Source of the DNA: Planctomycetota bacterium
GTDB taxonomy: Bacteria; Planctomycetota; Brocadiia; Brocadiales; Brocadiaceae
Reading direction: 5' to 3'
Length of the DNA: 64,000 nt
Assembly (NCBI GenBank): GCA_016873155.1
Contig: VGXX01000001.1
Location: 1 to 64,000, forward strand
The notes below the pieces were generated by a model that was not told where the DNA came from, searched no databases, and saw only the letters and a program-made list of their open reading frames with translations. Shown here one piece after another: positions 1 through 64,000 of this stretch; positions within the stretch are counted from its first letter, which is position 1; each line of letters opens with the position of its first letter. The position numbers were made by a program, and so were the translations under genes.

Positions 1-222
1 CTTGCCCTCAAGGCACAGGCGCGGATATCCTCTTGTGGAGTTTGGGCTGAAGACGTAGGACACGAAGCGCCGAGAAAAGGTGTTTATCTGTTCGCCATGG
101 AATGCCTGGAAAGGATTGCTGAAGCCGCAGAAAGTTTCTCTCGGAAACAGCTTTATCATCTTGCTACCGAAGCACGAAATATCAAAAAACAGATTGAGAA
201 GATACTTACTGAAGACTTATAG
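1..222 (+). CDS. C-terminal part of an unrecognised protein
   Basis: An open frame runs from the window edge to a TAG at 220-222 and gives 73 residues. The 5' end lies outside the window. The visible part is mostly helical and charged (ends KKQIEKILTEDL), with no signal peptide, membrane segment or motif that I recognise. It is followed by a repeat-bearing gap, so it looks like the last gene of its unit. I assign no function. Confidence 0.45.
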   Translation, partial: LALKAQARISSCGVWAEDVGHEAPRKGVYLFAMECLERIAEAAESFSRKQLYHLATEARNIKKQIEKILTEDL

Positions 223-236
223 TACCTCCGGTCACG

Positions 237-288
237 CCTTAATCCACCCATTTGTGTGATGGATTAGGACCGACAGGTCGAATCCACC
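237..288. repeat. REP-like palindromic repeat
   Basis: This stretch is nearly identical to 4402-4455. Both contain AATCCACC, a TGATGGATTA arm and the GACCGACAGGTC core that folds back on itself. Such repeats typically accompany RAYT transposases, and a RAYT stub follows the 4.4 kb copy. The rest of the 223-569 gap shows nothing I can name. Confidence 0.6.
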
Positions 289-569
289 ACATTTGAAAGC
301 ATTGTTAGTGAATTTGGCAAACGTGACTTTTATTGTACTCAAAGATAGGAACTCCGTGGAGCGACGGTCTTGAAGGTTGATTAAGGACGCACTTTAAATG
401 GCTAATTTTATTGCACACGGTCGTTTCTTCTGTTACTATTCTCCTTGTTAATGACCTGTCAAATAAACCTTTTGCGCATCAGGCTATAGCAGCCGATTCT
501 TTTTGATAAATTGAAATGGATGCAATAATTTTAATGGCAATGTTTAGATAAAAGCAGGAGGTGTTTTTT

Positions 570-806
570 ATGTTAGGACTTGACCGTATTACTTTTGACC
601 CCAATGTAATGGGAGGACGAGCATGCATTCGGGGAATGCGCGTCACTGTGTCTTTGATTGTCAATTTGGTAGCAAACGGTAAGAGTATGGAAGAAATTAT
701 AAATGCGTATCCATACCTAGAGTTGGACGATATCCGTCAGGCATTACAATACGCTGCATGGCTTGCAGAAGAATCTGTCTACCCCTTAGAAACTGCATCC
801 ACATGA
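570..806 (+). CDS. DUF433 family antitoxin
   Basis: This 78-residue protein has the DUF433 pattern: an ITFDPNVMGGRACIRGMRV start, the helix NGKSMEEII, and an ALQYAAWLAEE end. The family forms a small helix-turn-helix protein that is usually the antitoxin of a DUF5615 (PIN-like) toxin. I take the ATG at 570 because AGGAGG (556-561) lies 8 nt upstream; an in-frame GTG at 561 has no such site. The stop overlaps the start of the downstream toxin remnant (ATGA). A second, intact pair lies at 46151-46764. Because the partner here is broken, this antitoxin is probably an orphan. Confidence 0.85.
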   Translation: MLGLDRITFDPNVMGGRACIRGMRVTVSLIVNLVANGKSMEEIINAYPYLELDDIRQALQYAAWLAEESVYPLETAST

Positions 807-990
807 AATTTCTAGCAGACATGGGAATTTCACCAAAGACAGTGACATTTTTGCAAGATTTAGAACAGGACGTAATACATTTGACGAAGTAATCTCCAAA
901 CATCAAGACGCACTCCAACAAGGTGTCATAATCAGTGTTACTGAGGGACAGATACGTGTACGCCTCCTTCCTATTGAAACAAGTAAATGA
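803..990 (+). pseudogene. Broken DUF5615 toxin
   Basis: The frame opens in an ATGA overlap with the antitoxin and reads MKFLADMGISPKTVTFLQ, as DUF5615 toxins do, but stops at 890-892 after 29 residues. From about 901 a different frame encodes HQDALQQGVIISV and RVRLLPIETSK up to a TGA at 988-990, which matches the C-terminal strand of the same family. The middle, with the catalytic acidic residues, is missing. Compared with the 121-residue intact copy at 46151-46516, roughly half the gene has been lost by internal deletion plus frameshift. It cannot make an active PIN-like nuclease. Confidence 0.7.
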
Positions 991-1304
991 CTTTTAAGTG
1001 GGTGCATAATAAGTTACTGTAGGAAGATTATCTATGCCAAAAGCTATTAAATAAGCTTTTCATGATAAGCATAAGAAATTATGAATTTTTAGGGTCTCTA
1101 AATGGATTGGTATTTTAGCACGTGCATGAAATTACTTACATTTACATGAGAAGGTGAATTCAGATGCTGCGTTTCGCGCTGGATTTAACGACAACATTCT
1201 ATATCATATTAAAGAAACGTCCAACTTCTTTGGAGCAAGACTTTACCAGATCGGACATAAATTCATAATATTTTTCTGGCAGAATTTTCAATAAAGAAAA
1301 GGCA
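991..1304. other. Gap without a recognisable gene
   Basis: This is AT-rich sequence with no supported ORF. A small inverted repeat (AAAAGCT / AGCTTTT, 1039-1060) could be a weak hairpin. No ribosome-binding site is evident before the next gene; its ATG follows an AAGAAAAGGCA stretch. Confidence 0.4.
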
Positions 1305-4286
1305 ATGAGAGACAAAAAAGAAATCAATGTTTTTATCGCTTCTCCCGGAGATGTGACAAAAGAACGGAATATTGTTCGTACAGTCTGTGAAGATTTGAAT
1401 AAAAGTGCACTCCTAAAACCATACGGCATTTTATTTCAAGCTACAGGAGGGGAAGATGTGTTCCCATCTCCCGGCCGTCCACAGGAGATTATAAACTGGC
1501 TCGTAAAGGAATGTGATATCTTTGTCTGCATATTTCATAAAAGAATTGGCTCTCCTACGGGAAGAGAAGAGTCAGGCACGTTAGAAGAATTTCTCCTTGC
1601 CTATGATTCATGGAAGTCATTGAAGAAGCCTCATATTATGTTTTATTTCAAAGAAGTTAAAATTCGCTCTAAGAAGGAACGAGAAGACCCTCAACTGATA
1701 AAAGTTCTGGATTTAAAAGACAAGATTGAAGAAGAAAAATTGCTATTATTTGGGGAATTCTCCACAACAGATGAATTTAATGAGAAAATAAGAGACCACC
1801 TGGAAGGCTGGACTGCGGAAAATGCAACGAGGTGGGAGAAAATAGGCGGTAAAATTCAAGAAACCCTTGAGTTAGATAGGTGTTTCAAAAATTATCTGAA
1901 ATCTGCTGTAAAAGAACATCGCCATCTTCCCACGCAGGGATTTGAAACCAACTTAAGGATTCCTATCGAACTCGAGCGGGTATATATATGCATGAAGGCT
2001 TACATACATACACGAGATTATGATTTTACTCTCGAAGGCAGAAAGAAGATGGAAGAGAAAATACGTGAAGACGGGCTATCTTCCATCGATATAAAGGCAG
2101 CATTTAAAGCGGCTACCAGACATAACGTAAAGAATATGGTAATTCTTGGTGACCCGGGTTCGGGCAAAACAACCCTCTTAAAACATATCTTTGTTTCATT
2201 CGCGGACGGTAAGGGGGAGGATGTCCTCGGTCTTGAAGATACGCTCATCCCATTCTTTGCCCCTTTAAGAGAGATAAAAGACCCCAATAAGGAGGATTTT
2301 ATCCATTTTATGAAAAGGGTATGCAAATTCGAAGAATATGAAATTTCGGATAATGCCTTCAGAAGCCTTCTCAGTGAAGGACGGGGGATAGTCCTTCTTG
2401 ACGGCCTTGATGAAGTTGCGAATGAGGACATACGAATAAAGACCTGCAAATGGATAGATACGGCAAGGCAGAGATTTGCTCTTTCGAGGTTTATTATCAC
2501 ATCCAGATATGCTGGTTACCTTGGCAGGAGCAGACTTGTGGGAGGCGTCCTTGAGCTTTCCATACAGCATTTTGCTCCGGATGAGGTAAAAGAATTCCTT
2601 ATTAAGTGGTTTGAGTCCGTGGAAGTCGCCCTTCATCCTGAAGATAATGAGGCAAAGAGGAGGAAGAAAGGCAGGGATGCCGCCCTTGAGTTGGTGGACA
2701 GAATACAGAAATCCCAACATATACAGAAGCTGGCGATAAATCCACTCCTGTTACAGATAATTGCCCTTGTGCACAGGGATCGAGGGACATTGCCCCAGCG
2801 AAGAGTGGAACTCTATGAAGAGTGTACAAACGTCCTCCTTGAAAGGTGGGATATGGCAAAGGGGCTTGATATACTGGTAACGGCCCGTGAGGCGCGGCAG
2901 ATATTGCAACCCCTTGCTTTATGGCTGCATGAACTGGATGAGAGGAGATCAGCGCCGCTGGAAGCGATAGAAGAAGTGATAAAGGATCCTCTTGAGGAAG
3001 TGGGAAAAGCGTATATTGATCCTAAGAAACTCTTACTCAATATCAGGGACAGAAGCGGCATATTCATGGGATACAGTGAAACGGAATACGGGTTTACCCA
3101 TCTCAGTTTTCAGGAATATCTTTCTGCTGAACAGGTCAGGAATAAGAGATTGATTGGATTGCTTCTTTCAAAATACGGAAACAGGTGGTGGAAGGAGGTG
3201 ATACTTCTTTGTCTGGGCCTTAATAATCCCTCCATAATCGCGGAATTTATGGAACAACTCATCCCCACGGAAGGTTTCAAAAGCGAGATAAGCATAGTAA
3301 TAGACGCGCTTCGTGATTCCATTGTGAAAACAGCAACCCCTTTTATTCATGCGATTGGCAACACAACACTGTCGCCCGAAGCACGGTACAATGCAGTATG
3401 GGCGTTAAAAGAAATAGGCGGTGACAAGGTCATAGAAGCGTTGAAAGATGCTGTGAATAACAAAGATCAGAAACTTGCCCTGATGGCTTTTGAGGCCCTT
3501 GAATCAATGGGTAAGAGTGAAGGTTTGAAAAAACCGGTTACTGAAGAAATTGCAGAGAGATTTATAAACCCTATAGATAAGTCAGAGATGGTGCTTATCC
3601 CTGCCGGGACATTCCTTTACGGCAGTCGTGAAGACGATCCGGTTGCACATAGTAATGAAAAACCACAACGTGTTATTGATCTCCCGCCATTTTATATAGA
3701 TATTTTTCCCGTTACCAATAGACAATTTTGTAAATTCTTACGTGCCAGAAAGCCAGATAAGGATACTTTAAATCATTGGATTTATTTAGAAGGTCGTTTT
3801 AGAAGAGAAAGATGTAGGATTAAAGAAGACGGTGAGAACTATGTCGTTGAAAAAGGTTATGAAAAACACCCTGTTATTTATGTGAGCTGGTTTGGTGCGA
3901 ATGCATATGCGAAATGGGCTGGGAAGAGACTTCCGATAGAGGAAGAATGGGAAAAGGCAGCTAGGGGACGCAAGGGCTGGGTATATCCCTGGGGAGATAA
4001 CTTTAACCCTTCGTTATGTAACTCTGATGAAAGTGGTATTGGGGGAACGACAGAGGTTACTAAATTCCCGAAGGGAAAAAGTTATTATGGGTGTTATGAT
4101 ATGGCAGGGAACGTATTGGAGTGGACGGATAGTTGGTATAACGAAGAAAAAAATTTTCGTGTTTTTCGTGGGGGGTCTTGGAACGATGAAGGTGACGACT
4201 GTCGGTGTGCCAATCGCTTTGGGCTCAGCCCGAACGTCAGGGGTAACGGTGTTGGATTTCGTTGCGCCAGGACTCTTAAACTTTGA
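1305..4286 (+). CDS. DUF4062-NACHT-HEAT-FGE protein (NLR-like, possible DGR target)
   Basis: This is a 993-residue multidomain protein. Residues 4-95 are a DUF4062 domain (INVFIASPGDVTKERN). Residues about 270-450 are a NACHT-type STAND NTPase, with Walker A GDPGSGKTTLL near 282 and Walker B GIVLLDGLDEV near 362. Residues about 680-755 look like HEAT repeats. From about 758 comes an FGE-sulfatase (SUMF1/C-type-lectin-fold) domain (MVLIPAGTFLYGS) ending in FRGGSWN and VGFRCAR. The order effector, NTPase, repeats, sensor is that of STAND defence proteins such as Avs and bacterial NLRs. A role in phage or stress sensing is therefore an inference. The FGE tail has the layout of DGR variable proteins. 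It lies among relic toxin-antitoxin and transposase pieces. Catalytic FGE activity is unlikely, because in such proteins this fold serves binding. Confidence 0.85.
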   Translation: MRDKKEINVFIASPGDVTKERNIVRTVCEDLNKSALLKPYGILFQATGGEDVFPSPGRPQEIINWLVKECDIFVCIFHKRIGSPTGREESGTLEEFLLAYDSWKSLKKPHIMFYFKEVKIRSKKEREDPQLIKVLDLKDKIEEEKLLLFGEFSTTDEFNEKIRDHLEGWTAENATRWEKIGGKIQETLELDRCFKNYLKSAVKEHRHLPTQGFETNLRIPIELERVYICMKAYIHTRDYDFTLEGRKKMEEKIREDGLSSIDIKAAFKAATRHNVKNMVILGDPGSGKTTLLKHIFVSFADGKGEDVLGLEDTLIPFFAPLREIKDPNKEDFIHFMKRVCKFEEYEISDNAFRSLLSEGRGIVLLDGLDEVANEDIRIKTCKWIDTARQRFALSRFIITSRYAGYLGRSRLVGGVLELSIQHFAPDEVKEFLIKWFESVEVALHPEDNEAKRRKKGRDAALELVDRIQKSQHIQKLAINPLLLQIIALVHRDRGTLPQRRVELYEECTNVLLERWDMAKGLDILVTAREARQILQPLALWLHELDERRSAPLEAIEEVIKDPLEEVGKAYIDPKKLLLNIRDRSGIFMGYSETEYGFTHLSFQEYLSAEQVRNKRLIGLLLSKYGNRWWKEVILLCLGLNNPSIIAEFMEQLIPTEGFKSEISIVIDALRDSIVKTATPFIHAIGNTTLSPEARYNAVWALKEIGGDKVIEALKDAVNNKDQKLALMAFEALESMGKSEGLKKPVTEEIAERFINPIDKSEMVLIPAGTFLYGSREDDPVAHSNEKPQRVIDLPPFYIDIFPVTNRQFCKFLRARKPDKDTLNHWIYLEGRFRRERCRIKEDGENYVVEKGYEKHPVIYVSWFGANAYAKWAGKRLPIEEEWEKAARGRKGWVYPWGDNFNPSLCNSDESGIGGTTEVTKFPKGKSYYGCYDMAGNVLEWTDSWYNEEKNFRVFRGGSWNDEGDDCRCANRFGLSPNVRGNGVGFRCARTLKL
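4166..4286 (+). other. Candidate DGR variable region (VR) at the gene's 3' end
   Basis: Inside the FGE domain, invariant DGR-like positions (FRGGSWN, CRCANR, VGFRCAR) alternate with positions whose codons fit adenine-mutagenised AAC or AAT: GAT, GGT, GAC, GAC, TTT, CTC, AGC, GTC, GGT. A DGR template would carry AAC or AAT at those sites. No template repeat or reverse transcriptase is visible in this window, so this could also be a fossil VR or an ordinary FGE domain. Confidence 0.45.
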
Positions 4287-4331
4287 TGCTTTTACCCTTT
4301 TCCCCTCTAAAAAGAGGGGTGAGTAAGGTAG

Positions 4332-4455
4332 GGTGGATTAAGCGTGAGCGAATCCACCATGTATAAAAATATTGTGGTGGATTCGGCGCAAAAACCAGCG
4401 CCTTAATCCACCCTACTTTTGTGTGATGGATTAAGACCGACAGGTCGAATCCACC
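4332..4455. repeat. Cluster of three REP hairpins
   Basis: Three consecutive inverted repeats share GGTGGATT / AATCCACC arms at 4332-4358, 4376-4412 and 4425-4455, with different loops. The third is a near copy of 237-288. They sit directly before the start of a RAYT transposase stub, the usual position of REP/BIME repeats. A shorter C-rich hairpin (CCCCTCT / AGAGGGG, about 4302-4319) lies just upstream and may end transcription of the NACHT gene. Confidence 0.7.
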
Positions 4456-4473
4456 CTTGCATGAAAGGTAGCC

Positions 4474-4542
4474 ATGAGTGAATACCGCAGACTTTATCGG
4501 CAACAGGGCTGGTATTTCTTTACGGTAGTAATATACTGCTGA
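4474..4542 (+). pseudogene. N-terminal stub of a RAYT (REP-associated Y1) transposase
   Basis: An ATG just after the REP cluster reads MSEYRRLYRQQGWYFFTVV and then hits TGA after 22 residues. This is the conserved N-terminus of REP-associated tyrosine transposases (IS200/IS605-like Y1 fold). The HUH motif and catalytic tyrosine are gone. Sequence from another gene on the opposite strand begins within 5 bases. It is a deletion remnant of the enzyme that mobilised the neighbouring REPs. Confidence 0.7.
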
Positions 4543-4545
4543 GTG

Positions 4546-4850
4546 TCATTTTTCTTTTATAAGGATAGACTGATAGATTACTTCCTGTAAAATATCGTCT
4601 TTTAACTGAGGTCTCAACGCATCAATGGTTACCAAATCGACTTTCCTATTAAATAAGTCTTCGAGAAAATACTTGAGATCCATAAAATTATCAAACGTTT
4701 CATATCCATCCTTTAAATCAACAAGGACATCAATATCGCTGCCTTCTGTTTCTTCGCCCCTTGCAAATGAGCCGAATATTCCAATTTTTTTTACATGATA
4801 TCTTTGTTTTATAACATCTTCGTATTTTTTAATATTTCAATTGCATTCAT
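4546..4850 (-). pseudogene. MNT-type nucleotidyltransferase with a one-base frameshift
   Basis: On the minus strand an ATG at 4850 with a GGGAG site upstream opens MNAIEILKN and then stops after 13 codons. Adding one A to the A6 run (plus-strand T4825-4830) restores a frame of about 101 residues. That frame carries KKIGIFGSFARGEE and GSDIDVLVD, the GSx(n)DxD signature of minimal nucleotidyltransferases (MntA/DUF4111-like), and ends at 4546. Partners in MntA-HepT modules are HEPN proteins; none is adjacent. The single-base change in a homopolymer may be a sequencing error, a phase-variable tract or a true inactivation. Confidence 0.75.
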
Positions 4851-5062
4851 TTTCGTACTCCCTCTTATATTCCCGATTATTTGCCTTGATTTTTACCTAT
4901 CATCAATACGACCATACCTATTGTCAGAAGAAACCGCAGAATTATTATCGTATGTACAAAGTATCACTACAATAAAAAATTGTCAATAGAGTAACTTCGA
5001 CTTAAAAATGTTTTAATAAACCTATTCTTGTTCTCATTGATAAGAGTTGGTATTATTGCATT

Positions 5063-6472
5063 ATGGAAATGATGAATAAAGAGAAAACTATAGTTTCGAT
5101 TGTCACTCCTTTAGGTGAGGGTGGGATTGGCAAGATTATCGTCTCCGGCCCGGACGCCTTGAGTATTATCAATAAGGTGTTTCAGGGGAAGGGTATTGCC
5201 GATCTTCGTGAGGCCGCAAGTCAAAAACTCTACTATGGGCATATTTACGATAAAGGAGAGAGGATCGATGAGGTTATTCTCAATGTTGTAAGACAAAAGG
5301 ATAGTTTTACCGGTAAAGATGTTGTAGAAATAAACTGCCACGGCGGTATCCGCGTGGTAATGAGGATTTATGAACTCTTGCAGTCGTCAGGCGTAGAGGG
5401 TGTCGACTGGGATTCATTGCTCCAACAGTCCCTTGAAAATGACAAGACAGATTTTATCCAGAAGGAGGCGTCTCAGGAGTTGGTTCAGGTACGCACAAAA
5501 CTCGGCGTAAAGGTGTTGCTGGATCAATATAGAGGGGCATTATCGGGAGCATTGCAACAAGGGCTGAAAATCGTCGAAGGAATCAGGCAGTCTTTGCTTG
5601 CAAAGAATAACAAAAATACCCCCCCTCTATCCCCCCCTTCGCAAGGGGGTGGGGGTGGGGGTGGGGGTGAAACCATAAATTTTCACTCTGTTTCTCCTTT
5701 GATAGACCATATTGAAAATTTATTGAAAACGACTCCTTTCGGTATGGCATTGACCTCGCCGCAAGTTCTGGTAATTCTTGGCAAACCTAATGTAGGTAAA
5801 TCAACACTCATCAACGCCATTCTTGGTGAAGAACGCATGCTTGTACATCATGAGCCGGGGACCACGCGGGATTATGTGAGCGAGTTTATTTCCATTAAGG
5901 GTATCCCCTTTGAACTGGTGGATACTGCCGGTGTGCGGGAAACAAGCGATAGGCTCGAATCCATGAGCATTGAGATGACACAGGAACAACTCCGGCGTGC
6001 TGACAAGGTTATTACCGTATTTGATAACTCACGAAAATTTGATCAGGAAGATGAGGGAATTTTGAGCGCCTTAAATTCCTGGCTGAAGACAAAGAATTCG
6101 GGCGATTTGCAAAAAAAGACAAATACGGATGCGATTATCGCCGTGGTTAACAAATGCGACCTGCCTGCAAAATTAGACAAGCAAAGGATTGCGGCCACCT
6201 TTCAGCAACCTGTATGCTGTATATCTGCCCTGAACAAGGAAGGGTTTGAGGATTTAAACAGGCGGCTTGTACGGGAATTTGATACGGCGTACAAACCCAT
6301 GAGACCCGTAGTGTTTACTAAAAGGCAGTACCTTTTATTAGCAATGGCTGACGTTGTGGTTAAACAAGAGGGAGACTGTTTGTCTGCAAATAATGTGTCC
6401 GAGAGGACGTTTCAGACACTCGATAAATTGAAGGACATTTTCAGAGCATGTTTGGAGGGGTCTTCGAGTTAA
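5063..6472 (+). CDS. mnmE: MnmE-like tRNA modification GTPase (divergent)
   Basis: This 469-residue protein resembles MnmE, which with MnmG adds the carboxymethylaminomethyl group to wobble U34 of tRNAs. It has the N-terminal tetrahydrofolate-binding domain (TIVSIVTPLGEGGIGKI, EINCHGG) and a G domain with G1 GKPNVGKST, G3 DTAG and G4 NKCD. Two things are odd. The usual GEFTxRAFLNGK stretch after the first domain is not recognisable. The C-terminus reads IFRACLEGSSS rather than the FCIGK-type end that supplies the catalytic cysteine. In addition, a C-rich repeat (5618-5670) is translated inside the helical domain as a proline and glycine tract. Starts at 5063, 5069 and 5072 are all possible; the last gives MNKEKTIVS, most like homologues. 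No clear Shine-Dalgarno site is seen. Confidence 0.8.
   Translation: MEMMNKEKTIVSIVTPLGEGGIGKIIVSGPDALSIINKVFQGKGIADLREAASQKLYYGHIYDKGERIDEVILNVVRQKDSFTGKDVVEINCHGGIRVVMRIYELLQSSGVEGVDWDSLLQQSLENDKTDFIQKEASQELVQVRTKLGVKVLLDQYRGALSGALQQGLKIVEGIRQSLLAKNNKNTPPLSPPSQGGGGGGGGETINFHSVSPLIDHIENLLKTTPFGMALTSPQVLVILGKPNVGKSTLINAILGEERMLVHHEPGTTRDYVSEFISIKGIPFELVDTAGVRETSDRLESMSIEMTQEQLRRADKVITVFDNSRKFDQEDEGILSALNSWLKTKNSGDLQKKTNTDAIIAVVNKCDLPAKLDKQRIAATFQQPVCCISALNKEGFEDLNRRLVREFDTAYKPMRPVVFTKRQYLLLAMADVVVKQEGDCLSANNVSERTFQTLDKLKDIFRACLEGSSS
5618..5670. repeat. C-rich palindromic repeat inside mnmE
   Basis: Here CCCCCC(T)CTATCCCCCC and GCAAGGGGG arms are followed by repeated GGGGGT units. The stretch is translated in frame as PPLSPPSQ plus a run of eight glycines. 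It belongs to the same family as the intergenic copies at 6471 and 11278. It falls between the helical domain and the G domain, where an insertion could be tolerated. Confidence 0.75.
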
Positions 6473-6650
6473 TCCCCCTTAGGAAAGGGGGATTGAGGGG
6501 GTTGTGTTTTTGGGCTATTTTACAACCCCCTATCCTCCCCCTTTGTCCCCCTCCGGAGGGGGACAAAGGGGGAGGATAGGGGGATTTTTTGTCTGCCACT
6601 ACCAAGAACCCGCATAAACAAAATGAAAATTTCTATGCAATAAATTTAAT
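6471..6650. repeat. C-rich composite repeat, copy with GAACCC tail
   Basis: The unit begins CCCCCTTAGGAAAGGGGGATT, continues GAGGGGGTTG and CAACCCCC, and ends with GCCACTACCAAGAACCC and an AAAATGAAAAT tail. The same long unit recurs at 11278-11463 and, with a changed middle, at 21408-21572. It fills most of the space after the mnmE-like gene and abuts its stop codon. Confidence 0.75.
6526..6590 (+). terminator. Very strong hairpin followed by a T run
   Basis: A perfect 29-bp inverted repeat without a loop (arms 6526-6554 and 6555-6583, centre CTCC/GGAG) is followed by ATTTTTT. As RNA this should act as an intrinsic terminator for the mnmE-like gene. It is part of the C-rich repeat at 6471-6650, so termination may be a by-product of the insertion. 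Confidence 0.65.
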
Positions 6651-6708
6651 AACAGTTTAGCTCACCGCAGTGATCACACAACAACCATCTTGGTCTCCCT
6701 TTATTAAG

Positions 6709-6820
6709 GGAGATTTCTTGAGGATGTTCCTATTTCATAAAGGACATTACACCTCAGCAATCCCCATTAGTAAAGGGGGACTTCGTCGTGAGCTCAGTCG
6801 AACGATTGAGGGGGTTATAA
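6709..6820. repeat. Second C-rich repeat with a nested 25-bp element
   Basis: The stretch TCCCTTTATTAAGGGAGATT is followed by an AATCCCC ... AAAGGGGGA half-repeat. The expected continuation TTGAGGGGGTT is separated from it by exactly 25 bases at 6781-6805 (CTTCGTCGTGAGC-type micro-element). A stretch at about 6822-6849 (GCGTTCTCCGTG) is another common intergenic word. No gene lies between 6473 and 6856. Confidence 0.65.
6781..6805. mobile_element. 25-bp palindromic micro-element, copy 1
   Basis: It starts CTTCGTCGTGAG, ends CAGTCGAACGA, and has TTCG/CGAA outer arms and an inner GAGCTC palindrome. It interrupts the C-rich repeat between GGGGGA and TTGAGGGGG; uninterrupted copies (for example at 6491 and 11296) read GGGGGATTGAGGGGG. 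Confidence 0.6.
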
Positions 6821-6856
6821 CCCTGCGTTCTCCGTGTTCTCGGCGGTGAAACATTA

Positions 6857-8074
6857 CTAATTTTTAAATACTATTCGTGCGAATCGGCGTTTCCCCACCT
6901 TGAGAATCATGTCGGGCTTTATTTCAATGTTCAGAGCGGGATCGTTAATGGTATCGTTGTTTATGCTTACCCCGCCCTGTTGAACCAATCGCCGCGCCTC
7001 GCTGTTGGTATTTGCAAAACCGCACAGGACAATGAGCCGTGTAATCCATATCTTGCCGTCCGTTAATTCGCTGCTGGCTATTTGGACATCAGGGATGTTG
7101 TCTGGCAGCGCATGCTCTTTGAAAATGCGGTCAAACTCCGCCGCCGCTGCTTCTGCATCCTTGTCCGTATGATACCGCCGAACAATAGCCTTTGCCAACG
7201 CTGCCTTCGCCGTACGCGGATGGGTGTGAACGTCGAGGAGTTGGTTAATTTCATTGACGCTCAGGTCTGTGGCGAGTTCGAAATACTTACGCATGAGGTT
7301 GTCCGGGATGGACATCGCCTTGCCGAACATTTCACCCGGGGATTCGGTCACGCCGATATAATTTCCCAGGCTCTTGCTCATCTTTTTGTTGCCATCGGTT
7401 CCTTCAAGCAGGGGCGTTGTCAATGCAATCTGTGGTTCCATGCCTGCATCCCGCTGAAGGTCTCTACCCACAAGCAAATTGAATAACTGATCGGTGCCCC
7501 CAAGTTCTACGTCGCTTTTTACTATAATAGAATCGTATCCCTGCATAAGGGGATAGATAAATTCATTAACGCTGATAGGGATGCCTGCGTTGTACCGTTT
7601 TGTAAAGTCATCGCGTTCCATCATACGCGCCACGGTCATCTGTGCCGTGAGTTTGATAACGTCGTTAAACGACATCTTCTCGAACCATTTGCTGTTATAG
7701 ACCACTTCGGTTTTATTCAAATCGAGTATCTTGCCGGCCTGTGAGAGGTATGTCCTGGCATTTTCCATAACCTTGTCGTGGGAGAGCATGGGTCGTGTCT
7801 TGTTTGCGCCTGACGGGTCGCCAACGGTTGCCGTGTAATCTCCGATAATGAGAATGGCAGTATGTCCGAGCGATTGAAACGTGCGCAGCTTGTGGATGGG
7901 AATGGCATTTCCTATGTGAATATCCGGGGCAGTCGGGTCGAGTCCTAATTTCACCCTGAGTGGTTTGTTCTCTTTCGCAGACCTGCTCAGTTTTTTTGTT
8001 AACTCTTCTTTTGTGACGATATCTACGGTTCCCCGCAGGATAATTTCTAATTGTTCATCTACGTCTTTAAACAT
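6857..8074 (-). CDS. tyrS: Tyrosyl-tRNA synthetase
   Basis: This class I aminoacyl-tRNA synthetase charges tRNA-Tyr in the cytoplasm and has 405 residues. The HIGH-type motif HIGN is at about 53-56 and KMSKS near 230. The C-terminal S4 RNA-binding domain holds ARRLVQQGGVSIN. I place the start at 8074 (MFKDVDEQLE) because GGAGGTTTC sits directly upstream. The longer reading to 8194 would run through a palindromic repeat and adds no conserved sequence. The protein is of the TyrRS type with a long linker and S4 domain, of normal size. The gene is not co-directional with a close upstream neighbour, so its promoter should lie in the repeat-rich 8075-8487 gap. Confidence 0.95.
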   Translation of the reverse strand: MFKDVDEQLEIILRGTVDIVTKEELTKKLSRSAKENKPLRVKLGLDPTAPDIHIGNAIPIHKLRTFQSLGHTAILIIGDYTATVGDPSGANKTRPMLSHDKVMENARTYLSQAGKILDLNKTEVVYNSKWFEKMSFNDVIKLTAQMTVARMMERDDFTKRYNAGIPISVNEFIYPLMQGYDSIIVKSDVELGGTDQLFNLLVGRDLQRDAGMEPQIALTTPLLEGTDGNKKMSKSLGNYIGVTESPGEMFGKAMSIPDNLMRKYFELATDLSVNEINQLLDVHTHPRTAKAALAKAIVRRYHTDKDAEAAAAEFDRIFKEHALPDNIPDVQIASSELTDGKIWITRLIVLCGFANTNSEARRLVQQGGVSINNDTINDPALNIEIKPDMILKVGKRRFARIVFKN

Positions 8075-8138
8075 GAAACCTCCGTGGTATTTTTCTTTTG
8101 CCCATAATTCGTAATTCGTAAATCTAAGATCTTGAATT

Positions 8139-8223
8139 AGATTCTTCGCTTCGCTCAGAATGACATAAAGCGAAGGAATGACTTTCCTTGTCATTCTGAG
8201 GGAGTGAAACGACCGAAGAATCT
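8139..8223. repeat. Long inverted repeat (AGATTCTTCG type)
   Basis: The arm 8139-8164 begins AGATTCTTCGCTTCGCTCAG. The arm 8190-8223 begins GTCATTCTGAGGGAG and ends CGAAGAATCT. They pair around a 25-nt loop that itself contains AAGCGAAGG/CCTT. This is a widespread bacterial intergenic repeat type. It lies upstream of tyrS. Confidence 0.65.
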
Positions 8224-8258
8224 TAAACTTTGATATTCCCGAACATCAAGTTTTATTT

Positions 8259-8464
8259 TACCCACCCCTGAATCCCCTCGCGAGCGGGGACTTCTTCAAT
8301 TCCCCTCTATCGGTGGGACAAGCGTCCCCGCTTGTCATTATGATGTCAACCGAGGACGGTTGACCTACCAGTAAGGGCTAGGGGTGTGTTTCGGAAATTT
8401 TACACACCCCTTACTCCCCCTCTCCCCACCTTCGTGAGGACATGTTTTTAGAGGGGAATTAAAA
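8259..8464. repeat. C-rich repeat block with two word-type palindromes
   Basis: The block carries CCCACCCCTGAATCCCC and, at its far end, ACACCCCTTACTCCCCC and AGAGGGGAATT. Between these are two small hairpins. GACAAGCG/CGCTTGTC is at 8317-8336. GTCAACCG/CGGTTGAC with an AGGA loop is at 8345-8364, the same loop as the GGTTCAATCG palindromes elsewhere. The block fills the gap between tyrS and the CPBP gene. Confidence 0.6.
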
Positions 8465-8487
8465 GGATTGAAATTCCACACATTTAG

Positions 8488-9264
8488 CTAAAATATCGGG
8501 ACTTTCCCTTTTAAAAAAAACTTAAAATACAGCAGAAAAACCAGGGTCAATGAATTATGTATAATATGCACTACTATGGAAGCAGCGAGAGTTTGTGTTT
8601 TCTCGTACAAATAACCCAGGAGTATTCCGAGTATAAGTATTTGAAAAAAGGCAAATATATCCATGTGTACGGCAGCAAAAAGGGATGCGCTGATTAAAAT
8701 GGCATATCGTCCCCCAAAATAGTTTTTCAATGCCGATTGCAGAAATCCCCGGAATATGATTTCTTCTATCAATGGGGCAATGATAATCCCAAAGAATATT
8801 AAACTGATTAAGACAAAGATAGACTTTTCTTCTAAAATCCATTTAACAACGTCCTGCATTTCCGGATTTATTCCGTAATAGCTCGAGATCAAATTAATGA
8901 CGAACCCGGCCAGGATGATGAGGGGAAGCGTAACCAGATATTTTTTTATACCCTGTTTAATGTTGTTCGATAAGTTTACAAGAGAAAGGCCGAGGGCTGT
9001 AATTGATTGATGACATTCTACGTGTACAATGTAAAACACATAAGAACAGACTGACAAGTTGATGAAAAGGGTAACGAAGAGAACAACGTTGCGATGCCCG
9101 ATATTGCCGAGAAAATTGTGACCGAAGACCGCAGAGACGAGATGTATGATTGACGGCATTCCTACGAACATGAGGATAACATAAGCCAGGAAGACCTTTA
9201 TAGCGTCTTTTATGCTCCATCGGCAGTTAAATGTGATCCTTTGTCTGATCTGTGTGCTATTCAC
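8488..9264 (-). CDS. CPBP family intramembrane metalloprotease
   Basis: This is a multi-spanning membrane protein of about 258 residues with the CPBP/Abi (Rce1-like) signature. EEIIFRGFL supplies the paired glutamates and arginine, and FAAVHMDIF supplies the histidine of the next motif. Members are glutamate-type intramembrane proteases, and the substrate here is unknown. The start is uncertain. I use the GTG at 9264 (MNSTQIRQRI), which overlaps the stop of yjbQ by 8 bases. ATG at 9306 would run deeper into yjbQ, and no Shine-Dalgarno site supports either. It is last in the gpsA-deaminase-yjbQ run. Confidence 0.8.
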   Translation of the reverse strand: MNSTQIRQRITFNCRWSIKDAIKVFLAYVILMFVGMPSIIHLVSAVFGHNFLGNIGHRNVVLFVTLFINLSVCSYVFYIVHVECHQSITALGLSLVNLSNNIKQGIKKYLVTLPLIILAGFVINLISSYYGINPEMQDVVKWILEEKSIFVLISLIFFGIIIAPLIEEIIFRGFLQSALKNYFGGRYAILISASLFAAVHMDIFAFFQILILGILLGYLYEKTQTLAASIVVHIIHNSLTLVFLLYFKFFLKGKVPIF

Positions 9265-9655
9265 TTTTAATAGTTTGTACAAATACTTCCCGGTTTCTTG
9301 GGCCATCGAATTCACAAAAGAAAATACCCTGCCAGGTGCCCAGCGCCAGTTTCCCATCTGAGACAGGGATATAAACAGAAGACCCCACAATGGTAGATTT
9401 GATATGAGCGGCGGCATTCCCTTCCATGTGAGTATAGTGGTCGTCCCATGGCACTATCTTATTGAGTTCGTTTTGTATGTCTTTTGGGACGGAAGGGTCG
9501 GCATTTTCATTGATAGTAACGGCGGCTGTGGTATGGGGCACATATACGTAGCACACGCCCTCTTTAAACCCCTGCCTGTGTACGATTTTACCGACTTCGG
9601 GCGTTATATTAATAAATTCTGATTGAGAATGGGTTTTTACCTGTATCTTATTCAT
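9257..9655 (-). CDS. yjbQ: YjbQ/UPF0047 family protein
   Basis: This 132-residue protein of the YjbQ (secondary thiamine-phosphate synthase-like) family has conserved HTTAAVTINENADP, DDHYTHMEGNAAAHIKS and LGTWQGIFFCEFDGPR. The precise cellular role of the family is not settled; thiamine phosphate synthase activity has been reported for members. I choose ATG 9655 (MNKIQVKTHS), which gives the usual family length. The longer frame to 9736 overlaps the deaminase gene. It lies in a tight minus-strand cluster. Confidence 0.9.
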   Translation of the reverse strand: MNKIQVKTHSQSEFINITPEVGKIVHRQGFKEGVCYVYVPHTTAAVTINENADPSVPKDIQNELNKIVPWDDHYTHMEGNAAAHIKSTIVGSSVYIPVSDGKLALGTWQGIFFCEFDGPRNREVFVQTIKSE

Positions 9656-9674
9656 CGTAAGAGGGAAAAATAAT

Positions 9675-10151
9675 TTAATAAATTCTTTTATTCTCTTGCT
9701 CTGACCATAACTTGAAGAGCGCAAGCCCTTCTTCACGCAGGATGTTTCCGACTATTTCTATTGAGCTGTTGCCCTCTTGCTTCATCGTTTCATTTGAAAT
9801 GGTAAGTTCGCTAAATCCCAATTTCCTTGCGTCCCCGATTCGGGTGCCATAGACGATTGTGGAGATTTTTGCCCAATGGCATGCGCTAAAGCACATGGGG
9901 CACGGTTCACAGGTAGAATAAATCACACAGCCGGATAAGTCAACGGTATTTAATTTTTTACAAGCCTCTCTGATTGCATGAATCTCGGCGTGGGCGGTTA
10001 TATCCATGTTTTCCCATACGATGTTGTGGACACAACTGATAACCTCTTCGTCTTTTGATACACATACCCCAAACGGTGTCTGCCCGTTTTTAATGCCCTG
10101 CCGTGCCTTGTCAATGGCAAGTCTCATGAATTTCTCATGTATGATTTTCAT
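9675..10151 (-). CDS. Guanine deaminase-like nucleoside/nucleobase deaminase
   Basis: This zinc-dependent cytidine-deaminase-fold enzyme has 158 residues, with the catalytic HAE (TAHAEIHAIREA) and zinc-binding PCPMC (STCEPCPMCFSACHWA) motifs. The region after PCPMC (VYGTRIGDARKLGFSEL) resembles bacterial guanine deaminase (GuaD) more than TadA, so guanine to xanthine deamination is the first guess. tRNA adenosine deaminase is the alternative. ATG 10151 is preceded by AAGGTAG and lies 31 bases after the gpsA stop, which suggests co-transcription with gpsA. Confidence 0.85.
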   Translation of the reverse strand: MKIIHEKFMRLAIDKARQGIKNGQTPFGVCVSKDEEVISCVHNIVWENMDITAHAEIHAIREACKKLNTVDLSGCVIYSTCEPCPMCFSACHWAKISTIVYGTRIGDARKLGFSELTISNETMKQEGNSSIEIVGNILREEGLALFKLWSEQENKRIY

Positions 10152-10182
10152 TTCTACCTTATTTTTTATTGGTCTGAGGCTT

Positions 10183-11205
10183 TCAGGCAAGTTCTTCCAT
10201 CTCAGACCTGGGGGTACGCATCATGAGATTACTTACAGCCTCCAGGGGGTCTTTGTCGGTAAAGAGCACATTGTAAATTTCTCTGGTGATGGGCATTTCC
10301 ACATGTAATTTCTTTGAAAGCGCTGTAACGGATTTTGTAGTCCATACACCCTCTGCAATTTGTTCCATCTTCTCCAGGACTTCTTGCAGTTTTTTTCCTT
10401 TCCCAATCTGCTCGCCAACCCAGCGGTTTCTCCCGTAAGGACTGATACAGGTCGTTATCAGGTCGCCTAATCCCGTGAGTCCTGAAAAGGTAGTTTTTTG
10501 CGCCCCCATAACGATACCGAGACGGCTAATCTCTGCTAGTCCACGGGTAATAAGGGCAGCCTTTGAATTGTCACCAAATTTCAAGCCATCACATATACCT
10601 GCGGCTATAGCGATCACATTTTTCATCGCAGCGCCTAGCTCAACACCTATCATGTCAGGATTCGTATAGACCCTGAACCTGTCTGTGGTGAAAATTTCCT
10701 GAACGGTTCGTGCCAGGGCAATGTCTTTAGATGATGCAACAATCGTAGTAGGCAGTCCACGTGCAACCTCTTCCGCATGGCTTGGGCCAAGCAGTAAGGA
10801 AATTGGTTGATCTCCCCATACGTTGGCGATGATTTCGCTGGGTTTCATTAGGGTATCATTTTCTATTCCCTTTGTAACGCTAACAATGGGCGTTCCCTGA
10901 ACAAAGGATTCTTTAAATTTCATAAGTACTGAACGCAAGTAAGGAGTAGGTGTTGCTACTACGATGATATTTACGTCCATTTCCTTATGAGATATATTGG
11001 AAGTAATGCATATTCCGGAAGGGATTGGAATACCCTTTAAATATTTGACGTTTTCTCTTTTTTCTCTCAGGTAATCTGAGTATGTTGCGTCAGAACCCCA
11101 AAGGGTAACTTCGTAACCCTTTTTATAGAGCAGAATGGCAAGCGCAGTTCCCCAGCCACCATTGCCTATAACAATTATTTTTTTAGATAATGATTTCGAA
11201 GTCAT
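10183..11205 (-). CDS. gpsA: NAD(P)-dependent glycerol-3-phosphate dehydrogenase
   Basis: This 340-residue enzyme makes sn-glycerol 3-phosphate from dihydroxyacetone phosphate for phospholipid synthesis. The Rossmann glycine motif GNGGWGTALA is at residues 13-22. Family-specific segments include SVTKGIEN, GPSHAEEVARGLPT and GVELGAAMKNVIAIAAG, which contains the catalytic lysine. Length is normal. GGATAAGA lies just before the ATG. A terminator (11222-11250) separates it from glyA upstream, so it probably has its own promoter within the repeat-rich 11251-11474 gap or just before its start. Confidence 0.95.
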   Translation of the reverse strand: MTSKSLSKKIIVIGNGGWGTALAILLYKKGYEVTLWGSDATYSDYLREKRENVKYLKGIPIPSGICITSNISHKEMDVNIIVVATPTPYLRSVLMKFKESFVQGTPIVSVTKGIENDTLMKPSEIIANVWGDQPISLLLGPSHAEEVARGLPTTIVASSKDIALARTVQEIFTTDRFRVYTNPDMIGVELGAAMKNVIAIAAGICDGLKFGDNSKAALITRGLAEISRLGIVMGAQKTTFSGLTGLGDLITTCISPYGRNRWVGEQIGKGKKLQEVLEKMEQIAEGVWTTKSVTALSKKLHVEMPITREIYNVLFTDKDPLEAVSNLMMRTPRSEMEELA

Positions 11206-11221
11206 TTCTTATCCGAATTAT

Positions 11222-11250
11222 AAAAAACAGGGCTGGATTGCTCCAGCCCT
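11222..11250 (-). terminator. Intrinsic terminator after glyA
   Basis: Read on the minus strand, AGGGCTGGA and TCCAGCCCT pair around a 4-nt loop and are followed by G and six Ts. It stands between the end of glyA, about 220 bases upstream, and the start of gpsA. Confidence 0.75.
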
Positions 11251-11277
11251 TTAAGAAGCTATATTTTTCATGTTGTT

Positions 11278-11463
11278 CCCCCTTAGAAAAGGGGGATTGA
11301 GGGGGTTGTTTTTTGGGGTTATTCCCCATTCCCCGTTTTCACGAGGACGAGTTTCATGAGGACAAGTTTACAACCCCCCCTAGCCCCCTTTTTTAAGGGG
11401 GATTTTTTGCCTGCCACTACCAAGAACCCACATAAACAAAATGAAAATTCCTATACAATTTAA
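11278..11463. repeat. C-rich composite repeat, full-length copy
   Basis: It starts CCCCTTAGAAAAGGGGGATT and runs through GAGGGGGTTG, a CACGAGGACGAGTTTCATGA segment, and CAACCCCCCCTAGCCCCC with a TTAAGGGGG hairpin. It ends in the shared tail GCCACTACCAAGAACCC ... AAAATGAAAATTCCTAT. It corresponds closely to 6471-6650 and 21408-21572. The unit reaches almost to the glyA stop codon. Confidence 0.75.
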
Positions 11464-11474
11464 TGATAAAGTTG

Positions 11475-12740
11475 CTATTTCGCAGTCTGATACGCCTCCA
11501 TCTCATATAGGGAATAAGCTGAGCAGAGGTCTTTTATGGTCTTTCGAACGTTTTCTTTAGTTTTATTATCATTTGGCTGTGAAAGGACTTTGTCAATGCA
11601 TTCGGCTATTTTAACAGCCTCTGCATCCTTCATACCTCTCGAAGTTATGGTGGGCGTTCCAATGCGAATCCCGTTCGGTTCGTTTGCACTTGCACCCATT
11701 TCGTCAAAAGGGATCGTATTTCTGTTCAGGATGATATCCACAGTTTCCAATGATAATTGGGCTTCTTTCCCGGTAATTCCTTTATTACGTAAATCAATTA
11801 AAAAGAGATGATTGTCTGTCCCGCCTGAAACCAGGTTGTATCCCCTTTTTACAAATTCTTGCGCCATTGCCCTTGCATTTTTTACCGTTTGGTGCTGACA
11901 TTGCTTGAACTCCTCCGTCATTGCCTCTTTGAATGCAACCGCCTTCGCTGCAATGATGTGCATAAAAGGGCCACCCTGAATTCCAGGGAAAACCATAGAA
12001 TCAACCTGTTTTGCATATTTCGATTTGCATAAGATTAAACCGCCACGCGGACCACGAAGAGTCTTGTGGGTTGTTGTGGTAGTAAAATCTGCATAAGGAA
12101 CCGGGCTGGGATGGGCGCCACCGACAATAAGTCCGGCGATATGGGCTATATCAGCCATAAATAAGGCGCCCACTTCATCTGCAATCTTTCTGAATCTTGG
12201 GAAGTCAAGTACTCTCGGATAAGCGCTCGCACCTGCGATGATCATTTTGGGTTTCGTTTTCAAGGCAATGGCGCGCACCTCATCGTAATCAATATATCCG
12301 GTATCTTTCTTTACGCCGTAATGGGCGATCTCATACATCATTCCTGAAAAATTCTTTTTAAATCCGTGTGTGAGATGTCCGCCGTGCGATAAATCCATTC
12401 CCAGGATACGGTCTCCGGGCTTTAACACTGCAAAGCAGACGGCCATGTTGGCTTGTGAACCTGCATGCGGCTGTACGTTGGCATGCTCGGCTCCAAAGAT
12501 TTGCTTTGCCCTTTCAACAGCTAATTCTTCTACCGTATCCACATTTCCACAGCCGGCATACCATCTTTTCCTGGCGTACCCCTCGGCGTATTTATTAGTC
12601 ATTGAAGACCCTTGTGCCTCCTGCACTGCAAGGCTGCATATATTTTCTGATGCAATCAGGTCGATGGTATTTTGCTGTCTCTCTTTTTCTGCTTGTATGG
12701 CACGCCAAACTTCCGGGTCATCGTTTTGTAATGTAATCAT
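11475..12740 (-). CDS. glyA: Serine hydroxymethyltransferase
   Basis: This 421-residue PLP enzyme interconverts serine plus tetrahydrofolate and glycine plus methylene-tetrahydrofolate, the main one-carbon source. Motifs include NLIASENI-type [11 protein letters not shown] near the N-terminus, the [14 protein letters not shown] segment, and the PLP-lysine site [15 protein letters not shown] near residue 224. Length is normal. It lies 37 bases downstream of prfB on the same strand and probably forms an operon with it from the promoter at 14010-14039. Confidence 0.96.
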
Positions 12741-12776
12741 ATTTTCACGTTATCCTTAAAAATTAAATTCGATAGT

Positions 12777-13884
12777 CTAACTTGTTTTTACCATTCTCCA
12801 TTTCAGATATGTTTCCATAAACTCATCAATCTCGCCGTCCAGTACCGCCTGTGTATTCCCTGTTTCCTTGCCGGTGCGCAGATCTTTAACAAGGGAGTAG
12901 GGTTGTAATACATATGATCGGATTTGATGACCCCATGCAATTTCCCCCTTCTCATCATACGCTGCGGAAAGTTCCTTTTCCCTTTCTTTTTCCTTTATCT
13001 GATACATCTTTGCCTTCAGCATACTCAGGGCCATTCGCCGGTTCTGGTGCTGTGACCGTTCACTCTGGCATTGTACGACAAGCCCGGTTGGAAGATGAGT
13101 AAGACGGACAGCGGATGATGTCTTGTTGACATGTTGGCCGCCTGCCCCTGATGCCCGGTAGGTATCTACCCGTAACTCGTTTTCGTTAATTTCAATTTCT
13201 TCTTCCTCTTCGATCTCAGGAAGCACATCGACCGCAGCAAACGATGTATGCCTCCGCGCATTTGCATCAAAGGGGGAAATGCGCACTAACCGGTGAACGC
13301 CGATTTCAGACTTTAAATATCCATAGGCATACTCGCCCTTTATATGGACGGTAATCCTTTTAATTCCAGCCTCTTCTCCCGGCAATACATCGATGAGAGA
13401 CTGCGTAAATCCACTTTTTTCCACCCAGCGGCTGTACATGCGAAATAACATGGATACCCAATCACAGGACTCAGTCCCGCCTGCGCCTGCATAAATGCTT
13501 AAATAGGCATTGCAGTGATCGTGCGGCTCTCCCAGCATTGTCCGCAATTCAATTTTTTCGAGCTTCTGCGTAAACGACTTGATATCTTTTACGACCTCAG
13601 CCTCAGCCTGTTCATCTTGTTCTTCTTCAGCAAGTGACGATAAACACTCGATGTCATCCAGTGTTTTTTGTAATTCATGAAGAGGCAGGATAATTCCTTT
13701 GAGGGATTTTAATTTCTTGATAACTTGCTGAGCATTGTCCTTGTTTTCCCAAAAATGAGGGGAAGAGATTTGTTCCTCTAAGACAGACATTTCTTTTTTT
13801 TTATTTTCGAGGTCAAAGAGAGTCCCTGAGGTGCACTAAACGCTCTCGAAGAGGGGTTAATTCTTTTTCTATATTACTGATCAT
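12777..13884 (-). CDS. prfB: Peptide chain release factor 2 (programmed +1 frameshift)
   Basis: RF2 recognises UGA and UAA stops and triggers peptide release. The main frame (MSVLEEQISS from 13790) carries the stop-reading tripeptide SPF (RISPFDANARR) and the GGQ motif GAGGQHVNKTSS. Upstream, an ATG at 13884 opens 23 codons (MISNIEKELTPLRERL ... DSL) ending in TGA at 13813-13815. A +1 shift at CTT-TGA-C joins it to DLENKKKEMSV in the main frame and gives about 368 residues, the normal RF2 length. Thus 13790 is not the true start. The arrangement is the classic RF2 autoregulation: low RF2 favours the shift. Confidence 0.95.
13813..13830 (-). promoter_or_regulatory. RF2 +1 frameshift site
   Basis: On the minus strand AGGGAC, TCT, then CTT TGA C: a Shine-Dalgarno-like AGGGA at the same distance from the slippery CTT as the AGGGGG of E. 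coli prfB, followed by the in-frame UGA stop and a C. Slippage of the CUU-bound tRNA onto UUU skips one base. Confidence 0.9.
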
Positions 13885-14009
13885 AATTACATACCTTTAC
13901 TTTAATGTTTAAAAAGCATAGTGTTGAAATTTCTTAATCGCTTTGCTATTTCCAAAATGGCAAGTCATAACGATACTATAGTGAAAAAAACAATTAATTT
14001 AAGAGACAA

Positions 14010-14039
14010 ATTATAATTTATAAAAGATAGGTATGTCAA
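14010..14039 (-). promoter_or_regulatory. Consensus sigma-70 promoter for prfB-glyA
   Basis: On the minus strand TTGACA (14039-14034) and TATAAT (14015-14010) are separated by 18 bp. Both hexamers match the consensus. The prfB start is about 120 bases downstream. Confidence 0.75.
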
Positions 14040-14053
14040 TATGGAATTTGGAA

Positions 14054-14082
14054 TTGACTTAGGTGGAAAATATTCTTATCAT
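14054..14082 (+). promoter_or_regulatory. Sigma-70-like promoter for the sugar-nucleotide/rsmD/ispE/spoVG run
   Basis: TTGACT (14054-14059) and TATCAT (14077-14082) have a 17-bp spacer. It is divergent from the prfB promoter and about 50 bases before the first gene. Confidence 0.6.
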
Positions 14083-14138
14083 TGTCTCTTTATGATGGCC
14101 GTAATAAGTAGGGACAAAAAGTATAAGGGGAAATGACC

Positions 14139-14594
14139 ATGATTGATGGCGTAAGGATAAAAAAACTCAAACCCATCCCCGATGAACGCGGCAGATTGAT
14201 GGAGATACTTCGAAAAGATGACGAACTTTTCATAACATTTGGTCAGGTATATGTAACGACAGCTTATCCGGGTGTTGTAAAGGCCTGGCATTATCATAAG
14301 ATACAGACAGACCATTTTACGGTTATCCATGGTATGATGAAGATTGTCCTTTACGACAGCCGGAAAGATTCCCCAACCTTTGGACAGATAAATGAGTTTA
14401 TTGCAGGCACATACAATCCTGTTTTGATACAGATACCTCCGATGGTTACCCACGGTTTTAAATGTATAGGCGAACATGAGGCGATTGTCGTCAATTGTCC
14501 TACGGAGTTATACAATTACACTACACCTGATGAATATCGCATAGATCCCCACAGTGGAGAAATACCGTATTCCTGGGATAGAAAGGACGGATAA
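14139..14594 (+). CDS. RmlC-like cupin sugar epimerase
   Basis: This 151-residue single-domain cupin is related to dTDP-4-dehydrorhamnose 3,5-epimerase (RmlC/RfbC). Visible features are DERGRLMEIL, VKAWHYHKIQTDHF with the active-site histidine region, IPPMVTHGFKC, and a late YNYTTPDEYR. It is shorter than classical RmlC (about 180), like many epimerases or epimerase-like proteins encoded next to nucleotidyltransferases. I chose ATG 14139 because AAGGGG ends 8 bases upstream; ATG 14133 would be only 2 bases from it. Its stop overlaps the next start (TAATG), so the two act together, presumably on a nucleotide sugar for surface glycans. Confidence 0.85.
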   Translation: MIDGVRIKKLKPIPDERGRLMEILRKDDELFITFGQVYVTTAYPGVVKAWHYHKIQTDHFTVIHGMMKIVLYDSRKDSPTFGQINEFIAGTYNPVLIQIPPMVTHGFKCIGEHEAIVVNCPTELYNYTTPDEYRIDPHSGEIPYSWDRKDG

Positions 14595-15328
14595 TGAAGG
14601 GGATTGTTCTTGCAGGCGGATTAGGGACGCGCTTATTACCGTTGACAAAAATTACCAATAAGCATCTCCTTCCCGTATACAAAGAGCCCATGATTTATTA
14701 TCCGATTAAAATTCTTATTAATGCGGGAATCAGGGATATTATGATTGTTACCGGGGGAAATCATGCCGGAGAATTTTTAAGGTTGCTCGGAGATGGAAAA
14801 CAGTTTGGTTTAAAACACATCAGTTATACCTATCAGGAAGGCGAGGGTGGTATTGCCGAGGCGCTGGGTTTGACTGAAGATTTTGCAGATGGTGACAAAA
14901 TCGTTGTTGTGCTGGGCGATAATATTATAGAAAACAATATTATAAAGCAAACAGAGGCGTTTGAAAGACAGAAAGAAGGGGCGAAGATTATCATAAAAAA
15001 AGTCCCTCATCCGGAACATTTTGGCGTTCCGGAGCTTATTGGGGATAAGGTTGTGCGTATTGAAGAAAAGCCCAAAAAGCCCAAATCAGAATATGCCGTT
15101 ATTGGTATCTATATGTACGATTATCGGGTCTTCGATGTCGTCAAAACGCTGGAACGCTCTGAACGGGGTGAGCTTGAGATTACGGACGTAAATAATTATT
15201 ATATAAAAAGCGGGTTAATGACTTACGATACTATAGATGGCTGGTGGATTGATGCCGGAAGTTCGCATGATAATCTTGCCCAGGCAAGCCAATTGGTAAT
15301 AAAAACAGGCGCTAATAAAGTAGACTGA
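14594..15328 (+). CDS. Glucose-1-phosphate thymidylyltransferase-like nucleotidyltransferase
   Basis: This 244-residue NDP-sugar pyrophosphorylase has the signature KGIVLAGGLGTRLLPLTKITNKHLLPVY at its N-terminus and the GDN metal-binding motif (VVVLGDNIIE). A second conserved block is EEKPKKPKSEYAVIGIYMYD. It makes an NDP-sugar (probably dTDP-glucose) from NTP and sugar 1-phosphate. It is shorter than E. coli RmlA (about 290) and resembles the short RfbA form. The start overlaps the preceding stop by one base. The substrate nucleotide cannot be fixed from the sequence. Confidence 0.88.
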   Translation: MKGIVLAGGLGTRLLPLTKITNKHLLPVYKEPMIYYPIKILINAGIRDIMIVTGGNHAGEFLRLLGDGKQFGLKHISYTYQEGEGGIAEALGLTEDFADGDKIVVVLGDNIIENNIIKQTEAFERQKEGAKIIIKKVPHPEHFGVPELIGDKVVRIEEKPKKPKSEYAVIGIYMYDYRVFDVVKTLERSERGELEITDVNNYYIKSGLMTYDTIDGWWIDAGSSHDNLAQASQLVIKTGANKVD

Positions 15329-15335
15329 TAAAACC

Positions 15336-15917
15336 GTGCGTGTAATTGCTGGCAGTGCAAGGGGTGTGCATCTTGTCTCATTGAAGGGAGACAAGACAAG
15401 ACCTATACAGGATAGAATAAAAGAATCTCTGTTCAATATATTATCGGGCGTTATTCCCGGTAGCCGTGTTTTAGATATGTATGCAGGTACAGGCGCAATT
15501 GGAATAGAGGCATTAAGCCGTGGTGCAATGTCTTGCATTTTTGTAGAAAACAATAAGTCTGCGATTGAAGTTATTACGAAAAATCTTGAGGCAACAAAGC
15601 TTCAAAATAAGGCGCAGGTTTTATTATACGATGTATTTGACGTTGTTCCATATCTCGAAAAAAACAATGTAAAGGTTGACATCGTCTTTGTCACTCCACC
15701 ATATCCTCTCGTAGAAAAAAGCTCTTACAGGGATAAGCTCTTGATTTTATTTTCGCTTTTATGCAGTAAACAAATAGTCCAACAAGAGGGTCTCATAATG
15801 TTGCAGCATAGAAAAACAGATTTTGAAATGCCCCAGGAAGTTATTTGTTTAGAATTATTTGATACTCGAACTTACGGTGATACACAGATTTCGTTTTTTA
15901 AAAATACGATGAAATAA
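15336..15917 (+). CDS. rsmD: 16S rRNA (guanine-966-N2)-methyltransferase RsmD
   Basis: This 193-residue SAM-dependent methyltransferase modifies G966 of 16S rRNA in the small subunit. MRVIAGSARG at the start, RPIQDRIKESLFNIL, and the SAM motif LDMYAGTGAIGIEALSRGA are typical. The catalytic motif IV, normally (D/N)PPY, reads TPPYP, so the first residue is unusual. The start is a GTG at 15336, 8 bases after the preceding stop. It is translated as part of the run that continues to ispE 12 bases later. Confidence 0.9.
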   Translation: MRVIAGSARGVHLVSLKGDKTRPIQDRIKESLFNILSGVIPGSRVLDMYAGTGAIGIEALSRGAMSCIFVENNKSAIEVITKNLEATKLQNKAQVLLYDVFDVVPYLEKNNVKVDIVFVTPPYPLVEKSSYRDKLLILFSLLCSKQIVQQEGLIMLQHRKTDFEMPQEVICLELFDTRTYGDTQISFFKNTMK

Positions 15918-15929
15918 GGGGCATTGTGT

Positions 15930-16805
15930 ATGAAATTCTGGGAAGAACAAGGGAAGATAAAGGTTGCAGCGCCTGCAAAGATCAATTTGTTTCTTGAAAT
16001 ATTGGGGAAACGACAGGATGGTTATCACGAGATCGAAACGGTTATGCAAGAAGTTAGTCTGTTTGATTATCTTCATATAGAAAATTACGATAAAGGGGTG
16101 GCGTTTACCTGCTCGAATCCTAAACTTGCGACAGGTGAAGAAAATCTCGTTGTCAAAGCAGTTCGCCTCATGCAAAAAGAGACTGGGACTGTAAAAGGCG
16201 TGAAAATCCACTTAGAAAAAAAGATACCGATTGGGGCTGGGCTTGGCGGCGGAAGCAGTGATGCTGTTGCAACATTGTGTGGATTAAACAGATTATGGCA
16301 AATCGGATATGATGAAAAGCAATTGATGTCGCTGGCCGGGAAATTGGGTTCGGACACACCATTTTTTGTTAAGGGGAATACAGCGATATGTAGAGGACGT
16401 GGGGAGGTTGTTACCCCATACCCTTTACATGTAAAGTACAATTACATAATAATTTATCCGGGGTTCGAGGTTAGCACGGCGATGGTTTATAAAAATTTCA
16501 AAATTAGCTTGACAAAAAATTTAAAAGATGTTAGCTTTTTCTTGCAAAAATTAGAGTCAGGGAGTCCGCAGGAATTAGGACATAGTTTACATAATCGCTT
16601 AGAGGATGTTGTTTTCGGGCTTTATCCAGACCTTGAGAAAATCAAAAAAACATTAGCAACGTTTGATTTTTGTGGCACACTTTTGTCTGGAAGCGGTTCT
16701 GCTTTATATGGCTTATGTAAGGAGGGTATGGATCCAAAAGACATAGAAAACAAAATAAAGATGCTAAATATTGGTGATGTGTTTATGGTAACCAATGATT
16801 TCTAG
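15930..16805 (+). CDS. ispE: 4-diphosphocytidyl-2-C-methyl-D-erythritol kinase
   Basis: This 291-residue GHMP kinase phosphorylates CDP-methylerythritol in the MEP isoprenoid pathway. [24 protein letters not shown] forms the N-terminal signature, split here over residues of about 15-38. [17 protein letters not shown] is the ATP-binding glycine loop, and [12 protein letters not shown] is the C-terminal motif. ATG 15930 follows AAGGGG by 8 bases; the frame also extends to a TTG at 15924, which has no such support. The next gene starts about 34 bases after the stop. The ispE-spoVG order is also known from Firmicutes. Confidence 0.95.
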
Positions 16806-16839
16806 GACACTGCTAAGTGAACAGGAAGGGGGAAGACAA

Positions 16840-17313
16840 TTGAATATTACTGAAGTCCGGGTAAAGTTAACAGAAGCTAAGAAGAATAGATTACAGGCAT
16901 TTTGTAGTATTACGATAGATAATGATTTTGTCGTAAGGGATCTAAAGGTTATCGAAGGACACAAAGGGGCATTTGTAGCCATGCCCAGCAGAAAACTCAC
17001 TGACAGATGTCCGAAATGCGGTGGTAAAAATCACCTGATGGCACAATATTGTAATGATTGTGGTACGAAATTGGATGAAAAACGCGCATCCAAAGGTGCG
17101 GGCAGACTAAAATTACATGCCGATACGGCACACCCCATAAATTCAAATTGTAGGGAAGAGATACAGAAAAAGGTTCTCGCAGCTTACAAAGAAGAGGTTG
17201 AACAATCCAAGAAGCCGGGATACAAACCTCCAAAATATGAAGACATGGATGACATAGATTATATAAATGAGGAACTAAACGAGGACATAAACCAAGAAAA
17301 ATCTGGTAAGTAA
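16840..17313 (+). CDS. spoVG: SpoVG family protein with an inserted zinc ribbon
   Basis: This protein of about 157 residues is related to SpoVG, a small nucleic-acid-binding regulator first known from Bacillus. The conserved core is [43 protein letters not shown] and [22 protein letters not shown]. Between MPSRK and DTAHPIN, where Bacillus SpoVG has only a short loop, this protein carries two CxxC pairs (CPKCGG and CNDCG) that should bind zinc. An acidic tail follows. I place the start at TTG 16840, which follows AGGAAGGGGG by about 7 bases and aligns with family N-termini; ATG 16795 would overlap ispE. The role is probably RNA or DNA binding; the targets are unknown. Confidence 0.88.
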
Positions 17314-17502
17314 AAATATTTCAGTCTTATTAAAAAAACCAATCGGTTTTCTTGCCAAATTAGGTCGTTAACAGGTTTTCCTGTGTTTATCAGGTTCAAG
17401 CACTCCTCCTAAAACATACCTTAGAAGGTTATATGTAGAAAGTCTTGCCGTTTTTTAATATTCTTTAAATTTGGATTAAATTTTTTCATACGCTACAGAC
17501 AG

Positions 17503-19176
17503 ATGATTAAAACAGGCTCACAAATTTTGGTGGATGCATTAATAAGAGAAGGGGCGGAGTATGTCTTTGGAATCCCAGGCGGCGCCGTTTTACCCTTATT
17601 TGATGCATTATTTGACTCTTCTATAAAGTTCATTTTAACGCGACACGAACAAGGCGCCGGTCATGCAGCAGACGGATATGCCAGGGCTACGGGGAAGGTT
17701 GGGGTTTGCCTGGTTACTTCTGGCCCGGGCGCTACAAACTTGACTACGGCAATTGCAACGGCTTATATGGATTCGATACCTATAGTAGCCATAACAGGAC
17801 AGGTCAAGACCTTTCTCATCGGGAATGACGCCTTCCAGGAAGCGGATATTATTGGAATCACGCGTCCTATAACAAAACACAGTTATTTAGTGAAAGATAT
17901 TAAAGACCTTGCAAGAATCGTAAAAGAGGCATTTTTTATAGCCAACACCGGGCGCAGAGGTCCTGTAGTGATTGACTTGCCTGTTGATGTCACCATGGAA
18001 AAATGTGAGGAAGTAATACCAACAGAAGTAGATTTGCCAGGATACAAACCCAGATACGAAGGTCATATTCGTCAAATTATGATTGCTGCTGAGGCAATTA
18101 ATTCCTCCAGACAACCGGTCGTCTATACGGGCGGCGGTATCATCGCCTCTGAAAGCGCAAAGGAGTTGCTTGAATTTGCAGAAAAGGGAAATCTTCCCGT
18201 AACTACAACTTTGATGGGACTCGGAGGATTCCCGGAAGACCATCATTTATCCTTAGGGATGTTGGGAATGCATGGCACTGCTTACGCCAATTTTGCAGTA
18301 ACAGAATCTGATGTTTTAATAGCGATCGGCGCAAGGTTTGACGACCGTATTACTGGAAAGATTGATGAATTTGCCCCCCACGCAAAGATTATTCACGTTG
18401 ATATAGACCCCGCATCTATCAGTAAGAGCATCAGAGTGGATATACCGGTCGTGGGTGATGCAAAAAATATATTACAAGAACTCAACAAACATATTCAATT
18501 TGATGAGAGAAAAGAATGGTTTGATAAAATCAAACACTGGAAAGAAAAAAATCCACTATCGTATAATAACAGTGGAAACGTTATTAAACCGCAATATGTA
18601 ATTGAACAAATTTGCGATGCGGCCAAGGGCAACGCTATCATTACAACAGAGGTAGGACAAAATCAGATGTGGGCTGCCCAATATTTTACGTTTACGCAAC
18701 CGCGCACATTTCTGTCTTCTGGCGGTTTGGGCACAATGGGTTACGGTTTTCCCGCTGCCATTGGCGCTCAATTGGGATGTCCGGATAAACTTGTGGTGGA
18801 CATTGCAGGTGATGGTAGTATTCAAATGAATATCCAGGAACTCAGTACCGTTGCGCGTTTAAACATTCCTGTGAAAATAGCTATTTTAAATAACGGCTAT
18901 CTGGGGATGGTACGTCAGTGGCAGGAATTGTTTTACAATAAACGGTATTCCAGTGTCAATTTGAACGGTAATCCGGATTTTGTCAAGTTGGCGGAGGCAT
19001 ACGGTGCAAAAGGATTTTTAATTGAGAAGAAAGAAGACGTCCGTCCAACAATAGAAAAGGCATTTTCTATAAAAGGGCCTGTTATCATGGATTTTAGGGT
19101 AGATCCAAATGAGAACGTCTTTCCGATGGTGCCTGCCGGACAAGCGATTCACAGAATGATCGGAACTATGGCATAA
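17503..19176 (+). CDS. ilvB: Acetolactate synthase large subunit
   Basis: This 557-residue thiamine-diphosphate enzyme makes acetolactate or acetohydroxybutyrate in branched-chain amino acid synthesis. Features are IPGGAVLPLFDAL, RHEQGAGHAADGYARATG with the catalytic glutamate, GARFDDRITG for FAD binding, and the ThDP motif GDGSIQMNIQELSTVARLN with a downstream NN. Length is normal. The regulatory small subunit (ilvN/ilvH) is not adjacent and is not elsewhere in the window. A 190-base gap precedes it, in which I see no attenuator or T-box. Confidence 0.93.
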   Translation: MIKTGSQILVDALIREGAEYVFGIPGGAVLPLFDALFDSSIKFILTRHEQGAGHAADGYARATGKVGVCLVTSGPGATNLTTAIATAYMDSIPIVAITGQVKTFLIGNDAFQEADIIGITRPITKHSYLVKDIKDLARIVKEAFFIANTGRRGPVVIDLPVDVTMEKCEEVIPTEVDLPGYKPRYEGHIRQIMIAAEAINSSRQPVVYTGGGIIASESAKELLEFAEKGNLPVTTTLMGLGGFPEDHHLSLGMLGMHGTAYANFAVTESDVLIAIGARFDDRITGKIDEFAPHAKIIHVDIDPASISKSIRVDIPVVGDAKNILQELNKHIQFDERKEWFDKIKHWKEKNPLSYNNSGNVIKPQYVIEQICDAAKGNAIITTEVGQNQMWAAQYFTFTQPRTFLSSGGLGTMGYGFPAAIGAQLGCPDKLVVDIAGDGSIQMNIQELSTVARLNIPVKIAILNNGYLGMVRQWQELFYNKRYSSVNLNGNPDFVKLAEAYGAKGFLIEKKEDVRPTIEKAFSIKGPVIMDFRVDPNENVFPMVPAGQAIHRMIGTMA

Positions 19177-19193
19177 CGGAACTAATTCCGTTA
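19174..19193 (+). terminator. Weak hairpin at the end of ilvB
   Basis: TAACGGAA and TTCCGTTA pair around CTAA and include the ilvB stop codon. What follows (AATTATTGTTCTTCT) is only moderately T-rich, so termination is uncertain. Confidence 0.35.
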
Positions 19194-19251
19194 AATTATT
19201 GTTCTTCTAAAAAGAATAAACATTAATATTTAAATTGGGAAGAGCTAGGCG

Positions 19252-19803
19252 ATGACCTCTATAACTGATAGGAAAAAAATAACGTATGCGGATTATTTAA
19301 AGATAGATGACAATAACCGCTATGAAATTTTTCATGGGGAGTTACGCATGGTTCCAGCACCATCGACTGATCACCAAGGTATATCTATTAATCTAGGTTC
19401 TCTAATATGGAAGTTTGTAAAAGAAAAGAAACTTGGAAAAGTTTTTGAAGCGCCAACCGATGTTGTTTTCGATGACGATGAAGTATTTCAACCTGATATC
19501 GTGTTTATTAAAAGTGAAAGGCAAGACATAATAAGGGAAAATGCAATCCACGGTATTCCCGATTTGATTGTTGAAATAGTATCTCCTTCGTCTACTTTTT
19601 ATGATATGGTTGAGAAGAAGGAAATTTATAGAAAATATGGTGTAAAAGAATATTGGCTGGTGTTTCCGAAGGAAAAAGGCATAGAGGTTTTAACCTTGGA
19701 AAATGGAGAATACCTAGAATTTTGTAAATCCAAAAAAACAGGAATAGTGAAGTCAAAACTGCTGGAAGGATTGGAAATAAATTCTAAGGATGTTTTTGAG
19801 TAA
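19252..19803 (+). CDS. Uma2 family (DUF820) endonuclease-like protein
   Basis: This 183-residue protein belongs to the Uma2/DUF820 group of PD-(D/E)XK nuclease-fold proteins, which are numerous in cyanobacteria and planctomycetes. RYEIFHGELRMVPAPS, FQPDIVFIKSER, DLIVEIVSPSS and YRKYGVKEYWLVFP contain the expected catalytic glutamate, aspartate and ExK-like positions. The biological role of the family is unknown, although many members lie in accessory regions. It stands between ilvB and rnfB, 15 bases before rnfB, and probably has no functional tie to either. Confidence 0.88.
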   Translation: MTSITDRKKITYADYLKIDDNNRYEIFHGELRMVPAPSTDHQGISINLGSLIWKFVKEKKLGKVFEAPTDVVFDDDEVFQPDIVFIKSERQDIIRENAIHGIPDLIVEIVSPSSTFYDMVEKKEIYRKYGVKEYWLVFPKEKGIEVLTLENGEYLEFCKSKKTGIVKSKLLEGLEINSKDVFE

Positions 19804-19818
19804 AGGCAGGAAAAGCAA

Positions 19819-20643
19819 ATGGAGTTACTTTTAGGCGCAGCTATTACATTAGGCATATTAGGCATGGTCTTTGGGATAGGCCTGGCGATTGCCTCTGACA
19901 AGTTTGCCGTGAGGGTTGATCCGCGCATTGATAGTATTAATGAAGTATTGCCGGGTGCAAACTGTGGCGCATGCGGACAGCCAGGCTGTAGCGGCTTTGC
20001 GCAGGCGGTAGTGGAGGGGAAAGCCCCTGTTTCCGGCTGTACGGTGGGACAGACAGCCGTGGCCAAGCTTGTTGCGAACATAATGGGTGTCAAATTCGAA
20101 AATAAAGAACGTTCTGTTGCTGTTGTAATGTGCCATGCAAGGGGCGTTAAAAATAAATTTGTTTATAACGGAGTCAAGGACTGTCGTGCAGCGAACATTG
20201 TCGGGGGCGGGTTTTTAGGCTGTGATTATGGTTGTTTGGGTTTAGGTACGTGCGTGGAGGCCTGTAAATTTGAGGCGATGTATATGGGTGAGGACAGCCT
20301 CCCCAGGGTAATTGAAGAGCGGTGTACTGCCTGCGGAAAGTGTGCTGCCGTTTGCCCCAGGAAACTTATCAGCATCGTACCGGAATCCAAAATGGTGCAT
20401 GTCCGGTGCAAGTCTCTCGATAAAGGCGCTGTTGCGAAGAAGATTTGTCAGGATTCTTGTATTGCCTGTAAACAGTGCGAAAAAATATGTCCATACGACG
20501 CTGTCCATGTGCAAAACAATCTTGCAGTGATTGATTATAATAAATGCACCTCCTGTGGGAAATGTGTTGAGGTTTGTCCAAATCGGACAATAATCAATTT
20601 CGCCAGAGAGCGAAGCCTTGCCAGGCATACCATAACCGTATAA
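19819..20643 (+). CDS. rnfB: RnfB-like iron-sulfur protein
   Basis: This 274-residue electron-transfer protein resembles the B subunit of the Rnf ferredoxin:NAD oxidoreductase. An N-terminal membrane anchor (residues 3-28) is followed by the 4Fe-4S motif NCGACGQPGCSGFA with a later cysteine. Further on are an extra cysteine-rich segment (GCDYGCLGLGTCVEAC) and three ferredoxin-type clusters: CTACGKCAAVCP, CIACKQCEKICP and CTSCGKCVEVCP. No other rnf subunits are in the window, so this copy is either an orphan or a remote part of the complex. Its stop overlaps the rsmE start. Confidence 0.88.
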   Translation: MELLLGAAITLGILGMVFGIGLAIASDKFAVRVDPRIDSINEVLPGANCGACGQPGCSGFAQAVVEGKAPVSGCTVGQTAVAKLVANIMGVKFENKERSVAVVMCHARGVKNKFVYNGVKDCRAANIVGGGFLGCDYGCLGLGTCVEACKFEAMYMGEDSLPRVIEERCTACGKCAAVCPRKLISIVPESKMVHVRCKSLDKGAVAKKICQDSCIACKQCEKICPYDAVHVQNNLAVIDYNKCTSCGKCVEVCPNRTIINFARERSLARHTITV

Positions 20644-21377
20644 TGCATCAGGATCGTTTTTACATACCGTATACTCCTACAGTCCATGAAATATGGATTG
20701 ATGGTAAGGAGGCTCACCATATCTTACACGTCAAACGCGCAAAACCGGGAAGTAAAATTACGCTTTTTGATGGTAAAGGGATTGAATATCTTGCAAACAT
20801 TACCGAAATCTTAGACGATAAATTAAAGGTATTTATTGAACAAACGAGAAAGGTTGACAGGGAGTCAAGCGTTGACATTGCTATAGCTTTTTCCATCCCT
20901 AAAGGGAAGCACTCGGTATTTTTAATTCAAAAATGCTCCGAACTAGGCGTAAAGACATTAATTCCCCTCCATTGTGAGCGAAGTGTTGTTGATATTCGGC
21001 ATAAATCCGCTGAAAAGATTGAAAAATGGAATAAGGTCGTAATCGAGGCATCGAAGCAATGCAAAAGAAATTATTTGACCAAAATAGAAGATGTAATGTC
21101 TTTCGATAGCTTAATGAAGACCATTAACAACTATGACCTCTTGCTCGTCGCATGTACAAACACTCATACCAGAACGCTAAAAAGTGTATTGACCGAACAT
21201 CCGTCAGCAGGGAAAATTATTTGCCTTGTAGGTCCCGAAGGCGGTTTTACCCGCAGTGAGATTGAAATGGCAGAGAAATCAGGCTGCGTGCCGGTTAGCA
21301 TAGGCCATTCAATATTGCGGATTGAGACGGCAGCCGTTGCAATTGCTTCGATGTTACTCTATGCATATTCTGATTAG
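20643..21377 (+). CDS. rsmE: 16S rRNA (uracil-1498-N3)-methyltransferase RsmE
   Basis: This 244-residue SPOUT-class methyltransferase modifies U1498 of 16S rRNA. It has an N-terminal PUA-like part (KEAHHILHVKRAKPGSKITLFDGKG) and the SPOUT trefoil knot in LVGPEGGFTRSEIEMAE and SIGHSILRIETAAVAIASML. I start at ATG 20643 (MHQDRFYIPY), which overlaps the rnfB stop as TAATG. The longer frame to 20574 runs inside rnfB. Confidence 0.93.
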   Translation: MHQDRFYIPYTPTVHEIWIDGKEAHHILHVKRAKPGSKITLFDGKGIEYLANITEILDDKLKVFIEQTRKVDRESSVDIAIAFSIPKGKHSVFLIQKCSELGVKTLIPLHCERSVVDIRHKSAEKIEKWNKVVIEASKQCKRNYLTKIEDVMSFDSLMKTINNYDLLLVACTNTHTRTLKSVLTEHPSAGKIICLVGPEGGFTRSEIEMAEKSGCVPVSIGHSILRIETAAVAIASMLLYAYSD

Positions 21378-21407
21378 AAAATGACTACCTCAAGTTAGTC
21401 CTACTAA

Positions 21408-21572
21408 GTCCCCCTTAATAAAGGGGGATTCAGGGGGTTGTGTTTTTCCTGGGCTATTCCCCATTTTCATGAGGACAAGTTTACAACCCCCTTGCCCCCT
21501 TTTCTAAGGGGGATTTCATGCATGCTATCGTCTGTAAACCAGCTTAAAAAATGAAAATTCCTATGCAATCAC
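21408..21572. repeat. C-rich composite repeat reaching into manC
   Basis: CCCCCTTAATAAAGGGGGATT, CAGGGGGTTG, a CATGAGGACAAGTTTACAAC segment, then CCCTTGCCCCC with a CTAAGGGGG hairpin match the 6471 and 11278 copies. The tail AAAATGAAAATTCCTATGCAAT also matches them, but here it overlaps the start codon of manC. Confidence 0.75.
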
Positions 21573-22645
21573 GATATGCGGTAATCATGGCAGGGGGGAG
21601 CGGAACTCGCTTTTGGCCGTGGAGCCGCAAAGATAACCCCAAGCAACTTCTGGAAATAGTCGGTCAGAAGAGTATGCTTCAACACACCATCGACCGGATA
21701 ACCCCTTTATTTAACCCAGAAAACATCCTTATCGTTACCAATATATTACATAAAGAAAAAATACAAAAACAAGTTCCACAAATCCCTCCGGCAAACATCG
21801 TTGCCGAACCTGTGGGAAAAGACACAGCGCCGTGTATAGGTCTGGCCGCAACTATCATCCATAAAAAGGCTCCTGATTCCGTGATGATTGTTATGACGGC
21901 AGATCACGTGATAGAACCTGCAACCCGATTTGTACAAATGGCTGAAACTGCCATGAATATTGTGAACAAAAATAATTCATTGCTCACAATGGGAATTAAA
22001 CCCACAGAACCTTCCGTGAGTTACGGCTATATTCATCGTGGTAACCGTTTATTGGAAGAAAATGGTTTTAGCGTTTATGAAGTAGAATCATTCAAGGAAA
22101 AACCAGACAAGACGACAGCACAACGTTTTATTAATACAGGAGAATATTACTGGAATGGCGGGGTTTTTGTCTGGAAAACAGCCAAAATCCTGGAATATTT
22201 GGCGAAATACACGCCAAAATTAGCGCTGGGACTTCAAAAGATCGGCGTTGCATTGGGAACGGAGCTTGAATGGACTACCGTCGAAAAAGAATATCAAGCC
22301 TTCGAGAAGATTTCAATTGATTACGCTGTCATGGAAAAGGCGCAGGACGTTTTTGTTATTGAGGTAGATTTTACGTGGGATGATGTTGGGTCATGGTCTG
22401 CCCTTGAACGCTGGAATAAAAAGGATAATTTGGGAAATACTATACTGGGTAACCATTTTGGAATGGACACTGATTCGTGTATTATCGTGAACAATGAGCA
22501 ACACCTGATAACAACTATCGGTGTATCAGACATGATTGTCGTTCATACAAAAGATGCAACCCTTATCTGCAACAAGCAAAAGGCCGAGCAGATAAAAAAA
22601 TTAGTTGAAGAATTGAAACAGTCCGGTCATCAATCCTACCTTTAA
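21551..22645 (+). CDS. manC: Mannose-1-phosphate guanylyltransferase
   Basis: This 364-residue nucleotidyltransferase makes GDP-mannose for glycans. The signature YAVIMAGGSGTRFWPWSR with NPKQLL is near the N-terminus, followed by ADHVI, ESFKEKPDKTTAQRF, YYWNGGVFVWK and WDDVGSWSALERW. It is the single-domain form without the C-terminal isomerase cupin. The start may be ATG 21551 or ATG 21563. The first 4-7 codons lie in the tail of a dispersed repeat, so the insertion may have supplied the start region. No classical Shine-Dalgarno site is visible. Confidence 0.92.
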   Translation: MKIPMQSRYAVIMAGGSGTRFWPWSRKDNPKQLLEIVGQKSMLQHTIDRITPLFNPENILIVTNILHKEKIQKQVPQIPPANIVAEPVGKDTAPCIGLAATIIHKKAPDSVMIVMTADHVIEPATRFVQMAETAMNIVNKNNSLLTMGIKPTEPSVSYGYIHRGNRLLEENGFSVYEVESFKEKPDKTTAQRFINTGEYYWNGGVFVWKTAKILEYLAKYTPKLALGLQKIGVALGTELEWTTVEKEYQAFEKISIDYAVMEKAQDVFVIEVDFTWDDVGSWSALERWNKKDNLGNTILGNHFGMDTDSCIIVNNEQHLITTIGVSDMIVVHTKDATLICNKQKAEQIKKLVEELKQSGHQSYL

Positions 22646-22869
22646 ATCAAATACAAAATTTGTTATCACTTAACTTCTCTTTCCTAATAGGTAAGCCATT
22701 AGCACAACTTTTTGTAATTTACCGAACTTTTATCCCAAAGCCATTGTGCACTACATTGCCATTCGACTGTGATATGCTATCTTGATACATGTAAAGATTA
22801 TATTCATTTACAAATTTGGTATACGGTTCGCTTTGTAAAATTCAGTAAACTTATTTTAGAAAGTGAACC

Positions 22870-25395
22870 ATGCAACGTCCCATTGTTTTTATTACCCTCT
22901 TGTTTATATGCGGCATCTACCTGGGTTCTCTTACAGAGATTCCTATTTATCTTACCTTAGTTATTTGTTTTCTTCTGTGGGCGATTTGTTTTGTATGTTT
23001 ATATTTATATCCACGGAAGAGGTTCATATTTTCATGCTTGCCTTTCTTCCTTATTGCAGTTTCAATAGCATATTATGATTGTCGGACTGATTCCATCCCT
23101 GGCAATCATATTGAACACATCCTAACCACTCACAAATCCTTGCAACGCATTTCGGGAATAATTATAAATCCCCCCATTATATTGGACGAGAATATATTGA
23201 ATAAAAAATTGCTTCAAACTAAATCAGGACAACTTTCTAAAAAATCCAATTACAAAATATCCTTTACCCTCCGTGCAGAAGTTATAGAAACTGCCTCTGG
23301 CTGGAAGATTACCTCTGGCATTATAAAGGTAAATGTATATCCTTCGAAGCAGGATATTTTGAGCACACATGATATGTTCACTATTTTGAATACATTAAGT
23401 TACGGACAGAGGGTAGAACTTTTCGGGTATACGTTTCTTCCAAAATCCCCCACGAATCCATACGAATTTGATTACAAAAGCTACTTGCAAAGGCAAATGC
23501 CTTCGGTTCGCTGTTTGATTACAGTTGCAGATACAAACAATATAAAAATCAGAGAGGCGTACCATAACAACTGGATGTATCGTTTCATATATGCTTTAAA
23601 TAATATGTTAAATAACACTATTTACACGCATACCTTTAGTAACAGCGCCCCCTTAATCAGCAGTATGTTGCTGGGAAACAGGGTTGATCTCTCAGACGAC
23701 ACAATTGACAATTTTATGAAAACGGGCATTATCCACTTCATTGCAATTAGTGGTTTTAACGTAGGGATTGTGGTCTTTACGGCGCTTTTACCGTTACGCT
23801 TGTTCGGGATAAATCAAACGTTATCAACGTGCATCATCCTGTTTGTCGTTGTCCTCTATGCCTTTTTAACAGGACTGAATCCACCCGTACTTCGCGCAAG
23901 CATAATGGCCATCATTTTCTTCTGTGGTTTTCTGGTACGCAGGCAGTGGGATATCACCAGCGGCATTTTTGCGGCTATATTTTTTATCCTTGTCAGGAAT
24001 CCATCCGATATTTTCAACATCGGGTTTCAACTGTCGGTGCTGGCGACGATGGGTATTGTGTATGGAACGTTAAAGATCGAAAGTTGCTTGTTCAGGACTG
24101 CCCTGTTTGTAGAGTCGTTACAGGTAAAGGCCGAACGGGGGAGGTTCTTTTTCGTGAAAAAATATCTCCGTAAGTCCTTCTGTGTTTCCCTTGCCGCATG
24201 GCTGGCCACGTTTCCACTTACTGCCTATTATTTCCATCTTTTTACCCCTTTTATATTCATTGCAAATATCATCGTATTTCCGCTGTTCTGGATCATCATT
24301 GTCAGCGGCATCGTGTTATTAACACTGGGAACTGTATGCTCACAGATGGCCGTGGTTGCTGCGTGGTTGGCATCTAATACAGATATCGTACTTGAATCGC
24401 TTGTTTCAAGACTGGCTTCCATACCGTATTCATATTTTTATGTCATTGGGCCATCGCATACAGAAATCATTATTTATTATCTATTCATTTTGTTACTTTT
24501 GTATCGTAATTATCTGTCCTTAGATCTTAATCGCATTGCAATATGTGGCTTACTCAGCGCTAATATTTTGGTTTTTTCAAATATCCTTAAATTTCCCAAT
24601 CGTTCCGCTTCGACAGGCTCAGGACAGGCTTTAATGATTACTTGTTTAGACGTGGGGCATGGCTGTGCCGTGTTTATTCAATTCCCCAATGGGAAAAATA
24701 TTTTATATGACGTGGGTTCATGGAAGAATTATGATGTTGGAAAATATATCGCGGCTCCATTTTTATGGGGTCAGAAGATTAAAAAGATTGACCTGGTAAT
24801 ACTTTCACACGAGCACGAAGATCACTGGAATGGCTTGTCATCCCTCATTGAGCGATTTTCTATAAAATCTGTTTTTTCACAACATTACTTTTTTGCATCG
24901 AACACAGGCAAAAATATACTCTCAGTCCTTTATAATAAAGGCATCAGCGCCGCTGCCCTTTCTTATGGTGAAATCTTAAAGGGATTTGAACCGGCGGTGG
25001 TAAAGATATTGCATCCGCCTTCATTTGCTTCTGATATAGCTGCAACGAATGATAATTCATGTGTTTTAAAAATTGATTACTGTGGGCATTCTTTACTTCT
25101 CTGTGCCGACATTCAGGAAAAGGGGATAGAGTGGATATTGTTAAAACATCCTGAAATCAGGTCAAATATAATTCAGATACCGCATCATGGCTCGCGTATA
25201 AATAACCTGGAAGCATTTGTTAGCGCCGTGCAACCTGCGTACGCCTTTATTAATTCAAGTGATGGCATTGTATCCAATAAGACTATCGATATTTTGCAGG
25301 GCTATAATGTTATAACCATACAGCCACACAGGGAAGGGGCTGTAACATTTACCATAGATATAGATGGAATAACGTACACCACCTTTGTTAAATGA
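22870..25395 (+). CDS. comEC: ComEC/Rec2 family competence membrane protein
   Basis: This 841-residue multi-spanning protein is of the type that carries single-stranded DNA across the inner membrane. N-terminal membrane helices are followed by a DUF4131-like periplasmic part. Next comes the competence domain (FIAISGFNVGIV, LTGLNPPVLRASIMA, FQLSVLATMGIV). The C-terminal part is a metallo-beta-lactamase-like domain (LDVGHGCAVFI, LSHEHEDHWNGL, IPHHGS) that may act as a nuclease. A dispersed repeat at 24604-24629 is translated as part of the linker (RSASTGSGQA) just before that domain. The DNA-uptake role is inferred from the family; the downstream pilus cluster is a plausible partner. Confidence 0.9.
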   Translation: MQRPIVFITLLFICGIYLGSLTEIPIYLTLVICFLLWAICFVCLYLYPRKRFIFSCLPFFLIAVSIAYYDCRTDSIPGNHIEHILTTHKSLQRISGIIINPPIILDENILNKKLLQTKSGQLSKKSNYKISFTLRAEVIETASGWKITSGIIKVNVYPSKQDILSTHDMFTILNTLSYGQRVELFGYTFLPKSPTNPYEFDYKSYLQRQMPSVRCLITVADTNNIKIREAYHNNWMYRFIYALNNMLNNTIYTHTFSNSAPLISSMLLGNRVDLSDDTIDNFMKTGIIHFIAISGFNVGIVVFTALLPLRLFGINQTLSTCIILFVVVLYAFLTGLNPPVLRASIMAIIFFCGFLVRRQWDITSGIFAAIFFILVRNPSDIFNIGFQLSVLATMGIVYGTLKIESCLFRTALFVESLQVKAERGRFFFVKKYLRKSFCVSLAAWLATFPLTAYYFHLFTPFIFIANIIVFPLFWIIIVSGIVLLTLGTVCSQMAVVAAWLASNTDIVLESLVSRLASIPYSYFYVIGPSHTEIIIYYLFILLLLYRNYLSLDLNRIAICGLLSANILVFSNILKFPNRSASTGSGQALMITCLDVGHGCAVFIQFPNGKNILYDVGSWKNYDVGKYIAAPFLWGQKIKKIDLVILSHEHEDHWNGLSSLIERFSIKSVFSQHYFFASNTGKNILSVLYNKGISAAALSYGEILKGFEPAVVKILHPPSFASDIAATNDNSCVLKIDYCGHSLLLCADIQEKGIEWILLKHPEIRSNIIQIPHHGSRINNLEAFVSAVQPAYAFINSSDGIVSNKTIDILQGYNVITIQPHREGAVTFTIDIDGITYTTFVK
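24604..24629. repeat. CTTCGACAGGCTCAGG repeat inside comEC
   Basis: The word CTTCGACAGGCTCAGG is common between genes in many bacteria. Here it lies in frame inside comEC and encodes STGSGQA, exactly at the linker between the membrane part and the beta-lactamase-like domain. Confidence 0.5.
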
Positions 25396-25431
25396 AACCT
25401 TGAAATACGGATTTTTACAAATACATTTACT

Positions 25432-25459
25432 TTGCTTATTTTCGTGTATATTGTATAAT
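25432..25459 (+). promoter_or_regulatory. Possible promoter for miaA and the pilus cluster
   Basis: TTGCTT (25432-25437) and TATAAT (25454-25459) have a 16-bp spacer, 70 bases before the miaA start. The -10 element is perfect and the -35 element only partial. Confidence 0.45.
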
Positions 25460-25528
25460 TATCGTCAATCTTCCATATATACATAGCAAATAAGTATTTA
25501 CATTACTTCTTATAAACAAACATATCTT

Positions 25529-26482
25529 ATGTCTCTTCCAGTTTGGATACTCACAGGCCCTACGGCATGCGGCAAAACGGATATAGCCGTAAAAATTGCT
25601 GAAAATAACGATGCCGAGATCGTTTCGGCAGATTCTATGCTTGTCTACCGGGGTATGGACATTGGGACAGAAAAACCGTCCCGTGAAATAAGAAATAAAA
25701 TCCCGCATCATTTAATAGATATTGTAGAACCGTGGGAGGAATATAATGTGGGACAGTATGTGAAAGATTTCGACACCACTGTTCATAATATTTATCAACG
25801 ATGTAAACCGTTTCTTGCCGTTGGAGGTACGGCCCTCTATTTAAAGGCAATTATGGACGGTTTATTTGAAGGTCCACCTGCGGATTGGGAATATCGCAAC
25901 TATCTGAAGTCTATCGCTAGTGAACAAGGTCCGAACTGCCTGCATAGAATGCTTGCTGAGGTAGACCCGGAAACAGCCGATAAATTACATTACAACGACC
26001 AAAAAAGGATTATTCGTGCACTGGAAGTATTTAAAAAAACAGGGGCGAGCATTTCCTCCTTTCAAACTCAATTTGGCCGCAAAAATCCTAAATATAATTG
26101 CATAATAGTTGCTATTGAATACGACCGTGATATTTTATATAAGCGGATAGAATCACGTATAGACCGAATGTTTCAGCGCGGGCTTATAGACGAAGTACGT
26201 ACTTTACTACAGAATCCATTGGGATTAAGCAAGCAGGCTTCACAAGCGCTTGGATACAAAGAAATCATTGACTTTTTCAACGGAAAGTATACACTTTCAG
26301 AAGTTACCGCTGTAATTAAACTGAGAACACGGAGATTTGCAAAAAGGCAGATGACATGGTTTAGGAGTTTTCCGAATATTCATTGGATTCGTGCATGTGC
26401 GGATGATGATACAACACGACTGTCAGAAATGGCCCTCGAAATGTTTACACAAAATAAACCATTATTAAAAGAAACAGTATGA
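25529..26482 (+). CDS. miaA: tRNA dimethylallyltransferase
   Basis: This 317-residue enzyme adds a dimethylallyl group to A37 of tRNAs that read UNN codons. The P-loop GPTACGKTDIAVKIA is at residues 10-24. SADSMLVYRGMDIGTEKPS, PHHLIDI, VGGTALYLKA and the late TRRFAKRQMTWFR, which contacts tRNA, are all present. Length is normal. Its stop overlaps the start of the PilM gene (ATGA), so translation is probably coupled to the pilus-type cluster. Confidence 0.95.
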   Translation: MSLPVWILTGPTACGKTDIAVKIAENNDAEIVSADSMLVYRGMDIGTEKPSREIRNKIPHHLIDIVEPWEEYNVGQYVKDFDTTVHNIYQRCKPFLAVGGTALYLKAIMDGLFEGPPADWEYRNYLKSIASEQGPNCLHRMLAEVDPETADKLHYNDQKRIIRALEVFKKTGASISSFQTQFGRKNPKYNCIIVAIEYDRDILYKRIESRIDRMFQRGLIDEVRTLLQNPLGLSKQASQALGYKEIIDFFNGKYTLSEVTAVIKLRTRRFAKRQMTWFRSFPNIHWIRACADDDTTRLSEMALEMFTQNKPLLKETV

Positions 26483-28233
26483 TAAAACTCCGCCAATTGC
26501 GTATGGCTCCTAAAATACGTGGTTTTGACGCCCAAAAACTATCGCAAGCATTAAAACAATACAGGGCAAAAACTGCCTGGGGCTTGGATATTGGGGGTCA
26601 CGCTTTAAAGGTGGTGAAGATTATACAGACATCGGGTGGGTTATTGATTGAAGACTTGGATATCATTGAATATCCTGCCCTTAAACCTGATATAAATTTC
26701 TTTCAATCCCAGCATATCAAAGAAGCTATTCAATTTTTTCTAGCAAAACATCATATTGCCAAGACTGACAAGGTATTGGTATCCATTCCGGGTCAATTTG
26801 TACTGTCAAGGTTTACCACCGTTCCCCCTGTGGATAAGAAGCAATTAAAAGATATTGTCAGTTATGAAGCAAAACAGCAAATCCCCTTCGATCTCAAAGA
26901 TATTGTATGGGACTACCAACAATTATCGGAGCAAGTTCCGGCGGCTGAGGGGATAGAGATTGGGCTTTTTGCCTCAAAAAGATCGACACTTGACCATATA
27001 TTGTCAAATATAGCATCTCTTAAGCCCAGATTAACTGCATTACAGGTTTCGCCTCTTGCAATTTCCAATCTCATACTATTTGACCGGCAGGTGGATGGTC
27101 CGGTCATTATCATAAATATAGAAACTGAAAATACTGACATAATTATTGTTGATGGTTTACATCTTTGGCTGAGAAGTATTACTCTTTCCGCTGTAGATGC
27201 CGATCTTGTGAAAGAAATTCAGAGATCGATGGAATATTATAAGTCCTTAACGAAAGAAGAAGTTAATTTTAAAAACATTTTATTAATAGGTAACAGGTTT
27301 AAAGACCCAAGTAATGTGAAATTTATATCTGACAATTTTACGTATGAGGTAAAAGTTCTTAAAACCATAAACAATCTAAAATTATCCGATAAGATTAATC
27401 CCGACTTCTTAAACGAAAATCTTGCGAATTTAAGTGTTGCTTTGGGGCTTGCAGTTCAGGGTTTGGGGTTAGGCAGGATAAATATAAATTTGTTGCCTCC
27501 GGAGCAAATCAAAGCGGCAGAAATATCAAGGAAAAAGCCTTATGCCGTAGCCACTCTTGGTTGCTTAGCTCTGTTACTTGTCATTCAATACTGTGGATTA
27601 CATATTCAGATCAACCATCTTTGTAATTCCCACAATTACCATCAAAATGTATTGCTTAACATAAAGGAATTGGAAAAAAAGTATAAAAGCACCGAAACCC
27701 TTGCACAAGCAAACAAATCCGCGCTTGATCTTGTTTCCTCTATTGATTCTTCCAGATTTTTCTGGATGGAGGCGTTAGATAAATTGTTATTTTTGATACC
27801 CGACAACATAGCTATAACCAGTATCAACTCCTCATGGATAAGCGCAGATACTTTTCAAACAAAAGATATGGAGAAACCAGCAGCTAAGTCAAACTTTTTC
27901 CAGGCAAAAAAGACAGGCGAACCAAGAAAGTCTGGTAGTTCAGGGAAATTGCTCCTCATGGGAATCAAAGGGGAAAGCAGTGAGCCGCGTATGGGTTTTA
28001 TAGAAGAAAACGTTTTAAAACCTATCCAAAGGTTAACTCTCTTTGACCAGAGAGTTCCTGCATTCAAAAACGTGGAAATTGTCCCAGGCTCCTGCCGTCA
28101 GGTAGACCGGGAAAATGGTGAGGAGGGATGCATTTGTTTTGAGATACGCTGGATTGTAAAGTCGCAGGACGAAATACAATCAGAAACCCAATCGTTAATA
28201 CCTGGAACTTCGACTCAAGCCGTAAAATCTTGA
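26479..28233 (+). CDS. PilM-PilN fusion-type assembly protein
   Basis: This 584-residue protein has an N-terminal actin-like PilM domain (AWGLDIGGHALKVVKI, VSIPGQFVLSRFTTVPPV, YEAKQQIPFDLKDIVWDYQ). A single membrane segment follows near 355-375 (AVATLGCLALLLVIQYCGL), then a PilN/GspL-like periplasmic part with a coiled-coil start (LNIKELEKKYKSTETL). In type IV pilus and type II secretion systems PilM and PilN are separate proteins that link the cytoplasmic ATPase to PilO; here one chain seems to do both jobs. It sits directly before the PilO-like gene. The ATP-binding loops look conserved, but I did not verify each residue. Confidence 0.82.
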   Translation: MIKLRQLRMAPKIRGFDAQKLSQALKQYRAKTAWGLDIGGHALKVVKIIQTSGGLLIEDLDIIEYPALKPDINFFQSQHIKEAIQFFLAKHHIAKTDKVLVSIPGQFVLSRFTTVPPVDKKQLKDIVSYEAKQQIPFDLKDIVWDYQQLSEQVPAAEGIEIGLFASKRSTLDHILSNIASLKPRLTALQVSPLAISNLILFDRQVDGPVIIINIETENTDIIIVDGLHLWLRSITLSAVDADLVKEIQRSMEYYKSLTKEEVNFKNILLIGNRFKDPSNVKFISDNFTYEVKVLKTINNLKLSDKINPDFLNENLANLSVALGLAVQGLGLGRININLLPPEQIKAAEISRKKPYAVATLGCLALLLVIQYCGLHIQINHLCNSHNYHQNVLLNIKELEKKYKSTETLAQANKSALDLVSSIDSSRFFWMEALDKLLFLIPDNIAITSINSSWISADTFQTKDMEKPAAKSNFFQAKKTGEPRKSGSSGKLLLMGIKGESSEPRMGFIEENVLKPIQRLTLFDQRVPAFKNVEIVPGSCRQVDRENGEEGCICFEIRWIVKSQDEIQSETQSLIPGTSTQAVKS

Positions 28234-28257
28234 ACAGGGGTATTGAAAGGTTAAGGT

Positions 28258-29112
28258 ATGGATATCGGTAAAGGAATGAATTTCTCAAAACTTGGGAATA
28301 AGTTGACAGGCTTCTTTACTGGAATACGCGGCTTCTGGATATCCATTGGCGCAATTTTTCTCACCCTGTTGATTCTCTTTTTTGTATTTATTTTTCCACT
28401 TTCAAACCAGTATGCCAGGATGTTCAAAGACCTCAATGATTTAACAGCCCCGCTTGAAAATTACGCCTTAAAAGTAAAAGATATTTATAACGACAAATGG
28501 ATTACATCAAAAAAGCTGGAAACCGACCTGTATGAGAAAGAGCTTGAAAGGTGCAAGACCTTTCTGAAAGAAAAGGATAATCGTCTGGAATCGGTTTTCT
28601 TTGTTGAGGATTCGGAAAAAGGTTTGGTTAAAATTGAGGATGAGGCGCTCTGGAAGAATGAATATGTAAAAAGGGTTTCCGGATTATTAACAAAACTGGA
28701 GGCAAATAATATCGTACTCGATGAAGGCGCTTTGCCATTTCATGACTGGGGTTCTGATATTCCGACCTGGAATACCATTCTGCCTGTACAAAAAAAGTTC
28801 TGGATATTGGAAGCGCTCGCCAACGTTGCCCTAAACAACGCCGGGATAACGAGACTTGAAAAGATTACATTCCGGGAATCGTCTTTTATCTATGACCCTT
28901 CCTTTGCACAACATTACACCGTTATGCCTCTTACCATCAAGGTCGAATTACAGGCGGATCGCATCAAATTCCTATTACACGAAATTCTTAAATCGGATAT
29001 CCTATTTGTTATCGAGGGTATAAATATTTTAGCGAATGATACTGATAATCGCTTCCCGAATCCGATTATTGATGTTACCCTCGATGTGCACGTTATTGAT
29101 TATAAGACATAG
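28258..29112 (+). CDS. PilO-like periplasmic protein
   Basis: This 284-residue protein has a short cytoplasmic N-terminus, one membrane segment (about 25-45, WISIGAIFLTLLILFFVFIF) and a long periplasmic part. The latter starts with a coiled-coil-like stretch and ends in a small alpha/beta domain (PLTIKVELQADRIKFLLHEI ... IEGINIL). This is the PilO/GspM layout, and position after PilM-PilN supports it. AAGGTTAAGG precedes the ATG. Similarity to PilO is by architecture and context rather than by a sharp motif. Confidence 0.65.
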   Translation: MDIGKGMNFSKLGNKLTGFFTGIRGFWISIGAIFLTLLILFFVFIFPLSNQYARMFKDLNDLTAPLENYALKVKDIYNDKWITSKKLETDLYEKELERCKTFLKEKDNRLESVFFVEDSEKGLVKIEDEALWKNEYVKRVSGLLTKLEANNIVLDEGALPFHDWGSDIPTWNTILPVQKKFWILEALANVALNNAGITRLEKITFRESSFIYDPSFAQHYTVMPLTIKVELQADRIKFLLHEILKSDILFVIEGINILANDTDNRFPNPIIDVTLDVHVIDYKT

Positions 29113-29142
29113 AGTATTACGGTTTTATTTTAAAATTTGAAA

Positions 29143-29943
29143 ATGAACATGAAAAATTTCATATTCAAACACATTGAAAAACTGGGCTTCGGCATGGCAA
29201 TGTGTTATCTTATTTATACAGCGGTTCATACTTTTATTATATTAAATATAGGGGTACAGAGAACAGATACAAAATTATTGTCCCTGTCGGGCACAATTGA
29301 GAGAAAGATTAAAACAAGTGTTCCGCCAATTGTAGATACGGACCTAAAAAATGATGAACAATTGGCGTTGCGTTTAACGTCGCCACCTTCTGCGATTCTA
29401 TTACCCAGAGCTAATATTTTTGGTAAATTGACAAAAGAAAAAACAGTTTCAGACATCACGACAAAAGATTTGATAAAAAAGCCGGCATTACAAACCACGC
29501 CTCGTTTAGAGGACATTACACCGGGCGAAATGGAATTTATTTTTAAAGGTGGAACAGCAGATATGGCATTGGTTCAGGTCAGAAAATTTTATAAAGACAA
29601 ATGGTGGGTGGAGAGCTTCACTATAGAAAAAGGGGAAACTATTGGTGAAAAGAAAATAATAGGTAAGGAAACCGTGGATTTTGATACCTATTGTAAATTG
29701 ATAGAAATTGTTCCTCAAGCACAAAAACCACTGGTTATTAAGAAAACTACAGTCGTACAGAACGAAAAAGGTGAATTTCTGGGAAGTTCCTTTACTGAAG
29801 AAACGCACATGATTTCGGCTTCAAAGATTATATTTGAGGATAAGAAAGGGGAATCTTACCATTTGTGGATAGGAGAATTGGTAAAGGTCGGAACTGATAC
29901 GGTTACTCCTTGTCCATTAACGAATGCCTCATCAACTAACTAA
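29143..29943 (+). CDS. Membrane-anchored protein of the pilus/secretin cluster, unrecognised
   Basis: This protein of about 266 residues has an N-terminal membrane segment (about 15-32, GFGMAMCYLIYTAVHTFIIL) and a hydrophilic, presumably periplasmic remainder. The remainder has a proline-rich linker (SPPSAILLPRANIFGKL) and a compact C-terminal domain. I do not recognise the family. Its place between PilO-like and secretin genes is that of PilP/GspC, the periplasmic linker that contacts the secretin, so that role is an inference. The frame extends to TTG 29137; ATG 29143 or 29149 are the likely starts, without a good ribosome site. Confidence 0.6.
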   Translation: MNMKNFIFKHIEKLGFGMAMCYLIYTAVHTFIILNIGVQRTDTKLLSLSGTIERKIKTSVPPIVDTDLKNDEQLALRLTSPPSAILLPRANIFGKLTKEKTVSDITTKDLIKKPALQTTPRLEDITPGEMEFIFKGGTADMALVQVRKFYKDKWWVESFTIEKGETIGEKKIIGKETVDFDTYCKLIEIVPQAQKPLVIKKTTVVQNEKGEFLGSSFTEETHMISASKIIFEDKKGESYHLWIGELVKVGTDTVTPCPLTNASSTN

Positions 29944-30052
29944 GAGACATCTTTTGAATTTAATGTCAGAAATTATGTGAAATCTTTGATGTTCAGTAAT
30001 TTTCTGCGTTTTCTATGGCAAAGTTTTGACTATTCTTTTAAAAGGGGGTTAC

Positions 30053-32266
30053 ATGAAAAGCATATCAGCCCTAATTTCAATTTTTATCTTGAGTTTATTC
30101 CTGTTATTTTTTGTACCATATCAGTCTTTGTCACAAAACAAACAGACTTCAGGAGCAGAACTCTCCGCTACAAATAATTATTATCTTCATACCGCCAGGA
30201 TATATTTTGAGCAAAAAGACTATACCAAGGCCGTTGATGCACTCGAACTAGCTATCCTGTTAGAACCAAATAATGAAGAGGCGTTGGCGTTACTCCAACA
30301 ATCCAGAAAACTCTTGGATGAAACAAGTAAGTCAGTTGCGGCTTCAGGCAGGTTGGGTGTCACCAAAGAAGCAAAAGCCGCACACCCCCAAGATATATCT
30401 CAGTTGATTCAGAATGCACATACCGCTGTCAACGAGAGACGATATGACGATGCTGCAAAGATTGCGGATTTAATTCTTACAATGGATTCTGCTAACAATG
30501 AGGGGTTATATATTAAAGAAAAGGTAAACGGCATAAAACATAAACATACTACCGAAAGTCTAAAAGCCACCCATGCCCAGGAGAAATTAAAAAGCCACGA
30601 AAAACTCAAAGAAGCATCCGTTCCCTACCAGGACACCTTAATGTTTCCTGCAAAAGAACCGTGGACGGATATCACAAAACGTACGCTTCCGAAGTTAGAT
30701 AAAATTATAGAAGAAAACAAAATAAAAACAGAACAACTTCGGCTGATTCCAAATCCCCAGGAGGGACCATTTCCAAAAATTATTGAGGATGCCCTGAATA
30801 CGATCATTTCGTTTGAATTTTTAGATACACCATTAAGAGACATTGTCGTTTTTGTAAGAGAAAAAACAAATATTAACATGATCATCGATTCAGAAGCGGG
30901 GAATGCGCCGGTTACATTAAAACTTAAGGACGTGCCATTAAGAACCGCCTTAAAATACATCCTGCCTAAAGGGTATGAATATGTGATTGAGGGGGATATC
31001 ATTCATATTTATAAACAAAAAATGGAAATGCGTGTTTATGATGTGAGGGATATTTTAATCAATCTGGATGATAAAGAACCCCTTAGATTTGATATTACGG
31101 CTGCTGCCACATCCCAAATGGGCTTGAGTAAAGGTGAAGCAGTTGTTAAGTCAAAAGATGCCTCTGAACGTGTATTAGACTTGATTGAATTAATTGTTAC
31201 CACCGTCGAGCCGTCATCATGGTCAAACCGTACGAGTGTTATCGGGGCTTCTGCAACAGGAGGTCAACGAAGTATTAATATTCCCGGACAAGGTGAAGGA
31301 AGTGTTATTGCAAGGACAGGGCAACCAGGCGATTTAGTGGTAGTCAATAGCAAATATGTTCATAAGCAAATTGAAGATATGTTGGCTTCTTTAAGGTCTT
31401 CACAAAACCTCCAGGTGAGCATCGAAGCCCGTTTTATTGAAGTTTCAGATAAATTTTTGGAGGAAATCGGGAGCAATATTAGTAAATTTTTTAGCAAAAA
31501 TACGTCAGTAAATACTGGCGGTGGAACAGATGAAATACTTGGTGAAACTTTATCTGGCAAAGGACTTGAACTCAATTATTCCATTTTAAACAACTCTATG
31601 CTAAAAGGATTCTTAAACGCTGTCCAGGAAAGTAAGGACTCTGAGATTCTCACGTCGCCGCGAATAACATTATCTAATACCCAGCGCGGAAATATTGCTG
31701 TCGTTAAAACTATAAACTATATTCAGAGTACCTCTGTTTCTGAGGGTGTTGTAACTCCTGTTATTGGTACGATACCGGAGGGTACTACCTTTGATGTAAG
31801 ACCTATTGTGAGCGCGGACAGAAAGTACATCTATCTGGAAGTAACCCCTTCGGTATTTACAGTCGAAGAGATCACTTCTTTTACATTTAGTGGATTATCC
31901 ACAGATGTTACAGTGGGCGGAGGTGGCGCTGGATCTTCTATCAATGTTCCTCCGGAACAAACAGTTCAATTACCCAAGATAAATGTTTCGCAAGTATCTG
32001 TCACAGTTTGTGTGCCAGACAAAGGTACGCTTATGATAGGGGGGTTGGGTTCTATCAACAAATCTAACTTAACAACCGGCATTCCAATACTCTCGAAGAT
32101 ACCAGTGCTAAAAAGGTTATTTTCTCGTGACCAGAAATCCAACAAGAAATCAAATCTGGTTATTCTTTTAAAACCCACAATTATTATTAAAGAAGAGCAA
32201 GAAGCAAATTTTTTCAGTTCGTCAAACAGAAATTTCAATGCGGCAGACTCAAACAATAACAAGTAG
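30053..32266 (+). CDS. Secretin (GspD/PilQ family) with N-terminal TPR part
   Basis: This 737-residue outer-membrane channel protein begins with a signal peptide (residues 1-27). TPR-like helices follow (YFEQKDYTKAVDALELAILLEP and a second copy), then an STN/N0-like domain (TPLRDIVVFVREKTNINMII). The C-terminal secretin domain has LTSPRITLSNTQRG, VGGGGAG-type loops, PDKGTLMIGGL and SKIPVLKRLFSR. Secretins form 12-15-mer gates for type II secretion or type IV pili. AAAGGGGG lies 4 bases before ATG 30053, so the longer frame from 30026 is not used. No pilB or gspE ATPase or pilin gene is in the window. Confidence 0.9.
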   Translation: MKSISALISIFILSLFLLFFVPYQSLSQNKQTSGAELSATNNYYLHTARIYFEQKDYTKAVDALELAILLEPNNEEALALLQQSRKLLDETSKSVAASGRLGVTKEAKAAHPQDISQLIQNAHTAVNERRYDDAAKIADLILTMDSANNEGLYIKEKVNGIKHKHTTESLKATHAQEKLKSHEKLKEASVPYQDTLMFPAKEPWTDITKRTLPKLDKIIEENKIKTEQLRLIPNPQEGPFPKIIEDALNTIISFEFLDTPLRDIVVFVREKTNINMIIDSEAGNAPVTLKLKDVPLRTALKYILPKGYEYVIEGDIIHIYKQKMEMRVYDVRDILINLDDKEPLRFDITAAATSQMGLSKGEAVVKSKDASERVLDLIELIVTTVEPSSWSNRTSVIGASATGGQRSINIPGQGEGSVIARTGQPGDLVVVNSKYVHKQIEDMLASLRSSQNLQVSIEARFIEVSDKFLEEIGSNISKFFSKNTSVNTGGGTDEILGETLSGKGLELNYSILNNSMLKGFLNAVQESKDSEILTSPRITLSNTQRGNIAVVKTINYIQSTSVSEGVVTPVIGTIPEGTTFDVRPIVSADRKYIYLEVTPSVFTVEEITSFTFSGLSTDVTVGGGGAGSSINVPPEQTVQLPKINVSQVSVTVCVPDKGTLMIGGLGSINKSNLTTGIPILSKIPVLKRLFSRDQKSNKKSNLVILLKPTIIIKEEQEANFFSSSNRNFNAADSNNNK

Positions 32267-32326
32267 TAGTATAGCGTTGCTGCAGAATATAGATATACGT
32301 ATTTTATAAATCAGGAGGGAATTGCC

Positions 32327-32674
32327 ATGCGTAGAATATATAGCACTAATACAATCTTACTCATTGTCATTTCTTTGCTACTCGCCATACTTATTTTTAA
32401 GAACTCAGCAAATTATGTTATTGCACAAGGAGATGGAAATGCACGACACGTCTTTGGATTGATAGGAGAACGACAGGGCAATAGACAGCCACTTTACCTG
32501 ATAGATACCCAAGAACAGGCCATTATGGTTTATGAATATTTTCAGGGAGGCGGGTTAGGCTTTGTGGCTGCTCGAAATTATAAATACGATCGAAAATTGC
32601 AAGAGCATGGAAGGCCTTATGGCTTATCCATCGAAGATGTAAAGTCGGAACTCTTGAAGATGCAAACAAAATAA
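32327..32674 (+). CDS. Small exported protein, unrecognised
   Basis: This 115-residue protein has a cleavable-looking N-terminal signal (LLIVISLLLAILIF, then NSANYVIAQ) and an AGGAGGG site 7 bases before the ATG. The mature part is short and polar, with QPLYLIDTQEQAIMVYEYF and LGFVAARNYKYDRKLQEHGRPYGLS. I do not recognise the family. It follows the secretin gene by 60 bases on the same strand and may belong to that unit; a periplasmic accessory role is possible but unproven. Confidence 0.65.
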   Translation: MRRIYSTNTILLIVISLLLAILIFKNSANYVIAQGDGNARHVFGLIGERQGNRQPLYLIDTQEQAIMVYEYFQGGGLGFVAARNYKYDRKLQEHGRPYGLSIEDVKSELLKMQTK

Positions 32675-32690
32675 CGCGAGCAAAATTCTG

Positions 32691-33362
32691 CTATAATTCT
32701 TTGTGATTGCTCGATTTGGAAGCAATTTGCAGAAGTCGCGTCTTAAGTTCGGCGAATGGGAAATTTTTCCCGGGACAAGCTGTCGACTTCTGGTGTACGT
32801 GTTTATGCTCTAATATATTGGAGGAAGGAATATTGTATTTCCTGGAAAGATATTGTACAAGATTGACCAAAGATTCGAATTGCGTTTCTGATGGAGACCC
32901 CCCATTTTCAAAGTCGCCTACCAGACAAATGCCTATTGCTACTCGATTGCAGTTCATGTTTGCTGTATGCGCGCCGTGAATTTGTTTTTTCCACCGATTA
33001 CCAATCTCAATTTCACCATTTCCCGAAAAAGACCCATTTCCAATTACAAAATGATAAGCTAGACCGTATTCCCACCCCTTCTTTTTCTTATGGTATTGAT
33101 CAAATCGAGCGGCATTACCCTTTGCTGTAGCGCTATGATGAATGACAATATATTCCCAACCTCTTTCTTTTACGTCAGTGCGGCAAAGATGATCTAAGTC
33201 TGGCATACAAGAAGCGCTTTCAAGCCTATTAAGTTTTTCAATCTTTGCGCTCTTTAAAAATGGTATGGAGATAAACAGGCCTGATGCAATTACAATCATG
33301 GATAACGAAATGCATCGAATAATTCCTTCGTGTTTATTCATATGTTGTTTGATAAAAAACAT
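32691..33362 (-). CDS. N-acetylmuramoyl-L-alanine amidase (Amidase_2/PGRP fold)
   Basis: This 223-residue protein has an N-terminal membrane anchor or signal (residues about 15-33) and an Amidase_2 domain. Zinc ligands are visible: the first histidine in IVIHHSATAKG, the second in LEHKHVHQKSTACPG, and the cysteine of ACPGKNFP. It cleaves the amide bond between muramic acid and the stem peptide of peptidoglycan outside the cytoplasmic membrane. AGGAGGTG precedes the ATG at 33362. A GEMM-I type riboswitch and terminator (33723-33890) lie about 360 bases upstream on the same strand, which suggests second-messenger control. Confidence 0.92.
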   Translation of the reverse strand: MFFIKQHMNKHEGIIRCISLSMIVIASGLFISIPFLKSAKIEKLNRLESASCMPDLDHLCRTDVKERGWEYIVIHHSATAKGNAARFDQYHKKKKGWEYGLAYHFVIGNGSFSGNGEIEIGNRWKKQIHGAHTANMNCNRVAIGICLVGDFENGGSPSETQFESLVNLVQYLSRKYNIPSSNILEHKHVHQKSTACPGKNFPFAELKTRLLQIASKSSNHKEL

Positions 33363-33722
33363 TTGCGCACCTCCTAAAATAGACCTCTTTCATCGGATGC
33401 AGCTTAAAACGTGATTTTTTGCAAAATTTTACTAAAGAATTTTCGTTTTCTGCCGATAATATGTTTTGACGCTTCTTATTTCCCTTTTTGTGTTACAGTA
33501 CATCTAGGCTAATCAAGAATGTTGGCATTAGTATTAAACTACAAATGCTGTTAGTGAAGGCTTATAGATGAAATCAGCAAGCTGAAAGGATTATTTCTGA
33601 CTTCCAAAGCAGATGGAAATTGATTGTCATCCTTTTATTTATATATTCTTGTGCGTGTAAATGGGGAGTTAACCTTCAGTTGCCAATGCAATACTGTTCC
33701 GGGTGGTTAACCCATAACAAAT

Positions 33723-33778
33723 AAAAAAAGCCTTACAGCGAAAATTGTCTATTCGGACATACCTTCGGCAGTAAGGCT
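33723..33778 (-). terminator. Riboswitch expression-platform terminator
   Basis: On the minus strand AGCCTTAC (33778-33771) pairs with GTAAGGCT (33736-33729) and is followed by a run of Ts (33729-33723). The 5' arm is part of the GATAGCC ... TACTGCCG end of the aptamer, so aptamer and terminator should exclude one another. Confidence 0.75.
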
Positions 33779-33890
33779 ATCTTTACAACTTCCCTGTTTG
33801 ATTGCTTCAAGCACATGTGTGCATATCAGCATATTTAAAGACCCTGTTACTTTGCGCCCCCCGATCACTCGAGGTTTACCTTTATCGTGT
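33765..33890 (-). promoter_or_regulatory. GEMM-I (cyclic di-GMP-I type) riboswitch
   Basis: The minus strand reads ACGATAAAGGTAAACC, then a stem CCTCGA/TCGGGG closed by a GTGA (GNRA) tetraloop. Next comes GCGCAAAGT, matching the GACGCAAAGCC block of GEMM. A second helix TCTTTA/TAAAGA is followed by GATAGCC and TACTGCCG, as at the 3' end of GEMM aptamers. The ligand is probably cyclic di-GMP; the 3',3'-cGAMP-sensing variant cannot be excluded without modelling. Between it and the amidase start (33363-33722) I see no other ORF, only AT-rich leader with a TTAACC inverted repeat. Confidence 0.85.
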
Positions 33891-33957
33891 CTACATTATA
33901 ATTTTTAATACCGTATTGTCAATAAATAAATTGATAGATTTTTTATAACATTATAAT

Positions 33958-36369
33958 TCACGGTGGCTTATCAGTTGCTTTTAATTTGCCTACGGCTTCT
34001 GATATTTCTTTTGCCATAGGTTGGTGAGGGTCTAATCTTAGCGTTTCGTTCAGATGAAACAATGCCTTGTAATGATTATTCAGATAATTTGCATAAATAA
34101 CACCAAGCATCTTATGGGCTAATGGATTTTGGGGCTGATAGCAAACTGATTGATGAAAGGCATCTGCAGCTTCACTATATCGTCCTTTTCTATAAAATGC
34201 ATTTCCAAGGGAGTAATATATCTCTCCATCTGCAGGATTATAGGTAACGGCCTCTTTAAACTCGGAAATGGCTTCATCCCCAAGATTTTTTGAAATATAA
34301 GCATTTCCTAAGTTACAGTGGGTATTGCTATCTTTGGGACTGAATTTCAAGGCCAGCTTCAGTTCTACTATCGCATTATCCGTTAATCCCTTAGTGAGGT
34401 ACACCCCTGCCAAATTATTGTGAGCATCCGCGTTGTCGAATCCAAGTGACACCGCGTTGTTTAGTTCATCAATGGCTTTATCAAGGTCTCCATTTTTTGC
34501 GTAAGCAATACCGAGGTTGTTGTGTGCATTTGCAAGTTTGGGGTCAAGTCGAATTGCCGTTTCAAATTCTTTAATAGCCTCTTCAAGTCGTCCGGTATTT
34601 GTATAAACAATTCCCATGTTATTATGGCTGTCGGCGGAACCGTGGTCTAGGTCGATTGCTGTTTTGTATTCAGACAGGGCGTCCTTAATATTTCCCATTT
34701 CTTTGTATGTATTTCCCAGATGGTTGTGTGTAGTTGGCATTTCTGAATTTATTTTTAATGACCTTGCAAATTCAGTAACGGCTTCTTTGTATAGTTTTTC
34801 TTCATGATAAACAAGTCCGAGATTATTGTAGTAGTTTGGGTTGAAAGGATTACACCGTATCGCCTTTTTATATAGTTCTGCAGCCTTATCCAGAAAAAGT
34901 CTCTTTTTGTATATGCTACCCAAATTATTATAGGCATCTGCATAATAAGGATTGTACCGTATTACTTCTTGATATTCTTTGATCGCATTATCCAATATGC
35001 CTTTCCTTTCATAAGCATTTCCCAGATTATAGTGCGCTTCTATATCTTTGGGGTTGATTTCCAATGTCTTTTTGTACTCTAACTCGGCATATTCATAGTG
35101 GCCATTAGCGCTATGCACTACCCCGATATTATGATGTGCTCTGGCGCTGTTAGGTTCGCGAATAGCGGTTGAATACCACAAAGCGAGTTCGTCACGCCAT
35201 GTTCCGTTCCGATGAATACACATAACACCTAAGGTAAAAATAACAATTGTAAAACATATCGCTGCTAAGGGTTTTTTGAAGTTAAATTTTTGAACCAAAA
35301 TACCGATAATTCCAGAGAATCCCATAATAGGGATATAGAGGTATCGCTCTGCCATAATATTTCCTATAGGAATGATATTCGATACGGGCAGAAGCGTAAT
35401 GAAAAACCACGAAATAAAGAACCAGTACTGTTTGCTGTTTTTGCACAGGCGAATGGTAATGATGATTACCGTCGTTACTAAAAGTACGGAAATTATAAAA
35501 GAGATGATGCCCGTTGTTATAGGTGGAACCACATAGTCTGCATTGAGATTGAAGGGAAGAAACAAGAGCTTTAGGTACGATGCAAGGACTTTAATTATGA
35601 CAAATAAACTTTGCCTGGTTTGATCTAACTTGATGTATACATGCCGAAATACCACGAACTGAATAAAGAGATAAAAGACGGCGACTGAAAAGTATCCGAT
35701 ATAAACACTTTTTAATTTTTTTATAAACGCTTGCTGTGGTTTACCCGACTGCAAATAGAAAATATCGAATAATATCAACAGGATGGGGAATGTAATCGCC
35801 ATCTCTTTTGAGAATAGAGCCAGGAGATACGAGAATAAAGAACCCAGGTAATAGAGTAAGAATTTGCTTCTGTGAAGAAATGTTGTGTTAATTTTTAGGT
35901 ACAAAATAAAGGCAATTAAAAAAAAGAGTGCAGCAAGGACATCCTCGCGGTAGCTGATAGTATTTACAGTTTCTGTGAGAATTGGATGGGCGGTAAATAA
36001 TAATGTTGAGATAAAGGCCAGCGTGTTTGATTTTGTGACTCGTTTAAGAAAAAGATAGAATAGTAAGGTATTTGCCGTATGAAGAAGGAGGTTGGTGAGG
36101 TGAAATCCCGTGGGATTTAAACCCCAGAGGGAATAATCGATAAAATATGTTAGTGTGACAAAAGGACGATAGCTCAACTCCCCGGAGAGTATGAAGTAAT
36201 TAAATGAAAAGAGGGTGTGAAAATTCTTCCAGTTTTTAATAAGGGTATTCTTGACAATAGTTACAGAGTCGTCGTATACAAAGGCATTGCCCAATGTATT
36301 ACAAAAAACAATACCCGATATTACCGACAGGATAATATAAGGGGCTATGCCATTAAAATACTTGCTCAT
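33958..36369 (-). CDS. TMTC-like membrane protein with C-terminal TPR array
   Basis: This 803-residue protein has an N-terminal half of about ten membrane helices with the GT-C glycosyltransferase style (NTLGNAFVYDDSVTIVKN, SYREDVLAALFFLIAF, IIPIGNIMAERYLYIPIMGF). About ten TPR units follow (AHYNLGNAYERKGILDNAI, ADAYNNLGSIYKK and so on). The layout is that of DUF1736/TMTC proteins, where a lumenal TPR part and a GT-C-like membrane part may transfer sugars to proteins. The bacterial role is unknown; O-glycosylation of envelope proteins is an inference. The next gene upstream is a paralogue, 51 bases away. Confidence 0.85.
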   Translation of the reverse strand: MSKYFNGIAPYIILSVISGIVFCNTLGNAFVYDDSVTIVKNTLIKNWKNFHTLFSFNYFILSGELSYRPFVTLTYFIDYSLWGLNPTGFHLTNLLLHTANTLLFYLFLKRVTKSNTLAFISTLLFTAHPILTETVNTISYREDVLAALFFLIAFILYLKINTTFLHRSKFLLYYLGSLFSYLLALFSKEMAITFPILLILFDIFYLQSGKPQQAFIKKLKSVYIGYFSVAVFYLFIQFVVFRHVYIKLDQTRQSLFVIIKVLASYLKLLFLPFNLNADYVVPPITTGIISFIISVLLVTTVIIITIRLCKNSKQYWFFISWFFITLLPVSNIIPIGNIMAERYLYIPIMGFSGIIGILVQKFNFKKPLAAICFTIVIFTLGVMCIHRNGTWRDELALWYSTAIREPNSARAHHNIGVVHSANGHYEYAELEYKKTLEINPKDIEAHYNLGNAYERKGILDNAIKEYQEVIRYNPYYADAYNNLGSIYKKRLFLDKAAELYKKAIRCNPFNPNYYNNLGLVYHEEKLYKEAVTEFARSLKINSEMPTTHNHLGNTYKEMGNIKDALSEYKTAIDLDHGSADSHNNMGIVYTNTGRLEEAIKEFETAIRLDPKLANAHNNLGIAYAKNGDLDKAIDELNNAVSLGFDNADAHNNLAGVYLTKGLTDNAIVELKLALKFSPKDSNTHCNLGNAYISKNLGDEAISEFKEAVTYNPADGEIYYSLGNAFYRKGRYSEAADAFHQSVCYQPQNPLAHKMLGVIYANYLNNHYKALFHLNETLRLDPHQPMAKEISEAVGKLKATDKPP

Positions 36370-36420
36370 GATTATAAATTTCTAATTTGTAATGAATTAT
36401 TTTATGAACGATTAAGACAT

Positions 36421-38337
36421 TTATTCTGCAGATGACAATTTGTTTATGGTTTTCTTCATTTCTTCTGCTTGTTTGTGCTTGGGGTTGAGTCGTAAGGCCT
36501 CCTTTATATGGTGTAATGCCTTTTCTTTATCATGAAAATGATCCAGATATACAACGCCCAGGCTGATGTGGACATCGGCATTTGTTGGGTCTAATTGACA
36601 AGCCTCCAGAAGTTTGTTGTAAGCTTCGTTTATTTGTCCCTTTTTAAAGTAAACTACGGCTATGTTATAATGTGCAAGGGCAAAATCCCTTCGTATTTTT
36701 ACCGCCTTTTCTATTTCAGAGAGAGCCTCGTCCAGCTTTCCCATGTCAATTAAGGCGCTCCCCAGGTTGTTGTGGGCGTCTGCATAGTAGGGATTAAACT
36801 TTAACGCCTCAATATACTCTTTGACTGCTTCATTGAGCATGCCTTTTCTTTTGTAAAGGATGCCCAGATTGTTATGTGCCTCAGGGTACTGATTCCTTAA
36901 TTGGATTGCAACCTTGAGTTCTTCTATTGCCGCATCGCTGAAACCCTTCAATGAATATGCAGCGCCCAGATTGCAATGTGCCTTGGGTTGATTATACCGT
37001 ATTCTAATGGAATCTTTAAACGCCTGAATAGCTGCGTCATTCAGCCCTTTGTGGTAGTAAAAAAATCCCAGGTCGTTATATATCCTGAAACTCGCCGGTG
37101 AACGGCGGATGGTCTCTGTGCTAAAGGTAAATTCATTTAACCATATCCTGTTCCTGCTCACCGTACCCCATACAAATAAGGGGCAAACTACGGCGAGCAA
37201 TCCTATACGAAATAGTTTATAGATGTCATGCTCTGAAATTCTTTGAGTCAATATTGAACCTAGGAGCATCGTAAGTCCTATACCCGGAATATAGAGGTAT
37301 CGTTCGGCCATGATATTATTTATCGGGATAATATTTAATACAGGCAGGAGGGTAACAAAAAACCAGATGACCGAAAAAGTCCATATCCCTGAAAGGCGGC
37401 ATTTTTTAACTAAGAGGATAGCCGTAATTGTCAATAGAATAGCACTTACAATAAAAGCGCCGTCAGCAGGAGAAAAGGTAAGGGGCGTAACATAATCAGC
37501 GTTGAGAGGCGCTGGAATGACCAGCAGCTTTAGATAATAACCAATCACCTTTGTCATCATGATAAAATTTACAAAGACGCTGTTGCCTGGATACGCAACC
37601 CATTCCCCGGGATTATGAATCAAATAGAATCGTAAAATCAGATAAAAACCACCCATAACAACATAACCTGCATAATTTACTGTAAGATGTCTTATAAGAT
37701 TCTGGCGGTTTGGAATAGGGTCTCTTTTAAAGATGAAATCGTAAGAGAAGATCAATAAGGGAAGCACAATTGCAGTTTCTTTCGACACCATGGCTAAAAG
37801 ATACGCAAGTAACGAAAGCGGATGCTGGATAATGAAAGACCTTCTGGTAGGATTTTGGCTGTATTTAACAAACAGAATGAAGGCCACAAGCAGAAAAGAG
37901 GCGGATAAAAGGTCTTCCCGGTAGCTAACGGCATTTACAGCCTCTGCAAAAATGGGATGTACCGAAAAAAACAGACAGGAGATGAAGGCTGTTATACGAT
38001 TCTTGAAGAGGCAGTATGCTGTAAAATAGACCAGGTACACATTAATGGTGTGGATGATTAAATTGGTCAGATGATAGCCCCATGGTCGTAATTGCCAGAT
38101 GGCGTAATCCACAAAATAGGAGAGGGTAACGACAGGCCGGTACGTCAGTTCGTTGGAAATTACAAAATATTTCTGATTGAAAAATGCGGAAAGGTATCTC
38201 CATTCCCGGATGAAATGGTTGTTGGTTACCGTAAGGTAATCGTCGTAAACAAAGGTATTTCCCAGGGAATTCAGATAAATCAGAACGGGTAATATTGTAA
38301 TAAGTGAGAATAGTATATAATGAGTCTTCTTGTTCAA
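36421..38337 (-). CDS. TMTC-like membrane protein with TPR array, paralogue
   Basis: This 638-residue protein has the same plan as its neighbour: an N-terminal GT-C-like membrane part (LGNTFVYDDYLTVTNNHF, SYREDLLSASFLLVAF, IIPINNIMAERYLYIPGIGL) and about six C-terminal TPR units (AHCNLGAAYSLKGFSDAAI, AHNNLGILYKRKG). The difference in length is mainly the number of TPRs. It probably arose by tandem duplication with TPR expansion or loss. The two may be co-transcribed. Confidence 0.85.
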   Translation of the reverse strand: MNKKTHYILFSLITILPVLIYLNSLGNTFVYDDYLTVTNNHFIREWRYLSAFFNQKYFVISNELTYRPVVTLSYFVDYAIWQLRPWGYHLTNLIIHTINVYLVYFTAYCLFKNRITAFISCLFFSVHPIFAEAVNAVSYREDLLSASFLLVAFILFVKYSQNPTRRSFIIQHPLSLLAYLLAMVSKETAIVLPLLIFSYDFIFKRDPIPNRQNLIRHLTVNYAGYVVMGGFYLILRFYLIHNPGEWVAYPGNSVFVNFIMMTKVIGYYLKLLVIPAPLNADYVTPLTFSPADGAFIVSAILLTITAILLVKKCRLSGIWTFSVIWFFVTLLPVLNIIPINNIMAERYLYIPGIGLTMLLGSILTQRISEHDIYKLFRIGLLAVVCPLFVWGTVSRNRIWLNEFTFSTETIRRSPASFRIYNDLGFFYYHKGLNDAAIQAFKDSIRIRYNQPKAHCNLGAAYSLKGFSDAAIEELKVAIQLRNQYPEAHNNLGILYKRKGMLNEAVKEYIEALKFNPYYADAHNNLGSALIDMGKLDEALSEIEKAVKIRRDFALAHYNIAVVYFKKGQINEAYNKLLEACQLDPTNADVHISLGVVYLDHFHDKEKALHHIKEALRLNPKHKQAEEMKKTINKLSSAE

Positions 38338-38384
38338 CGTCTTTGAATTTTAAAAAAATAAGAATTTACCACAGAGAAATAAAT

Positions 38385-38413
38385 GTAGGGGTAATTCATG
38401 AATTACCCCCTAC
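38385..38413. repeat. GTAGGGG palindrome
   Basis: GTAGGGGTAATTC and GAATTACCCC(C)TAC form an almost perfect palindrome around an ATG centre. It lies in the 137-base space between the TPR gene and the repeat protein gene. It could act as a hairpin terminator for the latter, although no T run follows on the minus strand. Confidence 0.5.
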
Positions 38414-38474
38414 AAGTTGTGTTCAAATATTGTAAGATTGGGTTGAGGCACGAAACCCAACAAACTATTGCTAT

Positions 38475-40820
38475 TCATTTAACCTTTACCGTTATTTTCT
38501 TTTCCAAACTATTTACTGAAAAAGTAATCTTTGCTTTACCCTTTTTGATACCCGTAATGGTAAATGCAGCATCGCCGTTTTCGTTGGTATTTACACTTTC
38601 TTCAGAAACAGAGACCTTCTTCGCGCCGGATTTATCTATTTTTACATTCACTGTTGCGCCTTCTACCAGACAATCGCCATCTCCTTTCACGGTGACAACT
38701 ATAGCCTTACTCTTACCCACCTTAATCTCCGGCTTGCCCGGAGATACTAATATCGTCTTTGCCTCACACCCCGGATTTGTGGCATACTTGAGGTCTCCGT
38801 TAGTCCAATCATAATAGCTGATGTGAGCCGCGCCAGAGGCGTCAATTCCAATGGAGGAATACTCACCCACATCACCAGCGCTGTCCACAGTTGTCGTTGT
38901 CCATGTTCCGGAGATATTCGTTGCATACTTGAGGTCGTAGTTGGTATTGTCGTAATAGCTGATATGAGCCTTATCTGACGTATCAAGCGCTATGGATGCA
39001 TCCCATCCCACATTTTCATTAGTATCCACGGTTGTCGTCGTCCATGTCCCGGAGGTATTCGTCGCATACTTGAGGTCGGCATTCGTATCGTCATAATAAC
39101 TGATGTGGGCATTGCCAGACGCATCGAGTGCCAGGGAGGAATTTAAGCCTACGTCTCCGTCGCTGTCTATAATTGTAATTACCCATGAGCCGGAATCATT
39201 AGCAGCATACTTGAGGTCAGCATTGGTACTATCATAATAACTGATGTGTGCCGTGCCTGATGTGCTAAGAGCCAGGGAAGCATATTCGCCAACATCCCCA
39301 TCGCTATCCACAATTGTCGTTACCCACGCACCAGAGGCGTTGGTTGCATACTTGAGGTCGCCATTCGCAACATCGTAATAACCGATGTATACCTTGCCTG
39401 AGGTATCGAGTTTTATGGAGGTATACTCGCCTATATCTCCATCACTGTCTACCGTTGTCGTTACCCACGAGCCGGAGGCATTGGTGGCATACTTGAGGTC
39501 TCCATTAGTAATATCGTAATAGCTGATGTGTACCTTGCCTGAGGTATCAACTGTTATGGAAGTATACAAGCCCGTCAATCCGTCACTGTCAACGGTTGTC
39601 GTTGCCCACGAGCCGGATGCATTGGTGGCATATTTGAGGTCGCCATTAATACCATCATAATAGCTGATATGCGCCGTGCCTGATGTATCGAGCGCAATGG
39701 AGGAATACTCGCCTAAATCCCCGCCGCTGTCAACTATGGTTGTTGTCCATGAGCCGGAGGCATTGGTGGCATACTTGAGGTCTCCATTGCCCCAATCGTA
39801 GTAGCTGACGTGTAACTTGTCTTGGGTGTCGACTGCCAGGGAAGTAAATAAGCCTGTCAATCCATCGCTATCAATGGTTGATGTCGTCCATGAGCCTGAG
39901 GTATTGGTGGCATATTTGAGGGCTTCGTTGGTATGATCAAAATAACTGACGTATAACGTGCCTGAGGTGTCAAGCGCAATGGAGGTATAATAGCCTACCT
40001 CTCCATCACTGTCTACCGTTGTCGTTACCCACGAGCCAGAGGCATTGGTGGCATACTTGAGGTCTCCATTAGTAGCATCAAAATAGCTGATGCTTGCATT
40101 GCCTGATGTATCAAGTGCCAGGGAGGTATGCCTGCCAACGTCTCCAGTGCTGTCTACGGTTGTCGTTACCCATGAGCCGGATGTATTGGTGGCATACTTG
40201 AGGTCTTCGTTGGTAATATCATAATAGCTGATGTGTATCTTGCCTGATGTATCAAGCGCTAAGGAGGTATACCAGCCTACTATTTCACCACTATCCACGG
40301 TCGTCGTTACCCACGAACCGGAGGCATTGGTGGCATATTTAAGGTCTCTGTTGGTAACATCATAATAACTGATGTGTAACTTGCCAGATGCATCAAGCGC
40401 TATGGAGGTATCCCACCCTCCATCACTGTCCACCACAGTCGTCACCCATGAACCTGTGGCATTTGTGGCATACTTGAGGTCTCCATTCGTATCGTCGAAA
40501 TAGCTGATATGTATCTTGCCTGCGTTGTCGACTACAATGGATGGATATTCGCCTACTCCATACGATGAATCCACCGTCTCATTGCGCCAGGCACTGCCGT
40601 CATAATATGCATAGTAAAGATTTTTACCGCCATAGGCAAGATGTGGATTGCCACCCGTATCAACGGCGATTGCCCTTGAATAAAAATCATGGAAATATTT
40701 TGGCGTGACGTCCACACGCTCCGTCTTCCATGTATCCGCTGAACCGTTTGTAACGGTCAAAATAAAAATAAAGCTGACAATGACTAAAAACAGGCTTGGC
40801 AAGCGTTTTGTATTAATCAT
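38475..40820 (-). CDS. Secreted protein with thirteen 47-residue repeats
   Basis: This 781-residue protein starts MINTKRLPSLFLVIVSFIF with a signal peptide. I chose ATG 40820 because AGGGGGA lies 6 bases upstream; a longer frame to 40937 crosses a palindromic repeat. Thirteen units of about 47 residues follow one degenerate unit. Each has YTSIALDTSGK, HISYYD, TNGDLKYATNASGSW and TTTVDSDG, probably beta blades of a propeller-like or beta-solenoid fold. The C-terminal 95 residues form an Ig-like domain (ILVSPGKPEIKVGKSKAIVVTV, ITFSVNSLEKKITVKVK). It is likely exported or surface-bound; adhesion or S-layer roles are guesses. Confidence 0.8.
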   Translation of the reverse strand: MINTKRLPSLFLVIVSFIFILTVTNGSADTWKTERVDVTPKYFHDFYSRAIAVDTGGNPHLAYGGKNLYYAYYDGSAWRNETVDSSYGVGEYPSIVVDNAGKIHISYFDDTNGDLKYATNATGSWVTTVVDSDGGWDTSIALDASGKLHISYYDVTNRDLKYATNASGSWVTTTVDSGEIVGWYTSLALDTSGKIHISYYDITNEDLKYATNTSGSWVTTTVDSTGDVGRHTSLALDTSGNASISYFDATNGDLKYATNASGSWVTTTVDSDGEVGYYTSIALDTSGTLYVSYFDHTNEALKYATNTSGSWTTSTIDSDGLTGLFTSLAVDTQDKLHVSYYDWGNGDLKYATNASGSWTTTIVDSGGDLGEYSSIALDTSGTAHISYYDGINGDLKYATNASGSWATTTVDSDGLTGLYTSITVDTSGKVHISYYDITNGDLKYATNASGSWVTTTVDSDGDIGEYTSIKLDTSGKVYIGYYDVANGDLKYATNASGAWVTTIVDSDGDVGEYASLALSTSGTAHISYYDSTNADLKYAANDSGSWVITIIDSDGDVGLNSSLALDASGNAHISYYDDTNADLKYATNTSGTWTTTTVDTNENVGWDASIALDTSDKAHISYYDNTNYDLKYATNISGTWTTTTVDSAGDVGEYSSIGIDASGAAHISYYDWTNGDLKYATNPGCEAKTILVSPGKPEIKVGKSKAIVVTVKGDGDCLVEGATVNVKIDKSGAKKVSVSEESVNTNENGDAAFTITGIKKGKAKITFSVNSLEKKITVKVK
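38770..40560 (-). repeat. Coding tandem repeat, about 141 bp unit, 13 copies
   Basis: The DNA repeats with the same period as the protein. Words such as GCATACTTGAGGTC and ATAATAGCTGATGTG recur once per unit. Units differ mostly at third positions and at the residues before the TS/SS motif. Confidence 0.85.
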
Positions 40821-40837
40821 AATTTTCCCCCTATTTT

Positions 40838-40861
40838 GGTTCAATCGAGGACGATTGAACC
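40838..40861. repeat. GGTTCAATCG palindrome with AGGA loop
   Basis: GGTTCAATCG and CGATTGAACC pair perfectly around AGGA. It lies 18 bases upstream of the start codon of the repeat protein, in its probable leader. Sister copies are at 53927-53950 and 57185-57208. Confidence 0.75.
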
Positions 40862-40953
40862 AGCAAAGAACCGGCAAAGAGGGTTTGGCATGACACCATG
40901 TGGTTAACAGGTCTTTCCAACCCATATACAATTTCAAAATATTAACCCATACA

Positions 40954-43473
40954 CTATCTTCCAGTTTCCGTGTTTTTCGTGTAATTTCCGTGGTGGATTG
41001 CAGTAAAAATAGATACAGGAATCAGAATCACCATGCTGGTCAGGGTTATAATCATGCCGATGGTAAAGGATTTCGGTTCGTAAACAAACTTTACAATGTG
41101 ATCGCCTTTTTCCAGGAAGACCGACCTCATGACATAGTTGGTCTTCAAAACCTTGATCTTCTTCCCATCAACATAAGCATTCCAGCCTGGATAAAACGTA
41201 TCACCAAGGACGAGATATCCATCATCCGACAAAGTTGCTTTTATTGTAACTTTATTTGATGAATATTCAAGAAAAGTTGGGACTGGTTCCTGTTGTATGC
41301 TGAGATGGTCTACGTTTTTTACCAGCATGGATGGCTCTTCCAGAATTATATATTTTAAGGGGTTAAATTCACGGCTGATGATTTCTTTAAATATGGCGTC
41401 TCTTCCCTGTAAAGTTTTCGATGCATGAACGATAAATGCGCGTGGTAATGCCATTGTATTTTTTAAAAGGGTGTACTTTGGATTTTTAGATACCAGTTTA
41501 ATAGCAGGGTGATATTCTATGCCCCCTCCAGGAGAGATGAAGATATATTTTAAATTGAGCAGATTGGTTAACTTTGAGATATGAGTTACCTCCATAAGAA
41601 TGCGCAGGTCATCTAACGATTTACCCTCAGACAGGTTCATAAATTCACTGTATTCTTTAATGACGTTTGCTTCGTATCCCCCAACATTGGCAATGTTGTG
41701 AACCATACTATGGTTTGGACCGGCATATCCTGCAGTAGTAATACGGAATGGCTCCGGGTCGTTTTTTAACAAATCGAGCGTTTCTTCATCCCACATGTAC
41801 TTTTTGGAGTCAAATGTTACGATATACTGATTTCCAAAAAACCAAAGGTCTCCCATTATTAGAGCCACTGAAACAAGAACTAAGATATGCCTTTTTGAAC
41901 TTTTCTTAATCCACAAACTTACAATAAGTAAACTCAATATCGAAAGTATTATGAATTTTACAGCGCCCGTTGCAGCAACATTAAACGTCGCGCCTAAAAA
42001 TTCTGGATTTTTTAAATTTTCCAGATTGGATAGTGAAGCCTTTGGATCGCCCAGTAAATAAACCTTGTTGATTATATAATGCCATTTTTCAAACCCTATT
42101 CTGAATAAAAAGAAAATCAAGAGAAACAGACTTAACGCAGAAATAATGCCTGTTACAAAACGGAGAAACGTTGATGACGTTTTTTTACTTATGATATTAT
42201 TTCTCAAATATTCTGCGCCAACACCTGAGAGGACAGATAGGGAAAAGGCTACTATGAATATAAATTTTGAGTTCCCACGAAACAGGTTAAATCCGGGTAT
42301 AAAATGGTAAAGAATTTTGAAAAGCGGCGTGAATTTCCCCAGCGCAAGAAGAGAAGATATTAAAGCCGTAATAAGGAAAACCTTTGTGAATTTATTTCTA
42401 TAGTAAAACGAGGCAAGCGCGCAGAATATGAGGGGAAGAATTCCAACGTACAAAGACATTTCCCATAGTAAATAACGTCCCCAGTACGGTGTTTTTAGCA
42501 AATTGCCAAAAAATTCAGGAATAAATAATGTGATGAAATTTTCAGGCGGAAAAGAAAAGTGACCTACCCACTCGTATGAAAGCGTATGACGGACAGAGTG
42601 TTTAGTCAGCTCAAATGCAGGCAATAATTGAATGGCAGAAAGTAAAAATCCTGTAATATATATAATCAAAAACCCCGATATACGATACCCAGCAGATTTC
42701 CAATCCCGATGATTATTAAATTCCTGGATAATGCGTATGGTAAAGTACACAAATACAGCAATGGCAGTGTAAAAAGAATATTGAGGCTGGCCCGCTAATA
42801 TATTACATGCAACTGTGACCCCACCCAGGAGCGCATATAAAAAATTATTTGTACAAATGAATATCTCTGAAAATAAAAGAATAAGGGGTAGCCACATTAT
42901 TGCACAGAGAATTGTTAGGTGTCCTGCATATACGTGAAGTATTTGAGGCGCACAGAACATGAATATAAGAGCTGAAATCATACAGCTTGAGCGGGAGAGT
43001 CTGTCTGAATACAATTGCGGATTTTGGACTGCGGATTGCGGATTTAACTTTATAAATCTAAGATAGAGATAGGTAAATACTCCCGATAAGAAGACATGCA
43101 GGATGATACTGTAATTAATGGCCGTATGAATAGGTAATATAAGAAATATCAGATTGAGAGGATAAAATATGGCGGATTGCATTCCTGCAATAAAGGGTAT
43201 TCCACAGCAAGCGTAAGGATTCCAGAGAGGGAGTATTCCCTTTGACAGGGTATTAAAGCCAAAATATCTCCAGCAAAAATATTGGTTGCGCATATCATTA
43301 TTTTTATCTCCTAGGACATGATAATCCGCAGGAATAACAACAGTGTAGAAATATGCGAGGGAGAGAAGGAATAGAATTAGTACAGCAAGCCAATCGTTTT
43401 TTGACCAAATTTTTGCGTGCCTTGAAATTGTATTTAGAGTATAAGTTTGGTTATTATCGGAATGATTAATCAT
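40954..43473 (-). CDS. YfhO family membrane protein
   Basis: This 839-residue protein has 10-14 membrane segments and a large C-terminal extracytoplasmic part. The YfhO family signature is visible: GFNTLSKGILPLWNPYACCG, GQPQYSFYTAIAVFVYF, LIPEFFGN and FRGNSKFIFIVAFSL. The late block is FYPGWNAYVDGKKIKVLKTNYVMRSV with VYEPKSFTIGM. In Firmicutes YfhO relates to lipoteichoic acid glycosylation; here it is probably a GT-C-like glycosyltransferase of envelope glycans. It is paralogous to the next gene, with the 3' ends nearly identical at the DNA level. Confidence 0.87.
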   Translation of the reverse strand: MINHSDNNQTYTLNTISRHAKIWSKNDWLAVLILFLLSLAYFYTVVIPADYHVLGDKNNDMRNQYFCWRYFGFNTLSKGILPLWNPYACCGIPFIAGMQSAIFYPLNLIFLILPIHTAINYSIILHVFLSGVFTYLYLRFIKLNPQSAVQNPQLYSDRLSRSSCMISALIFMFCAPQILHVYAGHLTILCAIMWLPLILLFSEIFICTNNFLYALLGGVTVACNILAGQPQYSFYTAIAVFVYFTIRIIQEFNNHRDWKSAGYRISGFLIIYITGFLLSAIQLLPAFELTKHSVRHTLSYEWVGHFSFPPENFITLFIPEFFGNLLKTPYWGRYLLWEMSLYVGILPLIFCALASFYYRNKFTKVFLITALISSLLALGKFTPLFKILYHFIPGFNLFRGNSKFIFIVAFSLSVLSGVGAEYLRNNIISKKTSSTFLRFVTGIISALSLFLLIFFLFRIGFEKWHYIINKVYLLGDPKASLSNLENLKNPEFLGATFNVAATGAVKFIILSILSLLIVSLWIKKSSKRHILVLVSVALIMGDLWFFGNQYIVTFDSKKYMWDEETLDLLKNDPEPFRITTAGYAGPNHSMVHNIANVGGYEANVIKEYSEFMNLSEGKSLDDLRILMEVTHISKLTNLLNLKYIFISPGGGIEYHPAIKLVSKNPKYTLLKNTMALPRAFIVHASKTLQGRDAIFKEIISREFNPLKYIILEEPSMLVKNVDHLSIQQEPVPTFLEYSSNKVTIKATLSDDGYLVLGDTFYPGWNAYVDGKKIKVLKTNYVMRSVFLEKGDHIVKFVYEPKSFTIGMIITLTSMVILIPVSIFTAIHHGNYTKNTETGR

Positions 43474-43567
43474 TATGTAGATTTGAGATGCAAGACATAC
43501 TTCATGTTGTATTCAACGAGTAAAATATCTGACGATGTGAATATGTGAGCTTTGTTTCCAATGTCTT

Positions 43568-46129
43568 CTAATCTTTATTAACTTCTGGTTTTTTACAATA
43601 AGAGTTCTTGTTATAAAATATAGATACAGGAATCAGAATCACCATGCTGGTAAGGCTAATAACCATGCCGATGGTAAAGGATTTCGGTTCGTAAACAAAC
43701 TTTATAATGTGATCACCTTTTCCCAGGAAGACTGATCTCATGACATAGTTGGTCTTCAAAACCTTGCTCTGCTTCCCATCAACATAAGCATTCCAGCCTG
43801 GATAAAACGTATCGCCCAGGACAAGATACCCATCGTCTAGCAGAGTTGCCTTTATTGTAACTCTATTTGGTGAGTATTCAATAATTGTCGGGCTGGGTTC
43901 TTGCTGATAATTCTCGCTGCCTATATTCCTTGTGAGACCGGATGGTTCTTCCAGAATAATGCATTTTAACGGATTAAATTCACTGCTGGCGAGTTCTTTA
44001 AATATAGCATCCCTTCCATGGATAGTTTTTGCCTCATGGGCAACAAAGGTGCGCGGTATCGCCTGTGTATTATCAAAAAGGGCATACTTCGAGTTATGAA
44101 AGACCGGTTTGATAGTCGGGTGTTCTATCCTTACATTAGCTGGAAGGAGTAAGTATTTTAAATTAAGCAGATTGGTCAGTTTTGAGATTTGCCTAACCTC
44201 CATAACAATGTTTGGTGTGTCTAAGGGTTTACCGTCCGAGAGGTTTATAAATTCACTGTATTCTTTAATGACATTTGCATCGTATCCACCAATATTCGAG
44301 ATGTCGTGAGCCATGCCCTGGTTTAGCTCAAAATGACCGACGGTCGTGATGCGAGACGTCACAGGGTTGTCTTTCATGATGCTTGTCATTTCCTTGTCCC
44401 AAAAACATTGTCTGGAATCAAAGGTTACCATATAATGGTTTCCGAAAAACCAGAGGTCTCCCAATATAAGGGCAAGGGTGATGGGGATTATAATTTGCCT
44501 TTTTAGCCTGCCGTTAATCCATAAACCAATGACAAGTAAGCTTAATATCATGAGGACTATGAATTTTGCGGCATTGTTTGTGGCTATAGCAAATGTTGCA
44601 CGGAGAAACCCGGGGTCTTTCAAGTCGGGCAATGTGGTGTATCGGTCACCCAGTAAATAAATTTTGTTTATGATGCCATGCCATGACCCGTAACCTGTCC
44701 TGAAGAGAAAGAAGATAATAATGAACAGGCTTATCGCAGCGGTTATACCGATTGTAATATACAGAAAGGCAGGCAGTTTTTTCTTTTTTGAATCAAGGTG
44801 GAAAGGATTTTTATTTACTATAGTATTTCGCAGGTATTCAAAACCAAACCCTGAAAGCACCGAAAGAGAAAAAGCCACGATAAATATAAATTTGGAGTTC
44901 CCCCGAAACATGTTAAATCCAGGGACAACAGAGTAAAGGATTTTAAAGAGGGGTGTGAACTTGCCCAGCGCCAGGATTATGGTGATTAATGCCATAATGA
45001 GAAAGGTCTTCGTGAATGTATTTCTATTATAAAATGAGGCAATTGTGCATAACATCAAGGGAAGGATACCAACATAGAGGGACATCTCCCAGAGGTAATA
45101 TCGCCCCCAGTAAGGGGTTTTCAGTGAATTCCCAAAGAATTCAGGAATGAAAAGGGTGATAAAATTTTCTGGCGCAAAGGAGAACTGACCAACCCATTCG
45201 TAAGAAAGCGTTTGCCGGGTGGAATGTTTAATCATTTCGAAGGCAGGCAGTAATTGAATAGCTGTAAGCAAGATGCCTATCGTGTATATAATGAATACCC
45301 CCGATGCGTGATAACCGACATATTTCCAATCCCTGTGTTCCCGGAATTCCTGAATTATACGAATGATAAAGTATGCAACAACGGAAATGGCAGTATAAAA
45401 AAAGTATTGAGGATGACCCGCCAATATGTTAAATGCAACTGCGACTCCTCCAAAAAATGCATATAAAAAATTTCTGTTACGGATAAACAACTCTGAGAAT
45501 AAAAGAATGAGGGGCAGCCATATCATCGTACACAAATTGGGAAGATGTCCCGGATAGACATGAAATATCTGTGGCGCACAAAACATAAATATAATGGATG
45601 AAACCAGACAGCTCGAACGTGAAAGTGTGTCTGAGTACAATTTCGGATTTCGGACTTCGTCGTGAGCGCTCAGTCGAACGATTTCGGGTTTCGGATTTAA
45701 CTTTACAAACCGGAGATAAAGATAGGTGAATACACCCGACAAAAAAATATGCAGGATGATGCTATAATTAATGGCTACGTGAATAGGGAATATAAGATAG
45801 ATCAGATTGAGCGGATAAAATATGGCGGATTGCAATCCACCAACGAAGGGTGATCCGCTATATATATATGGATTCCAGAGGGGGATGATACCTTTCGCCA
45901 GGGTATTAAAACCAAAGTATCTCCAGTAAAAGAGCTGATGCCTGGTGTCCGTGTTCTGGTCGCTCAGTACTCTCGAACCGTCAGGGATAACGACGTTATA
46001 GAAGTACGCCAGTGTAAGGAGAAATAAGGTTAGTACGGCGAACCAATCATATTTAGACCATGACTTTGTTGGTTCTGAAATTGAACTTGAGTGGAAGTAT
46101 GATGTATTATCATGTAAATTGCAGGCCAT
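43568..46129 (-). CDS. YfhO family membrane protein, tandem paralogue
   Basis: This 853-residue protein has the same architecture as the preceding gene (GFNTLAKGIIPLWNPYIYSG, GHPQYFFYTAISVVAYF, FRGNSKFIFIVAFSL, FYPGWNAYVDGKQSKV). After KLNP it has KPEIVRLSAHDE where the paralogue has only QSA. The nine extra residues correspond exactly to a 27-bp palindromic micro-element (45655-45681). Otherwise the proteins align closely. A common role in envelope glycan synthesis is inferred from the family. Confidence 0.87.
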   Translation of the reverse strand: MACNLHDNTSYFHSSSISEPTKSWSKYDWFAVLTLFLLTLAYFYNVVIPDGSRVLSDQNTDTRHQLFYWRYFGFNTLAKGIIPLWNPYIYSGSPFVGGLQSAIFYPLNLIYLIFPIHVAINYSIILHIFLSGVFTYLYLRFVKLNPKPEIVRLSAHDEVRNPKLYSDTLSRSSCLVSSIIFMFCAPQIFHVYPGHLPNLCTMIWLPLILLFSELFIRNRNFLYAFFGGVAVAFNILAGHPQYFFYTAISVVAYFIIRIIQEFREHRDWKYVGYHASGVFIIYTIGILLTAIQLLPAFEMIKHSTRQTLSYEWVGQFSFAPENFITLFIPEFFGNSLKTPYWGRYYLWEMSLYVGILPLMLCTIASFYNRNTFTKTFLIMALITIILALGKFTPLFKILYSVVPGFNMFRGNSKFIFIVAFSLSVLSGFGFEYLRNTIVNKNPFHLDSKKKKLPAFLYITIGITAAISLFIIIFFLFRTGYGSWHGIINKIYLLGDRYTTLPDLKDPGFLRATFAIATNNAAKFIVLMILSLLVIGLWINGRLKRQIIIPITLALILGDLWFFGNHYMVTFDSRQCFWDKEMTSIMKDNPVTSRITTVGHFELNQGMAHDISNIGGYDANVIKEYSEFINLSDGKPLDTPNIVMEVRQISKLTNLLNLKYLLLPANVRIEHPTIKPVFHNSKYALFDNTQAIPRTFVAHEAKTIHGRDAIFKELASSEFNPLKCIILEEPSGLTRNIGSENYQQEPSPTIIEYSPNRVTIKATLLDDGYLVLGDTFYPGWNAYVDGKQSKVLKTNYVMRSVFLGKGDHIIKFVYEPKSFTIGMVISLTSMVILIPVSIFYNKNSYCKKPEVNKD
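45655..45681. mobile_element. 27-bp palindromic micro-element inside a YfhO gene
   Basis: It starts CTTCGTCGTGAGCG, ends CAGTCGAACGA, and has a perfect TGAGCGCTCA centre. In the tandem paralogue (about 43025) GGAC is followed directly by the sequence that here comes after the element, so it is a clean 27-bp in-frame insertion. Confidence 0.75.
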
Positions 46130-46150
46130 TCTCTTGTGCTCTTTGTATTC

Positions 46151-46516
46151 CTATGGAATGGGTAATTTTCGAATACGAAGAGCAGCGTCTTCTAATACCA
46201 CAATTGCACCCTCCAGCAACGGTTTTTCGATTTCCGACCATACATCCATAATCCGAACAAACAAGTTATCTGGGTGAGTATTGCGAAGTCGAACAATAAT
46301 AACAGAAGGTGATAATTTACCAGAAAAAGCCAGTAAATTACTATAGTCTAGATCGTGTGTTATGATAATTTCTTGATTTCTTCTGGCATCATCCACAATT
46401 ATTGTATCACTTGCTTTAGCCATCCCGATATCGCCCAAATGACGGTAACTGTGACCTTTTGTTATGAGTCGTCTGCCAAGGTTGCGTGATACATTCATGT
46501 TTAATAAAAATTTCAT
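46151..46516 (-). CDS. DUF5615 (PIN-like) toxin
   Basis: This 121-residue protein of the DUF5615/Mut7-C-like PIN group has the expected core [30 protein letters not shown], with clustered acidic residues (DD, THDLD) that should bind metal. The C-terminal strand is [18 protein letters not shown]. The N-terminus reads [13 protein letters not shown]; many homologues have an aspartate or glutamate where N6 or N8 stands, so one acidic site may be altered. It is the presumed RNase toxin of the pair and overlaps the antitoxin stop as ATGA. Confidence 0.88.
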
Positions 46517-46764
46517 TTAGTAGCCACTGCTTCTAGAGGTACGACCCTTTCTTCCATAACCCAGGCGGCATAACCCAGTGCCTGATAAATATCCTCCTTC
46601 TCTAATTCAGGCCATTCTTTAAGAATATCGTCCACAGTTATTCCAGAACTAAGATAATTAAGAACAGAAGCAACGGGCATTCTCAATCCACGAATGCAGG
46701 GTTTCCCAAAACATTTTGCTGGATCCAGGGTAATCCTATTGAATTTATAATGGTGTATTTCCAT
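46513..46764 (-). CDS. DUF433 family antitoxin
   Basis: This 83-residue protein has the DUF433 pattern [28 protein letters not shown], a helix-turn-helix-like middle ([24 protein letters not shown]) and [15 protein letters not shown]. It should neutralise the downstream DUF5615 toxin and repress the operon. It is homologous to the 570-806 copy but clearly diverged, so the two pairs are not a recent duplication. Confidence 0.9.
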
Positions 46765-46844
46765 ACTTGTTTGTAATATGTTAAGATTTGGATAAAAGCG
46801 ATAAAAATCAGTTTACTCTTTTAATAAACCATTTCAAGTAAAAT

Positions 46845-49340
46845 ATGCAAAACAAAAGAGCGCTTATCCCGATTTTTCTGTGTATTGCTGCCATTGGCTG
46901 CTATGCGACTATTGCCCAGGTGATGTTGATTCGTGAGTTCCTGAATATTTTTTATGGCAATGAGTTGTGCCTGGGTATCGTATTTGGCGCATGGTTTCTT
47001 GGCATTGCGACCGGCGCATTTGCCGGTGCAAAGATCGAGTATACCTTTAAACACGCGTTCACTGTTTTTGTGATTACGTTGATGGCTATGTGTTTTGTAT
47101 TACCCGTGCAAATTGTTTTTGTGCGTGGTGTACGCGGTCTTTTGAGTGTCGGAGTTGGCGAATACATTTCTATCCTGCCATTACTGCTCACATCCATCGG
47201 ACTGATCCTCCCTTTTAGCTTTATCGTCGGATTCATCTTTCCGTTCTCATCAAAGATTATATCAGGAGCTACCCGCGATGCCGCTGTGGACATTGGAGTC
47301 GTTTACATCATAGAATCCATGGGCAGTCTCTTTGGAGGGATCGTATTTTCATTTTTCCTGGTCTCAAGATTCCATTCATTTAAAATTATCACACTGCTGA
47401 ATACAGGATTGTTTATCCTTTTAACCTTTTTGCTTTTCAATTTTCACAGAAAGGGACAAGTCTATTCCAGCGGAGAAGAGGATAAAAAGACAAAAATGGT
47501 TTTGGGCTTTATTTCTCTCGGTTTAGCGTCGGTTATGATTGTAGTTTGGCTTTCACCCATTCCAGACAGGGTTGAGGTATTTTCCTCAAAAATGCGGTGG
47601 AAGACATTAAATCCTCACATTGAACTGATGACCTCAGCGGACTCAAAATATCAGCATATTGATATAGGCAGACAGGCCGAACAATACAGCATTTATCTCA
47701 ATGGGCAATACGCCTCCGCCTTTCCCAATGAATACGAATACGCCCAGATTGCCCATCTGGTAATGACCCAGCATCCATCGCCAAAACACGTGCTCCTGAT
47801 TGGTTCGGGATTGGGCGGACTCATTTCAGAAATGATCCGGCACCCTATAGAATCGTTGGATTACGTGGAAATTGATCAACGGCTCTTGCAAATATCTGAC
47901 AAGTATCTTTCCTCTTCGGATAGGCAGGCGCTTTCAGACAGACGGGTAACGATAATTCATCAGGACGGTCGTTATTACGTAAAAAATTCTCTGAAAAGAC
48001 AGTACTATGACATCATTCTGGTAAATACACCCGACCCCTCAACGGCCTTCCTCAACCGTTTCTATACCTTGGAATTTTTTAGAGAGGCCCAGAAAATTTT
48101 AAAGTCCGATGGTGTTTTGATCGCTTCGGTTAGCTCGGCGGTTACCTATATCGGGAAGGAAGTCGGGAGTTATACGGGTTCTCTTTATCGTACCTTGCAT
48201 GAGACCTTTCGAAATGTATTGGTGACACCGGGTCAGACCAACTCCTACTTTGCATGCAATAAAGACGGTGTCATTACCCTGAACATTGAAACGCTCATGG
48301 AACGGTATCGAAAATCTCAGGTAAAATCCGATTACTTCACCGAATATCTCTTTTATACCCTGCTTCAGCCGGAGCAGGTTAAATTCATCGAAAATCAACT
48401 GAGCCAGAGAAAGGATTTGCTTGTCAATACTGATGCAAGACCCGTTACCTATTTTTTGAACCTTGTATTATGGGATTCCCTTGCCGGTGGGCGCTCACAT
48501 GGATTATTTCATGGTTTAAAAGATGTGAAATTACAATGGTTCCTCATCCCAATTGTGATTGCACTTGCAGGCAGGATAATTTATGTGAAATTCAAAATAA
48601 ATCAACCTGAGTCTGTTGAAGAATTTAACCCTTATTACACCAAACAACTAAAGACTAATTGCCTCATTGCCCTGGCCACAACGGGGTTTACCGGTATTGC
48701 CCTGGAAATCGTGCTCCTCTATGCCTTCCAAAATATCTATGGCTACATCTATGAAAGAGTGGGTGTTATTGTTGCCGTATTTATGGTGGGACTTGCGGTA
48801 GGAGGATACTTTATGAATCAAATTATTAAGAAAACCCGAAATCGTTCGACTGAGCGCTCACGACGAAGTCCGAAATCAGAAATCCCAAATCACTGCTTGC
48901 CGCCAACAGACGTTGATTCCTACCTGTGGATAAATCTCCTGATGGTCTTTGAAGGGGTTGTTGTATTATTTGCCATTATTTTGCCGTTTATAATTTATGT
49001 ATTATCTTTTTACTCAGTTGCAGCAGAGGTTGGGTTGACCTGTTTCATTGGTATCGCAGGGGTATTGACAGGACTGGTATTCCCTTTGGTCAATAAGATA
49101 TTTATGCAAAGCAGCAAAGATATGGCAGTATCCGCAGGGATAACATACAGCGCCGATCACATCGGTGCCATTTTAGGGGCGATATTTACCGGAGTAATCC
49201 TTGTACCGCTTCTTGGTGTATTCGGAATGTGCCTGATCCTGTCCGCACTCAAGATATCGAGTTTAGTTTTGATAGCTTTTTCAGTTTTGTGTCGCAAAAG
49301 ACCAAATTACCGGTGTAAAGGTACAAGTTCTTTAGCGTGA
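46845..49340 (+). CDS. Membrane-embedded spermidine-synthase-like protein
   Basis: This 831-residue protein has an N-terminal set of about seven membrane helices (starting AAIGCYATIAQVMLIREFLN). A cytoplasmic Rossmann domain of the spermidine synthase/methyltransferase type lies at about 320-480 (VLLIGSGLGGLISEMI, LDYVEIDQRLL, DGRYYVKN, YDIILVNTPDPSTAFLNRFYTLEFF). A second membrane set follows (ALEIVLLYAFQNIYGYIYERVG). Such fused proteins are common in planctomycetes and deltaproteobacteria; real polyamine synthesis is unproven. A 27-bp micro-element (48843-48869) is translated inside a loop as RSTERSRRSP. Confidence 0.85.
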   Translation: MQNKRALIPIFLCIAAIGCYATIAQVMLIREFLNIFYGNELCLGIVFGAWFLGIATGAFAGAKIEYTFKHAFTVFVITLMAMCFVLPVQIVFVRGVRGLLSVGVGEYISILPLLLTSIGLILPFSFIVGFIFPFSSKIISGATRDAAVDIGVVYIIESMGSLFGGIVFSFFLVSRFHSFKIITLLNTGLFILLTFLLFNFHRKGQVYSSGEEDKKTKMVLGFISLGLASVMIVVWLSPIPDRVEVFSSKMRWKTLNPHIELMTSADSKYQHIDIGRQAEQYSIYLNGQYASAFPNEYEYAQIAHLVMTQHPSPKHVLLIGSGLGGLISEMIRHPIESLDYVEIDQRLLQISDKYLSSSDRQALSDRRVTIIHQDGRYYVKNSLKRQYYDIILVNTPDPSTAFLNRFYTLEFFREAQKILKSDGVLIASVSSAVTYIGKEVGSYTGSLYRTLHETFRNVLVTPGQTNSYFACNKDGVITLNIETLMERYRKSQVKSDYFTEYLFYTLLQPEQVKFIENQLSQRKDLLVNTDARPVTYFLNLVLWDSLAGGRSHGLFHGLKDVKLQWFLIPIVIALAGRIIYVKFKINQPESVEEFNPYYTKQLKTNCLIALATTGFTGIALEIVLLYAFQNIYGYIYERVGVIVAVFMVGLAVGGYFMNQIIKKTRNRSTERSRRSPKSEIPNHCLPPTDVDSYLWINLLMVFEGVVVLFAIILPFIIYVLSFYSVAAEVGLTCFIGIAGVLTGLVFPLVNKIFMQSSKDMAVSAGITYSADHIGAILGAIFTGVILVPLLGVFGMCLILSALKISSLVLIAFSVLCRKRPNYRCKGTSSLA
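48843..48869. mobile_element. 27-bp micro-element inside the spermidine-synthase-like gene
   Basis: This is the reverse-complement orientation of the element at 45655: it begins TCGTTCGACTGAGCGC and ends CACGACGAAG. It is translated in frame in a cytoplasmic loop between two membrane helices. Confidence 0.65.
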
Positions 49341-49363
49341 ATATTGAGCTAAAACGCTTGACT

Positions 49364-49414
49364 TAACCAGTATAATGGTTAGAATAACCTTGTATTTAAC
49401 CAGCAGGATGGTCA
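49364..49414 (+). promoter_or_regulatory. Two operator-like palindromes 33 bp apart
   Basis: TAACCA-N6-TGGTTA at 49364-49381 and TAACCA-N6-TGGTCA at 49397-49414 lie just before the ATPase start codon at 49418. A TATAAT lies inside the first, and the ribosome site CAGGATGG lies inside the second. The 33-bp spacing is three helical turns, so one protein could bind both sites on one face of the DNA. Confidence 0.6.
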
Positions 49415-49417
49415 TAT

Positions 49418-50725
49418 ATGTTAACAGACGCCAAGATATTCGAAATATTAACAAAATGGAACTTCTGGGAGAAGTCGTCCATAGATGCCGGATTTCCCCG
49501 TGAAATCACCGGAGATATTCTTGCCTATATAGACGGTACTGAGATAATCGCACTGAAAGGGGTGAGGAGATCGGGGAAATCTACCATAATGTTCCAGATG
49601 GTGAATTCCCTTCTTGCAAAAGGTGTACAATCAAAAGAGATACTTTATGTAAATTTTGAAGAACCTCTTTTTGTTGAATATAAAGGAAGAAACGTTCTTG
49701 AAAGGCTTTATAAGGTCTATAAAGAACAGGTAAATCCACGAAAATTTTCTTATCTCTTTCTGGATGAGATACAGGAAGCGCCTGCATGGGAGAAATGGGT
49801 CAGGGCAAAGACCGAACTTAAAGAGGCTAAGATAGTCATTACAGGTTCGTCTTCAAAACTCCTCAGTACGGAGTTCTCGACATTGCTTACCGGCAGAAAC
49901 GTCTCGTTTACCGTATATCCATTAAGCTTCAGGGAATTTCTGCAATTTAAGGGCGTCAGGAACACCTCAGACAATGTTATCCTCGCAAAGAACAAATCCT
50001 TAATAAAGAATTTTTTGGGGGAATACATGCAGTTTGGAGGATTCCCTGAAATTGTATTAAAAGAAACGCCGGAAATGAAAGAGAAGCTCCTGAAACAATA
50101 TTTTGAAGACATCCTCTATCGTGACGTTGTATGGAGATACAAAATAAGAGATATTGCCACCCTTAAAAATATTGCGCTCCTGTATATGACAAACATCTCA
50201 AATCTTTCTTCTTACAATAAGATAAAGAACACCCTCGATGTGCCGCTTGATGTTGTAAGAAACTATTCCAGCTACCTGAGCGAGACTTATCTGGTAAAGG
50301 AAGTCATGAAGCATTCATTTAAGGTAAGGGAGCAGCTAAGAAATCCGAAAAAGGTTTACGCAATTGATACCGGATTGAGAAACGCCGTGTCTTACAGGTT
50401 TTCAGAAGACCTGGGAAGGATAGCGGAAAATATTGTATTTTTGACTCTATTACGGCGGGACAAAGACATTTACTATTATAAAAACCATGGGGAAGTTGAT
50501 TTTCTGGTCAGAAAAGGAGTAAACGTTGAAAACCTGATGCAGGTTTGTATGACTAATATTGAAAATAATAAGGCTATCGAAAGGGAATTAAACTCAATCG
50601 AAGAGGGAATGTCGCAATTCAAAATTTCAAACGGCGTTATTATCACAGAGGACTGGGAAGAAAATATTAAATGTAAAAAAGGCAGGGTTACGGCAGTCCC
50701 TCTTTGGAAATGGTTAATTTCCTGA
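49418..50725 (+). CDS. ATP-binding protein, AAA_14/DUF4143 family
   Basis: This 435-residue protein has Walker A GVRRSGKSTIMFQMV near residue 48, Walker B YLFLDEIQEA near 110 and the sensor TGSSSKLLS. The C-terminal half is DUF4143 with a nuclease-like end (DKDIYYYKNHGEVDFLVRKG) and the usual VPLWKWL tail. These proteins are abundant in archaea and anaerobic bacteria. Their function is unknown, with suggested links to DNA or toxin-antitoxin-like activity. The two palindromes over its promoter and ribosome site suggest tight repression, perhaps by itself. Confidence 0.88.
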   Translation: MLTDAKIFEILTKWNFWEKSSIDAGFPREITGDILAYIDGTEIIALKGVRRSGKSTIMFQMVNSLLAKGVQSKEILYVNFEEPLFVEYKGRNVLERLYKVYKEQVNPRKFSYLFLDEIQEAPAWEKWVRAKTELKEAKIVITGSSSKLLSTEFSTLLTGRNVSFTVYPLSFREFLQFKGVRNTSDNVILAKNKSLIKNFLGEYMQFGGFPEIVLKETPEMKEKLLKQYFEDILYRDVVWRYKIRDIATLKNIALLYMTNISNLSSYNKIKNTLDVPLDVVRNYSSYLSETYLVKEVMKHSFKVREQLRNPKKVYAIDTGLRNAVSYRFSEDLGRIAENIVFLTLLRRDKDIYYYKNHGEVDFLVRKGVNVENLMQVCMTNIENNKAIERELNSIEEGMSQFKISNGVIITEDWEENIKCKKGRVTAVPLWKWLIS

Positions 50726-50792
50726 TAAAATCAGGCAGTTGGCTACCTTTCTGCTGCGTTTCGTTAACTAAAAATAAAATCTGGAGGTTAGT

Positions 50793-50942
50793 ATGCATTA
50801 TTTACAACGGGAGCAAGAAAAAATATTCGCAGCATGTTTATTTAATCCTCAATTGCGCGTTTCGCCAAGCCAGAGAAATACCGAAGGAAATTTCCTTATT
50901 ACTCAGGCACAATTTGAGAAATTCGTTGAAGACGGTGGTTAG
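50793..50942 (+). CDS. Possible small ORF, unrecognised
   Basis: ATG 50793 is preceded by CTGGAGG and opens 49 residues (MHYLQREQEKIFAACLF ... FEKFVEDGG). I recognise no family. The good ribosome site favours a real start, but the frame ends just where the relic of an FGE-like tail begins, so it could be the start of a gene that has lost its middle. Confidence 0.3.
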   Translation: MHYLQREQEKIFAACLFNPQLRVSPSQRNTEGNFLITQAQFEKFVEDGG

Positions 50943-51042
50943 GGATGTGTATTGCACTTATCGCCGTTGGTACGGTCCGGACGACGGGAACAACCTCATT
51001 GGTTTTCGTGTGGTGGTGTCCCCATTTGTCTCTGGTCTCTGA
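50943..51042 (+). pseudogene. Relic of an FGE/DGR-type variable C-terminus
   Basis: In one frame the sequence reads VYCTYRRWYGPDDGNNLIGFRVVVSPF and ends VSGL-stop. This matches the last strand of FGE/C-type-lectin domains such as those of DGR variable proteins (RCA.R....PD.R.N.IGFRVV). The upstream GGSWN part and the rest of the gene are absent. Its protein family looks different from the NACHT protein's tail (GFRVVVSP versus GFRCAR). 51043-51124 holds only leader sequence for the M16 gene. Confidence 0.5.
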
Positions 51043-51124
51043 TACCTCCGAACTCTGTAACTCTGATTTCGAACTGCAGGAATAAGGGAAAGAACCATAA
51101 TTTAATGTGGAGAATAGATAAAAC

Positions 51125-53764
51125 ATGAAAAAGATAATTGCGATTATAATGATATCCATCTTGATGGGATGCCTATTTTGTTACGCTGAAAACCAAAACG
51201 ATCCGATGCTGCCCTTGTTCAAAGAAACGCAGCAAGCCGCAGTATTCTATCTGGATAACGGTATGGAAGTTATTCTCGTTGAAAATCACGCCAATCCAAT
51301 GATCGCTGCGGTTACTATCGTCAGGACCGGCAGCCGGAATGAAGACGAGGCCAGCAACGGGTCTGCCCATTTTCTCGAACACCTCTTGTTCAACGGCACA
51401 AAGACACGCACACAGAAACAGCTTTACGATGAGATGGATTTTTACGGCGGCTACAATAACGCCCATACCGGGCCTGATTATACCAATTACATGATCCTCA
51501 TGCCGAAGGAGTATATCGCTCAGGGGATGGATATTCAGGCGGATATGATCTTCAATTCTACCCTGCCTGATGAAAAGTTTGAGAAGGAACGCGGTATCGT
51601 TATAGAAGAAATTGGAAAGGGCGCTGACCGGCCAGAACATCAGGTAAGCAATCACTTCCTGAAAGTATTTTACGCTGGCACGCCGTACGAACGCCCCGTG
51701 CTTGGGACGGTTTCCACCATCACACATCTGAAACGAGAACGTGTATGGGATTATTACAAGACCTGGTATGTGCCGAATAATATGACTTTAATGGTCATAG
51801 GTGATTTTTCAACCCAGGAAATGGTAAAATTGGTTAAAGAAAAGTATGGGACATATCCGGCAGGGCAAATACCTGAGCACCGAACCATAAAACTGAATCC
51901 GCCTGAAAGATTACGCATTATCAAGGCAAACGGTATGGGTAAATTCCCCAGAGACCGCCAATATCTAACCATGGGTTACCTGTTGCCGCCACCAGTTTCT
52001 GATGATTTTCAGTCGCTGGTATTGCTGTCCGAATTCCTAGGCGGCAGAGATAATTCTGTCCTGAAAACGTTATTCACGCAGGAACAAAACAAAGACCTTC
52101 TTATTGATATTGGTACAAGCGTAGATTTCAATAGCGACTTTTCTACATTACAAATATCCGCAGAAGTTCCCATAAATATCGATGTAGAACATGTGGTGGA
52201 ACTGATTACACAAGCGGTACGGGATATGAAGAAAAACTCTGTTCCGGCAAGCGAAGTGCAATCAACGCTGATAGCCAGGGCAACGCATGAGATTTATCTG
52301 TTGGAGAGTTTACATTACTACGGCATGATGAAATCCGGTTATCTGGCGGCAGGTGGATATGCCTTCCTTCGTGATTATATGGACGGTTTGATGAAGGTAA
52401 CGCCGCAATCCATACAGAATGCAGCGGCGCAATATCTAAGCGCTCAGACGCCTGTGGTCACGCTCATGTCTCCCCCGGTCGAGAAAACCGCAGGCGAAAC
52501 CGCCACCCGATCACCCAACCAATACTCCATGGAAAGGCTGGAAAATGGCCTTACTGTGGTAATAAAAGAAAACCAGGATAGCAGGGTTATAGGAATACAC
52601 TTGCTGGCAAAGGAACGCAGCCTGAGTGAAGGAAAAGAGAAGTGGGGTTTGACGGAGATATTGCAGAGAACGCTTTCTGAGGGAGGTACGACCGAACACC
52701 CCGATAAGGCATTCTCTCAAACATTAGAATCCATGGGCGCTGAATTGAAACTCTATGATGAACCCGGCATCCCGTTTGACGATTATTATCATACTCCACG
52801 GTTTGCTTACATGCGTTTAAAACTGGTGGACACCTTTTTTGAGCAGGGATTAAAACTCCTTGCAGAAATGGTAAGACAGCCCAATCTCTCAGAAAAGGCA
52901 TACAATGAGGCAAAGAAGCAGGTCATGATACTCTCCGAAAACGACACGATGAGCACTCCCAGGGTGGCAGATAGAATATTCTACGATAATTTGTTCAAAA
53001 ATAATCCCGGTTTCGGCTGGTTGTCCGGCAGGAAAGAACAACTGGAAAAGATTCAACTGGAAGACGTGAAAGCCTTTTATCGTAAGTTTTACAATCCTTC
53101 AAACCTTATTCTGGCTGTCTCCGGTAATATTCCCATTGATAAAGCCCTGGTAATGGTAAAGCAAAACTTTGGCGGTGTTTGGGGAGATGCGAACTGGCAG
53201 CCGCCCGAATTTACACCGGAATTCAAGGCGCTTGGCACCACAGTCCGAGAAAAACTGGGTAAACAGCAATCATATATCTCTGTGGCAAATACGTGTGATG
53301 TGAGTGAGGAAGATCAACCGGCTCTCTACGTAATGGAAACCATCTTTGGTGACAGACTTGCCTTCAACCTGCGTGAAAAGCAAGGTCTTGCCTACACTAT
53401 CGGCGTTTCCTTCCATAAATACCGGGGTGTTCAGTGGTATCGTATCTCAATGGGCACACGACCGGAAAACATCGATCGAGCCGTTAACGGCATTCGCGAT
53501 GAAATTCGCTTCATGCGTGAAGCAAAAATCGAAGAAAAAGAGGTGCAAAAGACCATAAATGTTATTTTAGGGCGTCGTGGCATGCGGCGGCTGGATCGGG
53601 TGAATCAGGCTTATTACATGAGCATGAAGGCGCTTGACGGCAAAGAAGCGGAAGCGGATGAACAAGAGGCTGAAAAGCTGAAAAAGGTTACGGTGCAGGA
53701 TGTGGAACGCCTGGCCAAAAAAGTCTTCCAGAACGACAATCATTTGATTGTGATCGTGGAATAG
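51125..53764 (+). CDS. M16 family zinc peptidase, two-domain
   Basis: This 879-residue protein has an N-terminal signal peptide or lipoprotein-like start (IMISILMGCLFCYA). The first M16 unit carries the inverted zinc motif HFLEH near residue 82 and the distal glutamate in ERGIVIEEIGKG. The second unit, from about 455 (YSMERLENGLTVVIKENQD), lacks HxxEH, as is usual for the inactive half. The C-terminal RxxxY-type region (FNLREKQGLAYTIG) is present. It should be an exported protease that digests peptides in the periplasm. No partner M16 gene is adjacent; the nearest upstream item is a gene relic. Confidence 0.92.
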   Translation: MKKIIAIIMISILMGCLFCYAENQNDPMLPLFKETQQAAVFYLDNGMEVILVENHANPMIAAVTIVRTGSRNEDEASNGSAHFLEHLLFNGTKTRTQKQLYDEMDFYGGYNNAHTGPDYTNYMILMPKEYIAQGMDIQADMIFNSTLPDEKFEKERGIVIEEIGKGADRPEHQVSNHFLKVFYAGTPYERPVLGTVSTITHLKRERVWDYYKTWYVPNNMTLMVIGDFSTQEMVKLVKEKYGTYPAGQIPEHRTIKLNPPERLRIIKANGMGKFPRDRQYLTMGYLLPPPVSDDFQSLVLLSEFLGGRDNSVLKTLFTQEQNKDLLIDIGTSVDFNSDFSTLQISAEVPINIDVEHVVELITQAVRDMKKNSVPASEVQSTLIARATHEIYLLESLHYYGMMKSGYLAAGGYAFLRDYMDGLMKVTPQSIQNAAAQYLSAQTPVVTLMSPPVEKTAGETATRSPNQYSMERLENGLTVVIKENQDSRVIGIHLLAKERSLSEGKEKWGLTEILQRTLSEGGTTEHPDKAFSQTLESMGAELKLYDEPGIPFDDYYHTPRFAYMRLKLVDTFFEQGLKLLAEMVRQPNLSEKAYNEAKKQVMILSENDTMSTPRVADRIFYDNLFKNNPGFGWLSGRKEQLEKIQLEDVKAFYRKFYNPSNLILAVSGNIPIDKALVMVKQNFGGVWGDANWQPPEFTPEFKALGTTVREKLGKQQSYISVANTCDVSEEDQPALYVMETIFGDRLAFNLREKQGLAYTIGVSFHKYRGVQWYRISMGTRPENIDRAVNGIRDEIRFMREAKIEEKEVQKTINVILGRRGMRRLDRVNQAYYMSMKALDGKEAEADEQEAEKLKKVTVQDVERLAKKVFQNDNHLIVIVE

Positions 53765-53847
53765 AGAATTTTTTGCCGCGAATCTACACGAAAAGACACG
53801 AATAAAAACGTATAAGTTTTGAGCCTCAATTTTAAAAGCGACAAACT

Positions 53848-53950
53848 ATTCCCCTCTATCAAGAGGGGGAAGGGGTGTGTTTTTATACTGTTAGGCAAAT
53901 AAAATGGTCATTGCGAACGTTGTTTCGGTTCAATCGTGGACGATTGAACC
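53848..53950. repeat. C-rich repeat half and GGTTCAATCG palindrome
   Basis: ATTCCCCTCTATCAAGAGGGGGAAGGGG is a short C-rich copy at about 53849-53876, given here in pieces: ATTCCCCTCT, then AGAGGGGG. At 53927-53950 GGTTCAATCG pairs with CGATTGAACC around TGGA. The rest of the 53765-54070 gap contains words such as CGCGAATCTACACG and TTCGTGGTAATTC that recur between genes here. Confidence 0.6.
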
Positions 53951-54070
53951 AGCAGAGAACGTGTGAGTTGGAGCACTGAGCAAAGCAAAAGGGAAGTAAT
54001 CTAATTTTCGTGGTAATTCATGAATATTCGTGGCCAAAACGTTTTTTATATTCTCGCGGAGGAAAAGGAA

Positions 54071-54307
54071 TTGGAAAACAAGACACCGAGACCGGTTTCA
54101 ATAAAAATAGAGAAGGAACTCCACGTCTGTCCCAATTGCGGGTATGACGATGGTTTCCACACATCATTTGTGCGATTAACAAAAGAAACCTGCAAAATCA
54201 TCCTCATCTGCCCAAGTTGCCACGCCAGATATGATCCTGGCTGGAAAGTTGAAATACACAGTTCACCGCAAAGGGCGCGAAGAACGCAGAGAAAAAAGAC
54301 TGTATAA
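54071..54307 (+). CDS. Small zinc-ribbon protein
   Basis: This protein of about 78 residues has two CxxC pairs (HVCPNCGYDDG and LICPSCHARYDPGW), a classic zinc ribbon. I place the start at TTG 54071 because GGAGG (54058-54062) lies 8 bases upstream. The ATG at 54020 lies within a dispersed intergenic word (TTCATGAATATTCGTGG) and has no ribosome site. The last 15 residues (SPQRARRTQRKK) are translated repeat sequence, so the original C-terminus may be lost. The function is unknown; nucleic-acid binding is usual for such ribbons. Confidence 0.55.
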   Translation: MENKTPRPVSIKIEKELHVCPNCGYDDGFHTSFVRLTKETCKIILICPSCHARYDPGWKVEIHSSPQRARRTQRKKTV

Positions 54308-54335
54308 TTGTATATGCTGGTTCACCCATTGCAGA

Positions 54336-54362
54336 CTTCGTCGTGAGCGCTCAGTCGAACGA
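54336..54362. mobile_element. 27-bp micro-element nested in a GGTTCA palindrome
   Basis: The flanks read CTGGTTCACCCATTGCAGA on the left and TTGAACCAGC on the right, so the element sits between the two arms of a GGTTCA-type palindrome. It is the same 27-bp sequence as at 45655 and 59812. Confidence 0.6.
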
Positions 54363-54376
54363 TTGAACCAGCAAAG

Positions 54377-54520
54377 GGGACGAGTAAGAACAAAGGTAAG
54401 ACTCTCTTCAAGGAGAGAACGTCCGTTTTGCATCTCATCAGCAACAACTTTATCTACTTCATCCATAAACGGACGGATATAAGAAGTTTCTGGTTCTCCC
54501 CAGATTATAGGTGTTTGCAT
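54377..54520 (-). pseudogene. Truncated gene of a neighbouring integron-like cassette
   Basis: ATG 54520 is preceded by AAGGGAGGGAAAA and opens MQTPIIWGEPETSYIRPFM, continuing EVDKVVADEMQNGRSLLEES. After about 48 residues the frame runs into the GGTTCA repeat and micro-element, so the 3' part is lost. The start lies about 50 bases after the core of the attC-like site, as expected for the next cassette in an array. I do not recognise the family. Confidence 0.45.
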
Positions 54521-54570
54521 TTTTCCCTCCCTTAATGACTCATTGTTGCATAATCTTTAATATTGGCAAG

Positions 54571-54649
54571 GCATAACGATAGAACTAAGCGGTTTTGAAC
54601 CGCCGCGAAAAGCGGCGTGTTCAAAATCCGCTTGAGTGATTTGTTAGCA
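54571..54649 (-). other. attC-like integron recombination site
   Basis: On the minus strand TGCTAAC (R''-like) is followed by AAATCACTCAAGCGG, a long imperfect hairpin (GCGGATTTTGAAC ... GTTCAAAACCGC with a CGCCGC/GCGGCG top), and GTTATGC (R'-like). One extrahelical base breaks the stem. Size (79 bp), imperfect stem and AAC/GTT ends fit attC; the ends deviate from RYYYAAC/GTTRRRY at one or two positions. It lies 15 bases after the stop of the PLD-like gene. No integrase is in the window. Confidence 0.65.
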
Positions 54650-54664
54650 AGCTTTATTTTTTCT

Positions 54665-55432
54665 TCATAATGGTACTGAATTTAACCATTTATTGTCAAA
54701 AGAATCTGATATTTGATTCCATAAGTCTATGGCAAATGATTTCTCAATGGTAATTACAAAAGAGTCCTTATTCCCAATATCTTTTATACCATGGCCAATA
54801 ATTATGAAATTATTATCCGTGATTATATATCTATCATGTATATCTTTTGCATTATACTGCTTAATGATAGTTTTTGGATGTTCAACTAAAAAATCTTTTA
54901 TAATCCTTTTTAACGAAGCCATATTTTCATTAGTCTTTAAAGTTAGGAAAGAGACATTGCATGATTTAGGAATTAATTCCAAAACATCAAAAGTTCTAAC
55001 GCCATAATAGGGGTCGCATATTTTTACTTGTCCTTTCAATCCGTTTAAGAATGATTTTAATTGATTTCTCGCAGTTCGAGGTGTTCCAGCCTGGACATAT
55101 ATAATTTGTAAGTTGTTCGCGGAAAAAATATCTTCAACGCTTCTCCTGCCATGAATTGTAATCTTATATTTTGCTCCATCATCTGTGTTTTTAATTGAAA
55201 CCTTATTTCCGCAACTTGCCAAAGCTCGAATTAATGCTATTTTCTTCATAGAAATATCAGCGGCTTCGAGACAAGCAATTATTGCTTCTGACGTTAAATA
55301 TTCTACCTTAAAATTGTCATAGGATATTTGAAGAACGCTTAATGCGATTTTTTGTGGGGAATCAATATCTGCTAGTTTTTCTTTCAAAATGTTGTCCAAA
55401 TTCTTAAAACCATCTAGAATACTTACTGGCAT
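54665..55432 (-). CDS. Phospholipase D-like (single HKD-type motif) protein
   Basis: This 255-residue protein has an N-terminal helical part (SPQKIALSVLQISYDNF). A C-terminal PLD-like domain holds QVKICDPYYGVRTFDVLELI and the active-site-like IHDRYIITDNNFIIIGHGIKDIG, in which HDR replaces the usual HxK. Single-motif PLD proteins dimerise and often act as nucleases, several in defence or toxin roles. It follows the small partner gene by 10 bases and both lie in one integron-like cassette, which points to a cargo function such as defence. AT content is higher than in neighbours. Confidence 0.65.
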   Translation of the reverse strand: MPVSILDGFKNLDNILKEKLADIDSPQKIALSVLQISYDNFKVEYLTSEAIIACLEAADISMKKIALIRALASCGNKVSIKNTDDGAKYKITIHGRRSVEDIFSANNLQIIYVQAGTPRTARNQLKSFLNGLKGQVKICDPYYGVRTFDVLELIPKSCNVSFLTLKTNENMASLKRIIKDFLVEHPKTIIKQYNAKDIHDRYIITDNNFIIIGHGIKDIGNKDSFVITIEKSFAIDLWNQISDSFDNKWLNSVPL

Positions 55433-55442
55433 TTGCTGTCCC

Positions 55443-55826
55443 TTATCTATTTACATAGACCCAACCATCTTTTTCTTTAATTCTTCCAAGTTCGCTACTT
55501 TGGACAAGATTTCGCAAAGGAGTGGATAGTTCGTTCATGGGATAAATATGTCCCTTTTCTTCTAATTTTTTTTGGACTTCATTTATGCTTTTTTTGGTCT
55601 TAAAAAAGCCGTCTGTCTTTAACTCTCTGATATATTGTTTTGGACCTGATTTTGCTTTTTTTCTACCTGTTTTATTTGTTTTATACCCTGCTTCATTTTT
55701 CGGTTTATCTATTTTTCTGTTTTCCGCTCCGTCCTTATATAAGTGCAAAATTTTGGCAATTTCTTCTGAAGATCCATCTACTTGAATTTTTGTACCATTT
55801 GGTAAGTCAATATTAGCCTTTGCCAT
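55443..55826 (-). CDS. Small basic protein, partner of the PLD-like gene
   Basis: This 127-residue protein has an N-terminal strand-rich segment (ANIDLPNGTKIQVDGSSEEI), a lysine-rich linker (KTGRKKAKSGPKQYIREL) and a C-terminal winged-helix-like domain. The last part is FFKTKKSINEVQKKLEEKG, with NLVQSSELGRIKEKDGWVYV. I do not know a named family; DNA binding is inferred. GGGAGGGTATC precedes the ATG. The start lies about 38 bases inside the cassette boundary at 55864-55870. Confidence 0.65.
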   Translation of the reverse strand: MAKANIDLPNGTKIQVDGSSEEIAKILHLYKDGAENRKIDKPKNEAGYKTNKTGRKKAKSGPKQYIRELKTDGFFKTKKSINEVQKKLEEKGHIYPMNELSTPLRNLVQSSELGRIKEKDGWVYVNR

Positions 55827-55863
55827 GATACCCTCCCTTTATGAAATATTTTACTTTTTTCTA

Positions 55864-55900
55864 TGCTAACAACGATTAGATTGATCCGCATAATATGCGG
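55864..55900. other. Half attC-like site at the other cassette boundary
   Basis: TGCTAAC is followed by AACGATTAGATTGATC and the hairpin CCGCATA/TATGCGG. On the minus strand this reads as the 3' half of an attC site ending GTTAGCA. The matching R'' half is not recognisable further right. The gap 55901-56141 contains nothing I can name. Confidence 0.35.
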
Positions 55901-56141
55901 AATACAGGTTTCTTGTCCCTATAACATGCCTTTGATATGACAAATACTATCTTGACAAGCGCTTCATACACTGCCACTTATATTTCTTTGCACTTTTTAT
56001 CATGTCGTCTTATACGGATCGGCATAAAATCCTCTTGTTCCATTTCATACATCAGCGAAGCCGTAAGCCACTTGTCGCCAGTAAGCTGAGCAAGGACGGA
56101 GTGGTAATAAAACAAAAAACGAAGAATGTTGCAAGGTTTTT

Positions 56142-56249
56142 ATTTTTAAAATTAATTATGTAAGAATAATCAACCCAAAATGCCCATGCTTCTTTTCCTG
56201 ATAATTTGTGTGTTTTTAAGCGCTTATCAAAGGGGTTTTTTCGAAAGAC
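56142..56249 (-). pseudogene. RelE/YafQ-type toxin fragment
   Basis: One frame reads EAVFRKNPFDKRLKTHKLSG, then KEAWAFWVDYSYIINF, the central core of RelE/StbE-family mRNA interferase toxins. The start and the terminal GTHDIY-like strand are missing. It begins 9 bases after the CorA relic stop, so a junction between two deletions is likely. Confidence 0.6.
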
Positions 56250-56257
56250 GGCTTCTT

Positions 56258-56389
56258 TCACCACTTTTTCTTTTTGAAATAATACACCATAGCGATGCCT
56301 ACACTGGCCATTATGAATAAAACCATCGGACATCCCCAGCGCCACCCAAGCTCAGGCATGTATTTAAAATTCATGTTATAGTTTGAAAA
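56258..56389 (-). pseudogene. CorA magnesium transporter C-terminal fragment
   Basis: The frame reads NYNMNFKYMPELGWRWG, then a membrane helix CPMVLFIMASVGIAMVYYF and KKKKW-stop. This is the CorA C-terminus with its YGMNF-MPEL signature (G replaced by N here) and second membrane helix. The rest of corA is absent. Confidence 0.7.
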
Positions 56390-56390
56390 T

Positions 56391-57050
56391 TCATTTCACT
56401 GAACTTAAAGTTTCCTGCCATCGTGGTACAAGCGCCGGACATTGAGCCAGTTTCTGCGCTGACTCAGCATCAATTTTACGATTGAGCATGATTGCATTTG
56501 CCGTAGCAACAGTCCACTGCGGGAAAGGACGCTCTCTAAGGGTTAAGTCATTTCCCGCTTCGATATATCCCTCCTTCAAAACGCGTAAATACCAGCCAGT
56601 CCTTCCTGTCTCTTTAATGCGGATAACAAAATCTTTGATACCCCATCGCCGCTCCAGCTTCCAGCAAGGTTGTCTGGGCTGAGAAACCTGCACAACAGCA
56701 TCTCCAATCCCGAACATATCTCCAATGCAAACTTCGTCTTCCAGCAGGCCGTATGTTGTGAAGTTTTCGCCAAAGGCGCCGTAAGGCATATCCGGCAGAG
56801 GGATCTCCTGTCTCCAGTAAGAGTAATGTTCGGATGGATACACATTGACCGCCTTGTGTATGCCGCCGTGAACCGATAAGTCTGCCTGTGCATCTCCGAC
56901 AAGGTTAAGTTTCCCCAGCCATACGGAACCGCAAACAGTTGTCTTGAAGATACCCGTTGTCCAGGGTTCTTCGGTCGATTTGGTTTCCGTAGATCCGTTG
57001 AGCGTTTTTGTGAGGCCAACCTGGACTGAGAGGATTTTTATTTCTTTCAT
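56391..57050 (-). CDS. MOSC domain protein, YiiM-like
   Basis: This 219-residue protein consists of a MOSC domain (LVGDAQADLSVHGGIHKAVNVYPSEHY, GAFGENFTTYGLLEDEVCIGD) with the conserved cysteine in VSQPRQPCWKLERR. It ends with the C-terminal three-helix extension of YiiM-type proteins. MOSC proteins handle molybdenum cofactor or reduce N-hydroxylated compounds. The start ATG 57050 has no obvious ribosome site. It is isolated between relics and repeat hairpins. Confidence 0.9.
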   Translation of the reverse strand: MKEIKILSVQVGLTKTLNGSTETKSTEEPWTTGIFKTTVCGSVWLGKLNLVGDAQADLSVHGGIHKAVNVYPSEHYSYWRQEIPLPDMPYGAFGENFTTYGLLEDEVCIGDMFGIGDAVVQVSQPRQPCWKLERRWGIKDFVIRIKETGRTGWYLRVLKEGYIEAGNDLTLRERPFPQWTVATANAIMLNRKIDAESAQKLAQCPALVPRWQETLSSVK

Positions 57051-57095
57051 ACGTGTTTATTAAAACATCAACCAATAATAAAAGATGTTGCCATG

Positions 57096-57255
57096 CTGGT
57101 TCAATTTTGTAAATTGAACCAGATATTTTGAACCGGGAAATGGGCTTTAAACTGGTATCGGTCAAGAAAAATGTCAAATGTTTTGGTTCAATCGAGGACG
57201 ATTGAACCATCAAAAGAATTATACCCTTTGCGGGTTCGGGTTTGTAACCCGAACC
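57096..57255. repeat. Three word-type palindromes in a row
   Basis: There are three perfect hairpins. CTGGTTCAATTT/AAATTGAACCAG with a TGT loop is at 57096-57122. GGTTCAATCG/CGATTGAACC with an AGGA loop is at 57185-57208. GGTTCGGGTT/AACCCGAACC with a TGT loop is at 57233-57255. They occupy the gap between leuB and the MOSC gene. Confidence 0.75.
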
Positions 57256-57311
57256 TTAACATTTATATAACCAACTTGGTTTTACTGGTTACACCGCACC
57301 TGCCTATACGA

Positions 57312-58424
57312 TTATGTCTTGGTTAAATACTCTGCCACCTTGCTTCCCATTCCTGACGTTGAAAGTATTTTATCCTTCGGCGTAGCGGCAGAGGCGATGT
57401 CGCCCGTGCGATAGCCATCCTCCAGCACTGCCATGATGGCTTTTTCAACAGCATCCGACTCTTTGCCAAGCCCGAAAGCGTACTTCAGCATCATCGCCCC
57501 TGATAAGATTTGTGCAAGCGGGTTTGCCTTGCCCTGTCCTGCAATATCAGGCGCAGAGCCGTGAATGGGTTCGAAAAGCCCAAAGCCCGTTTCTGAAAGG
57601 CTGGCACTGGGAAGCATGCCAATGGAGCCGGTAATAGCCGATGCCAGGTCTGACAGGATGTCGCCAAACATGTTTTCCGTAACGATTACATCAAATTGCT
57701 TCGGGTTCGTTGCCAGCTGCATGGCCGCATTGTCCACGTACATGTGGTTAAGTTGTATCTGAGGATAATTTTTCTGGACGTAATCAACAACCACCTTCCG
57801 CCATAGTTTCGAGCTTTCCAGGACGTTGGCTTTGTCAATTGAGGTTAATTTCTTGCTGCGTTTCATGGATGCCTCGCAGGCCACCTTGGTAATCCTCTGA
57901 ATCTCCGGCACGGAATAAATCATATAATCTACAGCATACTCTCCCTGAACAGAGCCTTCATTCAAGGCGATAGACTTTACCTTGTTTTTGCCGAAATAAA
58001 CCCCGCCGGTCAGTTCACGCACAATCAGTATGTCCAGACCACCCTTTAAACGTTCCGACTTCAGGGATGCCGCATCGGCCAGCGGGCCGAAGATTACGGC
58101 AGGCCGCAGGTTTGCAAACAAGCCGTAAATAGCCCTCAATGGGAGCAATGCGCCTCGTTCAGGGGTCAGTTCTGCGGGCAGATTTTCCCATTTTGGTCCG
58201 CCCACTGCGCCGAAGTAAATGGCGTCTGCGTTGTTGCATATTGCTTTTGTCTCGTCTGGCAGTGGATGGCCATGTTTATCATACGCACATCCGCCTACCA
58301 GCGCCTCTTTATATTCAAATGTATGGCCAAAGCTCTTAGCTATGGTATCAAGTACCTTCAGTCCCTCCTTCATGATTTCCGGCCCAATTCCGTCTCCAGC
58401 CAGCACAGCAATGCATTTTTTCAT
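57312..58424 (-). CDS. leuB: 3-isopropylmalate dehydrogenase
   Basis: This 370-residue enzyme oxidatively decarboxylates 3-isopropylmalate in leucine synthesis. The start is ATG 58424 (MKKCIAVLAGDGIGPEIMKEG), preceded by GGAGATAAA; the longer frame to 58508 adds nothing conserved. Signatures are ADAIYFGAVGGPKWENL, LLPLRAIYGLFANLRP, the metal-binding TENMFGDILSDLASAITGS and EPIHGSAPDIAGQGKANP. Length is normal. leuA, leuC and leuD are not adjacent. Confidence 0.95.
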   Translation of the reverse strand: MKKCIAVLAGDGIGPEIMKEGLKVLDTIAKSFGHTFEYKEALVGGCAYDKHGHPLPDETKAICNNADAIYFGAVGGPKWENLPAELTPERGALLPLRAIYGLFANLRPAVIFGPLADAASLKSERLKGGLDILIVRELTGGVYFGKNKVKSIALNEGSVQGEYAVDYMIYSVPEIQRITKVACEASMKRSKKLTSIDKANVLESSKLWRKVVVDYVQKNYPQIQLNHMYVDNAAMQLATNPKQFDVIVTENMFGDILSDLASAITGSIGMLPSASLSETGFGLFEPIHGSAPDIAGQGKANPLAQILSGAMMLKYAFGLGKESDAVEKAIMAVLEDGYRTGDIASAATPKDKILSTSGMGSKVAEYLTKT

Positions 58425-58496
58425 GTATTTATCTCCATTCCGTGATCTTAATGATTTGTTAATATTTTTACCGTCGGGGGCGCAGAGAAGTGACGC

Positions 58497-58517
58497 GTCA
58501 CCCGTCACCCGTCACCC
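58497..58517. repeat. Heptamer tandem repeat GTCACCC x3
   Basis: There are three direct copies of GTCACCC. They are followed by an intergenic word (TTTCTCCGCGACC) of the kind dispersed through the window. They lie in the leuB/ArsR intergenic region. Confidence 0.6.
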
Positions 58518-58609
58518 GTTATTTCTCCGCGACCTTTGCGATTCAGCGGTGATCTTGACTATCACGATTTTACCTTTATTTTTAAGAATAGTCTACCCCA
58601 TTATTTTTG

Positions 58610-58638
58610 TTGACAGGATAAGATTTGAGAATTATAGT
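58610..58638 (+). promoter_or_regulatory. Sigma-70 promoter of the ArsR-type gene
   Basis: TTGACA (58610-58615) and TATAGT (58633-58638) with a 17-bp spacer, about 44 bases before ATG 58682. The leader has no strong ribosome site. Confidence 0.7.
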
Positions 58639-58681
58639 ATTTTAGATATTTATACAATACTATTATTCTAATATTTCTTTT

Positions 58682-59029
58682 ATGGCTAAAATACAAAAGA
58701 AGGACATAGAAAAAAAGATATACGAATACCATGCGGAGATGTGTAAGGTCTTTTCACATCCGACAAGGCTGGAGATTATCAACACCCTCCGCGAGAACGA
58801 AATGAACGTAACTGAGCTTTCCGGCAGGCTTGGCGTTGATATGGGCAATCTCTCTCAGCACCTGGGCATGATGCGTGACCGTCGTATCCTTACCACCAGA
58901 AAAGAAGGGAACGTTGTCTATTACCGACTTGCAAACCCTAAGATGTTAAACGCCTTTGATATTCTCAGAGAAATCCTCATAGAACAAATTAAAAGGGACG
59001 GAATCCTTATTGATGCGCTGGGAGAGTAA
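58682..59029 (+). CDS. ArsR-family winged-helix regulator
   Basis: This 115-residue protein has the ArsR/SmtB fold: MCKVFSHPTRLEIINTLRENE, the recognition helix NVTELSGRLGVDMGNLSQHLGMMRDRRIL and the wing TTRKEGNVVYYRLANP. The alpha-3 metal site (ELCVCDL in ArsR/SmtB) is absent, as EMNVTELSG stands there, so it is probably not a classical metal sensor. It has its own promoter and divergent leuB upstream. Targets are unknown; its own promoter is the likeliest. Confidence 0.9.
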   Translation: MAKIQKKDIEKKIYEYHAEMCKVFSHPTRLEIINTLRENEMNVTELSGRLGVDMGNLSQHLGMMRDRRILTTRKEGNVVYYRLANPKMLNAFDILREILIEQIKRDGILIDALGE

Positions 59030-59082
59030 ATCGCTTAGAAATCTTTTGTGATTCCCCTTTAAAAACATGTCCTCCCAAAAGT

Positions 59083-59233
59083 AATGTCATCGAATTAAGG
59101 GGTGTAAGGTTTCCTCAGCAGAGAAAGCCCGAAGGGCTGAAAGAGTATAGCCCAGGGCAACGCCCTGGGGTATGTGATGCAACAACATTTTCAGCCCTGA
59201 AGGGGCGAAACTTTTTCTTAATTCAATGACATT
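59083..59233. mobile_element. 151-bp MITE-like element
   Basis: Terminal inverted repeats of 17 bp with one mismatch (AATGTCATCGAATTAAG at 59083-59099; CTTAATTCAATGACATT at 59217-59233) enclose short hairpins (GCCCGAAGGGC; CCCAGGGCAACGCCCTGGG). Imperfect direct repeats CCTCCCAAAAGT and CCTCCCAGAAGT flank the element. It encodes no protein. A short C-rich half-repeat (ATTCCCCTTTAAAAACATG) precedes it. Confidence 0.6.
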
Positions 59234-59337
59234 GCCTCCCAGAAGTGGGGAGAGAGAATAAAGAGGTGCGTTGTTTTTTCCGAGTAACGAAACAGGCACC
59301 GTAGCCGTAACCGCATAACGATAACGGGAGAAATAGT

Positions 59338-59769
59338 ATGCAATTAAAATCCATCGGTTATATTAAAAGTCCTGTAAAACAGCCCGAATTTGGCGGTTGG
59401 CAGGATATGATCACAGAAATAGTTATTGATCCCAACTATATAGACGGCCTGGAAGGAATTGACGAATATTCCCATCTCATTATCCTTTATTGGCTGGATA
59501 AGGTGGATAAGGTCAAGCTTAAAATGAGACCTCAGGGAAGGAAAGACGTGCCGGAAGTGGGTATATTTGCCTGCCGTTGTCCATGGAGACCCAATCCTAT
59601 CGGTATGACTACCGTTAAAGTAATTGAAAGAAACGGGAATATACTCAAAGTCAAAGGGTTGGATGTGTTGGATGGCACACCTCTCATTGACATTAAGCCT
59701 TTTACCCCTCCGTATGACGCCGTTGAAGGAATGAGATACCCCGATTGGGTAAATAAGCTTGAATATTAA
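59338..59769 (+). CDS. trmO: TrmO/TsaA family tRNA methyltransferase
   Basis: This 143-residue beta-barrel SAM-dependent methyltransferase is related to TrmO, which methylates N6 of t6A37 in some tRNAs. Signatures are GYIKSPVKQPEFGG, GIDEYSHLIILYWLDKV, the catalytic-site loop FACRCPWRPNPIGMTTVKV and LDVLDGTPLIDIKPFTPPYD. CGGGAGAAATAGT precedes the ATG. It is shorter than E. coli TrmO, lacking the C-terminal domain, as in archaeal and many bacterial homologues. Confidence 0.9.
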   Translation: MQLKSIGYIKSPVKQPEFGGWQDMITEIVIDPNYIDGLEGIDEYSHLIILYWLDKVDKVKLKMRPQGRKDVPEVGIFACRCPWRPNPIGMTTVKVIERNGNILKVKGLDVLDGTPLIDIKPFTPPYDAVEGMRYPDWVNKLEY

Positions 59770-59811
59770 CCTCGTTATACAAAAATTGTTTTGGACGCAG
59801 ATGAAAGCAGA

Positions 59812-59838
59812 CTTCGTCGTGAGCGCTCAGTCGAACGA
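59812..59838. mobile_element. 27-bp palindromic micro-element, intergenic copy
   Basis: Identical in sequence to the copies at 45655 and 54336 (starts CTTCGTCGTGAGCG, ends CAGTCGAACGA), flanked by AAAGCAGA and CTGCCAGG, which can themselves pair weakly. Confidence 0.6.
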
Positions 59839-59899
59839 CTGCCAGGATTAAATACAGAAATTAAATGAAAACCGTTAAAAATCACGATGGGTTCATACT

Positions 59900-60613
59900 A
59901 TGAAAAAGGCGATTATAATTGGAGCAACTTCCGGAATAGGAAGAGAGTTGGCAAAGATACTCTCCCTGAATAACTACGTCGTTGGAATGGCAGGGAGAAG
60001 AACTGAACTATTATCCAATCTGCAGAGAGAAATTTCCGGGTCATATATTAAGAGAATTGATGTCGCTGAATCGGAAGAAGCGATAACTTTCTTAAAAGAG
60101 CTTATCCAGGAAATGAGTGGAATGGATATGATCGTTATCAGTTCCGGTATTGGATTTATAAACCCTGAACTTGATTGGAAACAGGAAAAAGAAACAATCG
60201 ATGTAAATATCTCAGGCTTTGCCGCTATCGCGAATGCTGCTTTTAAATATTTCTCCAATCAAGGTTCGGGGCACATTGTCGGCATCTCTTCTATCGCAGC
60301 AATTAGAGGGTCTGGTGAAGCGCCTGCATACAATGCATCCAAGGCTTTTGTATCGAATTATCTTGAAGGATTAAGGCAAAAGGCAAGTAAGTCTGGCATA
60401 GCGATTACTGTTACAGAGATACAACCGGGTTTTGTAAATACGGCAATGGCGAAGGGAGAGGGGTTGTTTTGGGTTGCGCCCCCAGAAAAGGCAGCCCATC
60501 AAATTTTTAAGGCAATTACTGGCAAGAAGAAACATGCCTATATTACTAAACGATGGCGAAGTATAGCATGGTTGTTAAAAGTTATACCGGGTTGGATATA
60601 TAATAAATTGTAA
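59900..60613 (+). CDS. Short-chain dehydrogenase/reductase
   Basis: This 237-residue Rossmann-fold oxidoreductase has GATSGIGRELAK as cofactor loop, an AGRR segment suggesting NADP preference, SSGIGF (the NAG-like position), catalytic SSIAAIRGSG and YNASK. The C-terminal part ends in a hydrophobic helix (ITKRWRSIAWLLKVIPGWIYNKL) that might associate with the membrane. The substrate is unknown. It lies 27 bases before the U32 peptidase gene. Confidence 0.9.
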   Translation: MKKAIIIGATSGIGRELAKILSLNNYVVGMAGRRTELLSNLQREISGSYIKRIDVAESEEAITFLKELIQEMSGMDMIVISSGIGFINPELDWKQEKETIDVNISGFAAIANAAFKYFSNQGSGHIVGISSIAAIRGSGEAPAYNASKAFVSNYLEGLRQKASKSGIAITVTEIQPGFVNTAMAKGEGLFWVAPPEKAAHQIFKAITGKKKHAYITKRWRSIAWLLKVIPGWIYNKL

Positions 60614-60640
60614 GGCGGAGAAAGCGGCTCAAACTTTATT

Positions 60641-63601
60641 ATGTTGTCGTCTTTTAAAATGTCACACATTCAATCACATCCAAATAAACCAGAATTACTC
60701 TCTCCGGCAGGCAGTCTGGAGTGCTTTTTTGCCGCCGTTGAAAACGGGGCTGACGCCGTTTATTTCGGTTTAAAGGATTTTAGCGCCCGTGCGAGCGCAG
60801 GCAATTTTGCCATCGATGACGCCAGCAAGGCCATTGCCTATGCCCGCAAAAGGTCAGTCAGGGTCTACATCGCCATTAATACCCTGATTAAAACTAATGA
60901 ACTGGAAAAGGTCGTGGATTATTTAATCGCACTGGACGAACTACAACCTGACGCATTGATTCTCCAGGATTTAGGGCTTCTGTACTTAATACAATCCCAA
61001 TTCCCTCATTTTCAATTACACGCCAGCACGCAGATGACCATCCACAATCTTGCTGGAGTTAAGCGACTGGAAAGGATGGGGTTTAAACGTGTGGTCTTAT
61101 CCAGGGAGTTATCTATAGACGAAATTAGAAATATTACCCAAAATACCAACATGGAGATTGAAGTATTTGTGCATGGGGCGTTGTGTTACTCCTATTCGGG
61201 ATTATGCTTCTTCAGCAGTATGATGGGTGGACGGAGCGGGAATCGCGGCCGCTGCGCACAGCCATGCAGGATGTATTACAACGCCCAGCCAGACGAAGGA
61301 GGGTACCTGTTTTCTATGAAAGACCTCTGCACCCTGTCACACATAAAAGAGTTGATGACCGCGTGCATCCGTTCATTCAAGATTGAAGGCCGCATGAAAT
61401 CGCCAGAGTACGTGGCCGTAGCGACACACACCTACCGGCAGGCAATAGATGGCAAACTAAAAGACGAAGAGGCGGCCATTCATCTTATGAATACGGTGTT
61501 TAGCCGGGAGGCAACCCATGCATACCTGTTTGATAAAAGTTATAAACAAGCCGAAAAAAGAATAAATAATAAATGTTCTCGATACCGGGAAGAAGACCAC
61601 ACCTTATCTCCTTGTGAAGGAGGAAATTTGAAGAGCCATTACTTTACCACCCCTTTATCCCCTCCTTGCGAAGGAGGGGAGAGAGGGGAGGTTATAAAAT
61701 CGCCAGGGTTCCTTCATGATTTTAAACGGTTATCTGGCAATGCACAAATAAAGCCTTCAGACATGGTTAATCCATCATATCCCTCAAATATTGGGTCTTA
61801 TGCCGGTGAGGTAATAAAATCAGGAAAGGAATACGTCACCATAAGGGCAAATGCCGAAATTGGTGTACGGGATTTGTTGCAGGTTTTTGAAGATAGTTCA
61901 GAAGAACCAGCTTTGTTACACGTGAAGAACATCAAGGTCAATGGTAAAAGGGTGTTTGGCATAAAGGTCGGCGATATTGCTATAGTCGATACAGAACGAC
62001 AGTATAAACAGGGGGCGAAGATATATTTGCTTTCCTCGCAAAAGGTCAAAGAAATGTTTGCGCCAAAAGTGCCGAAAAAATTGGCGACTTCTAAGATACC
62101 GGTAGATGTGGAGATTAAAATAACGCCTGATGGCATAGGCATAAAGGGGGATACAAGGCATTCTTCTTTTTCCAGGGATTTTTGTGTAAAACTGGAAAAG
62201 GGAATCAACAGGACAACTGATACAGAAAATATAAAGGAATGCTTTGCTCGTCTGGGCGAGACGCCATTTGAACTGGCTGGTATTCATACAGAAATTTCTG
62301 AGGGATTATTTGTTCCGCTTAGTGTATTAAATGAGATTCGAAGGGATTATTTCCAAATTTTTTGTGAAGAATGGCGGAAGGATAGAGATTGTAGAAGTGA
62401 AGAGATAAAGAAGTGGATGCATGAAAAATGTATTGAATACAGCAGTGCAAGCAGTCAATTGCCTGGCGAAAGTTCCATTTCAGCCTCCATAAATCCCCCT
62501 TTAGAAAAGGGGGGAACGGTTCACCCCCACCGAAACCGCCTTCCCTCCCCCTTTCTCCCCCTCAGTGAGGGGGACAGGGAGAGGAAACTACGGGACAATG
62601 TGTATTCCCCGCCCCTGGTGGGAGGGGTTAGAGCCTGCCCCGTACCTGATACGGGGGGAGGGGGTAAACTGAAGGAGAACTCAGGGGGAGATGGAATCAG
62701 GCGGTCCCTGAAGATAGACAAATTACAGTATTTGAACCGCATTCCTTTAGAGAAGTTTTATAAGATATACATTGTCTTGACAGATGAAACGATTGGAGAT
62801 CTCCTGGCGCAGCAAAGCCACAATCAAATCCCCCTTAACAAAGGGGGACTTCGTCGTGAGCTCAGTCGAACGATAAGGGGGTTGTTAAATACGTGCATAG
62901 AAAATAATGAAAGTATCTTCCCATCGAATGTAAGAGACAAAATCGTCTTCTCTTTGCCCACCATTATGCGAGATACGGGGAACGGATGTATGACGTATGG
63001 GTATTTTAAGAAAGTCGTGCAGGAACTGATTTCACAGGGTTTTCGACAATTCCAGATTTCCAATCTTGGCGCTCTGGAACTATTTGATGACGAGGACGTA
63101 CAGTTGTATGCCGATTATCCTTTGTACTGCCTGAACCCGCTTTCAGCAATAAAACTCAGGGAATTGGGATTTTGCAGGCATACGTTATCTCCTGAAGATG
63201 GCAAGGGGAATTTGGAGATGCTGTTTTCTCCAAATTCGGATGTAATTGTTTATCAGGACACCCCGCTTTTTACTTCAGAAACATGTGTTTGGGCGAATAT
63301 GAAGAAATCGTGTCCAGGAAGGAATCGGTGTGGTTTCAAACAGATAATGCTGGAAAACGAATACGGCGACCAGTTTGTGGCAATAGATGAGAATTGTAAA
63401 ACAGTGGTTATTGACGAGAGGCCATTCTCAATTGCCCATCTTATTCCGAAACTCATTGAGTCCGGACAAAGGGATTTCAGGATTGATTTATGTTACAGGG
63501 ATTATTCGCCTGAAATGATTAATGATATCTTTTCTGCCATTCACAAAAAGTGTAAGATTAAAAATTCGCTGGTAGGAAATTTTGAAAGGGGGTTATTGTA
63601 G
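60641..63601 (+). CDS. U32 family peptidase / RNA hydroxylase-like protein with repeat-derived inserts
   Basis: This 986-residue protein has the U32 core at residues 15-330 (PELLSPAGSLECFFAAVENGADAVYFG) and the signature EVFVHGALCYSYSGLCF with iron-sulfur-type cysteines (RGRCAQPC). DUF3656 and further C-terminal parts follow. RlhA and TrhP of this family hydroxylate rRNA or tRNA, so an RNA-hydroxylation role is more likely than proteolysis. Three segments are plainly translated C-rich repeats (61601-61695, 62493-62692, 62826-62885), including PLSPPCEGGERGE and QIPLNKGG; without them the protein would be near the usual 830-870 residues. ATG 60641 is used; ATG 60659 is possible. Confidence 0.87.
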   Translation: MLSSFKMSHIQSHPNKPELLSPAGSLECFFAAVENGADAVYFGLKDFSARASAGNFAIDDASKAIAYARKRSVRVYIAINTLIKTNELEKVVDYLIALDELQPDALILQDLGLLYLIQSQFPHFQLHASTQMTIHNLAGVKRLERMGFKRVVLSRELSIDEIRNITQNTNMEIEVFVHGALCYSYSGLCFFSSMMGGRSGNRGRCAQPCRMYYNAQPDEGGYLFSMKDLCTLSHIKELMTACIRSFKIEGRMKSPEYVAVATHTYRQAIDGKLKDEEAAIHLMNTVFSREATHAYLFDKSYKQAEKRINNKCSRYREEDHTLSPCEGGNLKSHYFTTPLSPPCEGGERGEVIKSPGFLHDFKRLSGNAQIKPSDMVNPSYPSNIGSYAGEVIKSGKEYVTIRANAEIGVRDLLQVFEDSSEEPALLHVKNIKVNGKRVFGIKVGDIAIVDTERQYKQGAKIYLLSSQKVKEMFAPKVPKKLATSKIPVDVEIKITPDGIGIKGDTRHSSFSRDFCVKLEKGINRTTDTENIKECFARLGETPFELAGIHTEISEGLFVPLSVLNEIRRDYFQIFCEEWRKDRDCRSEEIKKWMHEKCIEYSSASSQLPGESSISASINPPLEKGGTVHPHRNRLPSPFLPLSEGDRERKLRDNVYSPPLVGGVRACPVPDTGGGGKLKENSGGDGIRRSLKIDKLQYLNRIPLEKFYKIYIVLTDETIGDLLAQQSHNQIPLNKGGLRRELSRTIRGLLNTCIENNESIFPSNVRDKIVFSLPTIMRDTGNGCMTYGYFKKVVQELISQGFRQFQISNLGALELFDDEDVQLYADYPLYCLNPLSAIKLRELGFCRHTLSPEDGKGNLEMLFSPNSDVIVYQDTPLFTSETCVWANMKKSCPGRNRCGFKQIMLENEYGDQFVAIDENCKTVVIDERPFSIAHLIPKLIESGQRDFRIDLCYRDYSPEMINDIFSAIHKKCKIKNSLVGNFERGLL
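61601..61695. repeat. C-rich repeat inside the U32 gene, copy 1
   Basis: CTTATCTCCTTGTGAAGG, CCCCTTTATCCCCTCC and GCGAAGGAGGGGAGAGAGG hairpins are read through as LSPCEGG and PLSPPCEGGERGE, without a stop or frame loss. Confidence 0.75.
62493..62692. repeat. C-rich repeats inside the U32 gene, copy 2 (compound)
   Basis: At least three hairpin units in tandem occur here: ATCCCCCTTTAGAAAAGGGG, CTCCCCCTTTCTCCCCC with GTGAGGGGGACAGGGAG, and TCCCCGCCCCTGGTGGGAGG with GGGGGAGGGGGTAAACT. They encode about 67 residues rich in P, G and R that have no place in the family. Confidence 0.75.
62826..62885. repeat. C-rich repeat inside the U32 gene, copy 3, with nested micro-element
   Basis: AAATCCCCCTTAACAAAGGGGG is interrupted before TAAGGGGGTTG by the 25-bp micro-element at 62849-62873. 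The whole composite is read in frame as QIPLNKGGLRRELSRTIRGLL. Confidence 0.75.
62849..62873. mobile_element. 25-bp micro-element nested in a repeat inside the U32 gene
   Basis: Same 25-bp form as at 6781-6805 (CTTCGTCGTGAG ... CAGTCGAACGA, central GAGCTC), and in the same position of the host repeat, right after GGGGGA. Confidence 0.65.
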
Positions 63602-63711
63602 CATTCAAGCCTCAAAAGCAACCACAGATTTCGCAGATTACACAGACATTTTCGGCTGGTTCACTCGTCCACGATTGAATCGAAACGTTTGGCATTTTAC
63701 GGCCACTGCTT

Positions 63712-63734
63712 GTTCCCAAACTCTGTTTGGGAAC
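63712..63734. repeat. GTTCCCAAAC palindrome
   Basis: GTTCCCAAAC and GTTTGGGAAC pair perfectly around TCT. About 25 bases on, GAAAC-TCT-GTTTC repeats the same core with other arms. 63602-63711 otherwise holds only a degraded GGTTCA palindrome (about 63657-63680). Confidence 0.7.
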
Positions 63735-63785
63735 ACAATTTTGTAGAGAAACTCTGTTTCGTTTACGGAATTAGATATCAAATGA

Positions 63786-64000
63786 GAACCCGATACAGAA
63801 TTACAGAAAAAATACGAGACAGAAAGTGATTATCAGGTATGGCAGGAAGGTATCCATCCACAGTTGATATTGAATGAGGAAATGCTGATGCAAAAAATTG
63901 AGTATACTCATTATAATCCTGTAAGACACGGCCTGGTTGACGCACCTGAACACTGGCGTTATAGTTCTTCCCGGAATTATTTGTTAAATGATCATTCGGT
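63786..64000 (+). pseudogene. C-terminal part of a RAYT (REP-associated Y1) transposase
   Basis: From just after a TGA at 63783 the frame reads ELQKKYETESDYQVWQEGIH, then KIEYTHYNPVRHGLVDAPEH and WRYSSSRNYLLND to the window edge. This is the conserved C-terminal half of RAYT transposases (IEYIHxNPV, PExWxYSSxRNY). The N-terminal HUH part is absent upstream, so this is a 5'-truncated remnant; the true 3' end lies outside the window. Confidence 0.75.

What the first reader, a model, noticed from the sequence alone, without database searches (positions are those of the whole stretch)
1305..4286. NLR-like DUF4062-NACHT protein ending in a DGR-type variable lectin domain
The protein joins an effector-like DUF4062, a NACHT NTPase, HEAT-like repeats and an FGE/C-type-lectin sensor. 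Its last 35 codons show the DGR pattern: fixed FRGGSWN, CRCANR and VGFRCAR with intervening codons that are all one or two changes from AAC or AAT. A STAND immune-type sensor whose ligand-binding tip can be hypermutated would be a bacterial adaptive-recognition system. No reverse transcriptase or template repeat lies in the window, so it could act in trans, be lost, or never have existed.
Basis: partly seen in the sequence, partly recalled or inferred. Interest (0 to 1): 0.8.

Follow-up and report, generated by a model that had tools for sequence, protein, structure and literature searches.

The report
Orphan hypermutation target in bacterial NLR-like sensor
This anammox-lineage gene encodes an immune-receptor-like protein whose tip is a real target of the retroelements bacteria use to scramble proteins, but the scrambling machinery is missing from the assembled genome, so the sensor is probably frozen or, less likely, edited from elsewhere.

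Summary
Observation confirmed: window 1305-4286 is one intact 993-aa ORF, DUF4062-NACHT-HEAT-FGE/C-type lectin. Its last ~120 bases are a genuine DGR-type variable repeat (VR). No reverse transcriptase, template repeat (TR), TR-RNA element or above-cut-off Avd was found in its own genome, but relatives settle the origin. The 72% ortholog in Brocadiaceae B4_bin.26 matches that genome's TR with every VR-core mismatch at a template adenine, apart from the usual IMH*/IMH base. A 62% homolog in another MAG sits in a complete cassette Avd-RT-TR-TIR-NACHT-FGE. The window's VR end is nucleotide-identical over 31 and 33 nt to VR ends of two targets with dissimilar bodies. Its variable codons are all NNY and, between orthologs, change more at positions 1/2 than 3, the reverse of the gene body. 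Most likely this is an NLR-like sensor, with an N-terminus from a family reported as TIR-like NADases (PMC13174449), once diversified by a DGR and now orphaned; trans diversification by unassembled machinery is not excluded. DGR-diversified NACHT-lectins are known (Dore 2024), so this is a new variant.

The parts
1305..4286 (+). 993-aa NLR-like protein: DUF4062 - NACHT - helical/HEAT-like - FGE/C-type lectin with C-terminal DGR variable repeat
   Evidence: full-length orthologs 68-72% identical in three other genomes
1329..1598 (+). DUF4062 (res. 9-98), candidate TIR-like NADase effector; invariant Glu94 (codon 1584-1586) is the candidate catalytic residue
   Evidence: Pfam PF13271 E 4.9e-9; alignment A5; family reported as NADase in PMC13174449. 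Fold check inconclusive
2136..2615 (+). NACHT NTPase with Walker A GDPGSGKTT (2148-2174) and Walker B LLDGLDE (2394-2414)
3372..3518 (+). HEAT-like repeats between NACHT and sensor
   Evidence: PF13646 E 2.1e-5, just below the Pfam cut-off; alpha-Rep structures also match here
3582..4271 (+). FGE-sulfatase / C-type-lectin domain; aligned with FGE enzymes, the first active-site Cys is Asp961, so probably a binding scaffold rather than an enzyme
   Evidence: PF03781 E 5.8e-57; FGE/SUMF and TvpA 2y3c among sequence matches
4158..4277 (+). DGR-type variable repeat (VR)
   Evidence: compared with TRs of relatives; codon-position inversion
4254..4284 (+). IMH-like block GGATTTCGTTGCGCCAGGACTCTTAAACTTT, identical (31 nt) in a 26%-identical target of G025 and (33 nt, through the stop codon) in a KAP-FGE gene of G029
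4289..4301 (+). Non-coding CTTTTACCCTTTT downstream of the stop, present after the VRs of G029 and G025 and, with small changes, after several others
4302..4319 (+). Perfect 7-bp/4-nt inverted repeat CCCCTCT-AAAA-AGAGGGG, where BPP-1-type targets have a hairpin; neither sequence nor loop is conserved among the orthologs
   Evidence: compare PMC3240598

Best explanation
The gene encodes an NLR-like conflict protein. The C-terminal FGE/C-type-lectin domain presents a variable face that binds a foreign or altered molecule; binding lets the NACHT NTPase oligomerise; this switches on the N-terminal DUF4062 domain, a member of a family reported to be TIR-like NADases, which would deplete NAD+ and stop the infected cell. 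The tip was written by a DGR: a reverse transcriptase with Avd copies a template repeat, mutating template adenines, and the cDNA replaces the VR at the gene's 3' end, anchored by the IMH block at 4254-4284. Shown here: architecture, VR and IMH identity, purifying selection on the gene body, DGR origin through orthologs, absence of RT/TR/TR-RNA from this assembly. Inferred: ligand binding, oligomerisation, NADase output. Current state, most likely: an orphan (frozen, once-diversified) target whose machinery is no longer in the genome.
For: Ortholog G008:C65 (72%) vs the TR on G008:C153: 18 of 26 template adenines at codon positions 1/2 differ, 0 of 38 non-adenines, 0 of 31 non-adenine third positions; the only other core change is the IMH*/IMH T-to-G. 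L139: Avd (bAvd E 1.2e-24)-RT-TR in front of a TIR-NACHT-FGE protein 62% identical from residue 194. Window vs relatives' TRs: 13-18 of 26-30 adenine sites differ vs 2-5 of 34-38 others, p 2e-4 to 3e-6. AAY columns: 2-4 of 9 residues shared with orthologs vs 0.69-0.72 in the rest of the FGE domain; window pairs differ at 30/54 first/second and 9/27 third positions, against 0.17-0.19 and 0.41-0.51 in the body. Ordinary FGE family tails: 0.85 identity with the normal third-position excess. IMH: 7 of 8 codons identical in window, G008 and G054 vs 34% of invariant residues in the body; 31- and 33-nt exact matches to the VR ends of proteins with little body similarity. Absence: PF00078, VR and TR DNA, TR pattern, DGR-RT profile at E<=10, TR-RNA model, Avd only 26.6 bits vs cut-off 40; the family, pattern, profile and RNA searches ring in relatives. 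Orthologs G003 and G054 likewise lack RT and TR.
Against: The genome is a 362-contig draft, 96% complete, and the gene lies 1.3 kb from a contig end, so RT and TR could be unassembled or unbinned. No TR of its own exists to compare with, so adenine-specific change is shown against relatives' TRs only; those comparisons are not independent, and ordinary FGE tails give p down to 5e-4. Effector and sensor functions are untested; structure models had low confidence (pLDDT 59 and 63) and the DUF4062 fold search did not single out TIR domains.
Confidence: 0.68

Rival explanations
1. Live remote target: the VR is still diversified in trans by an RT/TR that the assembly misses, or that sits on a plasmid or phage.
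For: IMH and 3' element intact; all AAY columns still NNY; in G008 the ortholog is on another contig than RT and TR yet matches that TR; trans targets are documented in Thiohalocapsa (PMC10907252). Draft genome with a nearby contig end.
Against: No RT, TR, TR-RNA or above-cut-off Avd in a 96% complete genome; same absence of RT and TR in G003 (84% complete) and G054 (95%). No viral contig carries the IMH pattern.
Confidence: 0.25
2. Never a DGR target: an ordinary FGE domain whose loop positions happen to look AAY-derived.
For: FGE framework residues coincide with the non-adenine sites of TRs; ordinary tails give best-case p of 5e-4 to 5e-2. No machinery in the genome.
Against: The 72% ortholog matches its genome's TR at every non-adenine in the core except the IMH base; 31/33-nt exact IMH matches to genes with dissimilar bodies; inverted codon-position pattern; 62% homolog in a cis cassette.
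Confidence: 0.04
3. The protein is not an immune sensor but a regulatory or signalling STAND protein with a diversified lectin head.
For: No functional test exists; DGR lectins in cyanobacteria are proposed to tune regulatory pathways (PMC7517822).
Against: Interchangeable N-termini (DUF4062, TIR, metallophosphatase) on one chassis; PADLOC candidate defence family PDC-S60 matches both the DUF4062 and the metallophosphatase forms; reported antiphage NADase role of DUF4062.
Confidence: 0.2

Closest known systems
DGR-diversified STAND/NACHT-CLec antigen-sensor candidates (Dore et al. 2024, PMC10907252, RT clade 5D)
   Same: NACHT or nSTAND NTPase with a C-terminal FGE/CLec domain ending in a VR; KAP and TIR versions; trans targets
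   Different: No DUF4062 in that paper's main text; here no RT/TR in the genome; anammox lineage
Remote and remnant DGR variable proteins of cyanobacteria, e.g. Anabaena all3226 (PMC7517822)
   Same: VR-bearing CLec gene away from, or without, an RT; [quoted passage not shown]
   Different: Different phylum; for all3226 the text says no proximal RT, while here none is found in the whole assembly
DUF4062 TIR-like NADases: Swarozyc and human TEP1 (PMC13174449)
   Same: DUF4062 domain with a conserved Glu; DUF4062 next to NACHT as in TEP1, NWD1/2, NPHP3
   Different: KpSwz has an AUX domain that binds phage portal; here NACHT-HEAT-lectin with a DGR VR; NADase activity not tested
PADLOC candidate defence family PDC-S60
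   Same: Residues 6-299 match one PDC-S60 model, the metallophosphatase homolog another
   Different: Match covers only the N-terminal part; the family itself is a candidate, not a proven system
Treponema denticola TvpA (2y3c)
   Same: FGE-type CLec scaffold of a DGR variable protein, detected by sequence
   Different: The resemblance is limited to the lectin domain; no NTPase or effector matched

Membership tests
Diversity-generating retroelement target (variable protein) | VR differing from a TR at template adenines | tested here: inconclusive
   No own TR. Against relatives' TRs adenine-biased, p 2e-4 to 3e-6; ortholog with its own genome's TR fits fully
Diversity-generating retroelement target (variable protein) | C-terminal C-type-lectin scaffold with the VR at the gene's 3' end | tested here: met
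Diversity-generating retroelement target (variable protein) | IMH at the VR end shared with known targets | tested here: met
   31- and 33-nt identity; TR/VR base difference AGT/AGG in relatives
Diversity-generating retroelement target (variable protein) | Hairpin/cruciform just after the VR | tested here: inconclusive
   7-bp stem present, but loop AAAA is not the GRNA reported in PMC3240598 and is not conserved
Complete DGR in this genome | Reverse transcriptase | tested here: not met
   same searches ring in relatives
Complete DGR in this genome | Template repeat and its structured RNA | tested here: not met
Complete DGR in this genome | Accessory protein Avd | tested here: not met
   only a 26.6-bit match, cut-off 40
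NLR-like STAND protein | N-terminal effector, central NACHT, C-terminal sensor | tested here: met
   (by sequence only)
NLR-like STAND protein | Ligand-triggered antiphage activity | not testable with these tools
   needs experiment
DUF4062 TIR-like NADase | DUF4062 domain with conserved Glu | tested here: met
   PF13271; Glu94 invariant in A5; equivalence to KpSwz E97 inferred, not aligned
DUF4062 TIR-like NADase | TIR-like fold | tested here: inconclusive
   alpha/beta topology predicted but low confidence; Foldseek unspecific
DUF4062 TIR-like NADase | NAD+ hydrolysis | not testable with these tools
   needs experiment
Formylglycine-generating enzyme | Two active-site cysteines | tested here: not met
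   GGSWNDEGDDC aligned with GGSFLCHESYC: first Cys is Asp; identity of the active-site Cys pair from established knowledge of FGE

The most novel reading that the evidence does not exclude
Brocadiales carry a family of NLR-like NADase receptors that are diversified by retroelements, exchange effector domains on a constant NACHT-HEAT-lectin chassis, and are then fixed by shedding the retroelement: a bacterial analogue of receptor maturation followed by germline fixation.
Probability: 0.3. Interest if true: 0.8.

Novelty: new variant of a known kind. Interest (0 to 1): 0.55.

Why it matters
Whether DGR-diversified NACHT-lectins really work as adaptive immune receptors is open. This family offers a testable set: one sensor chassis with three different effectors, complete cassettes in some genomes and orphaned, perhaps fixed tips in others, in organisms that grow as dense aggregates (established knowledge of anammox bacteria). 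Orphan tips are the variants selection kept, so their ligands may be the easiest to find.

Tried and rejected
AlphaFold models of the whole protein and of DUF4062 were too uncertain to map the VR or prove a TIR fold. The adenine-mismatch test against foreign TRs looked decisive until ordinary FGE tails were run as controls and scored down to p = 5e-4 in the best case; it is kept as support only. IMH pattern in viral contigs: no hit. The downstream hairpin is not conserved among orthologs, so it is not used as evidence. Three other calls failed on stop codons in the chosen stretch.

Full report
What is there. It is 68-72% identical over its full length to proteins in three other genomes of the same order, with the NACHT motifs invariant and low first/second-position change (0.17-0.19 against 0.41-0.51 at third positions), so it is a maintained gene. 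Named relatives are Candidatus Brocadiaceae MAGs and a Planctomycetota MAG; the window's own record is unnamed, and its placement in Brocadiaceae is inferred from kinship with these.

Is the tail a DGR variable repeat? The framework residues alone do not prove it, because they belong to the FGE fold; ordinary FGE tails from the same genomes, given the most favourable gap and template, reach p = 5e-4 in the same test. Four lines do. First, the 72% ortholog in G008 (contig 65) compared with the TR on G008 contig 153: 18 of 26 adenines at codon positions 1/2 differ, none of 38 non-adenines and none of 31 non-adenine third positions; the only other difference in the repeat core is the T-to-G of IMH*/IMH. 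Second, a MAG labelled Pseudomonadota (L139, JAUWIR010000216.1) has the order lectin-VR end, bAvd, RT, TR, then a TIR-NACHT-HEAT-FGE protein 62% identical to the window protein from residue 194. Third, the longest exact nucleotide match between the window gene and the Metallophos-NACHT-FGE target of G025 (26% identical protein) is 31 nt exactly at the VR end, and with the KAP-FGE gene of G029 33 nt including the stop codon; a 13-nt non-coding motif follows in both. Fourth, at nine columns read from the related TRs, ortholog pairs share 1-4 residues of 9 and differ more at codon positions 1/2 than 3, the reverse of the gene body and of ordinary FGE tails.

The machinery. The window genome (3.46 Mb, 362 contigs, 96% complete) has no RVT_1, no match to an alignment of ten DGR RTs even at E 10, no TR by DNA similarity or by pattern, no TR-downstream RNA by covariance model and no Avd above the curated cut-off. 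The family, pattern, profile and RNA searches ring in relatives: RTs above 430 bits in G050, G008, G023, G041, G036 (two), G032, G039 (two) and G007. G003 and G054, which also carry the full-length ortholog, lack RT and TR too, and G003 shows decay of the IMH (AGG to AAG, CTT to CTA). In G008 the ortholog is on a different contig than RT and TR. So the DUF4062 form tends to stand apart from its retroelement. Losses through incomplete assemblies cannot be ruled out, and the gene is 1.3 kb from a contig end.

Modularity. On one NACHT-HEAT-lectin chassis (55-72% identical from about residue 180 to the end) the N-terminus is DUF4062 (window, G008, G003, G054), a calcineurin-like phosphoesterase by Pfam (L138, G039) and by sequence resemblance also in L140, or TIR (L139). 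The lectin domain alone (66%) also sits on a KAP NTPase in G029. Two PADLOC models of candidate family PDC-S60 match the DUF4062 and phosphoesterase forms respectively.

How it probably works. Lectin tip binds a ligand; NACHT oligomerises; DUF4062, reported as a TIR-like NADase family active in antiphage defence (PMC13174449), depletes NAD+. The residue equivalent to KpSwz Glu97 is probably Glu94, invariant even in a 32%-identical relative, but this was not aligned to KpSwz and the fold prediction was too weak to help. Every functional step is inference.

Known or new. DGR-diversified NACHT-lectins as putative antigen sensors are published (PMC10907252), as are remote and remnant variable proteins (PMC7517822). 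I found no paper in the held library linking DGRs with Brocadia, and DUF4062 does not occur in the main text of the DGR-NACHT paper; the library is incomplete. New here: the DUF4062 arm, effector exchange on the chassis, and orphan VRs, with the IMH conserved in the window and G054 and partly decayed in G003. Hence a new variant of a known kind.

Noticed in passing
window 251-288 and 4418-4455: A 38-nt direct repeat (97% identical) flanks the DUF433 gene plus the NLR-like gene; these are the only two copies of its 33-nt core in the genome with up to 3 mismatches. It might mark an acquired cassette, or be two relatives of a REP-like repeat.
   Followed up: partly
L059, L080, L052, L139, L063, L078, downstream of the TR (model R1): About 150 nt downstream of the TR look like a conserved, structured RNA in six DGRs; a covariance model finds it in G025, G050, G008, G023, G007 (training sequences) and also in G044.
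   Followed up: partly
L080 (G025:C1:243165) and G044:C78:5417-5551: G025 (99% complete) keeps a TR, its RNA and a target but no DGR RT; G044 has the TR RNA but no RT. Decay of DGRs may be common in this order.
   Followed up: partly
L133 (G002:C227) 329-1787: Same-genus genome with a TR-like asparagine-rich stretch of another type (WSSTTNVNNTSNAWNVNFNNG...) and a DGR-like RT split by a frameshift.
   Followed up: no
L059 10291-10409 and L139 2167-5247: The VRs of the G008 phosphoesterase-NACHT target and the L139 TIR-NACHT target carry small length changes that shift the frame; could be assembly of mixed variants or real.
   Followed up: no
window 561-990: DUF433 antitoxin-like gene followed by a frame-broken partner resembling a DUF5615-type toxin (the DUF5615 label is from memory).
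   Followed up: partly
window 5612-5668: G/C-run insertion inside the mnmE-like coding sequence reading in frame as PPLSPPSQGGGGGGGG (mnmE named from the sequence by eye).
   Followed up: no

Follow-up and report, generated by a model that had tools for sequence, protein, structure and literature searches.

The window (the whole 64-kb stretch of DNA that was analyzed) contains six copies of a 25-27 bp palindrome, CTTCGTCGTGAG(CG)CTCAGTCGAACGA, five on the plus strand and one on the minus strand. By chance, a 12-mer with at most one mismatch is expected 0.08 times per window, and six occurrences were never reached in shuffles. An earlier note on this DNA had listed six copies that are identical apart from their centers (25 vs. 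27 bp). All six are present, and CT or CGCT at the center is indeed the only variation; the minus-strand copy, however, occupies 48842-48868, one base off the span of 48843-48869 given for it.

One 25-bp copy (6781-6805, plus strand) lies within a C-rich inverted repeat (AATCCCCATTAGTAAAGGGGGA|TTGAGGGGGTT) between genes for a TrmE-like protein and tyrosyl-tRNA synthetase, and another (62849-62873, plus strand) is found in a C-rich repeat within the ORF of a U32 peptidase. The remaining copies are 27 bp in length. That at 45655-45681 (plus strand) is located in an array of ATTTCGG heptamers inside a YfhO ORF. It is preceded by the dinucleotide GA (45653-45654, plus strand) and includes a perfect inner palindrome, TGAGCGCTCA (45663-45672, plus strand), as well as the base N and following C of a CAG[N]C motif (45674-45675, plus strand), a dinucleotide that is complementary to the target (here, TC against GA). 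The minus-strand copy (48842-48868) is read in frame within an 831-aa ORF that includes a spermine-synthase domain. The copy at 54336-54362 (plus strand) occupies the loop of a hairpin, GCTGGTTCA..TTGAACCAGC, and that at 59812-59838 (plus strand) occupies the site GCAGA|CTGCCAGGAT; similar repeat sites are filled by the element in sister genomes.

The C-rich inverted repeats are dispersed in their own right and are a frequent host of the element. Intact examples (CCCCCTTA..AAAGGGGGATT.AGGGGG) occur in the window at 6474, 11278, and 21410, and one such inverted repeat is contained in the U32 peptidase ORF, close to 62849.

Comparison with empty sites

The intact C-rich repeats at 6474 and 11278 read GGGGGATTGAGGGGG, vs. 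GGGGGA[25 nt]TTGAGGGGG at 6781, which upholds the precise 25-bp gain after GGGGGA that had been claimed previously. The claim of a precise 27-bp in-frame gain relative to a YfhO paralog was also borne out, by a 27-nt gap in the paralog present within the window. For the copy at 48842, the orthologous gene in genome G003 has an exact 27-nt gap, and the spermine-synthase-domain ORF of the window has nine extra residues. The copy at 62849 can be compared with an orthologous empty site in genome G005; in this case, the net gain is 24 nt and the frame of the U32 peptidase ORF is kept, because one T differs as well. The copy at 45655 is shared, with point differences, by the sister species represented by G001, G002, and G004, and its presence in three sister species implies that it is old.

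Overall, 223 distinct element sites grouped into 64 flank clusters, and thus the copies are not the product of a single clonal duplication. At 130 of 144 comparable sites, the junction showed no indel relative to the best uninterrupted homolog, and GAT was pre-existing in 95. Nearly all junctions differ by exactly the element, and one differs by a net 24 nt. Together with the orthologous empty sites in G003 and G005, these junctions agree with the earlier report of clean insertion, including into coding DNA. The alignments show that the element inserts into pre-existing GA|T sites with no loss of host bases. We consider it highly likely that the element is mobile, and it appears to rank among the smallest mobile DNA elements known.

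Copy number and distribution

A genome-wide count, which the earlier note had proposed, yielded 46 exact copies (23 per strand) in the 3.46-Mb genome (362 contigs, Brocadiaceae), for which the chance expectation is near zero; the reversed pattern, used as a control on the same 3.46-Mb genome, gave 0 matches. When the 27-mer form was searched for at up to three mismatches, 19 matches were exact, and five, three, and two had one, two, and three differences, respectively. Given that most copies are identical, they are probably young. The center of the inner palindrome is the sole variable part (CT, CGCT, TT, AT, CACT, and others).

Exact copies were found in 28 of 59 relatives. All of these carriers are Brocadiaceae, and the order's other families have none. 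Among named genome records, those with the element include Candidatus Brocadia, Kuenenia hertensis, and many Brocadiaceae bins, and on this basis the window is assumed to come from an anammox planctomycete. The same 25-27-mer occurs elsewhere, in bins assigned to Dadabacteria (14 copies), Deltaproteobacteria (five copies), and Anaerolineae (four copies), as well as in the isolate Fischerella PCC 9431 (13 copies, one scaffold). The exact element is present in eight of 118 Nostocaceae genomes, where the copies shown sit in ATTTTGG-type arrays, and the element was also found in a Calothrix plasmid. It should be noted that where a bin from an anammox reactor has a single copy, the contig may have been misassigned; this doubt applies much less to the isolate and to the genomes with multiple copies. 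The element is identical letter for letter between phyla, a finding that goes beyond the earlier note, and it occurs in multiple, almost unvarying copies within genomes that are unrelated to each other. In a search for carriage by phages, annotated phages gave no match and viral contigs gave one. The core letters of the element were absent from any bacterial-repeat context in the literature searched.

Target sites and host repeats

The left-hand GA preference suggested previously is seen in a larger set: among 160 dereplicated sites, G is at position -2 in 159, left GA is present in 152, and the first base on the right is T in 135 (counted over dereplicated element copies, GA is found at 178 of 188). 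Also beyond the earlier reading, most copies of the element are embedded in dispersed repeats of other kinds, namely hairpins and tandem heptamers. Joined flanks match uninterrupted repeats or empty sites elsewhere in 144 of 179 cases, vs. 143 of 560 control RGA|T sites, the control value being inflated by overlapping loci. Flanks capable of forming a hairpin around the site (stem score of at least 7) account for 24%, vs. 1.8% of random RGA|T sites. The recurrent host repeats are C-rich inverted repeats, ATTTTGG/ATTTCGG heptamers, CACAGATT arrays, and GTAGGGTGGATT..AATCCACC repeats. We propose that hairpins and tandem heptamers may be favored as targets because they are exposed or because insertions there are tolerated. 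Because GA flanks the element on both sides, the cut could be placed before, after, or within GA.

In two places (L092 at ∼5026 and L111 at ∼2781), a common repeat, CATCCTGAGCTTGTCGAAGGAT, stands in place of the left half of the element, and only CAGTCGAACGA remains.

Related elements and their target dinucleotides

The element belongs to a superfamily with the backbone CTTCG-N'-C-(variable center)-TCAG-N-CGAACG-X, most members of which are 24-27 nt in length. Related elements vary at the inner base N of TCAG[N]CGAACG, a base that is the complement of the target base in the flank. When N was compared with the left flank at 332 sites, T was paired with GA in 227 of 253, C with GG in 52 of 59, and A with GT in 15 of 16, although most of the A class is one nested composite and represents few events. 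The pattern persists after clustering of flanks (T with GA, 69 clusters; T with GG, one; C with GA, four; C with GG, 38; Fisher 3.6e-24), with the sites not fully independent because the two main N classes are element lineages. On the backbone CTTCGGCGTGAGCTCAGNCGAACG, with only N changed, A leads to GT (14 of 15), C to GG (6 of 6), and T to GA (five) or GC (seven). The stem partner N' does not predict the target, whereas N does. In a check of the rule in cyanobacteria, 26 of 29 C-type sites follow GG, and CTTCGGCCGTGAGCTCAGCCGAACGG, which is common to another family of the order and cyanobacteria, is also positioned after GG. There are exceptions: four C-type clusters follow GA, and cousins with a T guide, when nested in other repeats, often have GC rather than GA before them (7 of 13 in one backbone). 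The aligned sites show complementarity between N and the target.

Several individual loci are worth recording. The C-type cousins L469, L426, L432, and L344 are at GA sites and have GA ends, against the rule. In composites (L350, L351, L352, L348, and L343), a cousin, CTTCGGCGTGAGCTCAGACGAACG plus one base, is nested at the exact center of the window's element; the resulting units of 38 and 50 bp are themselves at GA|T sites. The cyanobacterial genome G471 has 31 superfamily copies of the CTTCGGCCGTGAGCTCAGCCGAACG type (L431, L439, L445, and others), including four that are 235 bp apart at 1.148 Mb.

Possible mechanism and alternatives

The earlier suggestion that the element, being far too small to move itself, needs an enzyme in trans is supported. 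In our view, the best explanation (with a probability of about 0.55) is a non-autonomous, SDR/REP-like micro-element that a Y1 HUH single-strand nuclease mobilizes in trans. Such a nuclease (IS200/IS605- or RAYT-like) would act on single-stranded DNA and cut both element ends and the target, with the dinucleotide picked by pairing with an internal guide; the short excised strand would then be joined at the target dinucleotide. The putative guide is NC on the strand as drawn. Read on the reverse strand, it would be GA, GG, or GT immediately 5' to the inner palindrome. REPs have their GTAG foot in the equivalent place, and base changes in this foot shift the cleavage dinucleotide by complementarity (PMC8266576). 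We favor a Y1 HUH enzyme in trans because of this REP-like guide position, a weak lagging-template bias, and the G|AT position of SDR5, which is reported to enter HIP1 between the third and fourth base (GCG|ATCGC; PMC4390886). The bias was evaluated against GC skew: the reverse strand is on the G-rich strand in 29 of 44 cases (p=0.049), or in 24 of 33 (p=0.014) at one threshold, a weak and threshold-dependent signal in the direction expected for a reaction on the lagging template.

The HUH mechanism is less certain than mobility, and the single-strand reaction, the enzyme class, and the role of the guide are all things that we infer. The enzyme itself is only a candidate, because no examined Y1 gene is flanked by the element: in the Y1_Tnp loci retrieved from the same genome, related genomes, and genomes of other phyla (part of all Y1 matches), no copy was present within ∼1.5 kb of the gene. 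Y1 genes are also present in Brocadiaceae genomes that have no exact copies.

Several more specific ideas were rejected. RAYT genes flanked by the element were sought, and there were none among the loci examined. A Y1 protein clade confined to carrier genomes was likewise dismissed, given that there were moderate matches only (40%-52% identity) and no carrier-limited clade, as was a parent transposon bearing one half of the element at each end (three lone right halves in the fetched loci, none paired). Single-strand stability does not seem to be the driver, as single-stranded folding of the 25-27-mer is poor (z about +1 vs. shuffled sequences), and that of the main element is not better than in shuffled sequence.

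It is possible, but in our judgment unlikely, that a double-strand transposase or recombinase acts in trans and that GA (or GG) is a 2-bp target duplication, hence the match of left and terminal dinucleotides. These do agree in many clusters (GA..GA in 71 and GG..GG in 34 of 129), there is one GA in empty sites, and the element boundaries can be placed only to within 2 nt. However, among copies of the element itself, left GG occurs with terminal GA (seven copies) and terminal GG with left GA (three copies) but GG..GG does not occur (0), and where the right dinucleotide is GG or GT the left stays GA. Furthermore, a non-A end is found in only five of about 371 family copies. Later point mutations may have generated these exceptions. 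Target duplication does not predict the complementarity of N and flank. The non-covarying ends lean away from a variable target duplication and are compatible with a fixed one. Duplication as the sole explanation was rejected, because left and terminal exceptions do not co-vary; duplication itself may still take place.

Two further alternatives seem to us improbable. An RNA-based reaction, as was reportedly proposed for the Nostoc SDR, could bring the element into GA|T sites, and would suit a small imperfect hairpin with clean, orientation-fixed insertion; yet no partner gene is known, the element has no known intron or retron feature, and pairing by a DNA guide fits the target rule equally well. 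The other is that most copies were multiplied along with their host repeats (C-rich palindromes, heptamers, and CACAGATT arrays) following few independent insertions. Some of the flank clusters are large (44, 30, and 19 members), and composites with nested cousins recur, as expected for such passengers. On the other hand, there are 64 clusters, positions differ within the same repeat, and in-gene copies have orthologous empty sites; at 62849 and 48842, only the element differs and not the host repeat. This process adds copies and cannot account for the first insertions. Least probable by far is a protein-binding or regulatory palindrome that is conserved by selection and is not mobile. The near invariance of both arms across phyla would be consistent with this, but in-frame copies in coding DNA, clean empty sites, patchy occurrence (8/118 Nostocaceae, 28/59 relatives), and the lack of a fixed genomic context are not.

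Returning to movement by a Y1 HUH nuclease, we tentatively suggest, while regarding it as rather doubtful, that the internal base and the fixed C pair with the target dinucleotide and constitute the element's own targeting code. Natural single-base variants would then be directed to GA, GG, or GT, and these tiny sequences would cross phyla intact by making use of resident, unlinked HUH nucleases. If this rule is true, the minimum for mobile DNA would be ∼25 bases, own address included, and natural variants would supply substrates that are ready to use, each with a predicted target. What moves SDR-like repeats would become testable using oligonucleotides, and cyanobacterial SDRs, REPs, and IS200/IS605 would be linked via one mechanism. 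The rule would also offer a straightforward origin for small in-frame insertions within genes and for repeats that unrelated phyla share letter for letter.

Comparison with known systems

The small dispersed repeats (SDR) of Nostoc and its relatives (Elhai et al. 2008) are said to be imperfect palindromes of 21-27 nt that occur inside tandem heptamers or other repeats, with nested copies, and are reportedly described as essentially confined to a cyanobacterial subgroup. At 25-27 nt, the element is within this range, and it too is embedded in tandem heptamers and other repeats and has nested cousins. It shares the G|AT insertion position with SDR5 in HIP1, as reported for the latter (PMC4390886). 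In contrast, the element is commonest in Brocadiaceae and is cross-phylum; this comparison with the SDR families is one of descriptions.

Rickettsia palindromic elements are similar in that a palindrome is inserted in frame into protein genes, but their sequence is unlike that of the element and they are reportedly far longer than 25-27 bp. Elements of the IS200/IS605 type and their palindrome-only derivatives have a short, fixed, adjacent target, guide-target complementarity, and no clear target duplication. The element resembles them in its clear GA|T target and in the complementarity of N to it, and it likewise gives no clear sign of target duplication, though GA may be duplicated. Unlike them, it has no transposase, and it consists of a single 25-27 bp palindrome instead of having a left-right pair of hairpins. 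MITEs share terminal inverted repeats with a full-length transposon and have target duplications; for the element, no half-elements flanking a longer unit were seen in the fetched loci, where the three lone right halves occur.

REP/RAYT systems (GTAG, CGTC) are alike in having many copies of a short imperfect palindrome, mostly outside genes and sometimes in frame, and in the guide-like bases that lie next to the palindrome. In REPs these correspond to the cleavage dinucleotide (PMC8266576, PMC3733652); in the element they are complementary in sequence to the target, and their role in cleavage is putative. They differ in that the element has no unpaired terminal GTAG/CGTC (its ends are CTTCG and ACGA, with RGA and T as flanks), no RAYT gene has flanking element copies in the examined loci, and the element is shared letter for letter between phyla, unlike REPs, which are as a rule specific to a species (PMC6006769). 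What is new relative to these systems is a trans-phylum family with a one-base target rule; otherwise, this is an SDR/REP-like micro-element.
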